DNA from: Candidatus Eisenbergiella stercoravium | GTDB taxonomy: Bacteria > Bacillota > Clostridia > Lachnospirales > Lachnospiraceae | Direction of reading: 5' to 3' | Length of the DNA: 64,000 nucleotides | NCBI GenBank assembly: GCA_019113175.1 | Contig: DXHY01000059.1 | Span: 1-64,000, forward strand | Notes under the pieces: generated by a model | Told to the model about the DNA's origin: nothing | Databases searched by the model: none | What the model saw: the letters and a program-made list of their open reading frames with translations, nothing else | Part shown: piece by piece, positions 1 to 64,000 of the stretch | How the letters are laid out: every line of letters starts with the position of its first letter | How positions within the stretch are numbered: position 1 is the first letter of the stretch | Made by a program: the position numbers and the translations under genes

Positions 1-857
1 AGGAAAATGATCGGACCTGTTGCAAGAACGGCGTTCGCCATTTTTACACTTTCCGTAGGAATATCCGCCAGCGTTATGAACTGTCCCGCTACGGAATTTC
101 TCAGAGCATCCGTCTTATTCACGATCTCATACAGCGTATACTGCAAAGGCTTTACCGCCACTCTGGAGCTCAGGAACAGAGAGGACTGATACCATTCGTT
201 CCAGTAGCCCAGCGCCAGGAACAGGCCGATGGTCGCAAGCGCCGGCTTCAGCATCGGAAGGATCAGCGCGGTGAAAATCTTCATGTCACCCGCTCCGTCG
301 ATCTTTCCGGATTCTGTAATCTCATGCGGAATCGCCTTTACGAAGTTTTTCATCAGGATGATCAGCCAGGGCGACATCAGCAGGGGCAGAAGCACCGCGA
401 AATAACTGTCCATCAGATGATAGGTATTGGTCATCAGCAGGTAATAGGGTGCAAGTCCTGCTGAGAACAGGCTGGTAAAATATACATAAAACGAAATCGC
501 GTTGCGGAACGGAAAATCCTTTCTCTGTAAGGCATAGCCGGTCATCGCGATGATGGACAGGCCCAGAAACGTTCCCACCAGGGTCATTACGATCGTCAGA
601 AGATAGGACCACCAGATTCCGCCTCCCTTTGCCACCATTTCATATGCCTGCAGGGAGATGTCCTTCGGGATCAGCTGAACGCCCTCTGCCCGGATCGTTG
701 CCTCGCTGGTAAATGACGTGCTGATAATAATGATAAAAGGAATGACACAGGCAAGCGCGTAGATCGTAACGAGGACATATCCAACGCCTCTGATGATCCG
801 GTCAGACATTCCGATCTTTACTTTCGTGCCCGCTACATAACCGTTGTTTTTTGCCAT
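1..857 (-). CDS. CUT1 carbohydrate ABC transporter permease (MalG/LplC-like), cut by window edge
   Basis: Inner-membrane permease subunit of a sugar importer. The frame is open from ATG at 857 to the left edge, preceded by a GGAGG site 7 bases upstream. The protein begins MAKNNGYVAGTKVKIG, then shows a first membrane segment and the long hydrophobic segments of a six-span permease. The cytoplasmic ATPase-coupling loop reads ESGKIDGAGD followed by LILPMLKP, a degenerate EAA motif. It lies 19 bases behind the other permease (877-1836), so both are one operon. The binding protein expected for the pair would be beyond the left edge. Family is clear; substrate cannot be told. Confidence 0.88.
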   Translation of the reverse strand, partial: MAKNNGYVAGTKVKIGMSDRIIRGVGYVLVTIYALACVIPFIIIISTSFTSEATIRAEGVQLIPKDISLQAYEMVAKGGGIWWSYLLTIVMTLVGTFLGLSIIAMTGYALQRKDFPFRNAISFYVYFTSLFSAGLAPYYLLMTNTYHLMDSYFAVLLPLLMSPWLIILMKNFVKAIPHEITESGKIDGAGDMKIFTALILPMLKPALATIGLFLALGYWNEWYQSSLFLSSRVAVKPLQYTLYEIVNKTDALRNSVAGQFITLADIPTESVKMANAVLATGPIIF

Positions 858-876
858 GATGAACCTCCTGCCCTGT

Positions 877-1836
877 TTAGAATAATGAATAATCGGGTTC
901 GATTTTCTTCACGATATAGTTGACAACCATTACGATCACAAAACCGATGATTGACTGATACAGACCCACTGCTGAAGCCGTTGAGAAGTTGAAGTCCGTC
1001 ATGGTTGCGCGGTATACGAACGTCTCAATAATATCCGTCGTTCCATACAGCAGGGGATTCGTGCCGACGATGTTGTAGAACAGTCCGAAATTACCCTTTA
1101 CAATTCCGCCCAGAGCAAACAGAAGCAGGATAACGATGGTAGGCCGCAGGGAGGGAAGAATGATGTAGCGAATCTTCTGGAAGCCGTTCGCTCCGTCCAC
1201 CCTGGCTGCCTCGATGATCTCCGCATCAATTCCCATAATAGAAGCGAAATAAACCACCGAATTGTATCCGGTCTGCTGCCACAGGTAAACGATGACCAGC
1301 AGGACGGGCCAAACGTTCGGATCCGCATAGGGCTCCCACTTGGGCAGGCCCAGAGCCGAAAGAACGTTGTTCACAAATCCCGTATCATAGTTCAGCATGT
1401 TGAAAACCAGAATGCCGATCAGAACCTGGGAAATGAAATAGGGCAGAAACATCATTGTCTGTGACACCTTCTTGAACCATTTGCACTGCATCTCGTTCAG
1501 AAGGATGGCGACAAATACGGCCAGAAGATTTCCCAGAAGGATGAACGCCAAGTTGTAAAGGATCGTATTCTTGGTCAGCTCCAGAAGCTGTCCGGACTGA
1601 ATCAGGAACCGGAAATTCTCAAGCCCCACAAACGGACTTCCGAAAATTCCCTTTCTCATGTTGTACCTGACGAATGCCACATAGATTCCCGGCAGCGGCA
1701 TATAGTTAAATGCGAAGAAAAATATGATTGCCGGCAGACACATCAAAAGCAGCACTCTGTACCGTACTACATTCTGAAGGAATGATCTCTTTTTTCCTGC
1801 CGGAGCAGCTACGGTACTCTTTTTTGTTTTACTCAC
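877..1836 (-). CDS. CUT1 carbohydrate ABC transporter permease (LplB/MalF-like)
   Basis: First permease of the left-edge sugar importer. It shows six membrane segments and the coupling loop EIIEAARVDGANGF...ILPSLRP typical of CUT1 permeases. I place the start at GTG 1836 (VSKTKKSTVAAPAGKKRS) because a GGAGG site lies 8 bases upstream; the frame is open further to a TTG at 1884 that has no convincing ribosome site. At about 319 residues it has normal family length. It is transcribed from the promoter at 1940-1968 and followed at once by the second permease. LplB-type systems often import oligosaccharides made by neighbouring hydrolases; here the substrate is unknown. Confidence 0.9.
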   Translation of the reverse strand: MSKTKKSTVAAPAGKKRSFLQNVVRYRVLLLMCLPAIIFFFAFNYMPLPGIYVAFVRYNMRKGIFGSPFVGLENFRFLIQSGQLLELTKNTILYNLAFILLGNLLAVFVAILLNEMQCKWFKKVSQTMMFLPYFISQVLIGILVFNMLNYDTGFVNNVLSALGLPKWEPYADPNVWPVLLVIVYLWQQTGYNSVVYFASIMGIDAEIIEAARVDGANGFQKIRYIILPSLRPTIVILLLFALGGIVKGNFGLFYNIVGTNPLLYGTTDIIETFVYRATMTDFNFSTASAVGLYQSIIGFVIVMVVNYIVKKIEPDYSLF

Positions 1837-1939
1837 ACGTTTTCCCTCCTGTTTCCCCAGGCACATTGCAGGCAGATTGTCCAATTAACCTGGTTATTTG
1901 TTTGTCGAATTCCTTTTCTGAATCCCGTTTCATAAGTTG

Positions 1940-1968
1940 ATTATAATCGCCGCTCCTGTAAAAGTCAA
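1940..1968 (-). promoter_or_regulatory. Sigma-A promoter of the left-edge permease operon
   Basis: On the minus strand TTGACT (1968-1963), a 17-base spacer and TATAAT (1945-1940) form a near-consensus promoter about 100 bases before the GTG start of the first permease. The rest of the 1837-2241 gap is AT-rich; apart from this promoter and the ribosome site of the next plus-strand gene I see nothing more in it. Confidence 0.8.
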
Positions 1969-2241
1969 CGTTTTGCACAAAAGAAAAAAAAGTAATTGTA
2001 TTTTTTGTTTAAACTGTATATTTTAGCTTTCTTATTCCCATCACATTGCCCCTTGATTTATGCATTTTTAATATATTTTTACTGTATAACGTTTTGTTTA
2101 TGCCGTTTTAAAATTTACAAATTAGAAACCCGTTTCATACCTTTCCACTTTTTACCGTCCCTTTACCATCCGCCTCTTTTTTTCCCGTAGGAAATGTGCC
2201 ATAATAATGAAGATCATAAAATGATAAAGGAGTAATACGAC

Positions 2242-3033
2242 ATGCCTTCCGCTTACGCACACTACCGCTTCGGCCGTCAGGTCTGTCCTCTGCTTGATTC
2301 CACTGAAAAGCAGACGATTCTCTCCCGGCCGGAGCCCTTTCTCATAGGCCTGCACGGGCCGGACATTTTCTTCTATCACCATCCGCTCGGTTCCTCCTCC
2401 ATCAAACAGATGGGACACCGTATGCACGCAGAGCCTGCGGAAACCTTTTTCAGGCCTGCGGCAGAAAGGCTTGCCCTGCACCCGGACCATCAGGCAGGAC
2501 TTTCCTATTTATACGGTTTTCTCTGCCACTTCACGCTGGATGCCACATGCCACCCTTACGTGGAGTCGCAGGTGGAACGCACGGGAATCGCGCATATGGA
2601 GCTGGAGGCCGAATTCGACCGGATGCTGATGATCCATGACGGTCTGAATCCCCTGTCCCATTTTCCCGCAGGACACATCATCCCTTCCCGAAAAAACGCG
2701 GCGGCAATCGCTCCCTTTTTCCCTTCCGTCACGCCGGATGAGATTCAGAATACGCTTCAGTCCATGCTCACCTGCAACCGGCTTCTTCTGGCTCCGCATC
2801 TTCCGAAACGGCTGCTCATCCACGCCGTATTCGCCATCAGCGGAAACGCGTCCTCCATGCGGGGCGTCATGATTCCCATGCACGCAGACCCCGCCTGCCG
2901 GAAGAGCAACGGACGGCTGGGAGAGCTTTATCACAGGGCCCTTCCCCTTGCCGCGGATCTGATCCGGAACTACCGCCTGTTTGTGGAAGGAAGGGAAGAG
3001 CTGAGCGATTCTCTCCATCTTACCTTCGGATAA
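2242..3033 (+). CDS. Zinc-dependent phospholipase C family protein
   Basis: A 263-residue soluble protein of the zinc-dependent phospholipase C fold (all-helical, His/Asp metal ligands). Visible metal-ligand candidates are HYRFG near the N-terminus, HGPDIFFYHHP around residue 36, HRMH near 55, FLCHFTLDATCHPYV near 95-110 and the HMELEAEFDRML segment near 118. These clusters are the family hallmark. There is no signal peptide, so it is probably cytosolic and its substrate is unknown. ATG at 2242 follows an AAAGGAG site. It is 50 bases upstream of the UMF1 transporter and probably co-transcribed with it. Confidence 0.85.
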   Translation: MPSAYAHYRFGRQVCPLLDSTEKQTILSRPEPFLIGLHGPDIFFYHHPLGSSSIKQMGHRMHAEPAETFFRPAAERLALHPDHQAGLSYLYGFLCHFTLDATCHPYVESQVERTGIAHMELEAEFDRMLMIHDGLNPLSHFPAGHIIPSRKNAAAIAPFFPSVTPDEIQNTLQSMLTCNRLLLAPHLPKRLLIHAVFAISGNASSMRGVMIPMHADPACRKSNGRLGELYHRALPLAADLIRNYRLFVEGREELSDSLHLTFG

Positions 3034-3083
3034 GGCCATATGCATTCGGGAAAAACAAATTAAAAAAGGAGTCTGAACCAATC

Positions 3084-4328
3084 ATGAAATTCCAACTCAC
3101 CAAACTGGAAAAAGGCTGGATTCTCTATGACATCGGAAATTCCGCCTTCATTCTGATGGTTTCCACCATCATCCCCATCTACTTCAATTATCTGGCGGAA
3201 AACGCAGGCATATCCTCTGTAGACTATCTGGCGAGCTGGGGATACGCCGCCAGCGCGGCCACCCTGCTTGTTGCTGTCTCCGGCCCGGTACTCGGCACGC
3301 TGGCGGACCATAAGAATTATAAGAAAAGGCTGTTTCTCCTGTCCCTCCTGATGGGCGTGATCTGTTGCGTCCTTCTCGGCTTTGTGACCAACTGGCTGGC
3401 CTTCCTGATTCTTTTCGTCATTGCCAGGGTAGGCTATTCCGTCAGCCTGATTTTCTATGACTCCATGCTTCCGGATATTTCCACTCCGGAAAGGGTAGAC
3501 AGGGTTTCCTCCTACGGTTATGGCCTGGGCTATATCGGAAGCTGTATTCCCTTCGCTGTCTGTCTCGTTCTGGTGCTGGGCGCGGATGCCTTCGTCCTCA
3601 CCCTTTCCTCTTCCATGATGATTTCCTTTCTGATCGTGGCAGTCTGGTGGTTCGCCGTTTCCGTCCCTCTTCTGAAACGATACAGGCAGACCCATTTTTC
3701 CACGGCCAGCGGAAAATCCGCCATTGCAGGAAGCTTTTCCCGTCTTGCCGAAACCTTTCGGAGCATAAAAAAAGAAAAGAGAACCTTCCTGTTTCTTCTT
3801 TCCTTCTTCTTCTACATTGACGGTGTATATGCCATCATCGATATGGCAACCGCCTACGGCACCGCTCTGGGGCTGGATACCACCGGGCTTCTGATCGCCC
3901 TTCTGGTCACCCAGATCGTAGCGTTCCCGTTTTCCATCCTGTTCGGCCGGCTTTCCGGAAAGTACCGGCCGGAAAAGCTGATCATGGTCTGCATCGCGGC
4001 GTACCTCGGCATCGCCATCTTCGCGCTGTTCATGTCTACCCAGCTGCATTTCTGGATTCTGGCGGTCTGCGTCGGCATGTTCCAGGGCGGCATCCAGGCG
4101 CTCTCCCGCTCCTACTTTGCCAAGATCATCCCCGCTGAAAAATCCGGAGAATATTATGGAATCATGGATATCTGCGGCAAGGGCGCGTCCTTCCTCGGGA
4201 CCACTCTGATCGGCATTGTCAGCCAGCTGACCGGAAGCGTTAACAGAGGAATCGGTGTGCTCATCGTGACCTTTACCATCGGTTTATTGCTGTTCATCAA
4301 GGCATCCGCCCCGGAAAAGGCCGCCTGA
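3084..4328 (+). CDS. MFS transporter, UMF1/Atg22-like family
   Basis: A 414-residue polytopic membrane protein with about twelve predicted spans. The N-terminal signature KGWILYDIGNSAF and the later FSILFGRLSGKYRPEKL segment match the UMF1 branch of the major facilitator superfamily, whose eukaryotic relative is vacuolar Atg22 (amino-acid efflux). The bacterial substrate is unknown. ATG at 3084 follows AAAAAAGGAG. The gene ends before a bidirectional terminator, which separates it from the converging gene at 4447-5088. Confidence 0.88.
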   Translation: MKFQLTKLEKGWILYDIGNSAFILMVSTIIPIYFNYLAENAGISSVDYLASWGYAASAATLLVAVSGPVLGTLADHKNYKKRLFLLSLLMGVICCVLLGFVTNWLAFLILFVIARVGYSVSLIFYDSMLPDISTPERVDRVSSYGYGLGYIGSCIPFAVCLVLVLGADAFVLTLSSSMMISFLIVAVWWFAVSVPLLKRYRQTHFSTASGKSAIAGSFSRLAETFRSIKKEKRTFLFLLSFFFYIDGVYAIIDMATAYGTALGLDTTGLLIALLVTQIVAFPFSILFGRLSGKYRPEKLIMVCIAAYLGIAIFALFMSTQLHFWILAVCVGMFQGGIQALSRSYFAKIIPAEKSGEYYGIMDICGKGASFLGTTLIGIVSQLTGSVNRGIGVLIVTFTIGLLLFIKASAPEKAA

Positions 4329-4343
4329 AGCATTTGACGGCGC

Positions 4344-4392
4344 AAAACGGACAGCAGACAGGCCATCCGGTTCTGTCTGCCGTCCGTTTTTG
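4344..4392. terminator. Bidirectional intrinsic terminator
   Basis: A 15-base stem with one mismatch (ACGGACAGCAGACAG against CTGTCTGCCGTCCGT) is flanked by AAAA on the left and TTTTT on the right. It lies between two converging genes and can serve both. Confidence 0.8.
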
Positions 4393-4446
4393 CATTGTCT
4401 CAGTTTTCTCTACGTCTTCCGCCGGCTTTTTACAGTCCGGAACCTT

Positions 4447-5088
4447 TTACAGTTTGGAATAGCCGTAGCCGTTCACCATCGCATCCAGCTTCTGCTTATT
4501 CCGGCAGAACGGGCAGTTGTGCGCTTCATACGCCTGATACCCCGGAATGTCGCTGGTATCGAACATGGACTGTACGGGAATTCCGTTAATGGCCTTCACC
4601 GCGCTGAACACGGAGAAGATCGCCTGAATTTTCCCGCCATAGTAATCAATACATTCCAGGCTTCTGCGCAGCGTCATGCCCGTCGTCGTGGTCGCAAGCA
4701 GCAGGATGATGTTCTTATTCCGGATCGCGCCCACCAGATTGTCCCGGAAAATCATCTGGTTGTTCATATTGAATTCCGGCGTCACCACGTAGACGGTATT
4801 ATGCATATTCATGGAAGGGAAATTTCCCTTCTCCAGCTCCTCCGCCACATAGGCGCCGATCACCTCGCAGCCGTCCAGACAGCAGACCGTATCCACCACC
4901 GTTTCAACCGGGAGCCGCTGAACAAAGGCCTTTCCCACCGCCGCCGCTTCCGAACGCCTGGTCTTCAGCCCCGTCATATCCACATAATAGTTAATGTGCG
5001 AATGGCTGGTTGCAAAATGCCCGGGAATCGCTCTCAGAATGATGTTGTTTCCGGCCTTTGAGTAGAACTTCATCACCTTGTTTTCCAT
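4447..5088 (-). CDS. Orotate phosphoribosyltransferase-like protein with degenerate PRPP loop
   Basis: A 213-residue protein of phosphoribosyltransferase type I fold. The segment NIILLLATTTTGMTLRRSLE matches the PRPP-binding loop, but the acidic pair expected before the TTG turn is replaced by Ala-Thr. The C-terminus carries a CPFC motif, absent from ordinary OPRT. Start at ATG 5088 fits a purine-rich site (AGGGAGAGGG), although the frame is open to 5265. A canonical pyrE exists at 21616-22293, so this copy probably has another substrate or a regulatory role. It is transcribed alone from 5149-5177. Confidence 0.7.
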   Translation of the reverse strand: MENKVMKFYSKAGNNIILRAIPGHFATSHSHINYYVDMTGLKTRRSEAAAVGKAFVQRLPVETVVDTVCCLDGCEVIGAYVAEELEKGNFPSMNMHNTVYVVTPEFNMNNQMIFRDNLVGAIRNKNIILLLATTTTGMTLRRSLECIDYYGGKIQAIFSVFSAVKAINGIPVQSMFDTSDIPGYQAYEAHNCPFCRNKQKLDAMVNGYGYSKL

Positions 5089-5148
5089 ACCCTTTTCCCT
5101 CTCCCTTTCCGCCTTTCGGCAAAGCTGCAGTGTTCTTTCATAAGGTTC

Positions 5149-5177
5149 ATTATATATGTTTCGCGCAGTTTTTACAA
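5149..5177 (-). promoter_or_regulatory. Sigma-A promoter of the OPRT-like gene
   Basis: Minus strand TTGTAA (5177-5172), 17-base spacer, TATAAT (5154-5149), about 60 bases before the ATG at 5088. Confidence 0.75.
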
Positions 5178-5271
5178 CTTTATCTTTATAAGAGATTTTT
5201 TTATGTTGATTATGCACAAATGATGAGAATGCATTTTGTTGAGAATCTCTCTCCATTTCCGACAATCCCTA

Positions 5272-5299
5272 TTCCATTTTTTCACCGATGAGCTATAAT
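5272..5299 (+). promoter_or_regulatory. Likely promoter of the M24 peptidase transcript
   Basis: A perfect TATAAT at 5294-5299 has only a weak -35 (TTCCAT at 5272). It sits just before the hairpin array, so the array would form a roughly 225-base untranslated leader of the peptidase mRNA. Confidence 0.5.
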
Positions 5300-5307
5300 G
5301 GGGAAGG

Positions 5308-5517
5308 CAGAACACGGTTCGTGCTGATTTTAATGCCGCCTGTCGGCGGCAGAAAGAGAGGGGCACGAACACGGTTCGTGCCGAAGAATGGCGCAGCCAT
5401 TCTTCCATAATTTTTATGCCGCCTGTCGGCGGCAGAAAGAGAGGGGCACGAACACAGTTCGTGCCGAAGAATGGCATAGGCCATTCTTCCATGATTTTTA
5501 TGCCGCCTGTCGGCGGC
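5308..5517 (+). repeat. Tandem three-hairpin array (modules B-C-A) in the leader of the M24 peptidase gene
   Basis: Three hairpin types alternate. A = GCCGCC-TGTC-GGCGGC at 5335-5350, 5418-5433 and 5502-5517. B = GGCACGAA/TTCGTGCC at 5362-5382 and 5445-5465, plus a damaged copy near 5308-5325. C = GAAGAATGGC/GCCATTCTTC at 5383-5405 and 5466-5489. The B-C-A unit repeats with a period of 83-84 bases. Arms are perfect while loops vary (cacgg/cacag; gca/atag), as if pairing is selected. Each A hairpin is followed by AGAAAGAGAGG; after the last one this serves as the Shine-Dalgarno of the next gene. There are no unique spacers, so this is not a CRISPR array. Confidence 0.9.
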
Positions 5518-5533
5518 AGAAAGAGAGGAAATG

Positions 5534-6622
5534 ATGGACGAAATTTATACCGCCCGGCTGAACCGGGTATGTGAAGAGCTGAATAAAAAAGGCCTGGATC
5601 AGATGCTGGTCAGTGATCCCTTAAGCATCCGGTACCTGACCGGAGTGTGGGTGCAGCCCTATGAGCGTCTGTATGCCCTGTATGTGCGCACGGACGGAAA
5701 GCACTGCTTTTTCCTGAACAATCTGTTTGTGATTCCAGAGGTAGATCTGGAACAGGTCTGGATGTCCGACACGGACGACTGCATCGGCATGGTGGCGGAG
5801 CATATCGCAAAATATGGCGCAGACGCTCCTCTTGGCATTGACAAAAGCTGGTCCGCCGGCTTTCTGCTCGGCCTGATGGAGCGAAATCCGAAGGCGAAAT
5901 ATGTGAACGCTTCCTGCTGCGTGGACCGGGTACGTTCCATCAAGGATGCTTATGAGCAGGAAAAAATGCGGGAATCCTCCCAGGTCAATGACGCCTGCAT
6001 GGAAAAGATCGCAGCCTTTGTGAAGGAAGGAATGACGGAAAAGGAATGTGCGGATCAGGTTCGCGCTCTCTACAAAGAAGCCGGTTGTCCGGAAGGCTTC
6101 GATACCATCCTTTCCTTCGGCGCCAACGCGGCCGATCCACACCACGAGCCGGACGATACCCGTCTGAAAGCCGGGGACTGCATTGTGATCGACATGGGCT
6201 GCGTAAAGGACGACTACTGCTCTGACATGACGCGCACCTTCTTCTGTAAGGAAGCGCCTGCGGAATACGCGGCCATCCACGATCTGGTCCGTCAGGCCAA
6301 CGAGAAGGCGGAGAGCATCATCAGGCCCGGCGTGCGTTTCTGCGACATCGACAAAGCCGCAAGGGATCTGATCACGGAAGCGGGATACGGCCCTTATTTC
6401 AACCACAGGCTGGGCCATTCCATCGGCCTGCAGGATCATGAGCCCGGTGATGTGAGTTCGGCAAATACCGCCTGTGTGGAAGAAGGCATGACTTTTTCCA
6501 TCGAGCCCGGCGTTTACCTTCCCGGCAGATTCGGTGTGCGGGTGGAGGATCTGGTTCTTGTAACAAAGGACGGCTGCGAGGTGCTCAATCATGTGGACAA
6601 GCACTGGAAGGTGATCGGGTAA
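5534..6622 (+). CDS. M24 family Xaa-Pro peptidase (aminopeptidase P-like)
   Basis: A 362-residue cytosolic metallopeptidase that removes N-terminal residues next to proline. The N-terminal creatinase domain spans about residues 1-130. The pita-bread catalytic domain shows the dinuclear metal ligands: Asp in VIDMGCVKDD, Asp in CSDMTRTFF, His in HRLGHSIG, Glu in FSIEPGVY and Glu in RVEDLV. Two in-frame ATGs occur (5531 and 5534); the second has the better 5-base spacing to GAGAGG, so I use it. Its leader carries the hairpin array. It is monocistronic, ending at a bidirectional terminator. Confidence 0.9.
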   Translation: MDEIYTARLNRVCEELNKKGLDQMLVSDPLSIRYLTGVWVQPYERLYALYVRTDGKHCFFLNNLFVIPEVDLEQVWMSDTDDCIGMVAEHIAKYGADAPLGIDKSWSAGFLLGLMERNPKAKYVNASCCVDRVRSIKDAYEQEKMRESSQVNDACMEKIAAFVKEGMTEKECADQVRALYKEAGCPEGFDTILSFGANAADPHHEPDDTRLKAGDCIVIDMGCVKDDYCSDMTRTFFCKEAPAEYAAIHDLVRQANEKAESIIRPGVRFCDIDKAARDLITEAGYGPYFNHRLGHSIGLQDHEPGDVSSANTACVEEGMTFSIEPGVYLPGRFGVRVEDLVLVTKDGCEVLNHVDKHWKVIG

Positions 6623-6695
6623 TTTTTCCTGATTCCTTTCAAAATCAGGATACGGCATTCCGAAGTTCGTCCGATGGCAAACCTTTCAAAAATAA

Positions 6696-6748
6696 TAAAA
6701 AAGAACAGTCCTGCATGAAAATTTTTCATGTATGGCTGTTCTTTTTTT
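6696..6748. terminator. Bidirectional intrinsic terminator
   Basis: AAAGAACAG (6700-6708) pairs with CTGTTCTTT (6736-6744) around an inner CATGAAAA/TTTTCATG stem. A run of A on the left and T7 on the right serve the converging M24 peptidase and GH43 genes. Confidence 0.8.
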
Positions 6749-6789
6749 AGTCATGCAGGACAGTTTCCAAATATCCTGTAGAATTTCTT

Positions 6790-7725
6790 TTATACTGTGA
6801 CCTGAACCGAAAGCCTATCCCCATCCACCTTCAGTTCATCAATTCTGGCACAGCGGGCATCCTCATCCGGAGTATCCTTCGTAATATCCCTTCCATGATA
6901 GATAATATAATATTTTCCATTATCATATAGAACACTGTTATGCCCCATTCCCTCAATAAATTCATTTTTGGAAATCAGAGGTGCATAGGTGTGATCATCC
7001 GGATATTTCTTCCAGTCCAGTGTCCTCAGATCCGCATCCGGCGCTCCGTGCGCCACACTGTATCCGATAAAATAGGTCGGGTTCTGGTGACATGCGCCTG
7101 AATACATCAGATAATGCGTATTTCCCACACAGAAATAAAATGCTCCTTCGATGGTATGCCAGTGCTCACCTTTCTTAAAACGGTCACGCTGATATATCTC
7201 TTCATCCATTGTAGGACGGATCAGGCAGACAGGTTTCCCTTCCAGAGTCAGCGGATCCTTCATCTTATCACAGACAATCACCGTTCCTACTCTTTCTGCA
7301 TCATAAACATTCTGGCAATAGAAAAAATAAAGTCCAGAGGGAGTGAGCACTGTATGCGGATCAATCGAAAACGGGGGCAGCAGATCCTTTACCTTCTTAA
7401 ACGGTCCATGCGGAGAATCGGAAACTGCGACACGCATGGTCTGTCCATGCTCATCGTTGCTGTCCTCATCCATGCTGGAATAATACATATAGTAAGTTCC
7501 GTCAATTTCCAGCACGCAGGGAGCCCAGCAGTTCTTCTGCCCCGTCATATCCAGACAGACTCCCTCATACTCCCATCCATCCATCAGACTGTCACTGCTG
7601 TAAAGCTGCGGGCCGGAAGGACCGGTGGCATACATATAGTATCTTCCGTCCTTCGCCTTAATCATATAAGGATCCGGCTGCCCCAGCGGAGCCGTATCGC
7701 CCGGTTTTCTCTTATAAAGCTTCAT
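6790..7725 (-). CDS. Glycoside hydrolase family 43
   Basis: A 311-residue five-bladed propeller enzyme without signal peptide, so probably cytoplasmic. The GH43 catalytic triad is visible: Asp18 in QPDPYM (general base), Asp in SIDPHTV (pKa modulator) and Glu in TIEGAFYF (general acid). Repeated blade motifs such as GRYYMYAT, GTYYMYYS and GKYYIIYHG support the fold. The family contains arabinofuranosidases, xylosidases and galactosidases. It is the last gene of the operon binding protein, permease, permease, GH43, so it likely trims imported oligosaccharides. ATG at 7725 follows GGGGAG. Confidence 0.88.
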   Translation of the reverse strand: MKLYKRKPGDTAPLGQPDPYMIKAKDGRYYMYATGPSGPQLYSSDSLMDGWEYEGVCLDMTGQKNCWAPCVLEIDGTYYMYYSSMDEDSNDEHGQTMRVAVSDSPHGPFKKVKDLLPPFSIDPHTVLTPSGLYFFYCQNVYDAERVGTVIVCDKMKDPLTLEGKPVCLIRPTMDEEIYQRDRFKKGEHWHTIEGAFYFCVGNTHYLMYSGACHQNPTYFIGYSVAHGAPDADLRTLDWKKYPDDHTYAPLISKNEFIEGMGHNSVLYDNGKYYIIYHGRDITKDTPDEDARCARIDELKVDGDRLSVQVTV

Positions 7726-7747
7726 CTCTTCTTGCTCCCCTTTGTTT

Positions 7748-8596
7748 TTATTTTACAGAACTGTCAATCTGTCCTTCAATAATATATTTCTGAAGGAACA
7801 GGTATAAAACGATTACCGGCAGAAGACCAATTGCACAGGTTGCGCAGGCCTTCGGCATATTGCCGACGCCGTTCGTACGGTTAAAGGCTGACTTGATTAC
7901 CAGAATAATGGTAAACTTCGACTTATTCTGCAGCAAATACATCGGCATCATATAGTTGTTCCAGCTTCCGGTTGCCGACATGATAATTCGGGTTATGGTA
8001 ACAGCCTTCAGCTGTGGCATAATGATCTGAACAAAGGTACGAAGCACTCCGGCTCCATCAATGGCTGCCGCTTCATCCAGAGCGGTGGGAATGGACACTA
8101 CAAAGTTCATATACATGAACATGGTAGCAGGAATTCCACCTGCGGCAGAAAGCAGCGCAAGTCCATACAGAGTATTGGTCATATGGAAATTCACCATTAA
8201 CCCATAAGTACCTACCAGGAGCGCTGTTCCAGGGATCATCATAACTGCCATGCTGATTCCCTGAATGGAATTGGAAAGTCTGTTTCTGCTGCGCGCAAGC
8301 CCATAGGCACCAAGAGCGGACAGACCAATTTCCAGCACTACCGTTTCCACCATCAGAATAATGGAATTTTTAAAGCCCAGCCACAGATCTCCACTGGTAA
8401 ATACTTCAATATAATTCTGGAAATTCCACGTTTCCGGAAGAGCCAGTTTGGATCCGATATCCTGTATTGTCCGGAAGGACAGGTTCAGCATGATATAAAT
8501 GGGCAGAAGGTATATCAGAATCAACAGAACGGATACGATATAACACCACCACACAGGCTTGCTGTTCGGGCCGGTGCTTTTTACTCTTGCCTTCAT
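7748..8596 (-). CDS. CUT1 carbohydrate ABC transporter permease (MalG-like)
   Basis: A 282-residue inner-membrane permease with six hydrophobic spans and the coupling motif DEAAAIDGAGVLRTF followed by IMPQLKA. ATG at 8596 overlaps the stop codon of the preceding permease by one base (TGATG) and has GGAGG upstream, indicating translational coupling. It works with the permease at 8596-9465 and the binding protein at 9555-10935. No ATPase gene is in the cluster, as is common for CUT1 systems that share an MsmX-type ATPase encoded elsewhere. Confidence 0.92.
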   Translation of the reverse strand: MKARVKSTGPNSKPVWWCYIVSVLLILIYLLPIYIMLNLSFRTIQDIGSKLALPETWNFQNYIEVFTSGDLWLGFKNSIILMVETVVLEIGLSALGAYGLARSRNRLSNSIQGISMAVMMIPGTALLVGTYGLMVNFHMTNTLYGLALLSAAGGIPATMFMYMNFVVSIPTALDEAAAIDGAGVLRTFVQIIMPQLKAVTITRIIMSATGSWNNYMMPMYLLQNKSKFTIILVIKSAFNRTNGVGNMPKACATCAIGLLPVIVLYLFLQKYIIEGQIDSSVK

Positions 8597-9465
8597 CAAT
8601 ACTCCACCTCCTTCTTGCGAAGCCATGCATTAATCGGAACCGTAATAATCAGAATAAGGAAAAATGTAACAATACCAACTGCAGAAGCGTATCCTGCCTT
8701 CTCATCATTGAAATACAGCAGAGAAATGTAAAATGCCAGAGACATGGATTTCCTGTTTGGTCCTCCATTTGACATCGCCACAATCTGATCAAACAGTTTG
8801 AAACCGCCAATCAGGTTGGTCACTACTGCTGTTGTGATTGACGGGATAAGCAGCGGCAGGGTTACGTAACGGAATTCCTTCCATTTGGTTGCGCCATCCA
8901 GTCTTGCCGCCTCTTTATACATGGAGGGGATATTCTGAAGGCCCGCCAGATAAATCAACATACAAAGTCCCATGTACTGCCAGGAGTTTGCTAGAGTAAT
9001 TACCAACGTAGAGGAAAGTCCGGTTTCCATCCAGTAGACAGAAGGAAGCCCCAGCGCTGTAAGAATCTCATTGAACACGCCTCCGTCAGCCTGAATAAAG
9101 AAATACAAAATCTGGCCCATTATAAAGCCGGAAATCATAATAGGCATATAAAGAATAACTCTTACCGCATTCCTGCCTTTAAACTTTTTATTCAGGAACA
9201 AGGCTGCGGCAAGTCCGCTGACATTCTGCAGCAGAGTGGATCCAAAGCCATAGATCAAAGTATTAAGAACCGATCTCCAGAAGCGATCATCTGAAAACAT
9301 GTCAGTATAGTTTTCAATTCCATTCCAGCGCATGGTCTGAGAATATCCATTCCAGCGGAAGAAGGAGATCCTGACCGCATTTGCAAGAGGAGCCGCAATA
9401 AACAGGAGCATCAGTGCCATAGCCGGCAATGCCAGCAGGACATAGATTTTCTTTCTTTTTTTCAC
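8596..9465 (-). CDS. CUT1 carbohydrate ABC transporter permease (MalF-like)
   Basis: A 289-residue permease with six spans and the motif KEAARLDGATKWKEF followed by TLPLLIPS. I start it at GTG 9465 because a perfect TAAGGAGGT lies 8 bases upstream. The frame is also open to ATG 9555, which overlaps the stop of the binding protein, but that reading would run through a hairpin and lacks a ribosome site. It is translationally coupled to the next permease. Confidence 0.9.
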   Translation of the reverse strand: MKKRKKIYVLLALPAMALMLLFIAAPLANAVRISFFRWNGYSQTMRWNGIENYTDMFSDDRFWRSVLNTLIYGFGSTLLQNVSGLAAALFLNKKFKGRNAVRVILYMPIMISGFIMGQILYFFIQADGGVFNEILTALGLPSVYWMETGLSSTLVITLANSWQYMGLCMLIYLAGLQNIPSMYKEAARLDGATKWKEFRYVTLPLLIPSITTAVVTNLIGGFKLFDQIVAMSNGGPNRKSMSLAFYISLLYFNDEKAGYASAVGIVTFFLILIITVPINAWLRKKEVEY

Positions 9466-9489
9466 TCCGAATACCTCCTTAACAAATGA

Positions 9490-9514
9490 GGAGAGATGGC
9501 CCCGCCACCTCTCC
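9490..9514 (-). promoter_or_regulatory. Intercistronic hairpin between binding protein and permease
   Basis: GGAGAGATGGC and GCCACCTCTCC form an 11-base stem with one mismatch and a 3-base loop. It lies between the binding-protein stop and the permease ribosome site. Such hairpins commonly protect upstream binding-protein mRNA and lower permease expression; that role is inferred. Confidence 0.6.
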
Positions 9515-9554
9515 TTCATCTTAATTACCAGTTTCCAGTTTTTTCTTTCAGGCA

Positions 9555-10935
9555 TCAGCCTTCCTGAGCCACTGCATACAGATCCTGATAATTTTCAAGC
9601 AGATATTCAATTACCTCATCCTGCCCCTTTTCACTGGTATCATCAAAGAGCATGTTGCTTGCATCTCCGAAGATATTCCACATTCCGGAAGGCATATACT
9701 GTCTGTCCCAAAGGTTATCATAAAAGATATTGCAGTCTGCGCATTTCTCCTGCATTTCCGTAAATACTGACAGACCATAGCTCTCATCGAGTTCCATAGA
9801 AGACTTCAGGCAGCTGAGCTTACCGGTGACGTTATTGATGGCAACCGCCACTTCCGGACGAGCCATATACTCAAGGAATGCCTTCGCAGCCGCTTCATTC
9901 TTCGTATCTTTCCAGATACCGAAGGTATCGCCTTCACCGATTCCCACATGCTCCACACCGCTGTCAGTAGAAGCGAAGGAAGGAAGGAAAATATAGTTTG
10001 CATCAGGGTTCAGGCTCAGGCAGGTCACCAGAACAGAAGGATCATTGCCCAGAATAAATGCACTCTGGCCGGTCGCATATCTTTCAGTCAGGTCAGAATC
10101 AACCAGAGTCAGAATATCCTCATAGAAATATCCGGAATCAATCCAGTTAACCGTATACTTAATCAGGGAATCCTTATAGTCCTGCCAGTCCCAGGAGCCA
10201 TCCAGCTGTGCTGCTCCATCCTCATACATTTCGCCTTCATACGTCACGAAGGTTCCTGCATAATTTGCAAACAGGCCCGGATTGGAAGTGGAGCCGATCG
10301 GAGTCACACCAGATTCCTTAATTTTTGCGCAGGCTTCTGTGAAATCATCCCAGGTATGGATGGAATAAGGATCTACACCTGCTGCTTCACAAAGATCCGT
10401 GTTCACCAGCGTGCCGTTAACCAGCTCACTGATCATCAGAACATAAATGGATCCGTCATCATCCTGAATTACTCCAAGAGCGGAGTCATCATAATCGGAA
10501 ACCCAGGGCTGATCAGACACATCCATCAGATACTCTTTGTAACGAAGGAGAGACCAGCCATGTGTCTGGAATACATCAGGAAGCTCATTGGAAGCCATAC
10601 GGGTCTTCATCGTATTTTCGTAATCCTGACCATATTCAGCAATATTCACGGTTACTCCGGTTTCTTCTTCAAAGGCATCCACCAGTCCCTGGAATGTAGT
10701 CGCCTGGTCGCCTGTATAGGTAACCGCCACCTCAATTGTAGAACCGCTGATATCCGTTGCAGCCGCCTCGCCGGTGTCCGCCGCGCTGTCCTGTCCTGCC
10801 GCATCCTCTGATGCCGGTGCTTCCGCCGCCGCACTCTCTGCCGGTGCTGATGATTCAGCCCCCCCCTCCGGAGCATGCAGTGAGGGAAGCCGCAAGAATT
10901 GCAGCCATAGCCAGACTTAACAGTTTTCTTCTCAT
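9555..10935 (-). CDS. Extracellular sugar-binding lipoprotein, frameshifted in a G8 tract after the lipobox
   Basis: Family 1 solute-binding protein of the sugar importer, anchored outside the membrane. ATG at 10935 (AGGAGG upstream) encodes a classic lipoprotein signal, MRRKLLSLAMAAILAASLTAC, with Cys as lipid anchor. Directly after it, eight G on the coding strand (C8 at 10859-10866) put the signal out of frame with the body; seven would restore a continuous 459-residue protein. The body begins with an Ala/Glu/Ser-rich linker, then the binding-protein fold (MKTRMASNELPDVFQTHGWS, later MARPEVAVAINNVTG). Either a sequencing error or a real, possibly reversible, inactivation. The body frame has only a weak TTG start at 10895. 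Confidence 0.85.
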
Positions 10936-11206
10936 AGCTTGTACCTCCTTAACTTTGAATCTGCAGACCTATCAGGATCTGCCGTTTCATAAAATCACTC
11001 AGGGAAATTTCTTTTCAGACATCTTACGAGTCCATCAATACATTAATTATGTAAAACAAAGCCTGATACAAGTCATTGCCCGATAAATATCGGCTTTTCC
11101 CTTCCGCCTCATTTCGTCCTGCTCAGGGAATAAATTCCATGTATTAATAAGCAATATGTCCCTACAGTTTTGTCTTTTTTCCATTTCCCTTTGTTCTTAT
11201 GTGGCA

Positions 11207-11235
11207 ATTATATACTTATTTGCTCAATTTTTCAA
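11207..11235 (-). promoter_or_regulatory. Sigma-A promoter of the binding protein-permease-GH43 operon
   Basis: Minus strand TTGAAA (11235-11230), 17-base spacer, TATAAT (11212-11207). It leaves an unusually long leader of about 265 bases before the ATG at 10935, in which I recognise no riboswitch. It diverges from the promoter at 11305, so one operator between them could control both. Confidence 0.75.
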
Positions 11236-11304
11236 TATTTTATATTTACATTTCACAATTTATTCCCATTTTCACATTAACTACATAAATTTTGTATTTA
11301 TTGC

Positions 11305-11333
11305 TTGCCTTTACCGAAATCATTTACTATAAT
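11305..11333 (+). promoter_or_regulatory. Sigma-A promoter of the ArsR-type regulator operon
   Basis: TTGCCT (11305-11310), 17-base spacer, TATAAT (11328-11333), 39 bases before the regulator ATG. Divergent from the transporter promoter. Confidence 0.75.
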
Positions 11334-11372
11334 TTAATTATCGTCATCCTTTACAGAAAAGAGGTGCTTTTT

Positions 11373-12323
11373 ATGGAAGAGATAAAAAATAAAGAAGCCA
11401 TCCACCTGAACCTGACAGATATCAAATCCGCCGCACGGATGGGAAAAGCTCTTTCATCAGAGACACGGCTGGAAATATTAAAATGTCTTGTAAATAAGGC
11501 CATGACCATAAGCGAGCTGGCAGAAGCCTTTTATCTCCCAATGTCATCCATGTGTCTCCATGTCAAAACACTGAAGGAAGCAGGACTGATCACCGTAGTT
11601 CCACGGCCCGGTATCAGAGGCTCCCAGAAGCTGTGCGGCATCAGGGCATCTAATATTGATCTGGATATTTTCGCCCATACCAGCCAAGCAAACCAAAAAC
11701 CGCCCCTCTTCATCAACATGCCGGTCGGACATTACAGCAGCTGCGAGATTCATCCTCCCTGCGGTATTGTTTCCGTGAATGAATATCTTTCACAGGAAGA
11801 CAGCCCGCACGGTTTCTACGCTCCGAATCATACGGACGCCGCTCTGCTCTGGTTTACCTGGGGATTTCTGGAATATCAGTTTTCCAATTACTATCTTCTC
11901 CAGGACAAAGTCTCCCGGATTGAATTTTCCTTTGAAATCTGTTCTGAGGCTCCCGGTTATAATAACAACTGGCCATCGGACATCACCTTTGAACTGAATC
12001 ACAGGCATATTGTTACCTTTTTGACCAAAGGGGATTACGGCGGCCGGAAGGGAATATATAATCCTTCCTGGTGGAGTGAATCCATCACTCAGTTCGGCGA
12101 ATATAAGAAAATCTGTGTTACTCATGAGGGCTGCTTCATGGATAATGCCCGAATTTCCGATGAAACAATTGAAAGTCTGGGACTTCTGGACGGATACTAT
12201 TTCACCTTTACCCTGAAGGTAGACCCTGACAGCGAGCATGTAGGAGGCATGAATCTGTTCGGCAGCCGTTTTGGAGACTATGCTCAGGACATTATCATGA
12301 AGGTAGAATACGAAAACAGCTGA
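11373..12323 (+). CDS. ArsR-family HTH regulator with large C-terminal domain
   Basis: A 316-residue protein whose first 90 or so residues form an ArsR-type winged helix (SSETRLEILKCLVNKAMTIS, then MSSMCLHVKTLKEAGLI as recognition region). ArsR repressors are usually about 100 residues; here some 220 more follow, aromatic and beta-rich (WFTWGFLEYQFSNYYLL, FGSRFGDYAQDII), with no cysteine metal-site signature. I infer that the extra domain senses a sugar or glycan, given the divergent sugar-transport operon and downstream GH43. ATG at 11373 follows AAAGAGG; the frame is open further upstream but overlaps the promoter. Confidence 0.8.
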   Translation: MEEIKNKEAIHLNLTDIKSAARMGKALSSETRLEILKCLVNKAMTISELAEAFYLPMSSMCLHVKTLKEAGLITVVPRPGIRGSQKLCGIRASNIDLDIFAHTSQANQKPPLFINMPVGHYSSCEIHPPCGIVSVNEYLSQEDSPHGFYAPNHTDAALLWFTWGFLEYQFSNYYLLQDKVSRIEFSFEICSEAPGYNNNWPSDITFELNHRHIVTFLTKGDYGGRKGIYNPSWWSESITQFGEYKKICVTHEGCFMDNARISDETIESLGLLDGYYFTFTLKVDPDSEHVGGMNLFGSRFGDYAQDIIMKVEYENS

Positions 12324-12360
12324 ACCGAATACCGGTCAGCAGGAAAGGAAAAGAAAAATC

Positions 12361-12963
12361 ATGTTTAATCAGGACAGCGCACTTATGACATTCCTAAATA
12401 AAGCTGCAGATATGGTGATCCTCAGTGTATTGTGGTGCATCTGCAGTCTGCCTATTCTCACAATAGGAGCATCCAGCAGCGCACTTTATCATTCCACTAT
12501 GAAGGTGATACGGCTCGGACGCGGATATGCCATTTCCACTTTCTTTACCTCCTTCCGCCAGAATCTGAAACAGACCATTCCCTATACTCTTCTGTTTCTT
12601 GTCTTCTACGCTTCCTTCGCCGCAAGCATCTATGTATGCTGGCCCCGGACGGACAGCATGTCCGCTAACATCCTCATCGTCTTCTGCGTTCTCTGCCTGT
12701 TTTTCCTTCTGATCACGCAGCTGCATCTTTTTCCTCTGATCGGGCGTTTCCGCCTGAGCCGGAGAGAGTTGATCACCGTTACGACCAGACTGGTATTCGG
12801 GCATCTCCTGAAAAATATCATGCTGGTATTTCTTCTTGCCTTTGCAATTGAAGCCGGCATTTATTATCCCCCGCTCCTGTTCATTGTTCCGGCCGCGTTT
12901 TCTCTGCTGTCCTCTTTTCTTCAGGAGCCCATGTTTCATAAACACATTAATTATTCAGACTGA
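12361..12963 (+). CDS. DUF624 (YesL-like) membrane protein
   Basis: A 200-residue membrane protein with about five spans. It shows the family opening MFNQDSALMTFLNKAADMV and LPILTIGASSSALYHSTMK. YesL-type proteins nearly always sit among sugar ABC transporters and glycoside hydrolases; their molecular function is not established. The gene lies 37 bases after the ArsR-type regulator and 33 bases before GH43, so the three form one operon. Confidence 0.85.
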   Translation: MFNQDSALMTFLNKAADMVILSVLWCICSLPILTIGASSSALYHSTMKVIRLGRGYAISTFFTSFRQNLKQTIPYTLLFLVFYASFAASIYVCWPRTDSMSANILIVFCVLCLFFLLITQLHLFPLIGRFRLSRRELITVTTRLVFGHLLKNIMLVFLLAFAIEAGIYYPPLLFIVPAAFSLLSSFLQEPMFHKHINYSD

Positions 12964-12996
12964 ATACATCTCAAAAATAAAGAAAGGGAGAATATC

Positions 12997-13902
12997 ATGA
13001 GCATCAAACAATTTACCAACCCCGTTCTGCCCGGGTGTGCCGACCCGGACGTCATTTTTTACGAAGGCAGCTATTATCTGTATGCGACGAATACGGATAT
13101 GAAAGACGAGTCGGAGATGGGCTTCAAGGTCTATTCCTCTCCGGATCTTGTCACCTGGACCTGCCGCGGCATGGCACTGAAGGCTGAAGATTCCTGGGGA
13201 GAAAAAAATTTCTGGGCGCCCGATATCATATACCGGGACGGAATCTTTTATCTTTCCTATTCAGTAGAAGAGCATCTCTGCATCGCCACCAGCCGCTCTC
13301 CCCTCGGTCCCTTTGTTCAGGAGAAAAAAGAGCCGCTCCACCCGGATACGAAGGAAATCGACAGCCATTTTTTTCAGGATGCCGATGGAAAATGGTATCT
13401 CTACTTCGTCCGTTTTTTTGACTCCAATCAGATATGGGGAGCGGAAATGACGGACGATCTGATGGGGATTAAGGAGGATACCCTGACCCGTCTTCTGATT
13501 CCGGATACACCGTGGGAATGTCATCAATGGCCGGTGAACGAGGCTCCTTACATGATCCTGCATAACGGTCTGTATTATCTGACCTATTCCGGCAGCCACT
13601 GTGAATCGGACTATGGTTCCGGCTATGCCGTATCGGATTCCCCGCTCGGTACATATCGCAAATATGAGGGTAATCCTATCCTCCGTTCAACAAAAGAAAT
13701 GCCCGGTGTCGGCCACCATTGCATCACCCGGTCTCCGGATGGGCAGGAAATGTTCATCGTTTACCACCGGCATTTCGATGGGACCCGGATGAGTCCACGC
13801 TGTGTATGCGTAGACCGCATTCATTTTGAAAAACAGCCGGAAGGACCCGATATTCTGGTTGTGGACGGTCCGACAGCAGAACCGCAGCCCTGTTTCTTCT
13901 GA
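12997..13902 (+). CDS. Glycoside hydrolase family 43 (second copy)
   Basis: A 301-residue GH43 enzyme without signal peptide. The opening FTNPVLPGCADPDVIFYEG holds the catalytic base region, EIDSHFF the pKa-modulating Asp and NEAPYM the acid Glu; YYLTYSGSHCESDYGSGY and VGHHCI are further conserved blade segments. It differs clearly in sequence from the GH43 at 6790-7725, so the two probably cut different linkages of one glycan. Its last codons form the left arm of the terminator hairpin. ATG at 12997 follows AAAGGGAG. Confidence 0.9.
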   Translation: MSIKQFTNPVLPGCADPDVIFYEGSYYLYATNTDMKDESEMGFKVYSSPDLVTWTCRGMALKAEDSWGEKNFWAPDIIYRDGIFYLSYSVEEHLCIATSRSPLGPFVQEKKEPLHPDTKEIDSHFFQDADGKWYLYFVRFFDSNQIWGAEMTDDLMGIKEDTLTRLLIPDTPWECHQWPVNEAPYMILHNGLYYLTYSGSHCESDYGSGYAVSDSPLGTYRKYEGNPILRSTKEMPGVGHHCITRSPDGQEMFIVYHRHFDGTRMSPRCVCVDRIHFEKQPEGPDILVVDGPTAEPQPCFF

Positions 13903-13924
13903 AACGGGGCTGCGGCCCTTTTCA
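13882..13924 (+). terminator. Intrinsic terminator overlapping the GH43 stop codon
   Basis: CCGCAGCCC(T)GTTTC pairs with GAAACGGGGCTGCGG around TTCT, followed by CCCTTTTC. The stop codon TGA (13900-13902) lies at the loop. Confidence 0.7.
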
Positions 13925-13945
13925 AACATCTGTAAAAAATTTCTG

Positions 13946-15010
13946 TCAGTTCACTTCCAGCCCGGTAAGCCCCGGAAGAGGGGAATACGGTCTGTGAGGC
14001 TCCAACTGATACCAGAAGCCGACGGATGCAATATCATCCTGAAGAGGCAGATATCTCCCCTCACTTCTCCATCCAACCGCCTGTATCTCCACATGCAGTT
14101 TCTCATCGAACCGGATCGGATCCGTCAGATGGAAGCGGTACATGCCAAATCTCTGCTGGGATTCATACAGCCCATCCGGACGGATAATCTGATGCAGTCC
14201 GGAATATGGGGTGGAAAACCTGCAGTATTCTCCCTTTGGATACTCAAAATTCCATGCTCCGCCGATATAATCCTCCGTTCCGGTGCCGCATATCGTCGGG
14301 TATTCATCGTCTCCATCCATAAAGAACTTGATTTCTCCTTCTCCCCACCAGCGCCGGCTGTTCACTCCCCAGGCAAGATAGGTTCCAACATATTGCCCCT
14401 TTCCCTCTGCGCTTTGGACAATACAGTGATTCTTCCCGTATTCCAGCGGATTATCCCTGATAAATTGAGCATGCAGATAGGGCACATCCTCGCCCACCTC
14501 TGTTTCTGCATAATCAATTGAATAATAAATGACACTTTTTCTTTCTTCCAGATTTTCCAGCTCTATTCTTGCATGCTTCCGAAAGGGCATGGTCCAGTAG
14601 CAGTTCATTCCTCCGCTCGGATTCACACACACCGCCAGAGACTGCATCAACCCGGGCTCACACCAGCCCATGCAGAAAAAATCTCCAAGCGGGACTTCGA
14701 TGGAAGGCTCTTTCTCTTCATCCCAGTAAAATCGGAGGATCAGACATCTCCAGTCCTCATGAGGACAGGTCAGCCAGATATGCCGTATCATACCACTTCC
14801 TGAAATATCTGCCAGAACCAGCTTTCCCTTCGGTTCTATTTCCACAGACGGAGAAATTTTCCATCCACGCCCCAGCTCTCTCGCCGCATTTTTCCCCGTT
14901 CCTTCTTCAGCCATTCCTCCTTTTCCCTTTTCACCGGTAAAATTCTCAGGACTGATGGAACGGCTTTTTTCCTCCCTCAGGCATAAGAGCCCGTCCAGTA
15001 AACTGTTCAT
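13946..15010 (-). CDS. GH172/DUF2961 family glycoside hydrolase
   Basis: A 354-residue protein of the DUF2961 family, now glycoside hydrolase family 172, whose characterised members act on fructofuranosides or D-arabinofuranosides. Seen here: SGMIRHIWLTCP near residue 80, VPLGDFFCMGW and the strongly conserved GTGTEDYIGGAWNF holding the proposed catalytic Glu. It has no signal peptide. Start is ATG 15010 with AAAGGAG; the ORF also extends to GTG 15028 inside that site. It follows two sulfatases on the same strand. D-arabinan, fructan or another furanoside are candidate substrates. Confidence 0.82.
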   Translation of the reverse strand: MNSLLDGLLCLREEKSRSISPENFTGEKGKGGMAEEGTGKNAARELGRGWKISPSVEIEPKGKLVLADISGSGMIRHIWLTCPHEDWRCLILRFYWDEEKEPSIEVPLGDFFCMGWCEPGLMQSLAVCVNPSGGMNCYWTMPFRKHARIELENLEERKSVIYYSIDYAETEVGEDVPYLHAQFIRDNPLEYGKNHCIVQSAEGKGQYVGTYLAWGVNSRRWWGEGEIKFFMDGDDEYPTICGTGTEDYIGGAWNFEYPKGEYCRFSTPYSGLHQIIRPDGLYESQQRFGMYRFHLTDPIRFDEKLHVEIQAVGWRSEGRYLPLQDDIASVGFWYQLEPHRPYSPLPGLTGLEVN

Positions 15011-15049
15011 CTGATTCTCTCCTTTCACAGGCGTTCCTGTTTCCTGTAA

Positions 15050-15178
15050 TCATTGGACATATCCGGATAAAACATGAGCAGGCATATGCTCCCTCTCCGA
15101 ATCCTTCACAATCCATTCTGCGGACTGGAAATCGAACATATCGATTGCCGCTGCCGCCAAACGGTTCTCATCCGCCAT
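15050..15178 (-). CDS. Possible 42-residue peptide between sulfatase and GH172
   Basis: ATG 15178 to TGA 15050 encodes 42 residues (starts MADENRLAAAAIDMFDFQ, ends HVLSGYVQ), with a modest AAAGGAA site about 12 bases upstream. Composition is protein-like and rich in Ala, Asp and Glu, but I recognise no family. It could be a small gene or the tail of a decayed one in the 268-base gap. Confidence 0.25.
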   Translation of the reverse strand: MADENRLAAAAIDMFDFQSAEWIVKDSEREHMPAHVLSGYVQ

Positions 15179-15278
15179 CTTCAGAATGTTCCTTTACTTT
15201 TGTCAGTCCCATAATTTTCCCATCCTTTCTCCTCGTTCCGCGGCTGTATGCTTATTCTTCCGGCATCGGGATGCTTTC

Positions 15279-16739
15279 CTACCAGGATGCCTTTCTGACC
15301 GGCAGCGGGTCACAGGTCTGCGCCATGCGGTCGCACATCAGTTCCAGAAGACGCATCTTTACCTCCGTGAAGTTTCTGTCCTCATAGTGATTCACTCTCT
15401 CCAGCGGTTTTTCCTCCAGGTCATACAGCTCCCCTTCACACCCTTCTTCTCCGGGCCGCTTATGTACCTTTACCAGCTTGTATCTTCCATCGCAGACACA
15501 GGTAGCAAAAGCAAGGGGATTTCTGTGATTGATATTGCTGTTATAGTATTCGCTGTAAATGCTGTCCCGATGGAAATCCTCCTGTTTTTCTCCCGTCAAA
15601 AGCTTCCAGAAGGATTTCCCCTGAAATCCCTCATAAGCTGGCAGTCCGGCAGCTTCGCAGAGCGTGGGCGCCAGGTCCGCAAGCTCCACAAGAGCCCGTC
15701 TTCTCTCCCCTTCAGGTATGGTTCCAGGCATGCTGATGATTAACGGCACATGAATATTATTTTCATAAAAATACGGCCCCTTCAGATACATGCCATGATC
15801 TCCCAGATTTTCCCCGTGATCGGAATGAAAAAGGATCAATGTATTTTCCCTCTGCCCCGTTTCTTCCAGATAATCCAGCAGACGTCCCACCTGATGATCG
15901 ATCAGATCGATCATTGCCCAGTACGCAGCTGTGATCATTCTGTGATCTCTGTCTGTCATTTCATCATAAGCGAGATATCCCGGCGTATCATAAGCCCCTT
16001 CATGATCCTTTCTCTGAAAGACCGGCTTTGTCTCCAGCTCCCCTTCTTCATAATCAGGAAGCGGTATCTGATCCAGCCTGTCCAGATACCGTTCCAGATA
16101 TTCTGCAGGAGGATCAAACGGATGATGGGGATCAAAGCAGTTCAGAGAAAACATCCAGCTTTTCCCGAATACCCTCGCTCCTTCCATAAAACGAATTGCT
16201 TCATCGACGCACCATGTGGTCTGATGAAACTCTTCCGGCATTCCCGTCTGGACATAGCGGCAATCCTTCCGGTCCGGCGTCACATAATCCAGGCCGTGAT
16301 CAATCAGGAACTGATTATACGCATTTGTCGGCCAGTTTGTCCCTGCATGAGGCTGAGGATGATGAGACCAGCTGAAAAAATGATAGCCGTCCCGGATTCT
16401 CGGCTCCGTCAGCCTTCCCGTAGAATCATGGCATGCCGACAGATGCAGTTTGCCGGACAGGCCGCAATAATATCCATGATCCGCCAGCATGGCCGGAAAC
16501 AGCCTCTCTCTTTCATCTATATCCTGCCCGTTCTGCCTTGGTCCACAGGTTCTTGGATAGCGCCCCGTAAGAAAGCAGCCTCTGCTCGGCGCGCAGACCG
16601 GACTCTGGGAATATGCCCTTTCAAACAGAACGCCTTCTGAAGCAAGTCTGTCCAGATTCGGCGTTTTTACCCATGGATTTCCATAACATCCCAGAGTATC
16701 GAACCTCTGCTGATCCGTACAGATCCACAATATGTTCAT
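15279..16739 (-). CDS. Cys-type sulfatase
   Basis: A 486-residue sulfatase of the alkaline phosphatase superfamily, hydrolysing sulfate esters. The N-terminal metal motif is ICTDQQRFDTLGCYG. SPVCAPSRGCFLTGRYP carries the C-x-P-S-R signature whose Cys becomes formylglycine; anaerobes do this with a radical-SAM maturase, not encoded here. Later metal ligands are in FHSDHGENLGDHG. No signal peptide is visible, so it is probably cytoplasmic and desulfates imported glycan. Start ATG 16739 has GGAGGG upstream; the frame is open to 16772. It is 29 bases after the other sulfatase. Confidence 0.9.
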   Translation of the reverse strand: MNILWICTDQQRFDTLGCYGNPWVKTPNLDRLASEGVLFERAYSQSPVCAPSRGCFLTGRYPRTCGPRQNGQDIDERERLFPAMLADHGYYCGLSGKLHLSACHDSTGRLTEPRIRDGYHFFSWSHHPQPHAGTNWPTNAYNQFLIDHGLDYVTPDRKDCRYVQTGMPEEFHQTTWCVDEAIRFMEGARVFGKSWMFSLNCFDPHHPFDPPAEYLERYLDRLDQIPLPDYEEGELETKPVFQRKDHEGAYDTPGYLAYDEMTDRDHRMITAAYWAMIDLIDHQVGRLLDYLEETGQRENTLILFHSDHGENLGDHGMYLKGPYFYENNIHVPLIISMPGTIPEGERRRALVELADLAPTLCEAAGLPAYEGFQGKSFWKLLTGEKQEDFHRDSIYSEYYNSNINHRNPLAFATCVCDGRYKLVKVHKRPGEEGCEGELYDLEEKPLERVNHYEDRNFTEVKMRLLELMCDRMAQTCDPLPVRKASW

Positions 16740-16768
16740 TCGTTCTTTTCCCTCCTGTTTCTTCCCCA

Positions 16769-18361
16769 TCATTTCTTCCGAAACGGATTTTTCTCTGCAT
16801 TCGCTTCCTCTTCCATATGGTCTGCGCCAATCACCTTCATTTTTCTGACTCCCGGATCATCGGCAGAAAAATCTTCATGCCAGAATCCTTTTGGATGGAT
16901 TTTCACTCGATATCTGTAATGCGGTACCGGAAGAAGATCCGTCTGTTTCATCATCTCAGAAGCCAGAGCAGCGAGCAGTTCGGAACGTTTTCCGGTACAG
17001 GCCGGATCCTCCCAAAGATTATGAAGCTCTGCCGGGTCTTCCTCTATCCGATACAGATAGCCGTTCCCCATCATATCGAGCTGTATATGATATCCATCCT
17101 TCCACAACGCTCGTACCTGTCCGCACTGTGTCCATGTATTCAGACAGTCAAAGTTTTTCATATTTCCGGAAGCCCCTTCGGTCAGAAGATCCAGATGATC
17201 CGTTTCTTTCCAGTAAAGGCCGCCATAGCCGCTCTCCGCAAATGCGCATTCATATTCTCGGGAATGCCCTTCCTCCCCGCGCAGCAGCGGACGGATGCTC
17301 TTTCCCTGACAGCCGAACGGAACCGGAATATCCAGGAAATCACACAATGTCGGCAGAATATCCACAATGCTCACATACCCTTCGTCCAGCCGTCCTCCCT
17401 TCCGTATTCCGGGTCCTCTCCAGATCATCGGAATACGGCAAAGCACATCAGGAAGATCGACCCCTTTTCTGATCAAATCGTATTCTCCCGCAAAATCCCC
17501 GTGATCCGAAAGATAGATAATAATCGTATTATCTTCCAGCCCTCTTTCTCTGACACCTTCCACCAGACGCTTCACCTGATCGTCAATCAGACGGAGCATT
17601 CCAAGATAATTGGATCTCGCACGAAGAATTCTGTCCTCAATATTCTCCCCCAGAATTTTTTCCCATGTCTGTCTCAGCCAGACAAAGCGCTCCCCCTTGT
17701 CTTCCAGATTCTCCTTTCTTCCCCGCACAGGAGGAAGGCTTTCCGGAGGGAACATGTTAAAATACGGTTCCGGAACCTGATAAGGATTATGCGGCTCTGC
17801 GAAGGATATCCAGGTAAAAAACGGACCTTTCCCCTCCATTCTGTCCATGAACTCCAGAGCGTCCGATACATTTCTGTATGGATGCTGAACTGTCAGACCG
17901 CCAGGCGAAGGGCTGTGTACCTCCATGTGGTCAGTTTCTCTTAAAAAATCTGCGAATGCCTTCTCCTCCGGTGTCCTGTTTTCTTCTCCCTCATACCCGA
18001 GATGCCCGCAGATCCTGAAAACATCAAATTCTTCCGGCTTTCGGTGACTATGATTTTTCCCGAACAGCGCGGTAACGTATCCCTCCTTTTTCAGGACATC
18101 CAGAAGATCTTCTGTATACAAAGCATCACCGGCATTATGATTGGTCCTGACCCGGTGGCTCTGGCTGTATCTTCCAGTGAACATGCTTACCCTTGCTGGC
18201 ATACAGGTCGGATTTGACGTATAGGCCCTTCCAAAATCCATGCCTTCCTTTGCCCATTCATCCAGGAACGGCATGGTATCCAGTTCATATCCGCAGCTTT
18301 TTCTCAGATCAGCTCTCTGCTGATCTGTCATAATAATAATGATATTTGGCCTGTTGCTCAT
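16769..18361 (-). CDS. Cys-type sulfatase (second)
   Basis: A 530-residue sulfatase. Motifs: NIIIIMTDQQRADLRKSCGY for metal binding, TSNPTCMPARVSMFTGRYS with the C-x-P-x-R formylglycine site, and IIYLSDHGDFAGEYDLI for distal metal ligands. It differs from its neighbour throughout, so the two probably remove sulfate from different positions of one glycan. It is first in the operon sulfatase, sulfatase, GH172 driven by the promoter at 18399-18426. ATG 18361 follows AAAGGAGG. Confidence 0.9.
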   Translation of the reverse strand: MSNRPNIIIIMTDQQRADLRKSCGYELDTMPFLDEWAKEGMDFGRAYTSNPTCMPARVSMFTGRYSQSHRVRTNHNAGDALYTEDLLDVLKKEGYVTALFGKNHSHRKPEEFDVFRICGHLGYEGEENRTPEEKAFADFLRETDHMEVHSPSPGGLTVQHPYRNVSDALEFMDRMEGKGPFFTWISFAEPHNPYQVPEPYFNMFPPESLPPVRGRKENLEDKGERFVWLRQTWEKILGENIEDRILRARSNYLGMLRLIDDQVKRLVEGVRERGLEDNTIIIYLSDHGDFAGEYDLIRKGVDLPDVLCRIPMIWRGPGIRKGGRLDEGYVSIVDILPTLCDFLDIPVPFGCQGKSIRPLLRGEEGHSREYECAFAESGYGGLYWKETDHLDLLTEGASGNMKNFDCLNTWTQCGQVRALWKDGYHIQLDMMGNGYLYRIEEDPAELHNLWEDPACTGKRSELLAALASEMMKQTDLLPVPHYRYRVKIHPKGFWHEDFSADDPGVRKMKVIGADHMEEEANAEKNPFRKK

Positions 18362-18398
18362 ATACTTCCTCCTTTATATTATATAGCCGCCTGATTTT

Positions 18399-18426
18399 AT
18401 TATATAATCTGCTTCCATCTTTTCAA
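18399..18426 (-). promoter_or_regulatory. Sigma-A promoter of the sulfatase operon
   Basis: Minus strand TTGAAA (18426-18421), 16-base spacer, TATAAT (18404-18399), followed by a short AT-rich leader and AAAGGAGG. Confidence 0.75.
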
Positions 18427-18523
18427 TATTTCTCTTTTATGTTGTGCATTTTGTTCTATTTCAGAATTTTGCATACATTTTTTATGTAATAATCTTCTGT
18501 ATAATATTTTTCCCATAAATGGA

Positions 18524-18549
18524 ACCACGCGACTATCGCGTGGTTTTCT
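18524..18549 (+). terminator. Terminator-like hairpin on the plus strand
   Basis: ACCACGCGA-CTA-TCGCGTGGT followed by TTTCTT. No plus-strand gene reads into it; an isolated TATAAT lies about 20 bases before it. It may be a relic or the end of a very short transcript. Confidence 0.45.
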
Positions 18550-18554
18550 TGATA

Positions 18555-18590
18555 CAAAAAAGGAAATGCAAAGTCTGCATTTCCCTTTTA
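18555..18590 (-). terminator. Intrinsic terminator after the M29 aminopeptidase operon
   Basis: GGAAATGCA-GACTT-TGCATTTCC followed on the minus strand by TTTTTT, 92 bases beyond the aminopeptidase stop. Confidence 0.75.
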
Positions 18591-18681
18591 ACATAACTTT
18601 TTCTTTTTTTACCATTTTACCATTAAGGAAGGGCACTGTCGGGCGGGCTTCACAACCTGAAATTGTCCAAAAACCGCTTTC

Positions 18682-20799
18682 TTATTCCTCAAACGCCCGG
18701 TTCAGCTCTTCACATCCGGGCAGGACGAACCTTCCCTTCTCAATGATCGGAATTTCCGTTCCGTCCGGGCATACCGCGGCAAGTTCACCCAGCTCGTCAT
18801 AGGGAATGGTGATGTCCGTATGGCAGTTAAAATATGCCTTTCCGGGATCCTCCCTGCGCAGGGCGGATACCTCGTTTTCCTTGGCGATCAGCCGCTTTCC
18901 GTCCGGATTGCAGGTTACCAGCTCCTCCTCATGAGAATAGCAGGTATCCCCCACCGCGAAATGCGGCCCCATCTTTTCTGCTATCAGGACCGGAAGCTTA
19001 TCTCCGATTCCGTACCTGGCCGCGAATACATAGGCCGTGGTGTTCGTGCCGATGGCAAATTCTCCCATGGGAAGGGTATCATGATGGAAAAGCACGTTTT
19101 CCCGGACGAACTTCCGGCTTTCCGCCGGATCATCAAAGTTCGTGCAGGTATAATCCGAAATCATGCCGTCTTTAAAATCGATCTCCAGATCCAGATATTT
19201 CAGACCGTTCAGATACACCTCAGTCACATGGAGCTTTCCGTTGGTCCCCTTCAGAACGGGAGATGTAAACACCTCTCCCACCGGAATGTTCACATCCGCC
19301 ACACAGTTTTCAAAATTGGTCTCCTTTTCGGGATCCTTCAGCTGGTGAAGCGCGACTCGCAGATCAGTCCGGTTCTTCCCCATTCCCCTGATCCGCACAT
19401 ACTGCGCCTGATCCAGAGCATCGATCAGCTTCTGCTGGATACCCTGATAGAGCCTGTAATCCAGAGTGTTCAGCTTCAGCACACCGTCAAAAATCTCTTC
19501 AAAATTCTCTCCGATTTCCGGCACGGGGAAGGCGATGATGGTAAAGCTTCTTTCCTCGCCCTTCACATACTCGTTCATCAGCGCTCCCGCCTTCGACTGG
19601 AATGTCACCGCCAGCTTCTGCTGCTCTTCGCTCAGGCGCAGGTTTTCTTCCTTATTTTCGGGCTCAAAGGGAGTCTCACCAAAGCCTTCGATGACCGCAG
19701 GGCCTCCATGCACAGCAGCAAGCTCCTTCACGCTCTCCAGAGCGCCCCGATAGTTCTCCAGCCGGTGGTTCACATATCGTTTATCGTAAAACAGCGCCTG
19801 GTCATATTCGTGGTCATATTCAAACTGCTTGTTGGCAATGGCACCATAATAGCCGTTCTTTCCCAGCTTCCGGCCCTCCAGAATGCTCTGGGGAGCCCGG
19901 TAGATAACGGACTCCAGCCCGATCTTCCTGAAATTTTCCACCGCCCGGCGCACCACGCGCTCAAAGCCGAGAAAATAACGGATATTGACGGATTTTTTCT
20001 TTGTAATATCCTTTCCCGTCACCGCAAAACCGATCCGGTATCCTTCCGTATAGGTGTCCGCCATCAGGGCAATTTTTTCTTCCGGAAGGCTGTTCAGATA
20101 GCGCGCCATGCGGAGCTCATTTTCCGAAATGTACTCTCCGAAGCGGTACAGATAGCGAAGGTCGGAAAGATCGCTTTCCATAATGATCCGCAGGGCAAAA
20201 TCCTCCTTCCAGTCGAAGGTGGCGCGCATGTTCTTTTCCAGCATGGTTTCAGAGTAATCGCTGGCAAACCAGTACAGAGTCTCCTTCACCTGTGCGGGAT
20301 CCGGAAGGCCGTCTTCCTCTTCTTTTGCGCATACGAACATCTGATAAATTTCCAGAAACAGCTCCAGACGGATTGTCATCGACTCCACATCCCGCTCATA
20401 CGCAAAGGCGATCAGGCTTCTCTCCTCCGCTGCGAGGAAGGAAAGCATCTGTCCGAACTCCTTTCCCAGCGCCGCCACGGCAAACCGGGGATTGGCGTAG
20501 CTTTTCCCGTAATGTTCCGGAAGCACATCCGCATAAAGCCGTTCGTTTCTTTCTGCAAGCTCTTCCAGGGAAGCGTCTTCCTGACCGCCGCCCGCGGCAA
20601 AATCATATTCCTCCAGAAACAGCCGGATAATCTCCGCCGTTTTCACAAAATAATCCGCAAGGGAAGACAGCTTCCGCCCGTCCGGCAGGGCTTCCCCTTT
20701 CAGGATATCCTTCGCCTCCTCCGGAATCTGGGCAAGCCGCTCACGTCCCAGGGCAAGCCGTTCCTGAATTTCCTCCGTCATCTCATGTTTCTCTTTCAT
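18682..20799 (-). CDS. M29-family aminopeptidase with long N-terminal extension
   Basis: A 705-residue protein whose C-terminal 370 or so residues are an M29 (AmpS/PepS) metallo-aminopeptidase. Metal-site segments: VGEVFTSPV, MGEFAIGTN, MGPHFAVGDTCYSHEEE and NCHTDITIPYD. Ordinary M29 enzymes are about 410 residues; here about 300 mostly helical, acidic residues precede the fold, with no recognised domain and no signal peptide. Cytosolic peptide turnover is the likely role. Its start overlaps the stop of the upstream small membrane protein by 4 bases (ATGA). Start at ATG 20799 or a second Met six codons later. Confidence 0.85.
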   Translation of the reverse strand: MKEKHEMTEEIQERLALGRERLAQIPEEAKDILKGEALPDGRKLSSLADYFVKTAEIIRLFLEEYDFAAGGGQEDASLEELAERNERLYADVLPEHYGKSYANPRFAVAALGKEFGQMLSFLAAEERSLIAFAYERDVESMTIRLELFLEIYQMFVCAKEEEDGLPDPAQVKETLYWFASDYSETMLEKNMRATFDWKEDFALRIIMESDLSDLRYLYRFGEYISENELRMARYLNSLPEEKIALMADTYTEGYRIGFAVTGKDITKKKSVNIRYFLGFERVVRRAVENFRKIGLESVIYRAPQSILEGRKLGKNGYYGAIANKQFEYDHEYDQALFYDKRYVNHRLENYRGALESVKELAAVHGGPAVIEGFGETPFEPENKEENLRLSEEQQKLAVTFQSKAGALMNEYVKGEERSFTIIAFPVPEIGENFEEIFDGVLKLNTLDYRLYQGIQQKLIDALDQAQYVRIRGMGKNRTDLRVALHQLKDPEKETNFENCVADVNIPVGEVFTSPVLKGTNGKLHVTEVYLNGLKYLDLEIDFKDGMISDYTCTNFDDPAESRKFVRENVLFHHDTLPMGEFAIGTNTTAYVFAARYGIGDKLPVLIAEKMGPHFAVGDTCYSHEEELVTCNPDGKRLIAKENEVSALRREDPGKAYFNCHTDITIPYDELGELAAVCPDGTEIPIIEKGRFVLPGCEELNRAFEE

Positions 20800-21113
20800 A
20801 GTCCATATACTCCTGCATAAATAATAAAAACGATGCCGGCGAGCGCCAGCCCGTTCAGCGTCATCCCCAGATAGGAGAAAAAATAAAAACGATCCTGTAC
20901 CATCCTGGACAGGATCCCCAGCACAAGACCGGCCAGCGAAAACAACAGGGCGAACAGAACAGCCGCCCCATACTTCACCAGGGCCTCTCCCTGATTCTGA
21001 AAGGTCCCGTAAACTGCCAGCACGATGGAGGCAAGGGACAGAACTCCCAGCACGGAGGACATAATCCCCTTCTTCGTCTCATGCTTATCTGTAAAAATAT
21101 ATTTGCGGCCCAT
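20796..21113 (-). CDS. Small membrane protein (DUF6142-like)
   Basis: A 105-residue protein with about three membrane spans after a short polar N-terminus (MGRKYIFTDKHETKKGIMSS). Small proteins of this layout are common in clostridia and have no known function. Start ATG 21113 has AGAAAGGAG upstream; the ORF extends to 21173 without a better site. It is translationally coupled to the M29 aminopeptidase. Confidence 0.65.
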   Translation of the reverse strand: MGRKYIFTDKHETKKGIMSSVLGVLSLASIVLAVYGTFQNQGEALVKYGAAVLFALLFSLAGLVLGILSRMVQDRFYFFSYLGMTLNGLALAGIVFIIYAGVYGL

Positions 21114-21196
21114 GAAACGGCTCCTTTCTCCGATACATTCTCCTGAGTTACGAACCGACAGGCAAAAAATCATTCCGCCCTCCGTTTCCGCCAGGA

Positions 21197-21232
21197 CGGA
21201 ACGCCGGCATTTTCATTGCCTCCGGCGTTCCG
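21197..21232. terminator. Strong hairpin, possible terminator
   Basis: Perfect 11-base stem CGGAACGCCGG / CCGGCGTTCCG with a 14-base loop, followed by AATTTTCC on the plus strand only. It lies just after the 50-residue membrane protein on the minus strand and lacks a clear T-run in that direction. Confidence 0.45.
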
Positions 21233-21252
21233 AATTTTCCGGACAGAATATT

Positions 21253-21405
21253 TCAGAACAGAATCTTTGATTTTCCCGCGAGCAGCTTCGCCCCGCCGAT
21301 GATCAACAGCGTGCCGCTCACGATTCCCGTCACCAGAACCACCACGCCTACCGCAATATTGAGGGCTCCGGAACCGCTTATCGTCTTATAAATCTTTTCT
21401 TCCAT
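21253..21405 (-). CDS. 50-residue single- or two-span membrane protein
   Basis: Short protein opening MEEKIYKTISGSGALNIAVG, then one long hydrophobic stretch rich in Gly, Val and Ile ending in AKLLAGKSKILF. ATG 21405 directly follows the hairpin array with AGGAAAGAGG as ribosome site. No family recognised. The ORF is open upstream through the array, but that reading is set by the repeat itself. Confidence 0.6.
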   Translation of the reverse strand: MEEKIYKTISGSGALNIAVGVVVLVTGIVSGTLLIIGGAKLLAGKSKILF

Positions 21406-21419
21406 TCTACCTCTTTCCT

Positions 21420-21598
21420 GGTGCCGGCAGGCAGCATCAGATTCAGAAGAAATATGTGCGTCAGCACATATTTCCAGGCCAAAAGCCACAGGCTTTCGGC
21501 CGCCTCTTCTTTCCTGCTGCCGGCAGGCAGCATCAGATTCAGAAGAAATATGTGCGTCAGCACATATTTCCAGGCCGAAAGCCTTCAGGCTTTTGGCC
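21420..21598 (-). repeat. Tandem three-hairpin array between pyrE and a small membrane gene
   Basis: Read on the minus strand, two units of about 96 bases each contain: B-type GGCCGAAAGCC/GGCTTTTGGCC (21573-21598; copy with one mismatch at 21477-21501), C-type GAAATATGTGC/GCACATATTTC (21545-21570 and 21449-21474, perfect) and A-type TGCTGCC/GGCAGCA (21515-21532; copy with one mismatch at about 21420-21436). Each unit ends in AGGAAAGARG; the last serves as Shine-Dalgarno of the gene at 21405. Order and spacing mirror the 5.3 kb array although the stems differ in sequence. Confidence 0.88.
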
Positions 21599-21615
21599 GC
21601 CTCTAAGCCTCAGAA

Positions 21616-22293
21616 CTATTTCACGACGCCGTACTGCGCATAGTAGGCATCGATGGACGCCTTCATCGCATCGTCAATGATAATCTTCCCGTTGTGAGAC
21701 CTGTTATACAGGTATTCTACCACTTCCTCCATGCTCACGATAGCGGCGGTGGGGAAGCCGTACAGCTCCCGGATCTCCTCAAGGGCGCTCTTTTCTCCCT
21801 TTCCTCTCTCGCAGCGGTTCAGGGAAACGATCAGGCCCTTAATCTCCACGTCAGCCTGCGCCCGGATGATGGGGAAGGTTTCTTCGATGGACTTTCCGGA
21901 GGTGGTCACATCCTCGATGATCACAACCCGGTCTCCGTCCTTCAGCTTACTTCCCAGGAGGATTCCCGTATCTCCATGATCCTTGACCTCCTTGCGGTTG
22001 GAGCAGTAACGGACATCCTTGCCGTACAGCTCGCTGATTGCCATGGTGGTTGCAACGGAAAGAGGGATTCCCTTATAGGCGGGCCCGAAAAGGACGTCGA
22101 AGTCCAGACCGTAATTATCATGAATCGCCTTTGCATAGTATTCCCCCAGCTTTCTCAACTGGGTTCCCGTCACATAGGCGCCAGCATTCATGAAAAAGGG
22201 AGATTTTCTTCCGCTTTTTAAGGTAAAATCTCCGAACTTCAGAACGTCGGATGCAATCATAAAATCAATGAATTCCTGTTTGTACTGTTCCAT
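21616..22293 (-). CDS. pyrE: Orotate phosphoribosyltransferase
   Basis: Converts orotate and PRPP to orotidine monophosphate in pyrimidine synthesis. The 225-residue protein shows DFTLKSGRKSPFFMNAG for orotate binding, FGPAYKGIPL, NRKEVKDHGDTG and the canonical PRPP loop VVIIEDVTTSGKSIEE with its acidic pair. Start ATG 22293 has GGAGG 5 bases upstream; a Met at 22305 is also in frame but overlaps that site. It follows pyrF by 92 bases on the same strand, so the last two UMP steps are encoded together. Confidence 0.95.
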   Translation of the reverse strand: MEQYKQEFIDFMIASDVLKFGDFTLKSGRKSPFFMNAGAYVTGTQLRKLGEYYAKAIHDNYGLDFDVLFGPAYKGIPLSVATTMAISELYGKDVRYCSNRKEVKDHGDTGILLGSKLKDGDRVVIIEDVTTSGKSIEETFPIIRAQADVEIKGLIVSLNRCERGKGEKSALEEIRELYGFPTAAIVSMEEVVEYLYNRSHNGKIIIDDAMKASIDAYYAQYGVVK

Positions 22294-22385
22294 ATTTTCC
22301 TCCATGCTTCATGCCGAAGCACCGCTCCGGCTCATTCTTTTCTGACAGGGGCTGTATCATGCGTGCTTTCCGGCCATCGCCGCGT

Positions 22386-23315
22386 TCACCGCTTCGCATT
22401 CAAAGCGCTGGAAATATCCTCAATCATGTCCTTCACCGCCTGCCTGGATGCGTCCGCATAGCACTGTGCTCCGAACTGCGCATATTTTTCCTGCTGCCAG
22501 GCCGCAATGATTCCCCGGGAGGAATTGACGATGGCTCCAAGGCCGTCCGGATTGAAGAAGTTCACCAGGTCCGTCCCCTTTGCGCCCTGCGCGCCGTAAC
22601 CGGGAACCAGGAAATAGGTTTTCGGCATCAGCTTTCTCATGACAGGCACCATCTCCGGATAGGTTGCTCCGAAAACGGCTCCCACATAGCTGTAGGAGCA
22701 GCCCATCACCTCGTCGCCCCATTCTGCCACCTTTTCGCCGACCAGTTCATACAGCGGCCTTCCATCGATCAGCCTGTCCTGAAATTCTCCGCTGCTGGGA
22801 TTGGAGGTCTTCACCAGAACGAAAATTCCCTTATGCTCCTCCTTGCAGACCTTCAGGAAGGGCTTGATGCCATCGGAGCCAAGGTAGGGATTTACCGTGG
22901 CAAAGTCCTCGTTGAAGGCAGGGATTCTGTTTGCTCCCACCTGAACTCTTCCCAGATGGCCCACCGCATAGGCCTCCGAAGTGGAGCCGATGTCACCTCT
23001 CTTCACATCGCCGATCACCACCAGGCCCTTCTCCTTACAGTAATCCACGGTCTTCTGATAGGCGGTCACACCCTCCACGCCGAACTGCTCGTACATGGCG
23101 ATCTGCGGCTTCACCGCCGGAATCAGATCCGATACCGCATCCACGATTCCCTTATTGAACTGCCAGATGGCTTCGGCCGCTCCCTTCAGAGTCTCTCCAT
23201 ATTCCGAAAACGCCTTTTTCAGGATCTGCTCCGGGATATACTTCAACATCGGATCCAGCCCCACGACGATGGGGGCATTTGTTTTTTGAATCTTTTCCAC
23301 AAGCGTATTAATCAT
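22386..23315 (-). CDS. pyrF: Orotidine-5'-phosphate decarboxylase
   Basis: Decarboxylates OMP to UMP. At 309 residues it is of the long (type 2) class rather than the 230-residue class. Seen: APIVVGLDPMLKYIP at the N-terminus, the catalytic lysine motif VIGDVKRGDIGSTSEAYA, and the phosphate-binding FLVPGYGAQGAKG. ATG 23315 follows AAAGGAA. The gene sits before pyrE and after the iron-type dehydrogenase, separated from the latter by 156 bases. Confidence 0.95.
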   Translation of the reverse strand: MINTLVEKIQKTNAPIVVGLDPMLKYIPEQILKKAFSEYGETLKGAAEAIWQFNKGIVDAVSDLIPAVKPQIAMYEQFGVEGVTAYQKTVDYCKEKGLVVIGDVKRGDIGSTSEAYAVGHLGRVQVGANRIPAFNEDFATVNPYLGSDGIKPFLKVCKEEHKGIFVLVKTSNPSSGEFQDRLIDGRPLYELVGEKVAEWGDEVMGCSYSYVGAVFGATYPEMVPVMRKLMPKTYFLVPGYGAQGAKGTDLVNFFNPDGLGAIVNSSRGIIAAWQQEKYAQFGAQCYADASRQAVKDMIEDISSALNAKR

Positions 23316-23471
23316 AATTCCGGTTCCTTTCTGATGGCAGATTCGGCCGGCTTTTCCTGCAACAGCGTCTGAGCACTCTCCGGCCTTCCTCTCTCCTGTT
23401 ATCTGTGCAGAATTGTAACATATTTACAGGGGCAAGACAAGACGGATCAGGAGCAGATAAAGCTCCTCCCG

Positions 23472-24641
23472 CTACCGCATCGCCCACAGCCGGTCGTGAT
23501 CCAGCTGGAATGGATAATTCTTCAGCTTCCGGGGATTTTCCAGAAGCTCGTTCACATCCCGCTCCCACAGCTCATCGGGAATGGAAACCTCGCCCAGAAG
23601 CGCGCGGATGTATTCCGAGAAGCTCTGTTCGCTTCCAAACTCCAGCAAAGAGAGCACACGCATGGCCTCCTCCCTGTCTCCGTAGCCGCGCAGGAAGCCC
23701 GGCAGGAAGATTCCCACCGCCTTTCCATGGGGCAGGCCCATCTCGCAGGTGACCGGATAGCTCAGGCCGTGGGGCAGGCTGGTGCCGGTATGGGCGATCG
23801 CCATGCCTCCCAGCGTGCAGGCGTTCATCAGAAGACGGCGCTCCTCTTCTCCGATCTCATAGCGAAGAAGCCGGTCCTTCACCTTCGCCCAGGTGCGCAG
23901 GCCCATTTCGCTGTAAAAACGGCTGTAATCGGTAGTATTGGCGTTCAGATGGCTCTCGATCAGATGGGCCAGGGTGTCCACCGCCGTGTTGACACAGTTA
24001 TTGCGGGATGTGGTCTGCAGATAGGAGATGTCCACCAGCGCCAGCGCCGGGAAAATATGGTGGCTGATGCTCTGCTTGGTCTTCCTTTCCAGATGAGGGA
24101 AATCATGGCGCGCATCCGCCCCGGGCGCAGTGGTAAGAACGATTTCCGGGAGAACGTTCTTTGTCAGGATGGCATAGGGCGTAACCTCGGAGCCGGTGCC
24201 CGCCGTGGTAGGCACCTCCGCCACCGGAACCGCCGGGCGGACACTGCCCGATGAGTGCACACCGCTTCCCGGCCTGACTTTCTGATACAGAAAATCCGTA
24301 TCCCGCTCCGGATTGGCAATGAGAAGGGCGACGGCCTTGGCCGCGTCCATCGGAGAACCTCCGCCGATTCCGACGACGAAATCCGCGCCTGCGGAAAGGC
24401 CCAGAGAGGCCGCTTTTTTCACCGTTTCCACGGATGGATTTTCCTCCACCTCATCAAAGACGGTATATGGAATCTGCTCCCTCTCCAGCGCATTTTTCAC
24501 ATCCTCCAGAGATCCGTTGATCCTGGAAGAATGCTTTCCTGTCACGATCAGCGCGCTTGTACCCAGAGCCGCCAGTTCCCTGCTGTGGTTTTCCACACAT
24601 TTTTTCTCCTGATACACTTTTGTAGGCATATACAGCATCAT
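23472..24641 (-). CDS. Iron-containing alcohol dehydrogenase
   Basis: A 389-residue group III NAD(P)-dependent dehydrogenase. GIGGGSPMDAAKA binds the dinucleotide; VPTTAGTGSE is the next family block; metal ligands are the Asp and His in VDTLAHLIESH and the His in SLPHGLSYP and GLPHGKAVG. Substrate (butanol, propanediol, glycerol or other) cannot be told from sequence. It starts 18 bases after the STAS-kinase fusion gene, so the two are probably one operon. Confidence 0.9.
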   Translation of the reverse strand: MMLYMPTKVYQEKKCVENHSRELAALGTSALIVTGKHSSRINGSLEDVKNALEREQIPYTVFDEVEENPSVETVKKAASLGLSAGADFVVGIGGGSPMDAAKAVALLIANPERDTDFLYQKVRPGSGVHSSGSVRPAVPVAEVPTTAGTGSEVTPYAILTKNVLPEIVLTTAPGADARHDFPHLERKTKQSISHHIFPALALVDISYLQTTSRNNCVNTAVDTLAHLIESHLNANTTDYSRFYSEMGLRTWAKVKDRLLRYEIGEEERRLLMNACTLGGMAIAHTGTSLPHGLSYPVTCEMGLPHGKAVGIFLPGFLRGYGDREEAMRVLSLLEFGSEQSFSEYIRALLGEVSIPDELWERDVNELLENPRKLKNYPFQLDHDRLWAMR

Positions 24642-24659
24642 CTTACAGACCCTCCCCTG

Positions 24660-25832
24660 TCAGAAATAAAGATTGTCCAGTTCTCCCAGAAGCTGGATGA
24701 GACGGCTTCTGCACAGCTCAATGACCTTCCGGCCCTCCTCCGTACTGAAGCCATCCCTGCGCATGGTGCGGCGCATCAGCCGGGCATAGCCGATTACCAT
24801 GGCCTTTTTCTCCACTTCATCCACATATTCCTGGTTCTCTGTATTCAGATATCGTTTCAGGGATTTTTTCCAGAATTCCTTTGCGGTCTCATACGGCATC
24901 TTCAGGAAATTCCGGACCACGGCAGGATCCAGTTCGCCGAATCCCACAAACGCCATGTACATGGAGGCCAGTTCAAAAACCGGATGACCGCAGTAGAGGG
25001 TATCCATGTCCAGAATCAGTACCTCGTCATTCTGCATCACAATATTATTGGTATGATAATCTCCGTGAAGCAGGGTATCCCGGTCAGGGATAGCCTCCAT
25101 CATGGTCTGCAGCTTTTTTCCGGCCTCTTCCGGCAGCAGCTGCTGCGCATACCTGACACAATCCATGGCAAATTCCCTGATATCCGGCACATCACCGGGC
25201 TTTGCATGGGTGCTGTGCAGCTTCTGCATCAGTTCCACATACAGATCGACGTAGTGGTCAATCTCCTCCGGGCAGGCGGCGATCAGTCTGGAGAAGGAAC
25301 GTGAGTTGACCAGTTCAAACACCGAGCCGTAGCTGTCTCCCACGCGTACCACATCATAGGGAATCGCTGTAGGAATCCCCAGAACAAAAGCCCTGCGGGC
25401 CAGCTCCCGTTCCCTCTTCACATCGGGCAGGCAGTCTGGATTGCGATAAACCTTAACCACAGTTTCCCGGTCGATGCGGTACACTGTGCCGTTGGCTCCC
25501 TGGCCGATGATCTCGCAGCCTTCCACAGAAAGAACCCGATAGGCCTTTTCCACAGAAAACATTTCCGTAAATCCCGTTATATCCAGAATCTCATAGACCT
25601 CCGGAGAAGCATTGACCAGCTTAAGCTGAGGCTCCAGCTTTCCCAGATGCAGCACCATCCGCAGACCGGCGCTTGAAATATAGGTCAGATCCTTCAGATC
25701 AAGGATCATTCCATCATGAGGGCAGCTTTCCCTCTGCGCCATAACCTCTGTTTCCAAAACCGGAGCGTTGGTGGAGTCAATGTGCCCGGACAAGGCCACT
25801 TTGAGCAGATTATCTTCCGTAATCCCGTTCAT
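24660..25832 (-). CDS. STAS domain fused to aminoglycoside-phosphotransferase-like kinase
   Basis: A 390-residue fusion. Residues 1-95 are a STAS (anti-sigma antagonist) domain with DLKDLTYISSAGLRMVL, the Ser pair at 53-54 marking the phosphoacceptor loop. Residues 100-390 are an APH/choline-kinase-like fold: glycine loop GQGANGTVYRI (110-120), ATP-binding Lys127, catalytic HGDYHTNN (256-263) and DMD (275-277). The kinase core looks intact. Substrate unknown: a small molecule or a protein, perhaps the STAS domain itself. ATG 25832 follows GAAGGAGG. It precedes the iron-type dehydrogenase by 18 bases. Confidence 0.85.
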   Translation of the reverse strand: MNGITEDNLLKVALSGHIDSTNAPVLETEVMAQRESCPHDGMILDLKDLTYISSAGLRMVLHLGKLEPQLKLVNASPEVYEILDITGFTEMFSVEKAYRVLSVEGCEIIGQGANGTVYRIDRETVVKVYRNPDCLPDVKRERELARRAFVLGIPTAIPYDVVRVGDSYGSVFELVNSRSFSRLIAACPEEIDHYVDLYVELMQKLHSTHAKPGDVPDIREFAMDCVRYAQQLLPEEAGKKLQTMMEAIPDRDTLLHGDYHTNNIVMQNDEVLILDMDTLYCGHPVFELASMYMAFVGFGELDPAVVRNFLKMPYETAKEFWKKSLKRYLNTENQEYVDEVEKKAMVIGYARLMRRTMRRDGFSTEEGRKVIELCRSRLIQLLGELDNLYF

Positions 25833-25963
25833 TTTGAGATTCCTCCTTCAAATTCACTGCAGCCAAATGTATCACAGCCGTAAAAATATCCTCACGGTAT
25901 GAATTATACTGAACCGGTGTTTTGTTTTCAATAACATTCTGGCAGTTGAACCGGTACAAAACA

Positions 25964-25995
25964 GCCCGGCGGCCATTTTCCCATGGCCGCCGGGC
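25964..25995 (-). terminator. Intrinsic terminator of nrdD
   Basis: Perfect 13-base stem GCCCGGCGGCCAT / ATGGCCGCCGGGC with a 6-base loop, followed on the minus strand by TGTTTTG. Confidence 0.75.
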
Positions 25996-26072
25996 TTCTT
26001 TATGGTTCTTGCTTTCTCATTTTCATTTCTTTCCGTATTCCGCAGCTTCAGCAGATCTCATCCTCTCACCGC

Positions 26073-28481
26073 TCACGCATTCACCACATCCGGCCTTATG
26101 CCGCCATTCTCCTGCGCATACTTCCTGATATTGGACGCGTTCGCGTACCGGGTGAAGGAATCACCGTCCGCAACCACCAGCGTAGGTGCCTGCATCACGC
26201 CATATTTCTGCGCCAGTTCCGCGTTCTCCTGAGCATCTACCGGAATATAGTCCATATCCTTCAGATACTCCTTTGCCAGACGGCAGTTGGGACAGGTCTT
26301 CGTGGTGAACAGGTACTTCACCACATCGGGATGCTGTGTCTGCGCGGCAGGTTCCTTTTTCTCAAAGTCAGAGATGTCCACCACGCGGGGCCCCTTATGC
26401 TTCAGCACCGATTTTGAAACATCGTATTCGGTCCGGTTCTGGAATTCCTGAACCTTTCCATCATTCCAGTTCTGGACAGGACGATAGTAACCGGTGATAC
26501 GGCTCCATACCTCCGTTACCCTGCCGCACTTCGGGCAGACCTTCTGCTCTCCGGTCAGATAGCCGTGCTCCGGGCAGATGGAGTAGGTGGGAGACATGGT
26601 GTAGTAGGGAAGCTTATAGTTTTCCGCGATGGTACGTACCAGATTGGCAGCCGCCTTCCAGTCGGGCAGCTTTTCTCCAAGGAAGGCATGGAATACGGTT
26701 CCCGAGGTATACAGAGTCTGCATCTCGTCCTGAATGTCCAGGGCGTCAAAAATGTCTACGGTATAGTCCACCGGCAGGTGGGAGGAGTTGGTATAGTAAG
26801 GGGTATCTCCCTCCTTGCCTGCGGTTTTGATGCCGGGCCATCTCTTCCTGTCGTGCTTCGCCAGACGATAGGTTGTGCTCTCCGCAGGGGTGGCTTCCAG
26901 ATTGTAAAGATCGCCATACTGCTCCTGATAATCGGACAGACGCTCTCTCATATGGTTGAGCACATCGATGGTAAATTTCTGCGTCTTTTCACTGGACATA
27001 TCAGCTCTCAGCCAATTGGCGTTCAGTCCCACCTCGTTCATGCCAATCAGGCCGATGGTGGAAAAATGATTGTCGAAGCTTCCCAGATAGCGCTTTGTAT
27101 AAGGATACAGCCCTTCGTTCAGAAGGCGGGTGATCACATCCCTCTTGATCTTCAGTGAACGGGCCGCGATGTCCATCATGTGGTCGAGCCGCTTGTAAAA
27201 CTCCTCTTCATCCGCGGACAGATAGGCGATTCTGGGCATATTAATGGTCACCACACCCACGCTTCCGGTGCTCTCGCCGGAACCGAAATATCCGCCGGTT
27301 TTCTTTCTCAGCTCTCTCAGGTCAAGACGCAGGCGGCAGCACATGGAACGCACGTCGCTCGGCTTCATGTCGGAGTTGATATAATTGCTGAAATAGGGCG
27401 TGCCGTATTTCGCCGTCATTTCAAAGAGCAGGCGGTTATTTTCCGTATCGGACCAGTCAAAATCTCTGGTGATGGAGTAGGTGGGGATCGGATACTGGAA
27501 ACCCCGGCCATTGGCGTCGCCCTCGATCATGATCTCGATAAACGCCTTGTTGACCATGTCCATTTCCTTCTTACAGTCCTTATAGCAGAAATCCATTTCC
27601 TTTCCGCCCACGATGGCCGGAAGCTCCGCCAGGTCGTCCGGGACGGTCCAGTCCAGCGTGATGTTGGAAAACGGCGCCTGCGTGCCCCAGCGGCTTGGGG
27701 TGTTCACGCCGTAAATAAAGGATTCAATGCACTTTTTCACTTCCGGATAGGTCAGATTATCCGCCTTCACAAAGGGAGCGAGGTAAGTATCAAAGGAGGA
27801 AAAAGCCTGTGCGCCTGCCCACTCGTTCTGCATGATGCCGAGGAAGTTCACCATCTGGTTGCACAGCACGGAGAGGTGCTTTGCGGGAGCCGAGGTGATC
27901 TTTCCGGGAATGCCTCCAAGGCCCTCCTGAATGAGCTGCTTCAAAGACCAGCCCGCACAGTAGCCGGTAAGCATGGACAGATCATGAATATGGATGTCCG
28001 CGTTCCTGTGCGCCTGGGCGATCTCCTCGTCATAGACCTCGCTCAGCCAGTAATTGGCCGTTACAGCTCCGGAATTGCTCAGAATCAGACCTCCCACAGA
28101 ATAGGTGACAGTGGAGTTCTCCTTCACGCGCCAGTCTTCTACCTTTACATAGCCGTTGACCACTTCTTTATAGTCCAGAATCGTGGATTTCATGTTCCGC
28201 ATTTTTTCCCGCTGCTTGCGGTACAGGATATAGGCCTTGGCCACTTCCGCGTAGCCCGCCTGCTCAAGGACCTTTTCCACGCTGTCCTGAATGTCCTCCA
28301 CGTGAACGGCTCCCTCTTCCACCTTATCCTGAAAATCCGCCGTCACGCGCAGGGACAGCAGATCGATGATATCGTTGTTGTACTGCGTATCCGTGGCGTC
28401 AAAGGCCTTCCTGATGGCATCTCCGATTTTGGTCAGCGTGAAATCCGCCTTGTCTCCGTTTCTCTTAATGACCTGGAACAT
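26073..28481 (-). CDS. nrdD: Anaerobic ribonucleoside-triphosphate reductase with C-terminal glutaredoxin-like domain
   Basis: Class III reductase making dNTPs without oxygen; 802 residues from ATG 28481 (GGGGGAAAG site). Residues 1-90 are an ATP cone (FQVIKRNGDKADFTLTKIGD). The barrel follows, then a four-Cys zinc site (ICPEHGY, VCPKCG) and the radical-bearing SRITGYYRPVQNWNDGK. After the usual end comes an 86-residue thioredoxin-fold domain with CPNC at about 730-733 and MQAPTLVV. That domain probably supplies the reducing dithiol. No activase gene (nrdG) is beside it. Tandem NrdR-type boxes lie upstream. The ORF extends to 28577 but crosses the leader hairpin. Confidence 0.93.
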   Translation of the reverse strand: MFQVIKRNGDKADFTLTKIGDAIRKAFDATDTQYNNDIIDLLSLRVTADFQDKVEEGAVHVEDIQDSVEKVLEQAGYAEVAKAYILYRKQREKMRNMKSTILDYKEVVNGYVKVEDWRVKENSTVTYSVGGLILSNSGAVTANYWLSEVYDEEIAQAHRNADIHIHDLSMLTGYCAGWSLKQLIQEGLGGIPGKITSAPAKHLSVLCNQMVNFLGIMQNEWAGAQAFSSFDTYLAPFVKADNLTYPEVKKCIESFIYGVNTPSRWGTQAPFSNITLDWTVPDDLAELPAIVGGKEMDFCYKDCKKEMDMVNKAFIEIMIEGDANGRGFQYPIPTYSITRDFDWSDTENNRLLFEMTAKYGTPYFSNYINSDMKPSDVRSMCCRLRLDLRELRKKTGGYFGSGESTGSVGVVTINMPRIAYLSADEEEFYKRLDHMMDIAARSLKIKRDVITRLLNEGLYPYTKRYLGSFDNHFSTIGLIGMNEVGLNANWLRADMSSEKTQKFTIDVLNHMRERLSDYQEQYGDLYNLEATPAESTTYRLAKHDRKRWPGIKTAGKEGDTPYYTNSSHLPVDYTVDIFDALDIQDEMQTLYTSGTVFHAFLGEKLPDWKAAANLVRTIAENYKLPYYTMSPTYSICPEHGYLTGEQKVCPKCGRVTEVWSRITGYYRPVQNWNDGKVQEFQNRTEYDVSKSVLKHKGPRVVDISDFEKKEPAAQTQHPDVVKYLFTTKTCPNCRLAKEYLKDMDYIPVDAQENAELAQKYGVMQAPTLVVADGDSFTRYANASNIRKYAQENGGIRPDVVNA

Positions 28482-28548
28482 GAGCTTTCCCCCTTGTATT
28501 TGATTTCCTGAATGGATTCTGCACCGCCTGTTAAGCTTCTGAAACAGA

Positions 28549-28574
28549 AATGTCCATCCTGGCGGATGGACATT
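28549..28574 (-). promoter_or_regulatory. Perfect hairpin in the nrdD leader
   Basis: AATGTCCATCC-TGGC-GGATGGACATT, an 11-base perfect stem between the NrdR boxes and the nrdD start. There is no T-run, so it is not a terminator; role unknown. Confidence 0.6.
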
Positions 28575-28634
28575 CATCCATAAAGCGGGCGATGAACCTA
28601 TTGTAGCACCATTCCCCCTTCAAGTCAACGGAAG

Positions 28635-28682
28635 ACACTACATATTGTATTTTCGTCCGAATCATGTTCCAAATATTGTAGA
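28635..28682 (-). promoter_or_regulatory. Tandem NrdR-type boxes upstream of nrdD
   Basis: ACACTACATATTGTAT (28635-28650) and CCAAATATTGTAGA (28669-28682) resemble the NrdR box (acaCwATATaTwGtgt). The shared TATTGTA cores are exactly 31 bases apart, three helical turns, the spacing known for NrdR tandem sites. Repression of nrdD by NrdR-ATP/dATP is inferred. Besides these boxes and the leader hairpin, I see nothing else in 28482-28788. Confidence 0.72.
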
Positions 28683-28788
28683 TTTATGCAGGAAGAAGTT
28701 CATCCCGCCCGCTCATTTCCCGCGCTCAGCGGATCCGGCCGCCGCATCTGTACGGATATCCGACGGCTCTTCTGCCTCGGGTATTAGA

Positions 28789-29838
28789 TTATCTGGTCTG
28801 CAGGAATTCATATTCCCTCTGCGCCTTTGCGTCATCCGGATACAGGGCAAGGTATTCCTCCATTTTCAGCTTTGCCTGGTCGAACTGTCCCAGATATTCG
28901 CAGGCGACGATTTCATTGAACCGCAGCGTCTGCATGATCTGGTTTCCTTCCATGGCGATTCCCGACTGAAATGCGGTCAGGGCCGCTTCGTACTCCTCAA
29001 TGCGCAGATCGCACAGGCCGAGCTGGTTATAGATCTGGGCGTCCAGCGTCTGGCTCAGATAGTTGTTGTAAACGCTGGCTGCATAATTATAATCGCCGAG
29101 CTGCTCGTAGGTCTGCCCCAGAAGGCTCACCACCTCGGAGGAGCTGTCCGTATCCATGGCGCTTTCCAGCGCGTTCCTCGCCGTATCATAATTTCCCAGA
29201 TAATAGTTCATACGGCCCCTGTTATAGTCGCTGAGCTTACTGTCCCCATCGTCCAGAACCGCCTGCAGGTACCCCTGTCCCAGCTCCTGCTGGCCGTTTT
29301 CCGCGCAGCTGCAGAAAATGTCGATCCTGAGATCATAATCCCTGGAATCGATGGACACCGCCGTATCAAAATCCGCAGAGGCCGCCTCCGTATCTCCCTG
29401 TGCCAGTTCGATCACGCCCTTCAGATAATAAGCCGTTTTTTCCTTCGGACGAAGAGCGATGATCGACTCATACACGCCCTTTGCGCCGTCCAGATTTCCC
29501 TGCTTGTAATAGGCTGTCGCAAGATAGTAGTTGATATCATAATCCAACTGGTCCGGCCGCTCGTCGCTGAAGGAAAGCGCGCGCTGCAGGCTGCTCACCG
29601 CTGAATCGTACTGGGACAGGCCCATGTAGGCGAGCCCCATCCCCCGGTAGGCAAGCTGGGCGTCCTCCCCGTTCAGCACCGCAGCGTCAAAGGACTTCAG
29701 AGCTTCCTCGTATTCCAGCTGTTCCACCAGAGCCATGCCCTGATCCAGATTTTCTGTTTTCCCGGAGCCGCAGCCGGGAAGGACCGCCAGGGCGAGGGCC
29801 GCCAGGACCGCTGCTGCTTTTCTTCTGTCATGCTTCAT
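28789..29838 (-). CDS. Tetratricopeptide-repeat lipoprotein
   Basis: A 349-residue secreted protein. The N-terminal KHDRRKAAAVLAALALAVLPGC is a lipoprotein signal with lipobox Cys at about residue 23. The rest is a series of roughly eight 34-residue TPR helices (patterns such as AYRGMGLAYMGLSQYDSAVS and AYYLKGVIELAQGDTEAA). TPRs are protein-binding scaffolds, here exposed on the outer face of the membrane. Partner unknown. It is monocistronic on the minus strand. Confidence 0.85.
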   Translation of the reverse strand: MKHDRRKAAAVLAALALAVLPGCGSGKTENLDQGMALVEQLEYEEALKSFDAAVLNGEDAQLAYRGMGLAYMGLSQYDSAVSSLQRALSFSDERPDQLDYDINYYLATAYYKQGNLDGAKGVYESIIALRPKEKTAYYLKGVIELAQGDTEAASADFDTAVSIDSRDYDLRIDIFCSCAENGQQELGQGYLQAVLDDGDSKLSDYNRGRMNYYLGNYDTARNALESAMDTDSSSEVVSLLGQTYEQLGDYNYAASVYNNYLSQTLDAQIYNQLGLCDLRIEEYEAALTAFQSGIAMEGNQIMQTLRFNEIVACEYLGQFDQAKLKMEEYLALYPDDAKAQREYEFLQTR

Positions 29839-29983
29839 TTGTGATTCCTCATATCTTCTCAGGCATTTTCCATTTTCTTTATCCTACCGCAAAGCACGGC
29901 GGCGGTCAACCGCGGGAACGGCATTTCATTCTTTTCTTCCTGCCAAAGGTTTCTGTTCGCCGGTCAGCAACTAACGGAGAATC

Positions 29984-30976
29984 CTAAATTGTGGACAGGC
30001 ATCCCTCTTCCTGTAAAAAATGCTCCAGATATTCTGACGCCCCTTCTTCCGACATTCCAAAATATTTTTCCAGTTTTTTCCCAATCTGCTCCCGGCTGCT
30101 TCCGTTTTCCAGATTGTCCAGAATCATTGCCCGGATCCCCTTTTCCATTCCTTCTTCACGGCCTTCTTCTACTCCATCCATGAAAAAGCTGCCCATTTCC
30201 TCATACATGTTATATTCCCCTTTCCCGTTCCGATAGTCCTCCGCCTTCTCCAGCAGCTTTCTGTTGTCCGTCATCACCGCTATCGCCTCCAGCGTGTCTC
30301 TGTCCAGTTTCCGGTACGCCTCCTGCTCTCCGATAAACCTCCTCATTTCCCTTCGATCCTTTCGGAAAGGCAGCACCGCAAGCAGTTCTCTCAGCGAAGT
30401 CCGGAACGTTCCGTAATCCATCGGCTCATCCGCGCGAATCAGGATCATCGGATAATCGCGGAACAATCCGCGGAAAGCATCTTCTTTTTCAAAGCGCATC
30501 ATATCACTCAGATACTGCGGTCCGTCCCAGGGTTCGATCCCATGGTACAGACATACGGTATAAACGGGGAACAGCCGGTCCGTACTCCGGAGCCGTCCCA
30601 TCCTCTCTGAAGCGTTCCGGTACTCTTCCGTATTCTCATTCTTCCTCTGAATGGCCCTTGCCTGGCGCAGATATTCCTGCACGTCATAATTCATGCAGCG
30701 GAGCGGCATCCCGTAATCTACCGTTTCCTGGGCTTCCAGCGCCACCAGCCGCAGGATGCTTCCTCCTTTTCTGACCCGCCGGATCATATCCCGGGTGCGG
30801 CCACGGTATTTCAGCTTCCGCCCCCTTCCTTCCATTTCGGTATAGTGCTCCGACACATTCTCGAGCTGTTCCGGATCTACCGCCTGAACGCCGCCGAATA
30901 CGGCGCCGTTCATCAGATCGGCAAACCTGGCGTTGTCCTCCAGATAGCGCAGAATGGCATCGTTCTTTTCTCCCAT
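29984..30976 (-). CDS. Rpn-family (PD-(D/E)XK, Transposase_31-like) nuclease
   Basis: A 330-residue protein of the Rpn recombination-promoting nuclease family. The conserved beta-hairpin with acidic residues is LVALEAQETVDYGMPLRCM, followed by the family block VQEYLRQARAIQ. The C-terminus has the usual acidic helical tail (GVEEGREEGMEKGIRAMILD). Family members are Mg-dependent DNA endonucleases linked to RecA-independent recombination; I see no inverted repeats marking a mobile element. ATG 30976 has AAAAGGAGG upstream. Confidence 0.8.
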   Translation of the reverse strand: MGEKNDAILRYLEDNARFADLMNGAVFGGVQAVDPEQLENVSEHYTEMEGRGRKLKYRGRTRDMIRRVRKGGSILRLVALEAQETVDYGMPLRCMNYDVQEYLRQARAIQRKNENTEEYRNASERMGRLRSTDRLFPVYTVCLYHGIEPWDGPQYLSDMMRFEKEDAFRGLFRDYPMILIRADEPMDYGTFRTSLRELLAVLPFRKDRREMRRFIGEQEAYRKLDRDTLEAIAVMTDNRKLLEKAEDYRNGKGEYNMYEEMGSFFMDGVEEGREEGMEKGIRAMILDNLENGSSREQIGKKLEKYFGMSEEGASEYLEHFLQEEGCLSTI

Positions 30977-31246
30977 TTTCTACAGCCTCCTTTTCCCGGC
31001 AGGCATGCGGAAAGCGTCCCTGCCGTTGTCCCTTTTTTCGTTGTGTTCCAACCTCTGTGTAAATACGGCAGATTCGCCAGAAGAATAACGCAGATCGTCA
31101 GATATGTCATTGATGAAATCATCATAAACAAATGGAGCTCAAATGTCAATTGTTTTTTCGTAACCGGATGCTTCCTGCCGTTACATTTTCGTACGGTCTG
31201 CGCAGTGAATGCGCAGACCTGGCTGAGCAGTAACCAGGCCTGTCCA

Positions 31247-32074
31247 TCACCCACGGCAGGAAAGCATTATCGCCTGCTGTACCTCAAGCAGACAGCTCTT
31301 GAAAGAATAACCTGCAAAAAAGGCGCTGTCGATCACATCCTCCGACACCTCTTCCCCACGGGTAAAGGGCGGGCAGGGATTGAGCAGGGCGCCGGGGCGG
31401 GCCAGTTCCATTCTTTGCTTCGTAATCTGAAATTTTCGGAAAGCCTCTTTGTGTTCTTTCGGCCAGGCATCCGTGCAGACGATGTCCGCGTCCGCCATGG
31501 CCTCATCCAGATCATGGCAGACTTTTACTCCGTCCATCTCAAAACCCTGCGGGCAGCACTGGACGAAGGACAGGCCAAGAACATCCGCCGCTTCCTTCCA
31601 GGACTGGCCGATATTCCCCGCCTCGCCAAAAAACAGGTAATGATCGCGCCGAAAATCCTGCCGGATGCGGGAAAGGGCATACAAATCGGAGAGAATCTCA
31701 CAGGGATGGTTTTCATCCGTCATGGCGTTGACCACCGGGCAGGCGGAATTTGCCGCCAGCCGCTCGAGAAGCCGGATGTCTCTGTGTCTTATCACCAGCA
31801 GATCGGCCCAGTTCGCCAGATAGCCCGCCACATCTTTCAGATCCTCTTTTTTGTCCAGCGTTTCCGGTGGAAAAAGGATGGGCTGGCCGCCCAGCGCGGC
31901 GACGCCCTTTTCAAAGGTCACGCGGGTGCGCAGGCTTGCTGAGGGAAAGCAGAGCACCGCCGTTTTTCCCTGCAGCGCCTCCCTGTGTTTTCCGGCCCGG
32001 AGCTCATCCGCCAGGCGGAACACCTCATCAATTCCTTTTTCTCCCAAATCCGAAAGGTGAATCAGATGTTTCAC
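31247..32074 (-). CDS. Aspartate/ornithine carbamoyltransferase family protein
   Basis: A 275-residue protein, shorter than the usual 300-330. FPSASLRTRVTFE takes the place of the carbamoyl-phosphate motif S-T-R-T-R; S-L-R-T-R as here is the form known from acetylornithine carbamoyltransferases. ENHPCEILSDL matches HPxQ with Glu for Gln, and CPPFTRGEEVSEDV corresponds to the C-terminal HCLP-RGEEV loop with the His missing. I read GTG 32074 as start (GGAGGTGGTAAAT upstream); the frame continues to 32140 through a hairpin. Amino-acceptor substrate is uncertain. It follows jetC by 62 bases. Confidence 0.7.
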   Translation of the reverse strand: MKHLIHLSDLGEKGIDEVFRLADELRAGKHREALQGKTAVLCFPSASLRTRVTFEKGVAALGGQPILFPPETLDKKEDLKDVAGYLANWADLLVIRHRDIRLLERLAANSACPVVNAMTDENHPCEILSDLYALSRIRQDFRRDHYLFFGEAGNIGQSWKEAADVLGLSFVQCCPQGFEMDGVKVCHDLDEAMADADIVCTDAWPKEHKEAFRKFQITKQRMELARPGALLNPCPPFTRGEEVSEDVIDSAFFAGYSFKSCLLEVQQAIMLSCRG

Positions 32075-32095
32075 ATTTACCACCTCCAAAATCCG

Positions 32096-32122
32096 GAAGA
32101 ATGTCCCAAAGGGACATTCTTC
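32096..32122 (-). repeat. Single C-type hairpin module before the carbamoyltransferase gene
   Basis: Perfect 12-base stem GAAGAATGTCCC / GGGACATTCTTC with a 3-base loop, close to the C module GAAGAATGGC/GCCATTCTTC of the 5.3 kb array. It lies between jetC and the GGAGG of the next gene. Confidence 0.7.
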
Positions 32123-32136
32123 GGCATGAAACTTAG

Positions 32137-35100
32137 TCATGCTTCCAGCTGCCCGTAATCCTTCTTTTCAAATTCCTGGATGGAGATGCTCTTCTTGTTG
32201 GGGTTGGCGAACACGAAGGTCTTGTCCACGTTCTCCAGGTAGTTCTGGATCTTGTCGTTGGTGGCGCTGATGATGGCCTGGAAGCCCAGGCCCCGGATCA
32301 GCTCGATACAGCTTGCCACCTTTTCCGCGTCCATCTTGGAAAAGGCCTCGTCCAGCACCACCAGACGGATGGTGGGCCGGCGTGCGGCGCCGGGGGAGGT
32401 GCTGATGTGGTAGGCCTGGGCAAAGCTGGCAAGAAGGGCCACATACAGGGGGTTCTGCCCCTCGCCGCCGGAGTTTTTGCGGATCATCTTGCTTAAGTCG
32501 ATCACCAGACGGTCGTCCCCTTCCACGATCTGTTCCATTTCAAAGGAAAGGTATGTGCGGTAGTCGGAATACTTTTCCATGTTCCGCTTCGCTTCCTCCT
32601 GCTGCTTCGCGTCCGCGGTCTGAGGCGGAAGGAACATGCGGATCAGATCGTTCATCAGCGCGCCGTATTTCTTTTCATGATCCATGGAAAACAGATCCAT
32701 TTGCCGGTCCATGGAGCCGGAAAGGGCGGACGGGTCGATTTCCAGGGATTCGTCCATGAACATGTCGTAGTATGCGCCGTCCGGCCCGCGGTTTCTGGAA
32801 ATGCGGAACTGGTAGCGGTCCTTTCCGAAGTTCAGGCTGCGCAGGATCCGGTTCAGCTCATCGCGGCGCAGGAAGGCCTCCTTGATGGCGCTGCGGATTT
32901 TGTAAATGAAGTCCTCCCGGAAATGCTCCACGGCGATCTTCGCCTGTTTTTCCGCAATTTTCTCATATTCCTGGATCTGCTCGCAGGAAAGGCGGGTCAG
33001 AAGCTCCTGATAGTCCGTATTGTCCGCCGCGCTGGCAGAAAAGTCCCTTCCCGGATGCTTTCTCAGATAATCGCTTCTTAAGTCCACCAGCCTGTTTTTC
33101 TTTTCTTCCAGAAGCTGTCCGGCATTCTCCCGCTCCTCTCCGGTCCGGCGAAGAAGGGCATCGAAGGAGGGATTTTTCAGGCCGGAAAACCAGCCGTCAA
33201 AGGCTTCCTCCCAGTTTTTGCTGGAAACCAGCCCCTTCTGACCGGAAAGGAGGGCTTCGCTTTTCTCCAGATAATCCTGGCGGTCCTTCTCCATTTTCCG
33301 GTTCTGGTCATGGATCTTAAGCTTGACAGCGTCGATTTCCCGCTCAAGCGCCCTCTGTTTCCCGTCCACCGTGGAGAGCTGTTCCTTCAGCGCCTCCACC
33401 GTGCCTTCTCCCACCTCGGAAAGCTTTTGGTCCAGGCGGGCGAGCTGTTCTTCCTTTCTGCGTTTTTCCTGCACATCGGCAAAGAGCTCCAGATAGGTTT
33501 CCGCCGGGTCCGAAAGGGCCTCCAGCCCAAGCAGACGGGCGGCCTGCTGTGCCTCTTTCCCCCTCTCTTCCAACGCTTTCTGCAGGCCGGCAAGCTGTTC
33601 CGACAGCTCCTTCTGCCTTCTTTTCATGCTCTTTTCTCCGATGAAGGCCCGTTTCGTATACTGCTCCGGATTCAGACGGCGCAGCTGAAAGTTCTGATAG
33701 AGCAGGCAGTCCGCGGTCACGCCCACCCGGCACTGGCGGAGCTGCTCGATGGATTCACATTTGATCACATTTCCCAGCAGAAAATTCACATAGTTTTTCA
33801 CATATTTTTCCCGGCACTCCACCTCTTCGGCGAGGGAGCCGGAACGGGCAGAAAAGTCCTGTTCCGAGAGCTTTCCCGTATCCGCAAGGGCAACATGGGA
33901 AAAACGGGCGGCATCCAGACCTTCGTAAGCCTCCATCGCCTGGGCCGCGAAAGCGGGCTCCACCATCAGGGTCAGCTTGTTCCAGCCGAGGTAGCCTTCC
34001 AGGGCGTTTCTCCATTTTTCATTCCGGATATCCAGAAGGTCGGCAAGAACACGCACCGGCACATTTTTTCCCGTGCGTTCGTACAGACTCTTCTGAATCT
34101 GGATCCTGGCCTCCTCCAGCGCTTTAGGATAGGCCTTCTTTCCCATCTGCAGCTCTTTTAAATCACGCTCCAGAAGCGCAGCCTCCTTCTGCAGACTCCG
34201 TTTTTCCGATGCCGCCTCCTGGCGCTGGTGCTCCGCCTCGTCCCGAAGCCCTCCCAGCTCCTTTTTCAGGCGAAGCAGACCTTCTCCGGTGATCTCCCCC
34301 TTCCGGAAAGCGTCGATATCCCACAGGGCCTGATTGGATATGCTCTCTTCCTCTTCCCAGGCGGCAAGGCTTTCGCAGAGAGCGTTTTTTCTGCGTTCGC
34401 TGCGCTGCAGAAGCTCCAGGTTTTCCGCCAGATCCCTGCGTTTGGCCTCCAGCTCACCGTATCCACTCTGCAGGATCTCCCGGTTGATCTCCTCATGCTC
34501 CTGCGAAAGAGCTTCCTTCTGCCGGTTCAGGGCTTCCAGCGTGTTCTCCATGGTCTGAAGATCCTGCTTTCCAGTCTCCATCCGCGCTTCCAGCAGGGAA
34601 ATCTGCTCCTGCATCTGCATCAGGGTCAGCCGGTCCGTCCGGTAGCGGAGGCTTCCCAGCAGATCCTCCTGGGCGCGTACGGCTTCGTAGCCGTCCTGAA
34701 TTGCCTGCAGCTGTCCGATCTCCTCCGCCGTGTCCTCGATCCGCTGGCGCATGCGTCCGTAGAGGATCACGCTCTCCTGCATATCCTCGATGTGGATGTC
34801 CTGCTCCGTACAGATATATTCCTTTACGAAATCCTCCAGATGGATGTTCATGCGGAAGGGTATGGCGCGTTTGAACAGTCTGGGGAATTTTTCCATGTCC
34901 AGGCCGCCCAGATACACGTCGTACAGGTTCCTGCGGAACCGTTCGTTATTTGAGGTGGAAAACCATTCGTCCTTCGCAAAATTCCGGTTCATCCACGTCT
35001 TCAGTTCTGTGGTAGACATGGCGCGTACCTCTCCGGTATTTTTTTTCACCGAAAGCGCGCGGCCTTCCGACGTAGCGGACGAAAGCCCGTTCCGGCCTGC

Positions 35101-35619
35101 CGCGTTTGCCGCGGCTTCGTATGCTTCCGATTCCGGCTCAGCCAGATCCAGGCTCATCTGTCCACCCACCCGGTAAAAATGCTCCGGCAGGCCGCCCTTA
35201 TGCCAGAAAAATAAGCGGGTGATCTCATTGGTCGCCGTTTCCACATCAAAGACCACGCCGATGCATTCCTTTTCCCCGGAGGCGGTCTGAGTGAGCTCCA
35301 TGGCGATGGTGGTGGAAAAATTCCGGTTCCGCTTGTACCTGGCCTGATTATTTTCTCCAATGTTGATCATGCCCCGCAGGTATTCGATCAGGCTGCGGTC
35401 GGAATCATCGGCGGCCGCTTTGTTGAAAAAGCCTCTTCCATCCGTGTTTGCATAGAGCAGAATCTGCAGTGCGTCGATCACCGTGGACTTGCCGCTTCCG
35501 GAATGTCCGGTGAAAAAGTTGATGCTCTGATTCAGCTCCAGCACCTTCGCGTCGATATAATGCCAGTTATTCAGGACGATCCGGGTGACCGCCTTGAAGG
35601 CCTGATTCTCATTCTGCAT
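32137..35619 (-). CDS. jetC: JetC/MksB-like SMC ATPase
   Basis: A 1160-residue SMC-like ATPase. Walker A GHSGSGKST lies at residues 38-46, long coiled coils rich in Glu, Gln, Arg and Leu fill the middle with a central hinge-like globular part, and the C-terminal head has NSGGEGQNPLY (signature) and LVVLDEAFSKMD (Walker B). In Wadjet the JetABC motor extrudes DNA loops and JetD cuts circular plasmids; MksBEF is the related chromosome condensin. Start ATG 35619 has AGGAG upstream and overlaps jetB by 11 bases; the ORF to 35763 is the jetB tail read in another frame. No jetD follows. Confidence 0.85.
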   Translation of the reverse strand: MQNENQAFKAVTRIVLNNWHYIDAKVLELNQSINFFTGHSGSGKSTVIDALQILLYANTDGRGFFNKAAADDSDRSLIEYLRGMINIGENNQARYKRNRNFSTTIAMELTQTASGEKECIGVVFDVETATNEITRLFFWHKGGLPEHFYRVGGQMSLDLAEPESEAYEAAANAAGRNGLSSATSEGRALSVKKNTGEVRAMSTTELKTWMNRNFAKDEWFSTSNNERFRRNLYDVYLGGLDMEKFPRLFKRAIPFRMNIHLEDFVKEYICTEQDIHIEDMQESVILYGRMRQRIEDTAEEIGQLQAIQDGYEAVRAQEDLLGSLRYRTDRLTLMQMQEQISLLEARMETGKQDLQTMENTLEALNRQKEALSQEHEEINREILQSGYGELEAKRRDLAENLELLQRSERRKNALCESLAAWEEEESISNQALWDIDAFRKGEITGEGLLRLKKELGGLRDEAEHQRQEAASEKRSLQKEAALLERDLKELQMGKKAYPKALEEARIQIQKSLYERTGKNVPVRVLADLLDIRNEKWRNALEGYLGWNKLTLMVEPAFAAQAMEAYEGLDAARFSHVALADTGKLSEQDFSARSGSLAEEVECREKYVKNYVNFLLGNVIKCESIEQLRQCRVGVTADCLLYQNFQLRRLNPEQYTKRAFIGEKSMKRRQKELSEQLAGLQKALEERGKEAQQAARLLGLEALSDPAETYLELFADVQEKRRKEEQLARLDQKLSEVGEGTVEALKEQLSTVDGKQRALEREIDAVKLKIHDQNRKMEKDRQDYLEKSEALLSGQKGLVSSKNWEEAFDGWFSGLKNPSFDALLRRTGEERENAGQLLEEKKNRLVDLRSDYLRKHPGRDFSASAADNTDYQELLTRLSCEQIQEYEKIAEKQAKIAVEHFREDFIYKIRSAIKEAFLRRDELNRILRSLNFGKDRYQFRISRNRGPDGAYYDMFMDESLEIDPSALSGSMDRQMDLFSMDHEKKYGALMNDLIRMFLPPQTADAKQQEEAKRNMEKYSDYRTYLSFEMEQIVEGDDRLVIDLSKMIRKNSGGEGQNPLYVALLASFAQAYHISTSPGAARRPTIRLVVLDEAFSKMDAEKVASCIELIRGLGFQAIISATNDKIQNYLENVDKTFVFANPNKKSISIQEFEKKDYGQLEA

Positions 35620-36361
35620 TTCTGGTTTCTCCTTCTTCCTGTGCTTTTGGGCTCTCCGGATATATGCCGGCGGCGTCCTCCGCCGGATCGTCGTCTGCCG
35701 CAACTGTTTCTTCTGCCGCGGCTGTTTCTTCTGCCGCGGCTGTTCCCTCCGCCGCGGCATCATCCTGTCCCGCCTCTTCGCCGAACACGGCGAGAAGCTT
35801 TTTAATATCCTCGCGCATCAGCAGCAGATTGATGCAGGGATAGATGAGGATCCGGGTGCCTTCGTTCAGCTCCTCCAGCGCGTCCAGCGGTTCGATCATC
35901 TGATATTTTTTCAGAATGGCAAACGCCCGCCTGATCTCCGAAATCGAGGACAGACTTCTGGTGAGCCGGAATTCCCCGGCTCTCGCAGAAAGCGCGCCAA
36001 AGGTGGTGATGATGTTCACGCTGGAGGAGACCGCCGCCATCTGTTCGTCATAGATCAGCTTCAGCAGAAGCAGATAGATGGTTGCCAGCTTGGGAAGCCG
36101 TTCTCCCAGCAGGGTCTGTCCCTGGATATAGATGGCGCCGAGTTCCGTATTTCTCTCAATAAGAATCCCCGCCACATCCAGATAATCCTTCAGAAATTCC
36201 ATGTGCTGCTCACAGAAATAGTAGTCCTGATTGAGGACGAGCCGCCCCGCCCTTTTATCATATTTTCTTTCCAGCAGAAAGGTCTGGCGGTAGAGCTGGC
36301 TGAGCACGTCCTGCATCCGCTCCTGATCCGCGCTGGAAAGCTGGCTGATATATTCAAGCAT
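35609..36361 (-). CDS. jetB: JetB/MksE-like (DUF4194) subunit
   Basis: A 250-residue KITE-type subunit that binds the kleisin JetA. It opens MLEYISQLSSADQERMQDVL, with winged-helix-like segments (VNIITTFGALSARAGEFRLT, RRAFAILKKYQMIEPLD). The last 50 residues are low-complexity Ala/Glu repeats (AAAEETAAAEETVAA), an unusual tail that probably varies between strains. ATG 36361 follows GGAGGTAAAA, two bases after jetA. Confidence 0.82.
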   Translation of the reverse strand: MLEYISQLSSADQERMQDVLSQLYRQTFLLERKYDKRAGRLVLNQDYYFCEQHMEFLKDYLDVAGILIERNTELGAIYIQGQTLLGERLPKLATIYLLLLKLIYDEQMAAVSSSVNIITTFGALSARAGEFRLTRSLSSISEIRRAFAILKKYQMIEPLDALEELNEGTRILIYPCINLLLMREDIKKLLAVFGEEAGQDDAAAEGTAAAEETAAAEETVAADDDPAEDAAGIYPESPKAQEEGETRNAE

Positions 36362-36363
36362 TT

Positions 36364-37848
36364 TTACCTCCGTTCTCTTTCCACAAACATCATGGCCGGC
36401 CAGGTATAGGGGCCGCGTTTCACCTGATACCCCGCCTCCAGAACCTCGAACCTTCCATCTCTGCGGATGCTCAAATCATAGGCCAGAATCAGCTTTTCAA
36501 AGTCCTCGTCCGATTCCACCGAAAGCAGTCCGGTATCCAGACAGCCGTTCTCCATGTGTTCCTCGATATATTCCTCCACCTGCGCGCGGGTAAAACGGTG
36601 GTGGATCCGGTTAAGCTTCAGGATTTCCTCCCTGGAAAGCTCCGGATCCTTTTCCTCCGGTTCCAGTTCCTTCATGAAATTTCTTCTGCGCCGTCCCCGG
36701 TAAATGGCGTTTTCTCCCAGCACGTCCCAGGAGGCCAGGTTCATTTTGCCGGCGGTCAGGCGAAGCCTGCGCTCCACCTCCGCCTCTTCCTCCGGCTCTC
36801 CCAGCCGGTTTAAAAGCTGGATCAGCAGGCCGTGCCGGTCGCTCTCCCCGCTCAGCAGATAGTTCAGACGGCTCAGAGTGGCCCGGATATATTTGCTGTG
36901 CTCCCGGTCCAGGCTGGCAATGCGCCGCTCGATCATCTCAAACCCCCGTTCGATCTGATCAATCAGATCCAGCACATCCTCGTCCCCGCGGGCTGTGCGC
37001 CTTGTCCAGAACGGAGCATTTTCCGTTCCGCCCTCTTCCGCGTCAGAGCGGCGCACATCCTCCCGTTGATCTTCACGGGCCTTCTGCTCCTTGCGGACCC
37101 GCTCCACCCAGGCAGTATCCTCCCGCATTTCCTGCAGCCATCTGCGGATGTCCGTCTTATAAATGTAGAAATTGTCGCTGGTTTTCAGGATGTGATATTT
37201 TCGCTCCACCACCTCTTCCACGTAGCCTTTCAGATGCTCCCGCAGAAGCTCTCCGTAATTCTGCTTTTCCAGAAGCCTGGCAAAAAAGCGGTCCATGTTG
37301 TGGAGCATGTCCTGCAGCGCCCGGTTCAGCTTTCTGGTGTTGACCAGGGCGGTCCGCAGCATGGACAGGTTCATGCGCGCATCATTTTTAAAAGAAAAAA
37401 GTGTGGCGTATACGTTCTGAATATAAATCTGGGTGTCCTCCTCCGGTTCGCTGGCGAGACGCTCAAAGGCCTCTATCATCACGGAGGCATAATCCGGAAT
37501 GACAATGTTTGCCGTCATGGCGGCATAATCCTCCACCCGGCGCAGCCAGCCAAACCGCAGAAGGCGGTTCAGTATCCGCCTGGGCGCCGTCTCCTGAGCC
37601 TCCTCATCCGTTTCCTCTTCCTCCCGCTTCAGCCCGTGTCCCGTCTGGGCGCACAGATCGGAGAGCACCTGCAGGCAGGCCTCCCGGCTCAGGAAGTAAT
37701 TATTATACTGATACTCGTCGTTCACGGCGAGCAGCGCTTCTATGTAAACATCCCGGTTTACGGACCGGAACAGGCTCCAGAAAGAAGCCGGGATTTCATA
37801 ATAAAACTGCAAAAGTTCTGTCCTCTCATTCTGCCGCTCTTTCGGCAC
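36364..37848 (-). CDS. jetA: JetA/MksF-like kleisin (DUF5716 type)
   Basis: A 494-residue subunit of the JetABC complex. The N-terminal FYYEIPASFWSLFRSVNRDV and the central helical part (LVNTRKLNRALQDMLHNMDR) fit the JetA family found with DUF4194 and SbcC-like ATPases. It starts at GTG 37848, overlapping the stop TAG of the GTPase fusion gene by one base, so it may be translated by coupling. Order jetA-jetB-jetC is standard. The shared operon with a translational GTPase is unusual. Confidence 0.8.
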   Translation of the reverse strand: MPKERQNERTELLQFYYEIPASFWSLFRSVNRDVYIEALLAVNDEYQYNNYFLSREACLQVLSDLCAQTGHGLKREEEETDEEAQETAPRRILNRLLRFGWLRRVEDYAAMTANIVIPDYASVMIEAFERLASEPEEDTQIYIQNVYATLFSFKNDARMNLSMLRTALVNTRKLNRALQDMLHNMDRFFARLLEKQNYGELLREHLKGYVEEVVERKYHILKTSDNFYIYKTDIRRWLQEMREDTAWVERVRKEQKAREDQREDVRRSDAEEGGTENAPFWTRRTARGDEDVLDLIDQIERGFEMIERRIASLDREHSKYIRATLSRLNYLLSGESDRHGLLIQLLNRLGEPEEEAEVERRLRLTAGKMNLASWDVLGENAIYRGRRRRNFMKELEPEEKDPELSREEILKLNRIHHRFTRAQVEEYIEEHMENGCLDTGLLSVESDEDFEKLILAYDLSIRRDGRFEVLEAGYQVKRGPYTWPAMMFVERERR

Positions 37849-40712
37849 TATCTCTTCGCACCGTCCGTCTGCCCTCCGGCTTCCGTCCGGTCGGCCATTT
37901 CCGCAAGCTGTTTCTTCTGCTCCTCTGACAGGGAATCCAGAAGATAATTTTTCTGCGTCTTCTGGTTCTCCAGATAATCTCCCCGGAGCCGCTCCGAGGC
38001 CAGGCGGATTTCTTCCTTCAGATCTCTGGCCGAAAGCAGACGGCAGCCCTGTCCGCGGATGATGATCTGCTCCAGTCCGTCCGAGGTGGCCACGGTGATA
38101 TCATACTTCGCCCCGTTTTCATGGGTGAACTTCTCGATGTACTGATCCGCCGTTTCCGCCTCCTTCGTATAGACCACATGGATGTTATGGTAATTCAGAA
38201 CCTCCGTCTCATGGCCCTGTACCCGGTAGGCATCGAACACCACGATCACCTGACAGCCCGCCGCGCCCTGATAGTTGCACAGAATATCCTGCAGCAGGCC
38301 GCGGGCACCGTCCACGTTCCTCTCTGCCAGCTCCCGAAGCTCCTCCCAGGCAAAAATGATGTTGTAGCCATCCACCAGAAGGTACCGGTCCCGGCGCCGG
38401 GAAGGCCCGGAAACAGTCTGTGCGTCGCTCCCGTACACCCTGCGGCCGGAATGATAACGGTTCCAGCCGTCCTTCCTTGGAACCGATTTGTCCCGTTTGT
38501 TGGCTCCATAGGTGCGGGCAAGAATCTCATCGATTTCCTCCGTTCCCACCCAGACCTCTTCCCTCTTCCCGTCGTTCTTCCTGGAAACGATCTGGCGGGA
38601 GCGGCCGTTCTGTCCTCCCGCGCCGTCCGCCGGATTTCCGTTTCCCGACGTTCCCGGCAAACCGGCAGAGAAATACGGATCGTTCTCATCACAAAGCCCT
38701 TCCTCCGTCTCATCTCCCGTCCAGGAAAAAGGAAGATGCATATAGTCCGGCACCCGGTCCCAGGGCACCACAAAACCGGAACCATGGGAGCAGAACACGG
38801 AATCCGCCGGATTGTCCACATCTCTGACCGGATCATAGCCGATGCGCTCCATCACCTCCGCCGTGTTGTGGCAGGGCTCATAGCCCTTCAGGGTGACAAA
38901 AAGTCTGCCGTTTCCCCGGCTGTAGGCGGCTACCTCTTTCTGATAGTCCTGCATTTCAGAAGCGGGGACGCTTCCCGTCAGAACGGCCGTCTCCCCATTG
39001 TTTTCCGGCGTTCCGAACGTGCCGTGCATCCGCTCGATGTCCGTCATTGCCCGGCCGATCAGGCTGGACGGGATCTCCAGCCGGAAATCATACCAGGGCT
39101 CCAGCAACACGCAGTCCGCCTGCATCAGTCCCTGGCGCACCGCCCGGTAGGTGGCCTGCCGGAAGTCTCCTCCCTCCGTGTGCTTCAGATGGGCGCGGCC
39201 CGAAAGCAGAGTGATTTTCAGATCCGTGACTGCCGCTCCCGTCAGAACGCCGGGATGTTCCCTTTCCTTCAGATGGGTCAGCACCAGCCTCTGCCAGTTC
39301 CGGTCCAACACATCCTCACTGCAGGCGGAAGCCACCGTCAGCCCGCTTCCCGGCTCTCCCGGCTCCAGCAGCAGATGCACCTCCGCATAGTGCCTCAGCG
39401 GCTCAAAATGCCCCACTCCCTCTACCGTATTAGCAATCGTTTCTTTGTAAACAATATTTCCTGTTCCGAAGGACACCTCTACGCCGAAGCGTTCCCGGAT
39501 CAGGTGCTTTAAAATCTCTGTCTGTACCTCTCCCATGACCTGCGCATGGATTTCCTGCAGCGCTTCATTCCATACGATATGAAGCTGCGGCTCTTCCTCC
39601 TCCAGCTGCCGCAGCTTCGGCAGCAGCACGGCTGCCTCACAGCCGGGGGGAAGCTCGATCTGATAAGTCAGAACCGGCTGCAGAAGCGGCATGCTCCCTT
39701 CCCGCTCCCGTCCAAGGCCCTCTCCCGGATGCGTCCGGGTCAGACCGGTAACTGCACAGACCTCTCCCGCCTCCGCTTCCCCGGCCAGCTCATATTTTTC
39801 TCCGGAATAGATGCGGATCTGGTTGACCTTTTCTTCCCATGCCTCTTCCGCCTGTCCGCCCGTCAGCATGGTTTTCACCTTCAGGCTTCCTCCCGTGATT
39901 TTCATCCAGGTCAGCCGGTTTCCCTGAACGTCCCTGGTGATCTTATAGATCCTCGCGCCGAATTCCTCCGGCCAGACACGCGCCGGAAGCCACCTCTCCA
40001 GCCCGTCCAGCAGCTCCGAAACGCCCTCCAGCTTCAGGGCGGAGCCAAAATAGCAGGGGAACAGGCTTCTTTTCTCAATCAGCTCACGGATCGTTTCTTC
40101 CTCCACCCGCCCCATTTCCAGAAAGCTTTCCAGCGCTTCCTCCGAATCTATCGCACAAGTGGCGATTTCCTCGTAAAATACGGAATCCTCACCGGCAGAA
40201 AAGTCCACGCAGCCCTCGTCCAGCCCCGCCTTCAGTTCCGCCAGAAGAGAAGCCCGGTCACAGCCCGGCTGATCCATCTTATTGACAAAAAGGAAGGTGG
40301 GAATCCCGTAACGCTTCAGCAGATACCAGAGAGTTCTGGTATGCCCCTGAATCCCGTCCGCACCGCTGATGACCAGCACAGCCGCATCCAGCACCTGCAG
40401 GGTGCGTTCCATCTCCGCCGAGAAATCCACATGCCCCGGCGTGTCCACAAGGGTAACCGCCAGATCCTTCCAGCGAAATCTCGCCTGCTTGGAAAAAATG
40501 GTGATTCCCCGTTCCCGTTCCAGCTCATAGTTATCCAGAAAGGCATCCCGGTTGTCCACCCGCCCCGCTTTCCGGATGCTCCCGCTCAGATAGAGGAGCG
40601 CTTCCGACAGGGTGGTCTTTCCTGCGTCAACATGGGCGACTATGCCGATACAGCTCTTTCGGGAAGGCTCCTGCGTTTTATTTTCTTTACTGTTTTCAGC
40701 CGTATTTTCCAC
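37848..40712 (-). CDS. EF-G/TetM-like translational GTPase fused to YacP/Rae1-like NYN nuclease domain
   Basis: A 954-residue fusion. G motifs: AHVDAGKTT (about 26-34), ERERGITIFS, DTPGHVDF, NKMDQPG and the SALK loop. Elongation-factor domains II-V follow (for example EVSFGTGNIVYKETIANTVE). A low-complexity Gly/Arg-rich linker leads to residues 776-925, a NYN domain of YacP type: LVDGYNIIFAWEELRE, VDGARGLLQDIL, VVFDAYR, TADQYIEKF and VATSDGLEQ keep the acidic residues. B. subtilis YacP (Rae1) cuts mRNA in the ribosomal A site. I infer a ribosome-visiting GTPase that positions an mRNA nuclease. GTG 40712 follows AGAAAGAGG. Confidence 0.85.
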   Translation of the reverse strand: MENTAENSKENKTQEPSRKSCIGIVAHVDAGKTTLSEALLYLSGSIRKAGRVDNRDAFLDNYELERERGITIFSKQARFRWKDLAVTLVDTPGHVDFSAEMERTLQVLDAAVLVISGADGIQGHTRTLWYLLKRYGIPTFLFVNKMDQPGCDRASLLAELKAGLDEGCVDFSAGEDSVFYEEIATCAIDSEEALESFLEMGRVEEETIRELIEKRSLFPCYFGSALKLEGVSELLDGLERWLPARVWPEEFGARIYKITRDVQGNRLTWMKITGGSLKVKTMLTGGQAEEAWEEKVNQIRIYSGEKYELAGEAEAGEVCAVTGLTRTHPGEGLGREREGSMPLLQPVLTYQIELPPGCEAAVLLPKLRQLEEEEPQLHIVWNEALQEIHAQVMGEVQTEILKHLIRERFGVEVSFGTGNIVYKETIANTVEGVGHFEPLRHYAEVHLLLEPGEPGSGLTVASACSEDVLDRNWQRLVLTHLKEREHPGVLTGAAVTDLKITLLSGRAHLKHTEGGDFRQATYRAVRQGLMQADCVLLEPWYDFRLEIPSSLIGRAMTDIERMHGTFGTPENNGETAVLTGSVPASEMQDYQKEVAAYSRGNGRLFVTLKGYEPCHNTAEVMERIGYDPVRDVDNPADSVFCSHGSGFVVPWDRVPDYMHLPFSWTGDETEEGLCDENDPYFSAGLPGTSGNGNPADGAGGQNGRSRQIVSRKNDGKREEVWVGTEEIDEILARTYGANKRDKSVPRKDGWNRYHSGRRVYGSDAQTVSGPSRRRDRYLLVDGYNIIFAWEELRELAERNVDGARGLLQDILCNYQGAAGCQVIVVFDAYRVQGHETEVLNYHNIHVVYTKEAETADQYIEKFTHENGAKYDITVATSDGLEQIIIRGQGCRLLSARDLKEEIRLASERLRGDYLENQKTQKNYLLDSLSEEQKKQLAEMADRTEAGGQTDGAKR

Positions 40713-40874
40713 GAAAATACCTCTTTCTGTGCTAAAATAATACGATCATGGTGCCAGGGTCAGAAGGTATTCTGCCCCTGAACGTCATACTGCCTATCAT
40801 AACACAAAAAGAGGTATAAGTCGATAAATTGAATTTCACGAATCATATATTCCAGTATATTTTCATACCTTATC

Positions 40875-42275
40875 TCACACCTCCGCCCGTTCCAGCTCCT
40901 CAAAATCCGCAAATCTTCTGATCCTTCCGCCGCCTTCTTCAATCATCCGGACAAACTGCTCTTCCACCTGCTTCGTCCTCTCCGCCAGACGGGGCAGATT
41001 GTCATACGTATAGGAACTCAGAATATCATAATCCGGGAGGCCGTTTTCCTGAGACGCTTCCTGCAGCTCGTACTGCAGGCAGACCGCCGAGAGAAAAGCC
41101 AGCACCTGGTCTTTCTTTTCACAGCTGACATAAATCTTCTGGAAGGTGGAGCTGATCTCTTCATACAGGACGGCCAGCCCCGCATAGTCCGGCTCTTTCA
41201 CGGACGTCTCCGACATCACTTCCTCCGGCGTTTCTTCTATGGAAAGTTTCCACCCCATATATTCGCTTACTGATTTCAACATCCTGAGACAGCAGCGCCG
41301 GGCCTGCTCCCCGTCCTGTGCGCGGATGACGGAAAGATAATTTTCCATGAAATCATCCGGTTTTTTCGGAAATCTTTTCAGATCCTCATACTGCCTTTTC
41401 AGCCCGAAATGGTAATAGTCCTGATTGTAGAATGCTGCTGCATCCGCCAGCGCCATGATGAGATAACCCGCGCAGGTGCGCACATCCGCCAGACCATCGA
41501 CGGAAAGCATCTGCCCGTACAGGCTGCAGGCGAAGGCAAACCGTTCTTCCGCTTTTCTTTCCGTATAGGCGGCATCCATCAGATGGGAGGCCAGCCTCTC
41601 CTGCAGACCGGCAAACCGTTTTTCTTCTTCCTCTGTCCGGGCATACAGAATCCGTACATCTCCCACACAGGGCAGAAGCACCTCATTCATGTCCGCGATG
41701 TTTTCCACCCGTTCCCAGCTCATCGGAAAAATGTCATATCCCACGCCCTCCAGAATGAAATCAGCGCCAAATCCGTATCCCCGTTCCGTTCCGGGAATAA
41801 AATAGCAGTCCACGTCCGATTTTTCATGCGCCGTACCGTTGATGGCGGAGCCATAGGCAAGAACCATGTCCACATCGTCGGCATATTCCTCTGTTACTCT
41901 TTTTATGATCCAGCTGAGGATTTTTTCGTTCCTGTCCGCAGGCGCGCAGTCGGACTGCAGCGGCAGTTCTGAAACCCGCTTCACCTTCAGGGGCCTTTTG
42001 GTCAGAAATTCCGCATTTTCATCCATCGTACTTCCGGGATGCGGATAAACATCTTTTCCCATCTCAATCGGTTCGTCAATCACGTACAAATATCCCTTCT
42101 TCTCTCCATTATGGGCAATTCTCCCATCATCTTCATAGCTGAGGCTGGAGGGTTTATGTGAAAAAGCTTCCGCCAGCTCCCTCCACTGCGTGATCGAGCT
42201 TCCCTCCCCCAGCATGGAAAATATTTTATCGGAGCCATGATACCAGACACCATTTGGTTGAATTTCTATTTTCAC
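40875..42275 (-). CDS. Nucleotidyltransferase with ADP-ribosyltransferase-like N-terminal domain
   Basis: A 466-residue protein. The first 110 residues (PNGVWYHGSDKIF, GSSITQWRELAEAFSHKPSS, DDGRIAHNGEKKGYLYVID) resemble small ART-like folds with an H-G-S motif. The second domain (about 120-240) is a polymerase-beta-type nucleotidyltransferase: LAYGSAINGTAHEKSDVDCY gives the GS-x(n)-D-x-D site and GYDIFPM a third acidic residue. The C-terminal 220 residues are helical with no domain I recognise. It lies alone between the GTPase fusion and the oxidoreductase, divergent from the latter. Possible roles in nucleic-acid or protein modification are guesses. Confidence 0.65.
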   Translation of the reverse strand: MKIEIQPNGVWYHGSDKIFSMLGEGSSITQWRELAEAFSHKPSSLSYEDDGRIAHNGEKKGYLYVIDEPIEMGKDVYPHPGSTMDENAEFLTKRPLKVKRVSELPLQSDCAPADRNEKILSWIIKRVTEEYADDVDMVLAYGSAINGTAHEKSDVDCYFIPGTERGYGFGADFILEGVGYDIFPMSWERVENIADMNEVLLPCVGDVRILYARTEEEEKRFAGLQERLASHLMDAAYTERKAEERFAFACSLYGQMLSVDGLADVRTCAGYLIMALADAAAFYNQDYYHFGLKRQYEDLKRFPKKPDDFMENYLSVIRAQDGEQARRCCLRMLKSVSEYMGWKLSIEETPEEVMSETSVKEPDYAGLAVLYEEISSTFQKIYVSCEKKDQVLAFLSAVCLQYELQEASQENGLPDYDILSSYTYDNLPRLAERTKQVEEQFVRMIEEGGGRIRRFADFEELERAEV

Positions 42276-42561
42276 AGCACTCCTCCTGTTCCGCCGCTGT
42301 AAGACAGACTCAGATTTCCGATATTCTAACGAGCATTTTCTTTATTCTACTGTCACCGCAGAGAGGAAGCAAGTATTTTCATACATTTGTCCACTGGAGC
42401 CGCTATCCACAAGAGAGGCCGAACACCCTCACCATGGCCAGTGTTTTTTCACCGCCTGCCGCTATCGTTGTCCCTCCGCCCGCATTGACAAACCCGGCAA
42501 TCCGCTTTAGGATGAATGTATCCTGCAGCTTCAGAATTTATGATAAGGAAGGGATTTTCCC

Positions 42562-43515
42562 ATGAAAAATTACCGCTGGGTTACCATCGGATGCGGCGAT
42601 ATCGCCCATCAGTTCGCACAGGCCATGCGTCAGGAAGGCCGGACGCTGTACGGTGTCGCAAACCGGACGTATGAAAAAGCCGCGGCCTTTGCAGATGAGT
42701 ACGGCATTTCCACAGTATATGAAAAAATTTCAGACGTTTTCACCGATGAAAATGTGGATATCGTCTACATCGCCACGCCCCACAACACTCACAGCAGCTA
42801 CATTAACGAGGCGCTCCGCCATGGAAAGCACGTTTTGTGCGAAAAAGCCATCACGCTGGATGTCAGTGATCTGACGACGGCACAGGCTCTGGCAGGAGAA
42901 AGGGGACTGGTTCTGGCGGAGGCCATGACCATCTATCACATGCCTCTGTACAAAAGGCTCCGTGAGCTTGTGGAAGACGGGAGCCTGGGAAAGCTCTGCA
43001 TGATTCAGATGAATTTCGGCAGCTTCAAGGAATATGACATGACGAACCGCTTCTTCAATCCCGGGCTGGCAGGCGGAGCGCTCTGGGACATCGGCGTATA
43101 CGCCCTCTCCTTCATCCGGTGGTTTATGAGCTGCTGTCCGGACCGGACCGCATCGCAGGTCAGATATGCGCCAAGCGGCGTGGACGAGCAGGTGGGAATC
43201 CTTCTGATGAACGAAGCCGGTGAGATGGCCACAGCCGGACTGACCCTTCACGCCAAACAGCCCAAACGCGGTATGGCGGCATTTGAAAAGGGCTTCCTTG
43301 AGATTTCGGAATATCCCCGGGCCGACAGGGCCGTAATCACCTGGACGGAGGATGGACGCCGTGAAACGCTTGAGCTGGGTTCCTCTGCGGACGCCCTTCG
43401 CTATGAGATCCGGGATATGGAAGCAGCCGTATCCGGCGGTGCTGATGAAATGCATCTGGACTACTCCGCAGATGTTTCCCGTCTGATGACGGAGATCTGG
43501 AAGGTCTGGCGTTGA
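42562..43515 (+). CDS. Gfo/Idh/MocA family oxidoreductase
   Basis: A 317-residue NAD(P)-dependent sugar or cyclitol dehydrogenase. The Rossmann motif is TIGCGDIAHQFAQAM; IATPHNTHSSY and HVLCEKAITLD are the family blocks, with Ala replacing Pro in the common EKP motif while the Lys is kept; FFNPGLAGGALWDIGVY is the active-site region. Cytosolic. ATG 42562 follows AAGGAAGGG. It appears monocistronic; substrate not inferable. Confidence 0.9.
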   Translation: MKNYRWVTIGCGDIAHQFAQAMRQEGRTLYGVANRTYEKAAAFADEYGISTVYEKISDVFTDENVDIVYIATPHNTHSSYINEALRHGKHVLCEKAITLDVSDLTTAQALAGERGLVLAEAMTIYHMPLYKRLRELVEDGSLGKLCMIQMNFGSFKEYDMTNRFFNPGLAGGALWDIGVYALSFIRWFMSCCPDRTASQVRYAPSGVDEQVGILLMNEAGEMATAGLTLHAKQPKRGMAAFEKGFLEISEYPRADRAVITWTEDGRRETLELGSSADALRYEIRDMEAAVSGGADEMHLDYSADVSRLMTEIWKVWR

Positions 43516-43736
43516 CCCGGCCGCTTCCGGAATGGTTCCCGTTTTCTTAAAGAGTGCTTTATCAGCCGAACACAGAAAGCCGGAAAAAGGTCAGGCATCG
43601 CTCTCCTTCAGGTAAGTACCTTTTCTCCGGGTAAGTACCGCACTTTCATGTGCGTACTTGTTTTTTCTCCCACTCCCGCTATGATAAAAACAGAAGGGAA
43701 CCGAACGGTTCTGACATCATGGAAGGAGTGAATCTT

Positions 43737-44309
43737 ATGACAAAGGATTTTGGAGTAAAGCCCTATCTGTTTCCCATGCCCACGTATATGATCGGCACCT
43801 ACAATGAGGACGATTCCGTGGACGTGATGATGATGGCCTGGGGCGGAATCTGTGCCGAGGATATGGTGGCGCTGAACCTGGAGGCTGAGCACAAGACCGT
43901 AGCCAACCTGGAAACCCGGAAGGCGTTTACCCTCGCGGTTCCGGGAACCGATACCCTGCGTGAATCAGATTTTCTCGGAATTGCCACCTCCAACAAAATG
44001 GCGGACAAATTTGAGCGTACCGGACTTCACGCTGTCAAAAACAGCCGGGTGGACGCGCCCGTCATTACGGAATATCCGCTCACGCTGGAGTGCGAGGTGG
44101 TTGAAATGCAGTCCCAGCCCTATGGACTGCGCGTTCTCGGCCGGATCGTCAATGTGATCGCGGACGAAAAGGTTCTGGATGGAGCCGGAAAGATTGATGC
44201 CGGAAAGCTCCAGGCCTTCGCCTTTGACCAGATGCAGAACGGCTATTATGCCATCGGTGAAAAGGTCGGTCAGGCCTGGCAAAGCGGTGCTGACCTGATG
44301 AAAAAATAA
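43737..44309 (+). CDS. Flavin reductase-like FMN-binding protein
   Basis: A 190-residue split-barrel flavoprotein of the flavin reductase family. Seen: MPTYMIGTYNEDDSVDVMMM, NLETRKAFTLAVP and TSNKMADKFERTGL, the usual FMN-binding blocks. ATG 43737 has AAGGAG upstream; the frame runs on to 43650 without a site. It is followed by a strong terminator, so it is separate from the HxlR operon although HxlR regulators often control such genes. Confidence 0.87.
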   Translation: MTKDFGVKPYLFPMPTYMIGTYNEDDSVDVMMMAWGGICAEDMVALNLEAEHKTVANLETRKAFTLAVPGTDTLRESDFLGIATSNKMADKFERTGLHAVKNSRVDAPVITEYPLTLECEVVEMQSQPYGLRVLGRIVNVIADEKVLDGAGKIDAGKLQAFAFDQMQNGYYAIGEKVGQAWQSGADLMKK

Positions 44310-44348
44310 GGACAGCAGGAAGCTGAAAAACAGATATTCACAAAACTG

Positions 44349-44382
44349 CAGCCAGCCGGAACCGGCTGGCTGTCTGACTTTT
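44349..44382 (+). terminator. Intrinsic terminator of the flavin reductase gene
   Basis: Perfect 11-base stem CAGCCAGCCGG-AA-CCGGCTGGCTG followed by TCTGACTTTT. Confidence 0.75.
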
Positions 44383-44556
44383 CATGAACTCCTTCTTCTC
44401 CTTCAGGCTATGAATCCTCAGACTCACAGCCTCGTATCAGGCTTCTTTTCACGGTACTATGCCGGAATTTGACTTTTCCTCTCATTCCTATTACAATCAT
44501 GGCAAGAATGCAGCAGAAAACGAGTACACATATCAAAGGGTGATACTCTCAGCTTT

Positions 44557-44588
44557 AACAGATACTAACCTGCAGGAAAGTATCTGTT
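44557..44588 (+). promoter_or_regulatory. HxlR-type operator palindrome
   Basis: Perfect 10-base inverted repeat AACAGATACT-(12)-AGTATCTGTT, 18 bases before the HxlR-type regulator start; a further half-site GATACT lies at 44542. Spacing and the GTATC core fit known HxlR/YodB-type operators. Autoregulation is inferred. Confidence 0.7.
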
Positions 44589-44606
44589 CTAAAACGGAGA
44601 ACAAAA

Positions 44607-44939
44607 ATGGGAAAACGATGCATTTCCGATGAAAATTTAAGCACCACCGGCTTCAGCTACACGCTGTCGCTGATTAATGGCAAATACAAAATGACGATCC
44701 TCTATACGCTGATGGAGTTCGGCGTGGTGCGCTTCAATGAGATGAAAAAGTACATCGGAGCGATCTCCTACAAGACGCTCAGCTCCACCCTGAAGGAGCT
44801 GGAGGCCGACCAGCTGGTTCACAGAAAGGAATATCCCCAGATCCCGCCGAAGGTGGAATACAGCCTGACGGAGCGGGGGAAATCGCTGATTCCCATTCTG
44901 GACGGCATGTGCGAATGGGGAGATAAAAACAGATTATAG
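44607..44939 (+). CDS. HxlR-family winged-helix regulator
   Basis: A 110-residue MarR-like regulator. SLINGKYKMTILYTLMEFG is the family opening; FNEMKKYIGAISYKTLSSTL the recognition helix; EYPQIPPKVEYSLTERGKSL the wing. HxlR proteins typically sense aldehydes, quinones or redox stress through cysteines. This one has a Cys near the N-terminus (GKRCIS) and one near the C-terminus (GMCEWG), so thiol sensing is possible. ATG 44607 follows ACGGAGA. First gene of an operon with the PPC protein and nitroreductase. Confidence 0.88.
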   Translation: MGKRCISDENLSTTGFSYTLSLINGKYKMTILYTLMEFGVVRFNEMKKYIGAISYKTLSSTLKELEADQLVHRKEYPQIPPKVEYSLTERGKSLIPILDGMCEWGDKNRL

Positions 44940-44946
44940 CATCAGG

Positions 44947-44959
44947 CCGCCTGCGGCGG
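44947..44959 (+). repeat. Single A-type hairpin before the PPC-domain gene
   Basis: CCGCC-TGC-GGCGG directly followed by AGAAAGG, the ribosome site of the next gene. Same hairpin-to-purine junction as the A module of the 5.3 kb array. Confidence 0.6.
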
Positions 44960-44975
44960 AGAAAGGAAACAACAT

Positions 44976-45398
44976 ATGGAATATCGAAAATTTGACAGCA
45001 CTTATGTGATCCGGCTCGATCCGGATGAAGAAATCTGCGGGCAGCTTCTGGCCCTTGCCGAAAAGGAAGGCATTGCTCTTGCACAGATCAGCGGCCTGGG
45101 CGCGGTGAAATCCTTTACGGTGGGCGTTTTTGACACGAAAACAAAGGAGTATCACGCCAACGCGTTTGAAGGCCCCTATGAAATCGTTTCCCTGACCGGA
45201 ACTCTGACCACTCAGGACGGAAAGCCCTATCTGCATGCTCATTTCGCCGCAGGGGATGAGAAGGGACATGTGGTGGGCGGCCATCTGAATCAGGCGATCA
45301 TCAGCGCCACGGCTGAGATCATCCTGAACCTGATCCCCGGCAGGGTAGAACGGAAATTCAGCGAAGAGATCGGACTGAATCTTTTTGATTTTCAGTAA
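44976..45398 (+). CDS. PPC-domain (DUF296) DNA-binding protein
   Basis: A 140-residue protein of the plant-and-prokaryote conserved domain. Seen: TYVIRLDPDEEICGQLLALA, QISGLGAVKSFTVGVFD, LTGTLTTQDGKPYLHAH and GGHLNQAIISATAEI, which contains the His cluster of the trimeric fold. Plant relatives bind AT-rich DNA with an added AT-hook; the bacterial stand-alone form has no fixed role. It lies 36 bases after the regulator with a hairpin between them. Confidence 0.87.
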   Translation: MEYRKFDSTYVIRLDPDEEICGQLLALAEKEGIALAQISGLGAVKSFTVGVFDTKTKEYHANAFEGPYEIVSLTGTLTTQDGKPYLHAHFAAGDEKGHVVGGHLNQAIISATAEIILNLIPGRVERKFSEEIGLNLFDFQ

Positions 45399-45495
45399 AA
45401 ATGCGGGCAGACAGTCAAATGGCCGGGTAAAAATGCTCATTGCCCGCGTATCTGCATCATGGCCTGTAAAATTTTTCATGTAAAGGAGGAGTCCC

Positions 45496-46005
45496 ATGAA
45501 CACATCGGAAGCAATCAGAGCGAGAAGAAGTATCCGGAAATATCAGAAAGGCGCCATGATTCCAAAAGAGCACATCGAACAGATGCTGGAGGCCGCCATG
45601 ATGGCGCCCAGCGCCTGCAACCGCAGGCCATGGGAGTTTGTGGTCGTCCAGAAGCCGGAGGTGCTGGAACAGATCATGGAAATCCATCCTTACACCCAGA
45701 TGCTGAAGACCGCCTCTCTCGCCGTCGTTGTCTGCGGCAGACCGGACCTGCAGGAGGGCATCTGCGACGGCTTCTGGCCGCAGGACTGCGGGGCGGCCAT
45801 CGAAAACCTGCTCCTTCAGGCCGGGGAACTCGGCTACGGCACCTGCTGGTGCGGCTGCTATCCCGCCATGAAGCGGGCGGAAGGGCTGCAGAAGGTTCTC
45901 GACGTCACCAGCATCCCGCTTGCTGTGGTTGCAGTGGGTAAGGCGGATGAAGCCCCTGACGCGAGAGGCTTTTATGATCCTTCCCGGGTGAAGTGGATTT
46001 TATAA
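45496..46005 (+). CDS. Nitroreductase-family flavoprotein
   Basis: A 169-residue FMN-dependent NAD(P)H oxidoreductase. SEAIRARRSIRKYQKG is the FMN phosphate-binding opening; MMAPSACNRRPWEFVV and DCGAAIENLLLQAGELGYGTCWCGCYP are conserved blocks; the latter is rich in Cys. At 169 residues it is a minimal nitroreductase. ATG 45496 follows AAAGGAGG. It fits the redox theme of the HxlR operon. Confidence 0.9.
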   Translation: MNTSEAIRARRSIRKYQKGAMIPKEHIEQMLEAAMMAPSACNRRPWEFVVVQKPEVLEQIMEIHPYTQMLKTASLAVVVCGRPDLQEGICDGFWPQDCGAAIENLLLQAGELGYGTCWCGCYPAMKRAEGLQKVLDVTSIPLAVVAVGKADEAPDARGFYDPSRVKWIL

Positions 46006-46027
46006 AACCGTTTACCCGAACCTTGTT

Positions 46028-46072
46028 ACCGGAGCTGTCTCTGCCGATCTGGCATATCAGCTCCGGTTCTGT
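46028..46072 (+). terminator. Hairpin after the nitroreductase gene, possible terminator
   Basis: Perfect 10-base stem ACCGGAGCTG / CAGCTCCGGT, 20-base loop, followed by TCTGTCTC; weak T-run. The right arm overlaps the end of the decayed hydrolase on the other strand. Confidence 0.5.
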
Positions 46073-46455
46073 CTCATGCAGCCGTGTATGAAATATAATG
46101 TCATTCCTTCCATCCGTCTGACGCCATATTCTGAAAAACCATGTCCTTCTCCCTGAAAAATCTCAATTCTGGCATTCGGATATCTGGATGCTGCCCATTC
46201 TCCATAAGAAAAAGGCACTACCGTATCTTCAGCGCCATGAAGAATCAGAACATTTTTTGAAAATTTCCCAATCCGCTCATGGATATCAAAGTCATGAATA
46301 GATTCAAAAAATTTTCGTCCCAACAGCATTCCCCACAGTTCCTGTGTATCAGGAATATCCTCCCATATCGGAAACCTCTTCCTGTTTTCCGGCTTGTAAA
46401 AAACACCGTCTATCATTCTGTTTTGACATGGAATTTTAACTTCCTGAATGAACAT
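46057..46455 (-). pseudogene. Alpha/beta-hydrolase remnant with internal deletion
   Basis: An open frame of 132 residues. The first 29 residues (MFIQEVKIPCQNRMIDGVFY...) match a hydrolase N-terminus; the rest matches the C-terminal third, with NVLILHGAEDTVVPF (Asp) and GEGHGFSEYG (His). The middle, with the oxyanion loop and the nucleophile G-x-S-x-G, is absent, and full-length relatives are about twice as long. The join near 46365 keeps the frame. Without the nucleophile it cannot be an active esterase. Confidence 0.7.
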
Positions 46456-46510
46456 AATTTCTTCTCCCTTTCACAAAAGGCATCCGGACATTCCTTTTTC
46501 AGCCCTTATA

Positions 46511-47270
46511 TCATTTACATTTCGAACTCCAAAGCGGTGCGCTTAAAATCCCCATTGGTCTAAGCTGATAAACATCTGTCCAGGAATTCCCTTCCGTTCT
46601 CCATGAATCAGGTCCCAGCCAGACAACATCGTCCCCTATCAAATGCAGCTGTCCAAAACCGTTATATCGATTTCCCAGACAGGTAAGCGCAAGAGTATTA
46701 TCCTCTTTCTCTCCATGAAAGCGGCCCGAAAAAAGAAGGAAAGCCATCATCCTTTCATCTCCTCCATTTACTGAAGCCTTCACAGCCGCTCCTGAATAAT
46801 AGGGGACCTGTACGATTCCTTCATCCTGAGGCAAAGATACATAATATGTCATATTTCCCGTATAAAAAGGGAATCCCTGTCTGGTATAATCTCCCCAGAA
46901 CAATCTTTCCGGTCTGGGTATTATTCACTTTCTGCTTCCTTCCACATTTCACATACGGCTGTTCCACCGATTCATACCGAAGCCTCCAGCCAAGCATCTT
47001 TCTCAGCCTGTTGTCCATTTTTAAAAGCTCGCATGCATTTTCATATTCCGTTTCCTGATCCAGCGCATACTCAAAGCTGTCCAGAAGATACACGTTTGGT
47101 TCATCCAGACTGTAAGAAAAGGGCTCCGGTAAAGGCTTCTGCCGGTCCATCTCCATCGCTAAACCGTCTGCCTCCTTCCTTAAAGGAATATTTTCTGACG
47201 GAAATCCATGCTGCGTACAGCTCTCTTCTGCCGGAAGCAGATGCAGGAGCAGGCTGTCATCACCATACAT
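46511..47270 (-). pseudogene. Glycoside-hydrolase-like remnant with deletion and frameshift
   Basis: Two overlapping frames make one broken gene. The upstream part (to about 46935) has PNVYLLDSFEYALDQETEYE and KMLGWRLRYESVEQPYVK. The downstream part, in another frame, has RPERLFWGDYTRQGFPFYTG, YYSGAAVKASVNGGDE and ends at a stop at 46511. Both resemble C-terminal regions of large secreted-type glycoside hydrolases (rhamnosidase-like). The intervening beta-sandwich and all N-terminal catalytic parts are missing. Exact family is uncertain. Confidence 0.55.
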
Positions 47271-47293
47271 ATCAAAATACAGGAGGCATAAGA

Positions 47294-47845
47294 ATGAGCA
47301 AAAAAATTGTGATCCTAAACGGCAGTCCCCGTAAATCGGGAAATACCTCCGCCCTTGTCAAAGCGTTTACTGAAGGGGCGCAGAGCGCCGGCAGTACAGT
47401 GACCGAATTTTTTCTGGACGGAATGGACATTCACGGATGTAAAGGCTGTTTTGGCGGCCACAGCAACAAAGAATGTCCCTGTGTCCAGAAGGATGATATG
47501 GCTCAGATTTATCCCGCTGTCAAAGAATGCGATGTGGTCGTATTGGCCAGTCCGTTGTACTATTGGACGATGAGCGGACAGCTCAGGACGGCTCTTGACC
47601 GTCTGTTTGCTCTCGAAGAAGGAGATGGTAATCTCCTCAGAGGAAATGGAAAATCCTCCGCTCTTTTGATGGCAGCGGAAGGATATGGCTTTGATGACGC
47701 TGTCCTTTACTATGACCATCTGATGGAGCATCTGAGGTGGAAAAAACTGGGTCATGTGTTGGCGGGCGGAAATATGAACGTTGGCGATATCAAAGGGAAA
47801 GCCGAAATCAGGCAGGCCTATGAGCTCGGGAAATCCATACAATAA
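47294..47845 (+). CDS. NADPH-dependent FMN reductase/flavodoxin-fold protein
   Basis: A 183-residue flavodoxin-fold protein. VILNGSPRKSGNTSALVKA binds FMN phosphate; the Cys-rich CKGCFGGHSNKECPCVQKDD resembles iron-sulfur flavoproteins; VLASPLYYWTMSGQLRTALD is the second FMN loop. Intact, with AGGAGG 7 bases before ATG 47294. It stands between decayed genes, so it is either the retained member of this region or the reason the locus survives. Confidence 0.87.
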   Translation: MSKKIVILNGSPRKSGNTSALVKAFTEGAQSAGSTVTEFFLDGMDIHGCKGCFGGHSNKECPCVQKDDMAQIYPAVKECDVVVLASPLYYWTMSGQLRTALDRLFALEEGDGNLLRGNGKSSALLMAAEGYGFDDAVLYYDHLMEHLRWKKLGHVLAGGNMNVGDIKGKAEIRQAYELGKSIQ

Positions 47846-47859
47846 GCCGATAGAAAGGA

Positions 47860-48174
47860 ATTGATCATTATAAACAAAATTACTTTGCCCAGGCATCCAA
47901 ATTGACTTTCCCCAATCCGGTAACGGTGGTTTGCACCCAAAAGCCGGATGGCTCTGCCAATCTTGCTACGGTATGCTGGTGGACTTATCTCTCCTGCAAT
48001 TCCCTGTCCACAGCCGTGTTGCCATTGTCTGCAGCCTGAAAGAATATCCCGAAGTGGGCGGCCACTATCTGTATATCTGCGATGTGGAGCAGGTTTATGG
48101 GGATGAAACCCGCCTTCCATGAGAGCGCCACCATCAACGGTGTCCTGATCGATGCCGATAAAATCAAAATCTGA
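47860..48174 (+). pseudogene. Flavin reductase remnant with frameshifts and missing middle
   Basis: The first part reads YFAQASKLTFPNPVTVVCTQ and NLATVCWWTYLSCNS, a flavin-reductase N-terminus. A second frame continues VAIVCSLKEYPEVGGHYLYI followed by CDVEQVYGDE, the C-terminal part. A third gives AFHESATINGVLIDADKIKI and stops at 48174. The start codon is lost (ATT in its place) and about 90 central residues are missing. Confidence 0.65.
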
Positions 48175-48175
48175 T

Positions 48176-48227
48176 AATCGAAGAGGCCTTCATTCTCCTT
48201 TTGGGGAGAGGAAAGGCCTCTTCGATT
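48176..48227. terminator. Strong bidirectional terminator-like hairpin
   Basis: Perfect 15-base stem AATCGAAGAGGCCTT / AAGGCCTCTTCGATT with an inner CTCC/GGAG pairing. The flanks are weakly T/A-rich. From here to 48392 I see nothing else. Confidence 0.65.
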
Positions 48228-48392
48228 AAAGAAAAAGAACAATCATGTGTTGTATGTTTCCTGCATATTTTTGCACCGGGATTTTCCGGACAAAGTTATA
48301 AACGATCCCGGTCAGTGCCTTCGTCAGCTTCATAAAACACTGTCCGATCGGGATGGCTCCGTCCTTATCGGTATACAGGCTCAGGAACATCG

Positions 48393-48929
48393 TTACCGAA
48401 TCCCAAACAGCGCAATCGCCAGCACCAGGCTGTCCATTCCAAGCAGGATGAGATAAATGCCGATAATCCAGCTGACGGAAAGCATGGCCGCAAAAGGATT
48501 AAACAGCATCAGAATTCCGAGCACCAGCCCCAGAATGTTGATGACCAGCGTAAAGTAGTAATATGCGTCTCCCACCGTCAGACGGATCAGGGAAAGGTGG
48601 GACAGCCTCGATATGCAGTGCGCGATAAACCAGATCGGGAACAGAATCGCAATCGCCCACCGGCCCGCGCTGATGTTGCACAAAATCAGGATACCGGCCA
48701 GGACGCTTAAAATGCCTGTCACGAGGGATACCGCCGGCCCAAAGCCCGTCCTGCGTTCCATCCGGATATAAAAAACAATATCCGCGATACCCGTAATCAC
48801 CGCAAACAGCCCGTAAATGACGGTCACGCCGGTCAGCATGCCCACCGGACGGATCAGGCTGTATATTCCCAGAAGAATCAGCAGAATGCCTGTAATCAGT
48901 TCTGTCCATTTCACTTTATTAGTTCTCAT
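48393..48929 (-). CDS. DUF308/HdeD-like membrane protein
   Basis: A 178-residue protein with six membrane spans in three repeated hairpins (ELITGILLILLGIYSLIRP, SLVTGILSVLAGILIL, ILGLVLGILMLFNPFAAM), each with the G-I-L-x-x-x-x-G pattern of HdeD/DUF308. HdeD of E. coli protects against acid at high cell density; in clostridia function is unknown. Start at 48929 or an internal Met; monocistronic. Confidence 0.82.
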   Translation of the reverse strand: MRTNKVKWTELITGILLILLGIYSLIRPVGMLTGVTVIYGLFAVITGIADIVFYIRMERRTGFGPAVSLVTGILSVLAGILILCNISAGRWAIAILFPIWFIAHCISRLSHLSLIRLTVGDAYYYFTLVINILGLVLGILMLFNPFAAMLSVSWIIGIYLILLGMDSLVLAIALFGIR

Positions 48930-49058
48930 ATTCGGTCAGCTCCTTTTCTCTTTTTACAGAAATAAGGATAGCAGATTTTTTTCCGATTTGACACTGTTAA
49001 TCTTTTCCGCCTGTCTGGACAAAACCGCGAAAATGTCAGGACAGATGCACCCTGTCAA

Positions 49059-49595
49059 TCAGGACAGATGAAGGCGCAGCGGCTCATGCCCGATCTTTTT
49101 CAGGATTTTTTCCGTCAGATCCCTGACGGACAGCCTGAGGCTGGTGGTGTTGACGCAGGGATGGCAGCCGAAGTATTCCTGCGTAAAAATCTCTTCATCC
49201 ATCAGAAGCTGCACCCGTCCCTCGTGATCGTTCATCAGTCCCATCACGCTGACAGAACCCGGGCTTAAATCCAGCAGGCGCTCCATGTCCTCCGGCGGCG
49301 CGAAGGACAGGCGGGAGCTTCCGGCCAGCCGGGAAACCTCCCCGGAACGGAATTTTTTCTCTCCCGGAAGCATCAGAAGATAGTATGCCGTTTTCTGATG
49401 ATTGCACAGAAACAGGTTCTTGCAGATCGCCGCGTTCAGGATGCGGTCCACCTCCAGGCAGTCCTGCATGGAACGCATGGGCTCATGATCCACATATTCA
49501 TATGAGATATTCAGCTCATCCAGCAGGTCATACACCCGGATTTCCCGGGCTGCCCTGCCGGAAAGCTCTTTGGGCCTTCCTTTTGTAAGATGCAT
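49059..49595 (-). CDS. ProXp/YbaK-type prolyl-tRNA editing protein
   Basis: A 178-residue stand-alone trans-editing domain that deacylates mischarged tRNA(Pro) or similar. Seen: YDLLDELNISYEYVDHEP, AAICKNLFLCN with the conserved catalytic-type Lys, GSVSVMGLMND and the C-terminal CHPCVNTTSLRLSV. ATG 49595 is chosen because the four-hairpin array ends at AGGGAGGAAACA just upstream. The ORF is open to 49853 through the array, but that part is the antisense of array and permease end. Confidence 0.88.
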   Translation of the reverse strand: MHLTKGRPKELSGRAAREIRVYDLLDELNISYEYVDHEPMRSMQDCLEVDRILNAAICKNLFLCNHQKTAYYLLMLPGEKKFRSGEVSRLAGSSRLSFAPPEDMERLLDLSPGSVSVMGLMNDHEGRVQLLMDEEIFTQEYFGCHPCVNTTSLRLSVRDLTEKILKKIGHEPLRLHLS

Positions 49596-49607
49596 TGTTT
49601 CCTCCCT

Positions 49608-49697
49608 GTCGGAACGTTTCTGCTCCGACCGCGCAGGGAAATCGTGGATGCGATTTTCCTGCTGTGAGCACAGCAGTCTGGCGTTGGAACGCCAGAC
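49608..49697 (-). repeat. Four-hairpin array in the leader of the editing-protein gene
   Basis: On the minus strand in order: GTCTGGCGTT-CC-AACGCCAGAC (49697-49676), TGCTGTG-CT-CACAGCA (49675-49660), GGAAAATCG/CGATTTCC with one bulge (49659-49637) and GTCGGA/TCCGAC (49629-49608). The hairpins abut almost without spacer. The last ends directly at AGGGAGG, the ribosome site. This is the same layout as at 5.3 and 21.4 kb with unrelated stem sequences. Confidence 0.85.
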
Positions 49698-49711
49698 TTT
49701 CCTGCCCCCGT

Positions 49712-52321
49712 TCACTGCGCTCCGATGGTTTCCGTCACGGACATGGCGCGGATGCGCCGTGTCGGGCCGTATATGGCGAGCAGGACGGAAATGGCGGTAA
49801 CGGTCAGGATAACCAGAAGCGGAATGATGGGGAAATGCCAGGCAGATCCCCATTGCGCGGTCACCAGACTTTCATAGAGCAGCCAGTTCAGGGGAAGCCC
49901 CGCCGCGCAGCCGGTGAGGACTCCCGAAAGGCAGCAGGTCAGCGTCTCTGCCGCCACCATTTTCACAAGCTGATCCACCGTCATTCCCACGGCCCGCATT
50001 CTGCCGTATTCCCGGATGCGGGCGGACACGCCCATGTCCGTGCTGTTGATGATGTGAACCAGGCTGATCAGGGCGATCACGGCAAGGAAGCCGTACACGA
50101 TCAGCATCAGGGAATACCAGGCGCCGACCGCCTCGCTGTTGCTCATTCTCCGGTCGGAAAAGGTGACCGCATCGGCCCCTTCCGCCTCCTCCGCAATCGC
50201 GCGGATGCGCTGCACATTCTCATCCGAAGCATTTCTTTTCAGCTGCATATCGATGACGGTATAGTTCCCCATGCCGGTCAGCTCCGAAAACAGCTTCTCC
50301 GAACAGATCACCTGGGTTTCGCCTTCCGTGGTACAGGGGGTGTCTGACAGCACGCCCAGGACGGTCACATCCCTTGTTTCTCCGGAAAACTGCAGGGAGA
50401 TCACATCCCCCTCCGCAAGGTCAAACTGTCCCTCATAGCCGTAAACCACAAGCACGCCCTCTCCCCGCCGTACCGCGTCCATCACCTGCGAAGCCTTCGT
50501 GAAACGCGCAGTTTTCGTGAAGCGCGAAGCCTTCGTGAAATGCGCAGCTTTCGTGAAGCACGAAGCCTTCATGGATTCCCCTGTTTTCTTCGACGGCACA
50601 AGGAGATCGTCCTGCGCCCACTGAAGCTGGTTCTCCTCATAGGAAAACAGGCAGACGCTTCCCTGTATTCCTTCCCATGAGGCAGGAATCTCATATGCAA
50701 AGCTTCTTCCATAAACACGCTTTACCGCCTCCTCTTCTGCAAGGCGCTCAGACAGCCGGCGGGACAGGGAACAGGTATTGTCCACGCTTATGACGGAAAG
50801 ATCCGGCGCTGCCGGATCCAGCGGGTTGACCGCATGCTTTCCCATATCCGGCAGCACGCTGAAGGCGAGAAACAGAATGACGCTCAGCGCGTAGGAGCCT
50901 GCCAGCAGGAAAAATCCCTTCTGAAAGCTTTTCGGGAAGCCTTTCCCTCCCCCCAGGGCATGATGAATTCCCAAAGCGATTTCCACGCTGAAATGCCTGG
51001 TATCCGCAGCCTTCCTCCTTCCAGGCGTGTCCGCCGGGAAAGGGGTCCCTGCGTTTCCGGATACGGCGGTCAGGGGAGAGACGGCTGCAGCCCTTTTCGC
51101 CGGCGTCCGTGATGCCAGAAGCACAGTGAGGACGCCCACCACAGCGCCTGCCGCAATGCCGATCCAGCTGATGGAAAACAAGGGCATTTCCGCAAACAGG
51201 CTGCTCAGCAGCTTTAAAACGGCGCACAGCCCCCAGATCACCGCCGTTCCGATCAGAAGTCCGGCAGGGACCGCCGTCCGGCACCACCCAAGCGCCTCTC
51301 TTCTCACGAAACGGGAAATCTGGGGCCGGGTCGCTCCGAGGCAGCGCAGCATCCCGAAAAACTCCGTTCTCTGGGCAATGTTGCTGTTCAGGCTCCCCGT
51401 GATCATCAGCACCCCAAAAATCATCACCAGAACAGCCAGCGCAATCCCTGTCTGCATCAGCCGGATCATATAGGAATCGCTGCTCTGTCCGATCAGGCCG
51501 AGCATTTTGATGTTTTCCGACACCTGCTCCTGCCGCAGGGAAAGCTGCTGTCTGATGTCGTCCAGCGTTTTCTGAATGCGGCAGAATGGGCTGAAAGCCA
51601 CCATATAAATGCTGTTCCGGTACGCTTCCTCCCCCTCTCCTGCCGCCTCCGCAATCCTGTAGAAGGAGTCCATATTCAGAAAGACGCCGAAGGCATCCTG
51701 CCTGTTCAGCCAGGAAAACTGTCCGCAGAAGCCGCTCACCGTCAAGCTTACCCGCCCTCCCCAGGGGATGTCAAGCGTTACCTGATCCCCGATGGAAAGT
51801 CCAAGTCTCTCTCTGGCATTTTCTGAAAAGACCGCTTCATTCTCCTTCCCGGGGAAATCCCCCTCCAGAATTTCTGCCGTGGGAAACATCTCAATCAGCT
51901 CCTCCTCCATTCCCACCACCGATGTTTCCACCCCGTCGATGCGCCAGTTCTCATCCAGGCCGTAATTACAGATGCCGTACCAGCCTGCCGCCGTCACCTG
52001 GGGCCTTGCCGCGATGAGAGCAGCCTGCTCCGGAGTGATTTCCCGAAATGAGGCATGCCAGCCTCCGTCGCTCATTCTGGCCTGCCGGATCTGGTTTCGG
52101 ATTTCCATATCCGCCATGCCGAAAATGGTCATGACCAGGGCAACCGCCAGCACGATACAGATTCTGGTCATCCTGCTTCGCTTCCTGTGGACGTGCTCAG
52201 AAAGGGGAATCAGGTCCAGCCAGCTTTTCATGGGGGCGCTGCCCGCAGGGGAAATTCCTCTCCGTTTCCCGGTCTTTCCCGCAGGCTCATTTCGATTTTT
52301 TCTTTCTCCTTTAAATCTCAT
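49712..52321 (-). CDS. FtsX-type ABC transporter permease with two FtsX domains
   Basis: An 869-residue permease. A first span near residue 55-75, a large outer domain, three spans (about 300-420), then a second half with outer domain and spans at about 735-860 give the two-FtsX layout of large export or peptide-sensing permeases. A six-residue repeat (K-A-S-x-F-T) fills about residues 582-611. Start ATG 52321 has GGAGG upstream and overlaps the ATPase gene by 11 bases. It works with that ATPase and probably answers to the two-component system upstream; antimicrobial-peptide defence is a plausible but unproven role. Confidence 0.87.
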   Translation of the reverse strand: MRFKGERKNRNEPAGKTGKRRGISPAGSAPMKSWLDLIPLSEHVHRKRSRMTRICIVLAVALVMTIFGMADMEIRNQIRQARMSDGGWHASFREITPEQAALIAARPQVTAAGWYGICNYGLDENWRIDGVETSVVGMEEELIEMFPTAEILEGDFPGKENEAVFSENARERLGLSIGDQVTLDIPWGGRVSLTVSGFCGQFSWLNRQDAFGVFLNMDSFYRIAEAAGEGEEAYRNSIYMVAFSPFCRIQKTLDDIRQQLSLRQEQVSENIKMLGLIGQSSDSYMIRLMQTGIALAVLVMIFGVLMITGSLNSNIAQRTEFFGMLRCLGATRPQISRFVRREALGWCRTAVPAGLLIGTAVIWGLCAVLKLLSSLFAEMPLFSISWIGIAAGAVVGVLTVLLASRTPAKRAAAVSPLTAVSGNAGTPFPADTPGRRKAADTRHFSVEIALGIHHALGGGKGFPKSFQKGFFLLAGSYALSVILFLAFSVLPDMGKHAVNPLDPAAPDLSVISVDNTCSLSRRLSERLAEEEAVKRVYGRSFAYEIPASWEGIQGSVCLFSYEENQLQWAQDDLLVPSKKTGESMKASCFTKAAHFTKASRFTKTARFTKASQVMDAVRRGEGVLVVYGYEGQFDLAEGDVISLQFSGETRDVTVLGVLSDTPCTTEGETQVICSEKLFSELTGMGNYTVIDMQLKRNASDENVQRIRAIAEEAEGADAVTFSDRRMSNSEAVGAWYSLMLIVYGFLAVIALISLVHIINSTDMGVSARIREYGRMRAVGMTVDQLVKMVAAETLTCCLSGVLTGCAAGLPLNWLLYESLVTAQWGSAWHFPIIPLLVILTVTAISVLLAIYGPTRRIRAMSVTETIGAQ
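50488..50577 (-). repeat. Coding minisatellite, five 18-base units in the FtsX permease
   Basis: Five exact-length 18-base units (consensus GCGAAGCCTTCGTGAAGC on the plus strand) starting at 50488, 50506, 50524, 50542 and 50560. Units 1, 3 and 5 and units 2 and 4 are most alike, suggesting a 36-base higher-order duplication. The frame is kept in multiples of six residues, so copy number can change without breaking the gene. Confidence 0.9.
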
Positions 52322-53000
52322 GCTGCCGCCCTCCAAGCTCCTTCAGAACCCCGTCCGTCACCTGGAATACTCTGTCCGCACAGGACGAAAGATTCCTGTT
52401 GTGGGTAATCATCAGGACGGTCTGCTGGTAGTGCCTTGAGGCCTTCAGAAGAAGATCCATCACGTCCCGGCTGTTTTTGGAGTCCAGATTGCCGGTCGGC
52501 TCGTCCGCCAGCACCAGCATGGGCCGCGTGATCAGCGCTCTTCCGATGGCAACCCGCTGCTGCTGACCGCCGGAAAGCTGGCCCGGCAGATGCCTGCGTC
52601 TGTCCGTAAGGCCCAGCACATGCAGCATTTCCTCCACCCGTTCCGGTTCCGGCTTCCTGTGATCCAGAAGCAGCGGAAACAGAATATTCTGCTCCACATC
52701 CAGCTCCTGGATGAGATGAAAGGACTGAAAAATGAATCCGATATTCTGTCTCCTGAAAATCGTCCTCTTTTTCTCCGACAGGGAAAAAAGATCCTCCCCG
52801 TCCAGCCAGACCTTTCCCGATGTGGGCTCATCCAGCCCGCCGATACAGTTTAAGAGCGTGCTCTTTCCCGAACCGGATTCTCCGATCACCGCGGCAAATT
52901 CCCCCTTTTCCAGAGAAAAGGACACACATTTCAGCGCGTCCACCCGGGCCTCTCCGGTCCCGTATACCTTGCACAGCTTTTCCACCCGTAAAATTTCCAT
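52311..53000 (-). CDS. ABC transporter ATP-binding protein (MacB/LolD-like)
   Basis: A 229-residue ATPase. Walker A GESGSGKST, Q-loop FQSFHLIQELD, signature LSGGQQQRVAIGRAL and Walker B VLADEPTGNLDS are intact. It powers the FtsX permease whose start it overlaps. ATG 53000 follows AAGGAGA. A 12-base palindrome and a terminator-like hairpin separate it from the sensor kinase gene. Confidence 0.93.
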   Translation of the reverse strand: MEILRVEKLCKVYGTGEARVDALKCVSFSLEKGEFAAVIGESGSGKSTLLNCIGGLDEPTSGKVWLDGEDLFSLSEKKRTIFRRQNIGFIFQSFHLIQELDVEQNILFPLLLDHRKPEPERVEEMLHVLGLTDRRRHLPGQLSGGQQQRVAIGRALITRPMLVLADEPTGNLDSKNSRDVMDLLLKASRHYQQTVLMITHNRNLSSCADRVFQVTDGVLKELGGRQHEI

Positions 53001-53023
53001 GGCAGTCTCCTTATCCTTTCTTT

Positions 53024-53050
53024 ATGATAGGAAATGAAATTTCCTATCAT
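53024..53050 (-). promoter_or_regulatory. 12-base palindrome upstream of the ABC ATPase
   Basis: ATGATAGGAAAT-GAA-ATTTCCTATCAT, perfect arms with a 3-base loop, between the kinase stop and the ATPase start. It could be a response-regulator site or an RNA hairpin. Confidence 0.55.
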
Positions 53051-53060
53051 ATAAAAACAC

Positions 53061-53083
53061 ATTCACCTTACACTCCGGTGAAT
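53061..53083 (-). terminator. Terminator or attenuator between kinase and ABC genes
   Basis: On the minus strand ATTCACC-(9)-GGTGAAT followed by GTGTTTTTAT, 7 bases beyond the kinase stop. It would separate regulatory genes from the transporter or let part of the transcript through. Confidence 0.55.
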
Positions 53084-53089
53084 CCTGTC

Positions 53090-54439
53090 TTACAGTTCTG
53101 AAAGAAAGGAAATGGAGAAAACGGTTCTTCCGCTGAAAGAACCTCCTTCACCGAAAAAATTCCCCTTGCCGGGAGATCTTCTCTCATCGGAAAAATTCCC
53201 CTCTCCGGGAGATCTTCTCTCATCGGAAAAATTCTCCTCATCGGGAGTGCTGCTTACAGACAGCACACCGCCCTGTCCCTCCACCACCGCCTTCGCGAGC
53301 GGAAGGCCAAGACCAACTCCCTGCATGCTGCGGGCCGCTCTGTCCCTGCCGCTTCGATAGAAGCGTTTGAAGATATGGGGCAGATCCTCCGGAAGGATTC
53401 CACAGCCGTCGTCCTCCACCGACAGGCGGAAAAGTCCAGGTGACCGTTCCCAGGAAATGCGCACCGTTCCTCCTCGTTCCGTATGATCCAGCGCGTTTTT
53501 TACCAGGTTGGACAGCGCCTCCGCCGTCCAGGCAGGATCGCAGCGCACCCGTTCCTTTGGGTCCCCTTCCGCAATCAGCCGCTTTCCCTCCTGTTTGGCC
53601 CGGGTGGTCAGCTCCTCCACCGCTTCCCGGACCAGCTCCGATACCGGACAGTCCTCCGGCTCAAAGCGGACACTCCCCGCGTCCAGACGCATGATTTTCA
53701 AAAGCAGGCCGATCAGGCGCTGCATCCGCTCCAGGGACTGAAGGGCTTTTGCGGAAAACTCCCGGACGGTTTCCTCCCGCTCCGGCTCTTCCTGCAGAAT
53801 TTCCATATACATGGACAGCGCCGCAACCGGAGTCTTCATCTGATGGGAAATATCCGAAACGGCATTCTTCAGGGCTTCTTTTGCGGTCCGCTCCGCTTCC
53901 CCCCGCACCTGAGCGGCCCTGGAAAGCTGGTCTGCCGCCGAAAACAGACGATACAGCGCCCCTGTTCCGCCTCTGGGCAGATGCCGTGAAAAATCCCCTT
54001 CCGCAAAGCGGGAAAGTACCCCCGCCGCCTGCTCATACAGAGCTTCCCTACGCCGCAGAAACAGCAGAGTCCCTGCCAGGAGGACAGTGCCCATCAGGCA
54101 GGCTTCTGCGGCCGAAACGAGCGCAGTCCTGCCAGCCGCACGCCTGACCGCCGGATACAGAAGCGCCGGACTTTCCTCCGTCCGTCCCGTACTGAGAAGA
54201 AGGCCCTTTCCTTCTTCCGACACCTCCGATACGCTCAGAATTTCCGCCGTCTTCCCTTCGGAGAGACCGGATGCGAGCATGCCGCTTACCAGCTGTGCCT
54301 CCCTGTATAAAAGCGCTTCCTTCAGCTCCCGCGCCTGCACCAGGCTGCTCAGAATCCCGAAGCTCAGAAGCAGCGCACAAAACAGGAAAAGAAAGATCAG
54401 AAAGCTCCGCTCCTGCCTGTCCTGCCAGATCTCTTCCAT
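53090..54439 (-). CDS. Sensor histidine kinase with coding minisatellite near C-terminus
   Basis: A 449-residue membrane kinase. Two spans (about 12-32 and 110-130) enclose a short outer loop. The H box is SDISHQMKTPVAALSMYM, N box NLVKNALDHT, G1 DDGCGILPED, F box FKRFYRS and G2 GVGLGLPLAKAVV. Beyond G2, about residues 400-433 hold repeats of E-G-N-F-S-D-E-R-R-S-P before the last strand VFSISFLSEL, an insertion not usual in this fold. Two bases separate its ATG from the response-regulator stop. It likely controls the ABC transporter downstream. Confidence 0.9.
   Translation of the reverse strand: MEEIWQDRQERSFLIFLFLFCALLLSFGILSSLVQARELKEALLYREAQLVSGMLASGLSEGKTAEILSVSEVSEEGKGLLLSTGRTEESPALLYPAVRRAAGRTALVSAAEACLMGTVLLAGTLLFLRRREALYEQAAGVLSRFAEGDFSRHLPRGGTGALYRLFSAADQLSRAAQVRGEAERTAKEALKNAVSDISHQMKTPVAALSMYMEILQEEPEREETVREFSAKALQSLERMQRLIGLLLKIMRLDAGSVRFEPEDCPVSELVREAVEELTTRAKQEGKRLIAEGDPKERVRCDPAWTAEALSNLVKNALDHTERGGTVRISWERSPGLFRLSVEDDGCGILPEDLPHIFKRFYRSGRDRAARSMQGVGLGLPLAKAVVEGQGGVLSVSSTPDEENFSDERRSPGEGNFSDERRSPGKGNFFGEGGSFSGRTVFSISFLSEL
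53148..53240 (-). repeat. Coding minisatellite, 36-base units in the sensor kinase
   Basis: Two full units at 53169-53204 and 53205-53240 and a partial unit at 53148-53168, nearly identical, each encoding 12 residues. Copy number can change in frame. Confidence 0.88.
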
Positions 54440-54440
54440 G

Positions 54441-55169
54441 TCAGCCTCCCTTCCCCTGCATGTCTTCTCCGGCGGCTCCCTGCCACCGATAGCCGATCCC
54501 CCGGACGGTGAGAAGTCTCTCCGGCCGGGAGGGATTCCTCTCTATTTTCTCCCGCAGCCGACGGATATAGACGGACAGGGTATTATCATCCACAAAGCTT
54601 CCGTTTCCATCCCACAGCACATCCAGAATCCGCCCCCGCGGCAGAGTTCTTCCTTCATTTTTCATGAGCAGACACAGAAGCCGGTACTCCGCCGCCGTCA
54701 GCTCCAGCGGCTGTTCCTTAAGGTATGCCCTTCCGGCCGCCAGATCTACCCGCAGGGAACCGCTTCGCAGCTCCTCCCTTTCGGGAACCGTTCCCACGCT
54801 TCTTCTCAGCTGGGCCCGGATGCGGGAGCACAGCTCGCCCAGCCGGAAGGGTTTTGTGATGTAATCGTCGCCGCCCCCGTCCAGCCCCCGGATGATGCTG
54901 GTTTCCTCGTCTGCCGCGGTCAGAAAAATAATGGGAATGGAGCTTTCCCTCCGCCGCACCTCCTCACACAGGGAAAACCCCGTCCCGTCCGGCAGGGACA
55001 CATCCAGAAGCAGAAGATCGAAGCCTCCGTTCTCTCCGAACAGCAGCCTTCTTCCCTCCTCCAGGGAGTGCGCTGTCTGAAGCTGAAAGCCGTTTTTTTT
55101 CAGGGAATATTGTAAGCCGTCAATCAGACTGATATCATCCTCCAGAAGCAGTATTCTGTTTTTCTCCAT
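54441..55169 (-). CDS. OmpR-family response regulator
   Basis: A 242-residue regulator. Receiver domain: acidic pair LLEDDISL, phosphoacceptor Asp in LLLLDVSLPDG, Thr in FLTAADEE and Lys in YITKPFRLGE. The C-terminal winged helix has PLELTAAEYRLLCLLMKNEG and DDNTLSVYIRRLREKIE. It is cotranscribed with the kinase and, through the next genes, probably regulates the FtsX-type transporter. ATG 55169 lies in a weak ribosome site. Confidence 0.92.
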   Translation of the reverse strand: MEKNRILLLEDDISLIDGLQYSLKKNGFQLQTAHSLEEGRRLLFGENGGFDLLLLDVSLPDGTGFSLCEEVRRRESSIPIIFLTAADEETSIIRGLDGGGDDYITKPFRLGELCSRIRAQLRRSVGTVPEREELRSGSLRVDLAAGRAYLKEQPLELTAAEYRLLCLLMKNEGRTLPRGRILDVLWDGNGSFVDDNTLSVYIRRLREKIERNPSRPERLLTVRGIGYRWQGAAGEDMQGKGG

Positions 55170-55442
55170 ACATGTTCCTCATTTCCGCATGCAGCCATAC
55201 AATTATGCTCTTCTGATTGTAACACAGATCCCTTGAGAAGAATCCGGATTTTCTCCGTTTTTTTCTTACAAAACTGTAAGAAACCGGAGCCGGACTTCCC
55301 GAAGATCTGCATCCTGCCCCGTTTTTCTGCCGCCCGGTTCTCTTTTATGGACAGCATCCTGAAGAAATGAGATAATATCATAAATCTGGCCGTTTTCTGA
55401 TTATCCGCAAATCATTTTCATCTGGGGAGAACGTTTTTAACT

Positions 55443-56090
55443 ATGAAAAGCAATGTTTATACCATTAAAAGAGGTTTTGTAAAAGAACAGATTTTTACTG
55501 AAGTGGAGAAGTCCGCACAGTATTTCGATCTGGATAAAAAGGCGCGGCTTCAGCTCCGGCTTCTGACAGAAGAGCTCACCGGCCTGCTGCATGAAATTGT
55601 CGGAAAATACCGCGGGGAATTCTGGATTGAGGCAGAGCCCGTGGAATATGCGGTCCAGTACTGGGAAAAGGTCCGCACCGTGGATTTCCAGCTTCATCTC
55701 CGCCTGGAAGCCCAGCTGAACGAACAGGAAAGGAGGCAGCTTCTGTCCGTCGCAACCACCGGCAAAAACGAGCCGCCGCGGGGCATTATGGGAAAGATTC
55801 AGGCCTTCCTCGAACAGTGTGCCCGGGAGCAGGAGGATCTGGCCCTTTACTGCAGCCAGCAGGGAAGATTCATGCCATACATGGGGGATATGTACGATTC
55901 CTGCAGCATACAGGGTGACGAAGTTGTATGGACGTTGAATGATTACGTCAAAAAGGTGTCCTCCAACAAAGAGAACGAGGAATGGGACGAACTGGAAAAA
56001 TCCATCATTGCGAATGTTGCGGATAATGTGGTGGTGAGCATCCGCAGACATCGGATTGAGGTGACCGTCTCAAAAACCTTCCGGCGCTGA
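55443..56090 (+). CDS. RsbW-like (HATPase-fold) protein, paralogue A
   Basis: A 215-residue soluble protein. Residues 20-90 (FTEVEKSAQYFDLDKKARLQ, LRLLTEELTGLLHEIVGKYR, then FWIEAEP) resemble the start of anti-sigma-factor kinases of RsbW/SpoIIAB type, where E-x-x-x-N binds Mg-ATP. Here the position of Asn is Gly/Leu (EELTGLL) and no D-x-G-x-G box follows, so ATP use is doubtful. The second half (MPYMGDMYDSCSIQGD, EEWDELEKSIIANVADNVVV) has no name I know. About 60% identical, ungapped, to 56499-57146; both flank a STAS gene. Confidence 0.65.
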   Translation: MKSNVYTIKRGFVKEQIFTEVEKSAQYFDLDKKARLQLRLLTEELTGLLHEIVGKYRGEFWIEAEPVEYAVQYWEKVRTVDFQLHLRLEAQLNEQERRQLLSVATTGKNEPPRGIMGKIQAFLEQCAREQEDLALYCSQQGRFMPYMGDMYDSCSIQGDEVVWTLNDYVKKVSSNKENEEWDELEKSIIANVADNVVVSIRRHRIEVTVSKTFRR

Positions 56091-56173
56091 GGGACGCACC
56101 CACACCCTGATTTTACCAAAGACAGCATCTGCATAAAGTTATAATAAAATTATTTTATGGAGGAGAAACGATT

Positions 56174-56473
56174 ATGACAGTAGAAAAGAAGATGGATGGC
56201 GACACATTGACGCTGAGCCTGAGCGGCAGGCTGGACACGACCACCGCTCCTGATCTGGAGAAGGTGATCGTTGGCGAGCTTCCCGATATTCAGAAGCTCG
56301 TTCTGGATCTTGCAGATCTGGAATACATCTCTTCAGCGGGACTCCGTGTGCTTCTGATGGCACAGAAGTCCATGTCCAGAAAGGGCGGCATGGATGTTCT
56401 TCATCCGAATGAGCTTATCATGGAGGTATTTGACGTAACAGGCTTCACCGACATTCTCAATATCTGTGAATAA
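56174..56473 (+). CDS. STAS-domain anti-sigma factor antagonist-like protein
   Basis: A 99-residue single STAS domain. GRLDTTTAPDLEK, LVLDLADLEYISSAGLRVLL (Ser pair at 53-54 as phosphoacceptor site) and EVFDVTGFTDILNI give the whole fold. In SpoIIAA/RsbV systems the unphosphorylated form binds the anti-sigma kinase. No sigma-factor gene is nearby. ATG 56174 follows TATGGAGGAG. Confidence 0.88.
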   Translation: MTVEKKMDGDTLTLSLSGRLDTTTAPDLEKVIVGELPDIQKLVLDLADLEYISSAGLRVLLMAQKSMSRKGGMDVLHPNELIMEVFDVTGFTDILNICE

Positions 56474-56498
56474 CCTGCGGCAGGAAAAGGAGAAACCG

Positions 56499-57146
56499 AT
56501 GAAAAGTAATATCTGTAAAATTGACAGTGGATTCTCAAAGGACCGCATTTTCAGGGAGGTTGAGAAGTCCGCACAGTATTTTGAGCTGGATAAAAAATCA
56601 GAGCTTCAGCTTCGTCTGCTGGCCGAAGAGGTCATCGGAATGCTTGAGGAAATCGTCGGAAGGTATGAAGGGGATTTCTGGCTCGAAGCCGAGCCGGAGG
56701 AGCCGGCTACCGGCTACTGGAGAGACATCCACAAGGTGGATTTCCGTCTTCATGTACAGCTGCAGGTACGTCTGGACGAGGAAAGCAGAGAACAGCTTCT
56801 TTCCGTCGCCTCCACCGGAAAAAATGACCCGCCGAGAGGCATCGCCGAAAGGCTCCGTTCTTTTCTGGATCAGTGCATCCTGGATCAGGAGGATCTCGCC
56901 TTTGTCAGCACACAGCGTGAATATTTCATGCCCTATACGGGATATATGTACGATTCCTGCTACATGCAGGGCGACACCATGATCTGGACGCTGAACAACT
57001 ATACGCAGAAGGTTTCCGCCCGGAAAGAGGGCGAAGAATGGGATGAGCTGGAGAAATCCATCCTCGCAAATATCGCGGACGATGTGGTGGTAAGAATCCA
57101 CGGCCGCAGGGTGGAAGTGATCGTTTCCAGAGCCTTCACAAAATAA
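56499..57146 (+). CDS. RsbW-like (HATPase-fold) protein, paralogue B
   Basis: A 215-residue paralogue of 55443-56090 with the same length and no alignment gaps. The helix corresponding to the ATP-binding N box reads LRLLAEEVIGMLEEIVGRYE, again lacking the catalytic Asn. The shared block QLLSVA-TGK-PPRGI and EEWDELEKSI are most conserved, so these rather than an ATP site may be functional. ATG 56499 follows AAAAGGAG, 25 bases after the STAS gene, indicating one operon. Confidence 0.65.
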   Translation: MKSNICKIDSGFSKDRIFREVEKSAQYFELDKKSELQLRLLAEEVIGMLEEIVGRYEGDFWLEAEPEEPATGYWRDIHKVDFRLHVQLQVRLDEESREQLLSVASTGKNDPPRGIAERLRSFLDQCILDQEDLAFVSTQREYFMPYTGYMYDSCYMQGDTMIWTLNNYTQKVSARKEGEEWDELEKSILANIADDVVVRIHGRRVEVIVSRAFTK

Positions 57147-57257
57147 GAGATTTACAGATTTCCGGGAAATGTTTATAATGGAAGCAGCCGGGGGAGACAC
57201 CCATTCAAAAAAACGAAGCGCAGAATAAAACTCATCAGACAGAAGGGGAGGACACCC

Positions 57258-57806
57258 ATGGAAAAAAACATTGCTGTCATCGATGCAGAAGGAAATGTTT
57301 ATGAAGCGACCTGGCCGAAACGCGCCAGGGGACTTGTCAAAAGCGGCAGGGCGCGCTTTATAAATCAGAATACGATCTGCCTTGCGCGCCCGCCCGTATA
57401 TGCGGAGGGTAAATGCATGAATACTTCCATTGATCCTGAAATGAAAAACAACGAAGATACAGCCACGCCCGAACAGGGACAAAACGGTGGGGAAGAGATT
57501 CTGGACACATCCTATGTGGTCCGCAAAATCGATGAGATTCTGGCCGGAAGCGCTGAGCTTCGGGCTGCCATCGCCCAGATGGAAAATCTGGAGGATACGC
57601 CGGCCGAGGCTCTCAGCCATATGATGGAAGCGCGTGAGACGACCAATCAGAAGCTGATCGCCCTTCTCCAGAGCATCCTGGAGACTGTAAAGCCGGATCC
57701 CGCTCTCGTCCGCCTGGAAGCTGTGACAAAGCTTCTTTCCGACGCCGGGCTGGAGGAAAACCACAAATTTGATCTTCTGAACCAGACGATTCAGCGTCTG
57801 TTCTGA
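57258..57806 (+). CDS. RRXRR-like domain protein, stand-alone
   Basis: A 182-residue protein. Residues 1-55 (AVIDAEGNVYEATWPKRARG, LVKSGRARFIN, NTICLARPP) match the RRXRR-type opening otherwise seen at the N-terminus of IscB-like HNH nucleases. No HNH or RuvC motif follows; instead there is an acidic linker and a helical C-terminus (EILDTSYVVRKIDEILAGSA, EALSHMMEARETTNQKLIAL). Such nuclease-less versions occur in clostridia without known role. ATG 57258 follows AAGGGGAGG. It ends at a terminator. Confidence 0.65.
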   Translation: MEKNIAVIDAEGNVYEATWPKRARGLVKSGRARFINQNTICLARPPVYAEGKCMNTSIDPEMKNNEDTATPEQGQNGGEEILDTSYVVRKIDEILAGSAELRAAIAQMENLEDTPAEALSHMMEARETTNQKLIALLQSILETVKPDPALVRLEAVTKLLSDAGLEENHKFDLLNQTIQRLF

Positions 57807-57816
57807 ACACTGAGGG

Positions 57817-57853
57817 GCCGCCGCCGCGGGATATTCCGCGCGGCGGCTTTTTG
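57817..57853 (+). terminator. Intrinsic terminator
   Basis: GC-rich hairpin, GCCGCCGCCGCGG pairing with CCGCGCGGCGGC around GATATT, followed by TTTTTG. Confidence 0.75.
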
Positions 57854-57963
57854 TGTGATAAGCCCGGAGAGCAGCCGCATGGATGGCAGGTTTACCTGCA
57901 CTGACATGCGGATATTCGACGGGCAAGTGCAGCGATCGGCATTTATGCCGTGAGCTGTCCGAT

Positions 57964-60900
57964 TCAGCGGATCTGGCTCAGTATGGCCGGGTCCTTTATT
58001 TTTTTATCCTCCGAAAGCAGGATGATTTTGGACATGATCTCCGCCGTCTTCGGATCATCGTCAGCAAAGGGCAGGAAAATTCTTCCCCTGGCCTGGGAAT
58101 GGACGGGCAGAATGGCGATCATGCCGATTCCTTCCCCGTGGACGACGCCGGAGCCCAGGTGTACGGAATAGTTTGCCAGCGTCCCGTGAATCTTCGCATG
58201 CGCCCCAACGAAGGAAACATTGGAAAGCTTCAGAAGAGAAACCAGCTCCCTGGCGATGGCCGTCCGCATCTCTACGGTGGAGTGGCTGGCCTCCGGATCC
58301 ACGCCGCCCACATGGGCCACGCTCACAACCAGATCGATGTCCCGCATGGTTTCGGAAAACAGGACGGGCGGCACCGCTTCCAGCTCCACCGGCTTTCCCG
58401 TCTCCCGATCAAAAAACTGAATCTCTTCCAGGGTGGGCGCCTCAATATCCGCCGGAGAAAACCAGTCCGCCATGGCGTACATGCGGACGATCAGATTGTC
58501 CCGGTAGAACACCTTCTGCAGTCCTTCCTCATAGTCCACCGTCCAGCCGCGGCCCTTTAACAGCGCCACCGTCTTCTGCGGCTGCACCTGATGGCCTGCG
58601 TAGCGCCTGGAAATGGTTCTCTCCTGCCGCTCCTCTTCGGTGATCGGATAATATTCCCGGAACACCTGCTTGAAGGGCTGCCTTATCTTTTTCTCATAAA
58701 GGGCGTGCATATAGTCCGCCCATTCTCCCGCCGTGATCAGATCATGGGGATGGGATACCCGGAGTCCGGCTTCTGCCGGAAGCGGGCTCAGACCGCCCCG
58801 GATGTCCTGAAGCGCCAGGCCGTTATCTGTTTTCTGTAAAAAACCGTTTCTGTTCTCCAGCGTCCAGACCAGTCCGGAGGCCTGGGGCGCAAGGACGGGA
58901 TTGTTCAGGATTATCTCCAGCTCATCCGCCCGGAAAAGAGTGCTTTCCGTCATCGCCCGCTCCAGGCTCTCCCTGGCGCGGCGCTTCTGTTCCTTCAGCT
59001 CCTTCACCGTTTCCTTTATGGCAAGAGCCGTCTCATTTTTATTCAGGGCCTTTGGCAGGGTTTTCAGAGGCTTCCCTTTCTTTTCCATGGCAAGAGCGGC
59101 AGTTCCCTCTTCATCGATTTCCAGACGGAGGAGAATGCCTTCCAGCTCCACGCCGTCAAAGAAGGGCGCAAGCTCCGCAAGCTTCTCGCTTTCCAGATAC
59201 CAGGTCAGCCGGTTCACATCGGAGAACCCGGCGGTCATTGCCAGATTTTCCAGGGCGGTGGCAACGGCCTTTTTCTCGCTCTCCCGGCGCTGGCTGCCGA
59301 ACTGCCTGCTCTCCTTCAGGAATTTCTGAATGAATTCATACCGCCGCAGCGCCTCCTTCCGGTCTCCTTCCCGGATGGGAACCAGCGGATAACAGCGCAG
59401 CTTTTCCTGATTCCTTTTTTCTTCGATCTCTTTCTCCAGCTCCCTTGCGTCAAGCTTTCCCAGAACCGCGTCCGCATACAGCTGGGAACGGCGGTGGGCG
59501 CTGTTTCCGGAGGTGATGTATTTGGCGGACTGGTAGAGGATATGGAACCGTTTCTCTCCCAGCTCCTGATGGGCGGCCAGGAACCATTCCCGGTCAAATG
59601 CGCCGTCGTTGAACTGCTGCGGGCTGATGGGGGAGTAAATGGCGACTTCCGTTTCCTTTTCCGCGGAAAAGGTTTCGTTGATGTGGGCATGGAAGAACCA
59701 GACCCCCTTCTTTAAACCGGGCCATTTCAGGATTTCTTCCGCAAAGCCCGCCCACTGGGGCGCGTACATCACCGCCTCCGCCAGCCGTTTTTCTTTGATG
59801 TCCGTGACTCCGAGAAGCTCCTTCAGCTTTTCCGGCGTATCCCCTTTCGCCGGGTAACAGCGCTTCAGCAGATGGCTCAGCACCGCCTGTTTGGTGGTCT
59901 CCGACGAATAATAATATCCCCGGTAGAAGTTCTCCTTTCCCAGCGCGGCCAGAAGGCCGCAGAAATATTCCGCTCCCTCAAAGCGCTCAATGGCCATTGC
60001 CGGAGCGGTGAGAGGCGTGGGCAGCTCTCCCCGCTTTTCCTCCACCTCCACAATACGGCTGACCGCCGTGCGCACGAGCTCTCCGGCCCAGGGCCAGGTG
60101 TCCAGAATCTTTTTTCCCCTGCTGCGGAACAGGGTCGGGTTGGTGAGCATCCGCAGGTCCGCGTTCTTTCCCGTCAGAAGCCGTTCATACAGCGTCTCCT
60201 TCGGCAGAAGCCCTTCCCCGCAGGCCCGGAAATCATCTTCCAGGGTCAGTCCCTCCGTGACCTCTCCCTTTCCCCGGCGTTCCAGCGTGTATTCCTGAAG
60301 GAACCATTCCCGAAAGGCCTCCGGCGTCCGCGCCGTCCTTCTCAGGATGCGTCTCCAGAAGCCTGCCATCCGGTGGTTAATGGGAAAATCGCTCCGTCCG
60401 TTCAGATAGATGTAGCTGGATTCCCGTAGGGGCTCCAGATATTCCCGGTACAGATTTTCTTCCCCGATCAGCCGGAGTATGCTCCGATAGTATTGTAACG
60501 CCAGGGGAAAGACCTCTTCCGGCTGAAAAAACTGAGGCAGCAGCGAAATGATATCCGCCATCTGCCAGTAGCGGGCCTGAAAGGCATCATAACCGTCCTT
60601 ATGATATTCCGGCGCAAGAACCTTCTCCAGCTTCACAAACCAGTCCGCCGGCTTTTTGTCATACAGATACGGGCCGTTCCAACGGCATGCCGTATAACAG
60701 AGCCCCAGCATTTTGGAAGGGTCCGTACCGTACACTCCAAGGGCTTTCCGAAATTCCTCCCAGAAGGGAATCATTTCCGGCGTAACGGCCTGCTGCGCCC
60801 GAAGGACTGCGCTGTTTCCGAAGGATGCGGGAATCGGCACAAACTGTCGGGATGCATCCCCGAACAGAATTTTGCTGCGGCTTCCGTCATAGGCTTCCGT

Positions 60901-62973
60901 TTCGTACTCATAGTCCGCATGGCGTGTAAACACGGCGTTCATCCGCTCAAGCAGGGAATGATATTCCTCCTTCGAGGGAAGCATATCGTTCAGCTGCCGG
61001 GCGGAAAACAGCCGGTCCGCCTCTGCCAGCTTCTCCTCTTCCTCCAGGCGGGCCGCCGCCTCCGCCAGGGCCTTCGGATCATACAGGCCGAAGCCGTTCT
61101 CCTGCGTCCAGGTCTCTTCCTCCTTTTTCTCCCCGGCGGTAAGACGGTCGAACAGGATGCGGGTCTGGGTGGAAAGGGATGCTCCCTTCAGCCTTTCCAC
61201 CGCTTCCGTCTGGGCCCGCACAAGCTCCGGATGGGTTTCCGAAAATCCCAGAAGCAGCTCCACCGCCGCCTGGATCTGATACTCCTCTCCGCCTGAAAGC
61301 ATTTTTTCGATGACCGCCGTAAGCGTCCGGGGCTCCTGCTTTTCCAGGACGGAAAGCACCGCCTTTCTCAGTCCGCTGCTTTTGGAGCGCAGGCTGTCCG
61401 CCAACGCTTCCAGATCCTCCCCGATCAGCCTGCAGTCGGACAGTCTCTGCACAGCCCGCTCCTTCACCTGCACGGAACGGTCCTGCAGCGCTTCCCTCAG
61501 GAGGGCGCGGTGAGATGCCTTTTTCTGAGGCTGAAGAAGGTTCTGATAAAAGGCCTGGCGCTGCTGCACATTCATCCAGCTCCGCAGTTTTGCAAGCTCC
61601 TCCGCCATTTCTTCATCCCCGTCATAACCGGCCAGGCTCATCATGCAGGAAATCACAGGGGTATTTTCCAGGGTAACGGAGGTAAAGGCGAAGGGATTTC
61701 CGGTAAAAGTGCGGTTTTTGTTTCCGATGAACGCCGCAGTCTCCTTCAGCGTGAAAAACAGGCTGCGCCGCTGCTCCTTCTCTTCCGGAAAATCCGGATT
61801 TTTTTCGGGCGTAAACGGCTCTTTGCGATAACCCCAGGTATTTAAAACAGAATAGGAAGCCGACAGACAGCCCGTGATCCAGGCCAGAGTCTCCTCATCC
61901 CGTTCGTTCAGATATTCCCCTGCGAGCCGCATCTTATAGCGGGAACTGTCGGTCCGGCTGACGAACAGCCATCCCAGAATCCGGCGGTATTTTTCCCCGT
62001 CATCCAGCAGAAGGCGCACCATCCGGTCCGTATCCGCCACCTCCATGCAGCCCATGCCCCAGAGTGCGAAATAGGCCTCCAGAGTATTGGAGCTGTTCAG
62101 ATATCTTTTCCTCGCTTCGGCGTCCGTCAGACAGTCATACGCCAGAGCCGCGCATTTTTTCACCGCTCTGCCGTCCGCGTCCCCGTAGCCCAGGCCGGTC
62201 CAGGTATCGAAGGCCCTGGTGACGCTGCTGTACCGGAAAAGATCCTCGTCGATGCAGAGCTTCAAAATCCGGGTCAGAGTCTGCACGCTTCCCGCGTCAG
62301 CATTTTCCAGGATCTGCTGCCTCAGCCCTTCCTGCAGCCGGGCCGCCAGCAGAAGCTTCAGAAGCTGATCCACAAGCTCTTCTCTGCCGCTGATGATCAC
62401 CGCGCGGATGATCGGGGTGGACAGAATCACCTCCGTATTTTCTCCCGTCATGGCATCCCAGACCAGAGCGCAGATTTCCTCATTTCCCCTTCTCAGCTCC
62501 AGCGCCAGACGCACGTCAAAGCCCCTCACCCAGTCGTGGGCACAGGTCAGAAGCTCCTTCACGTCCTGATCATATGTCTCAAGGTGCAGACAGCCCGCCA
62601 GATCCGCCACAGCCCGGGCGGCATGATAGCCGAAGTCCGAAGAGCGATAGCTTCTGCGCCACATGGAAGAGGAAAACTGTCCCTCCATCCGCATCCGGGT
62701 GATTTCCTCCATATCCTGCGAAAACTGCCTGTCCGTCAGCGCGGCCACAGCCCGCTTCAGTCCGGAATTCCAGAATTCCTCCACGGTTTTCAGATCCTGC
62801 AGCGCCTTCCCGTACAGCCCGGTCAGTTCCGCATCAAGCTTTCTCCATCTGTCTCCTCCATAGGGATAAGAGGCATAATCCCACAGGGCCTTTGTCAGCG
62901 CTCCGTTCTTTGCCGCACGCCGCTCCATCGCTTCCTGCTTTCCTTTATTCAGACTCGCGTTTTTTCGTTCCAT
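57964..62973 (-). CDS. DUF4132-domain giant protein
   Basis: A 1669-residue cytosolic protein. Its C-terminal part (about 1370-1669: TVDYEEGLQKVFYRDNLIVR, DLVVSVAHVGGVDPEASHST, VHLGSGVVHGEGIGMIAILP) fits the DUF4132 family, distantly linked to E. coli MolR. The N-terminal 700 residues look like irregular HEAT-type helical repeats (ALREALQDRSVQVKERAVQR, LSVLEKQEPRTLTAVIEKML). No catalytic motif I can name. ATG 62973 follows AAAGGAGGG. The 165-residue gene just upstream is on the same strand and likely a partner. Confidence 0.82.
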   Translation of the reverse strand: MERKNASLNKGKQEAMERRAAKNGALTKALWDYASYPYGGDRWRKLDAELTGLYGKALQDLKTVEEFWNSGLKRAVAALTDRQFSQDMEEITRMRMEGQFSSSMWRRSYRSSDFGYHAARAVADLAGCLHLETYDQDVKELLTCAHDWVRGFDVRLALELRRGNEEICALVWDAMTGENTEVILSTPIIRAVIISGREELVDQLLKLLLAARLQEGLRQQILENADAGSVQTLTRILKLCIDEDLFRYSSVTRAFDTWTGLGYGDADGRAVKKCAALAYDCLTDAEARKRYLNSSNTLEAYFALWGMGCMEVADTDRMVRLLLDDGEKYRRILGWLFVSRTDSSRYKMRLAGEYLNERDEETLAWITGCLSASYSVLNTWGYRKEPFTPEKNPDFPEEKEQRRSLFFTLKETAAFIGNKNRTFTGNPFAFTSVTLENTPVISCMMSLAGYDGDEEMAEELAKLRSWMNVQQRQAFYQNLLQPQKKASHRALLREALQDRSVQVKERAVQRLSDCRLIGEDLEALADSLRSKSSGLRKAVLSVLEKQEPRTLTAVIEKMLSGGEEYQIQAAVELLLGFSETHPELVRAQTEAVERLKGASLSTQTRILFDRLTAGEKKEEETWTQENGFGLYDPKALAEAAARLEEEEKLAEADRLFSARQLNDMLPSKEEYHSLLERMNAVFTRHADYEYETEAYDGSRSKILFGDASRQFVPIPASFGNSAVLRAQQAVTPEMIPFWEEFRKALGVYGTDPSKMLGLCYTACRWNGPYLYDKKPADWFVKLEKVLAPEYHKDGYDAFQARYWQMADIISLLPQFFQPEEVFPLALQYYRSILRLIGEENLYREYLEPLRESSYIYLNGRSDFPINHRMAGFWRRILRRTARTPEAFREWFLQEYTLERRGKGEVTEGLTLEDDFRACGEGLLPKETLYERLLTGKNADLRMLTNPTLFRSRGKKILDTWPWAGELVRTAVSRIVEVEEKRGELPTPLTAPAMAIERFEGAEYFCGLLAALGKENFYRGYYYSSETTKQAVLSHLLKRCYPAKGDTPEKLKELLGVTDIKEKRLAEAVMYAPQWAGFAEEILKWPGLKKGVWFFHAHINETFSAEKETEVAIYSPISPQQFNDGAFDREWFLAAHQELGEKRFHILYQSAKYITSGNSAHRRSQLYADAVLGKLDARELEKEIEEKRNQEKLRCYPLVPIREGDRKEALRRYEFIQKFLKESRQFGSQRRESEKKAVATALENLAMTAGFSDVNRLTWYLESEKLAELAPFFDGVELEGILLRLEIDEEGTAALAMEKKGKPLKTLPKALNKNETALAIKETVKELKEQKRRARESLERAMTESTLFRADELEIILNNPVLAPQASGLVWTLENRNGFLQKTDNGLALQDIRGGLSPLPAEAGLRVSHPHDLITAGEWADYMHALYEKKIRQPFKQVFREYYPITEEERQERTISRRYAGHQVQPQKTVALLKGRGWTVDYEEGLQKVFYRDNLIVRMYAMADWFSPADIEAPTLEEIQFFDRETGKPVELEAVPPVLFSETMRDIDLVVSVAHVGGVDPEASHSTVEMRTAIARELVSLLKLSNVSFVGAHAKIHGTLANYSVHLGSGVVHGEGIGMIAILPVHSQARGRIFLPFADDDPKTAEIMSKIILLSEDKKIKDPAILSQIR

Positions 62974-63053
62974 CGCTCCTTATGTTCCCTCCTTTATGCT
63001 TTTCCCCGGTCGCTTTTTTATATTTTTCCCATATCCTTTCCGGCACCCGCGCC

Positions 63054-63551
63054 TCACCACAGCCGTCCGCTCAAAAAGGTCAGACGGATCAATGTGAGGC
63101 AGTCTCCCTCCCAAAGCCTGACCGGTCCGTCCAGCTCCGTCAGCTCCTCTTCATTCCGAAACACCCGAACCAGGCCGTCCGAAAAGCACTGGCAGGCGTT
63201 CTCCACTGCCTTCTTCTCATCCGCCTTCCTGTCAGAATAGATGCGGCCAAAGCCCACCTTTCCTGTCTCCGCCTGCTCTTTGATCTCCTCTCCCGTCAGG
63301 AAGGGGATCAGCTGCCTGTCAGTTCCCTTTTCGTTGTACCGGCCAACCTCGATTTTCACAAGCTCCGTCAGAAGCTCCCGCAGGGTGGATATCCCGTCGG
63401 GAAGGTCATAGGGAACCCGGTTCAGGGCCGTTTCCTTTTCTTCGCCCGAAGCGCCTTCGGTTCCCTGCATGTGTTTTCGCCGGAAGGGATTGTCCGCTGT
63501 GCGGGATGACTTCCTGACACCCGCTGATTTGATTTGTACGTAGATTCTCAT
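63054..63551 (-). CDS. Conserved-type hypothetical protein upstream of DUF4132 gene
   Basis: A 165-residue protein with a basic N-terminus (MRIYVQIKSAGVRKSSRTAD) and a structured remainder (LRELLTELVKIEVGRY, TGKVGFGRIYSDRKADEKKA, FRNEEELTELDGPVRL). I do not recognise a family. It is 80 bases upstream of the 1669-residue DUF4132 gene on the same strand, so the two may act together. ATG 63551 follows AAGAGGGGA. Confidence 0.6.
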   Translation of the reverse strand: MRIYVQIKSAGVRKSSRTADNPFRRKHMQGTEGASGEEKETALNRVPYDLPDGISTLRELLTELVKIEVGRYNEKGTDRQLIPFLTGEEIKEQAETGKVGFGRIYSDRKADEKKAVENACQCFSDGLVRVFRNEEELTELDGPVRLWEGDCLTLIRLTFLSGRLW

Positions 63552-63755
63552 GGTTTCCCCTCTTATATCATTTCATGCTGTTCTGTCTTTCTGCCATGTC
63601 TCCATTATAAGGGCATATGCCGCCCGCGTAAACAGAAAACAACACGTTGCTTTCCGGTTGCCTTTTTGATTGTTTTTCTCATTTCCTACTATTTCAGTAT
63701 AAAATCGCTTGCATTTTTTCAGTTCCATGTGTTAGACTGCGGAATATGCATTTCA

Positions 63756-63771
63756 GTTAGTCTTATCTAAC
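63756..63771 (+). promoter_or_regulatory. DtxR/IdeR-type operator-like palindrome before the FecCD gene
   Basis: GTTAG-TCTTAT-CTAAC, perfect arms, resembles DtxR-family boxes (TTAGGTTAGSCTAACCTAA). A half-site GTTAGAC lies at 63731. Position before an iron-type permease suggests metal-dependent repression; inferred. Confidence 0.55.
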
Positions 63772-63779
63772 ATTTTACA

Positions 63780-63852
63780 GAAAGAATGCCCTGCCATTCT
63801 TTCACACCTGATACGCCGCCCGCAGGCGGCCGCACGGGCCAAAGCTTCGTGC
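63780..63852 (+). repeat. Three-hairpin array (C-A-B) before the FecCD gene
   Basis: C: GAAAGAATG/CATTCTTTC (63780-63803). A: GCCGCC-CGCA-GGCGGC (63815-63830). B: GCACG/CGTGC (63832-63852) with partial inner pairing. The three module types match those of the 5.3 kb array (GAAGAATGG, GCCGCC, GGCACGAA) in a different order. Then TGAAGGAAGGAGG leads to the next gene. Confidence 0.82.
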
Positions 63853-63873
63853 CTGAAGGAAGGAGGAAATTTC

Positions 63874-64000
63874 ATCAAAAACTGGACCTTAACCGTAATT
63901 CTCGCCGTTGTTCTGGCGATTCTGTCCGTTCTTTCCCTGTTCGTCGGGGTGATCGACATCCAATTATCCGCCCTGCTCGCAGGGGATCTGGAGCAGCTGG
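63874..64000 (+). CDS. FecCD-family iron/siderophore ABC permease, 5' part
   Basis: The frame from 63874 to the window edge reads KNWTLTVILAVVLAILSVLS then LFVGVIDIQLSALLAGD, the typical N-terminus of FecCD permeases for ferric siderophore, haem or cobalamin uptake. No ATG, GTG or TTG stands at the expected place: the codon 7 bases after GGAGG is ATC (63874). CTG 63853 is the nearest other near-cognate start, but it lies before the ribosome site. Either an AUC start or a base error in an ATG. Confidence 0.68.
   Translation, partial: MKNWTLTVILAVVLAILSVLSLFVGVIDIQLSALLAGDLEQL

Follow-up and report, generated by a model that had tools for sequence, protein, structure and literature searches.

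Several described repeats and leader elements share features with the hairpin array analysed here, in which three hairpins (B, C and A) are followed by a Shine-Dalgarno (SD) sequence. BOX elements of Streptococcus pneumoniae are modular and present in many copies, with ordered modules in variable tandem number, and the excerpted account predicts a fold if they are transcribed (PMC3049150). Like BOX, the present element is a modular interspersed repeat, and in both cases the neighbouring genes lack a clear functional class (for BOX, PMC3049150). However, BOX is over-represented between convergent genes (PMC3049150), whereas each array inspected here points towards a start codon, and almost all of them terminate in the SD of that start. 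By description, boxA and boxC end modules bound the tandem boxB, whereas the B-C-A-SD repeats here are self-similar and have no end modules.

TAACTGA repeats of Beggiatoaceae are heptamers that form many tandem sets located within a few nucleotides upstream of start codons (PMC4679880). They resemble the present element in showing no gene-function pattern and in their species-specific spread, but the heptamers, in the excerpted text, are not predicted to fold and mostly replace a recognisable SD, whereas the units here fold and carry an SD (PMC4679880). The leader of cry3A mRNA contains STAB-SD, an SD-like sequence that does not initiate and can bind 30S and block RNase J1 (PMC4113751). Internal tails of the present arrays keep their predicted anti-SD pairing and could act alike, but the excerpt on cry3A describes no hairpin repeat (PMC4113751). 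In the E. coli rpsA leader, three upstream hairpins contribute to translation, according to the passage on that gene (PMC4679880). The rpsA case differs in that it concerns a single gene without a strong SD. We know of no repeated family built on the rpsA leader.

MIRU repeats of mycobacteria are tandem, intercistronic and gene-oriented, and they lie at translation start sites; their target is an overlapping stop/start, unlike that of the hairpin cassette, and to our knowledge they have no conserved hairpins. Discussions of small interspersed repeats in bacteria usually treat them as parasites whose effects on expression are accidental. A search of openly licensed papers found no description of this hairpin-SD element, which is weak evidence of absence.

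Arrays in the analysed window

The window is a 64,000-nucleotide stretch of Candidatus Eisenbergiella stercoravium (contig DXHY01000059.1). A tandem array at 5306-5528 consists of one decayed and two full units (Table 1). In each full unit, stem B of 9 bp (GGCACGAAC/GTTCGTGCC) is followed by stem C of 10 bp (GAAGAATGGC/GCCATTCTTC), an 11-nt AT-rich spacer, the GC-rich stem A of 7 bp (TGCCGCC/GGCGGCA) and the purine tail GAAAGAGAGG. The arms are identical between the two copies, and the loops vary (ACG or ACA in B, GCA or ATAG in C). The initial annotation had read hairpins in a fixed order whose loops vary while the arms stay paired, and this is real for the two full units of 83 and 84 nt. It had also called the hairpins perfect, partial units included; this applies to both full units and fails for the decayed first unit, in which B is imperfect. 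The last tail is indeed the SD of the M24 metallopeptidase gene, as had been claimed for the end of the array, and the exact end of this tail is 5528, with in-frame ATGs at 5531 and 5534. The structure was also said to fall outside standard annotation. None of 4227 Rfam families matched at the gathering cut-off in the whole window. The best weak matches were RF04317 (16.5 bits on the minus strand; cut-off 100) and RF03160 (14.9 bits; cut-off 67.2).

RNA folding of 5290-5535 gave a z of -9.7 relative to shuffles, with 0 of 200 shuffles as good. An architecture detector, which knows the unit layout and demands an SD-like tail but received no stem sequence, recovered the two full units and had 0 matches in 10 dinucleotide shuffles of the window. 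Chance or composition as the source of the array was rejected by these folding shuffles and detector controls, together with the genome samples given below. Given the probable -10 box upstream, transcription would begin roughly where the array itself does.

A second array at 21410-21598 on the minus strand, absent from the initial annotation, has the same design, and its B and C stem sequences differ from those of the first. Its last tail, AGGAAAGAGG, is the SD of a 50-aa ORF (21253-21405, minus). The strict detector missed this array, in which a mismatch interrupts one of the two A stems. The lone hairpin at 32096-32122 precedes a carbamoyltransferase gene (GTG start, 31247-32074; Pfam PF02729/PF00185). 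Short tandem repeats of 18 or 36 nt were also observed at 35694-35758, 50488-50570 and 53148-53247, with no visible tie to the hairpin family.

Table 1. Features of the hairpin arrays and related elements in the window
Feature	Position	Strand	Parts	Evidence
Probable -10 box, TATAAT	5294-5299	+		Read from sequence; absent from sigma-70 scan list
Decayed 5'-most unit (imperfect B, no C)	5306-5361	+	Stem A 5334-5351; SD-like tail 5352-5361	R1 match, 34.5 bits
Full unit 1 (83 nt)	5362-5444	+	B 5362-5382; C 5383-5405; spacer 5406-5416; A 5417-5434; tail 5435-5444	R1 match, 89 bits
Full unit 2 (84 nt)	5445-5528	+	B 5445-5465; C 5466-5489; spacer 5490-5500; A 5501-5518; tail 5519-5528	R1 match, 95.1 bits (top R1 match of the genome)
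M24 metallopeptidase gene	5531-6622	+		Pfam PF00557, E 4.2e-68; PF01321, E 4.7e-16
Second array, upstream unit	21503-21598	-		R1 match, 57.8 bits at 21505-21591
Second array, downstream unit	21410-21501	-		R1 match, 49.7 bits
Lone C-type hairpin, then GGAGG	32096-32122	-		Weak R1 match, 24.0 bits
Degenerate C-A element upstream of GGAGG, near window end	63765-63841	+		Weak R1 match, 24.1 bits

Copies before genes and conservation of structure

The family size was determined in the own genome (G000). Blastn returned 59 matches, including antisense echoes of the palindromic stems. The covariance model R1 found at least 141 matches at E ≤ 0.01, with 150 of 2862 candidates scored, and the model R2, built from the first harvest, at least 145 at E ≤ 0.001. 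When R1 was run on 460 kb of the own genome, taken as one unselected tile, it gave 40 matches at E ≤ 1, several of them antisense echoes; a 400-kb sample of G012, from the same genus, gave 2 (E 0.21 and 0.7). The stem-blind architecture detector gave 6 matches versus 0 in the same two samples.

From 122 of the 141 R1 matches, 95 arrays were compiled (72 single, 19 double and 4 triple); the 19 matches left out all scored 29.5-40.3 bits, so that the 95 arrays lean to good copies. A start codon follows all 95 arrays (93 ATG) under a loose rule of at least 40 codons or an ORF running off the locus. The distance from SD to start has its mode at 6 nt, and the SD motif was unrecognised in 4 of the 95. 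Under a strict rule (ATG, at least 80 codons), a start was found after 91/95 arrays, compared to 4/95 at the antisense end and 574/4000 random positions. The tail is RGAAAGGAGG-like and complementary to the 3' end of 16S rRNA. Its predicted anti-SD pairing averaged -11.5 kcal/mol for the 95 final tails and -10.7 kcal/mol for 27 internal ones, against -6.3 kcal/mol in a crude comparison set of 677 first-ATG ORFs.

The genes after the arrays include those that we take, by eye from their translations, to be topA, metK, galE, purA, tyrS, fabH, fabD, murE, ispG, nrdR, hisF, trmD and argJ. By eye these genes appear unrelated, many are housekeeping genes, and they have no common pathway. An upstream gene in the same direction is present for 70 arrays, 33 of which begin within 60 nt past its stop codon, and 23 of the 95 arrays have a TATAAT-like box within 60 nt upstream. 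Therefore, many arrays probably lie within operons and some at promoters.

The stems are conserved in structure rather than in sequence. After removal of short or duplicate units, 107 parsed units of the own genome held 55 distinct sequences for stem B, 53 for C and 21 for A. The starting alignment, A1, was picked by a stem-demanding detector, so its value of 14/27 is biased, and R1, R2 and the model-fitted alignment A3 all derive from it. In A3 (117 matches, 113 distinct, including the antisense L067 at 39.1 bits and duplicates from overlapping loci), two-sided changes occurred in 25 of 27 pairs versus 18.0 pairs in shuffles. Furthermore, 96.2% of cells paired, compared to 77.7% in shuffles and 38-57% with slid partners, and 479 cells had two-sided changes versus 108 in shuffles. 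A MAFFT alignment of blastn-recruited copies, not chosen by structure, gave a more modest result: it was 95.4% paired, with a covariation score of 0.105 that 0 of 500 shuffles reached (0.062 in shuffles). Its two-sided pairs numbered 5/27 versus 3.2 in shuffles, 48 of 500 shuffles reached 5, and further pair types were fewer than in shuffles.

On the sense strand, 143 G-U cells were counted versus 12 A-C mismatches; therefore, the gene-sense strand is the folding one. This excess fits RNA, and single-stranded DNA of the same strand would give an equal picture. The clearest loop sequence bias was in C, where 45 of the 107 units read C(U[GU][AG]C)G. The idea that B loops are UNCG tetraloops was dropped, the counted loops being mostly 3-4 nt and free in sequence. 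Hairpins with a stem of at least 6 adjacent to the SD were found at 47/314 genes of the own genome versus 15.6 in shuffles; in the almost unit-free G012 the enrichment was mild (28/292 versus 15.2). In 64 of the 107 units, the 5' side of stem A contains an AUG, a possible upstream start. A conserved frame inside the units is unlikely because loop lengths vary.

In relatives, a start codon follows 70 of 71 arrays. Blastp gave 39 pairs to own-genome genes, of which 38 at more than 80% identity were used and one at 27.7% was dropped. Removal of two repeated units left 36 distinct orthologue pairs, which cover 23 of the 95 own arrays and take their structure from the own copy only. Across the 36 pairs, the share of changed positions was 10.8% in stems and 41.7% in loops; across the 38 pairs, it was 29.1% in the spacer and 29.5% in the tail. 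Among 855 orthologue base pairs, 746 were unchanged, and one-sided changes kept pairing in 29 and broke it in 49. There were 21 compensated and 10 uncompensated double changes, with 5.7 doubles in all expected under independence; the 21 trace to 18 different sites spread over 13 of the own arrays, orthologue pairs that have an own array in common are not independent of each other, and the relatives were recruited by sequence or model search. The compensated changes and the slow change of stems indicate that stems are maintained in place and not merely copied, an upkeep that would not be expected of a dead insertion.

The units are paired, change in a compensatory manner, lie on the gene strand and stand directly upstream of the gene, as in a structured cis-acting 5'-leader RNA. 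The initial annotation had proposed a covariance search, with many copies before start codons and compensatory stem changes as support, and both were found. It had named uniqueness of the segment to this place and stems without covariation as evidence against its reading; neither appeared.

Distribution, gain and loss of units

With R2 at E ≤ 0.001 and the best 150 candidates scored in each genome, the matches numbered at least 145 in G000, 124 in G006, 95 in G010, 87 in G007, 69 in G004, 63 in G005, 57 in G008, 48 in G009, 38 in G002 and 32 in G011. Nine of the 12 other genomes of the genus therefore had 32-124 matches each, and the three largest, G003, G001 and G012, had 3, 2 and 1, respectively. 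These three share one common array, A-SD-B-C-A-SD, before the same gene, in which the loops differ and the stems differ in part. One G003 array precedes a gene that by eye we take to be enolase (eno).

Of 39 named stretches with the B-C pattern, 29 were from Eisenbergiella-named MAGs, several with names pointing to poultry. A single 'uncultured Lachnospiraceae' bin supplied 9 more, and the last one was from a 'Mediterraneibacter' bin. On the contig of the latter (L111, CALWBC010000397.1), the unit in the galE leader is identical to that of Eisenbergiella intestinipullorum (L105), possibly through a binning error. Among 150 family genomes searched with stricter filters, matches occurred only in the own genome, G011 and G070, the last from another genus. 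A model from the four G070 copies gave at least 28 matches in G070 among the best 150 candidates scored. In nine G070 copies that were read, the order spacer-A-tail is kept, and C and, where present, B are spelled differently.

Units come and go between orthologues. None of 10 M24 orthologues has the array; TATAAT stands at the matching place in two array-less ones (L231 and L232), and the G001 leader has a simple hairpin pair with AGAATGAGAGG and no more. The metK leader of G005 has just AGGAGG after an upstream terminator-like hairpin, that of G006 has AACAGGAGG, one unit ending in AGGAGG and then AATGTATG, and that of G000 carries two units, of which the first lacks a normal B. By eye, the metK leaders (L298-L304) place the element, where present, between a SAM-riboswitch-like leader with a terminator and the metK SD. 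It was therefore probably added to an already regulated leader. Before argJ, G005 has only the SD, G004, G007, G008 and G010 have stem A and the SD, G000 and G009 have A-SD-B-C-A-SD, and G006 has a C-less variant. Orthologues with and without units also exist for an oxidoreductase gene.

Of the 95 first units, the 84 with a length of at least 80 were scanned for an SD-like motif at their upstream edge, between 16 nt ahead of the unit and 2 nt inside it. The motif was present in 56 of them, compared to 5-17 of 84 in windows further upstream. This could reflect a short duplication or a shared target. A unit that begins just past one SD-like motif and ends with another explains the ladders by tandem gain. 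Identity between units was up to 0.99 within arrays and never above 0.906 between arrays of the own genome; therefore, dispersal there is not recent. In G011, tandem arrays (L268, L273, L274) were observed, some of them reduced to one stem, spacer, A and tail or with another A stem, GCCCGC/GCGGGC. The reduced arrays suggest a minimal unit of one stem, A and SD.

A near-identical block of 85-127 nt was observed in seven copies in G003 (L333, L337, L340, L342, L344, L346 and L348), six of them at contig ends. It ends in CATTACTATTTGTGCCGCC..GGCGGCGGAATGGGGAT, an A-like hairpin, with an ATG within a few bases in L333 and L340, the two copies that were read, and its 3' half recurs in G010, G002 and G070. 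The block may be the end of a larger mobile element. An autonomous carrier was not found through this block, which contig ends cut, and its G012 relatives (L352, L361) have no transposase-like ORF by eye.

Proposed mechanism and competing explanations

Structure, covariation, orientation, position, SD flanks and presence or absence among orthologues are all read directly from the genomes. With these features, we favour with moderate confidence the explanation that the unit is a transcribed, self-contained translation-start cassette in a structured 5' leader that spread from SD to SD. We infer that the leader is transcribed as read. Stems B, C and A would fold locally in the transcript, and the purine tail would be presented as the gene's own SD. 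One likely benefit is that the stems would hold upstream RNA off the start site. A second, likely by analogy with STAB-SD, is stabilisation of the mRNA 5' region, in which stems and 30S-binding tails would shield it from 5' decay. The units would spread as an interspersed repeat that joins at existing SDs and would then multiply in tandem, because each starts just past one SD-like motif and ends with another.

The mean predicted unpaired probability from SD to AUG was 0.592 in the native context, 0.549 with the upstream part shuffled (native higher in 61/92) and 0.682 with it deleted. The predicted insulation is small; therefore, mRNA protection may matter more. Several results count against the cassette explanation: this weak insulation, the common occurrence of element-less orthologues, the excess of pair-breaking over pair-keeping one-sided changes, the two-sided pairs of the blastn-recruited alignment, whose number 48 of 500 shuffles reach, and the mild hairpin enrichment next to the SD in G012. 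The interpretation in the initial annotation is partly supported. Its suggestion of a self-copying element for translation control agrees with where the units lie, with their SD tail and with gains confined to particular species; the control itself, like any effect on mRNA life, is putative.

A selfish MITE-like interspersed repeat, surviving only where an SD is re-supplied, with a structure that serves its own copying and no benefit to the gene, is a rather unlikely alternative that nevertheless agrees with several results. Unrelated downstream genes, presence and absence between species, SD-like motifs on both flanks, the close likeness of tandem copies within arrays and the near-identical G003 blocks would all be expected of it. 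However, the ceiling on between-array identity means that no recent burst is seen in the own genome, and the compensatory upkeep of stems in orthologues does not fit. The window array has no inverted repeat across a unit, and a search for transposases of the Y1 family found none in 7 of the 13 genomes of the genus, each of these 7 being unit-rich. Blastn against plasmid and phage collections gave no matches, and a phage or plasmid carrier was set aside on this result. Two viral contigs hold the bare B palindrome, which was taken as chance.

That the arrays are RNA ladders through which a bound protein or ligand regulates a regulon appears improbable. The fixed stem order and the C-loop bias speak for such a ladder, but the 107 units of one genome have 55 different B and 53 different C stems, the downstream genes have no common pathway by eye, and no Rfam family reached its gathering score (best weak E 0.025 and 1.8). 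The protein-bound form of this idea, also raised in the initial annotation, is little supported, as stem sequences are not conserved and a clear sequence bias is confined to the C loop.

A transcription terminator or attenuator made of the C stem and a T run is very improbable: both full window units are terminator-like, with GAAGAATGGC..GCCATTCTTC followed by CATAATTTTT or CATGATTTTT, but a T run after C occurs in only 18/114 units and is thus not conserved, typical spacers being CATGATTAAAAT-like. A REP/BIME system moved by a Y1 (RAYT) transposase is least credible of all and was rejected as a requirement, since, despite the similar look of hairpin repeats in mosaic arrays and Y1 transposases in 6 of 13 genus genomes, Y1 presence does not track unit richness: Y1 (PF01797) was not found in G000, G002, G004, G005, G006, G007 and G011 (draft genomes in which a copy may be missed; 32-145 matches each), G012 has 8 Y1 transposases and 1 unit, and stem sequences vary freely.

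Returning to the cassette, we place it among small interspersed repeats, and an SD-exchanging element may be a kind of its own. More tentatively, it may represent an element class with the SD as its niche, which would join a gene's SD and supply its own structured SD, so that insertion would do no harm and might help. With every insertion a further landing site would arise, and ladders would extend themselves. The founders would have resembled the copies of the large-genome species, presumed here to be basal: the one upstream of the putative eno in G003 and the one at the common gene of G001, G003 and G012. From such founders the element would have expanded to more than 100 genes in element-rich species and, in parallel, in another genus.

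These results describe an element that carries the gene's ribosome-binding site and whose fold is preserved through compensatory changes even as the sequence diverges. Within one lineage it precedes scores of genes that are unrelated to each other, and many of these are of housekeeping type. The covariance models provide a candidate RNA family for annotation, and since unit number differs between orthologues, dose effects (0, 1, 2 or 3 units) are directly testable. In nature, the element would correspond to the insulated ribosome-binding sites that have been engineered, and it would give the lineage a route to rewire the translation of many genes.
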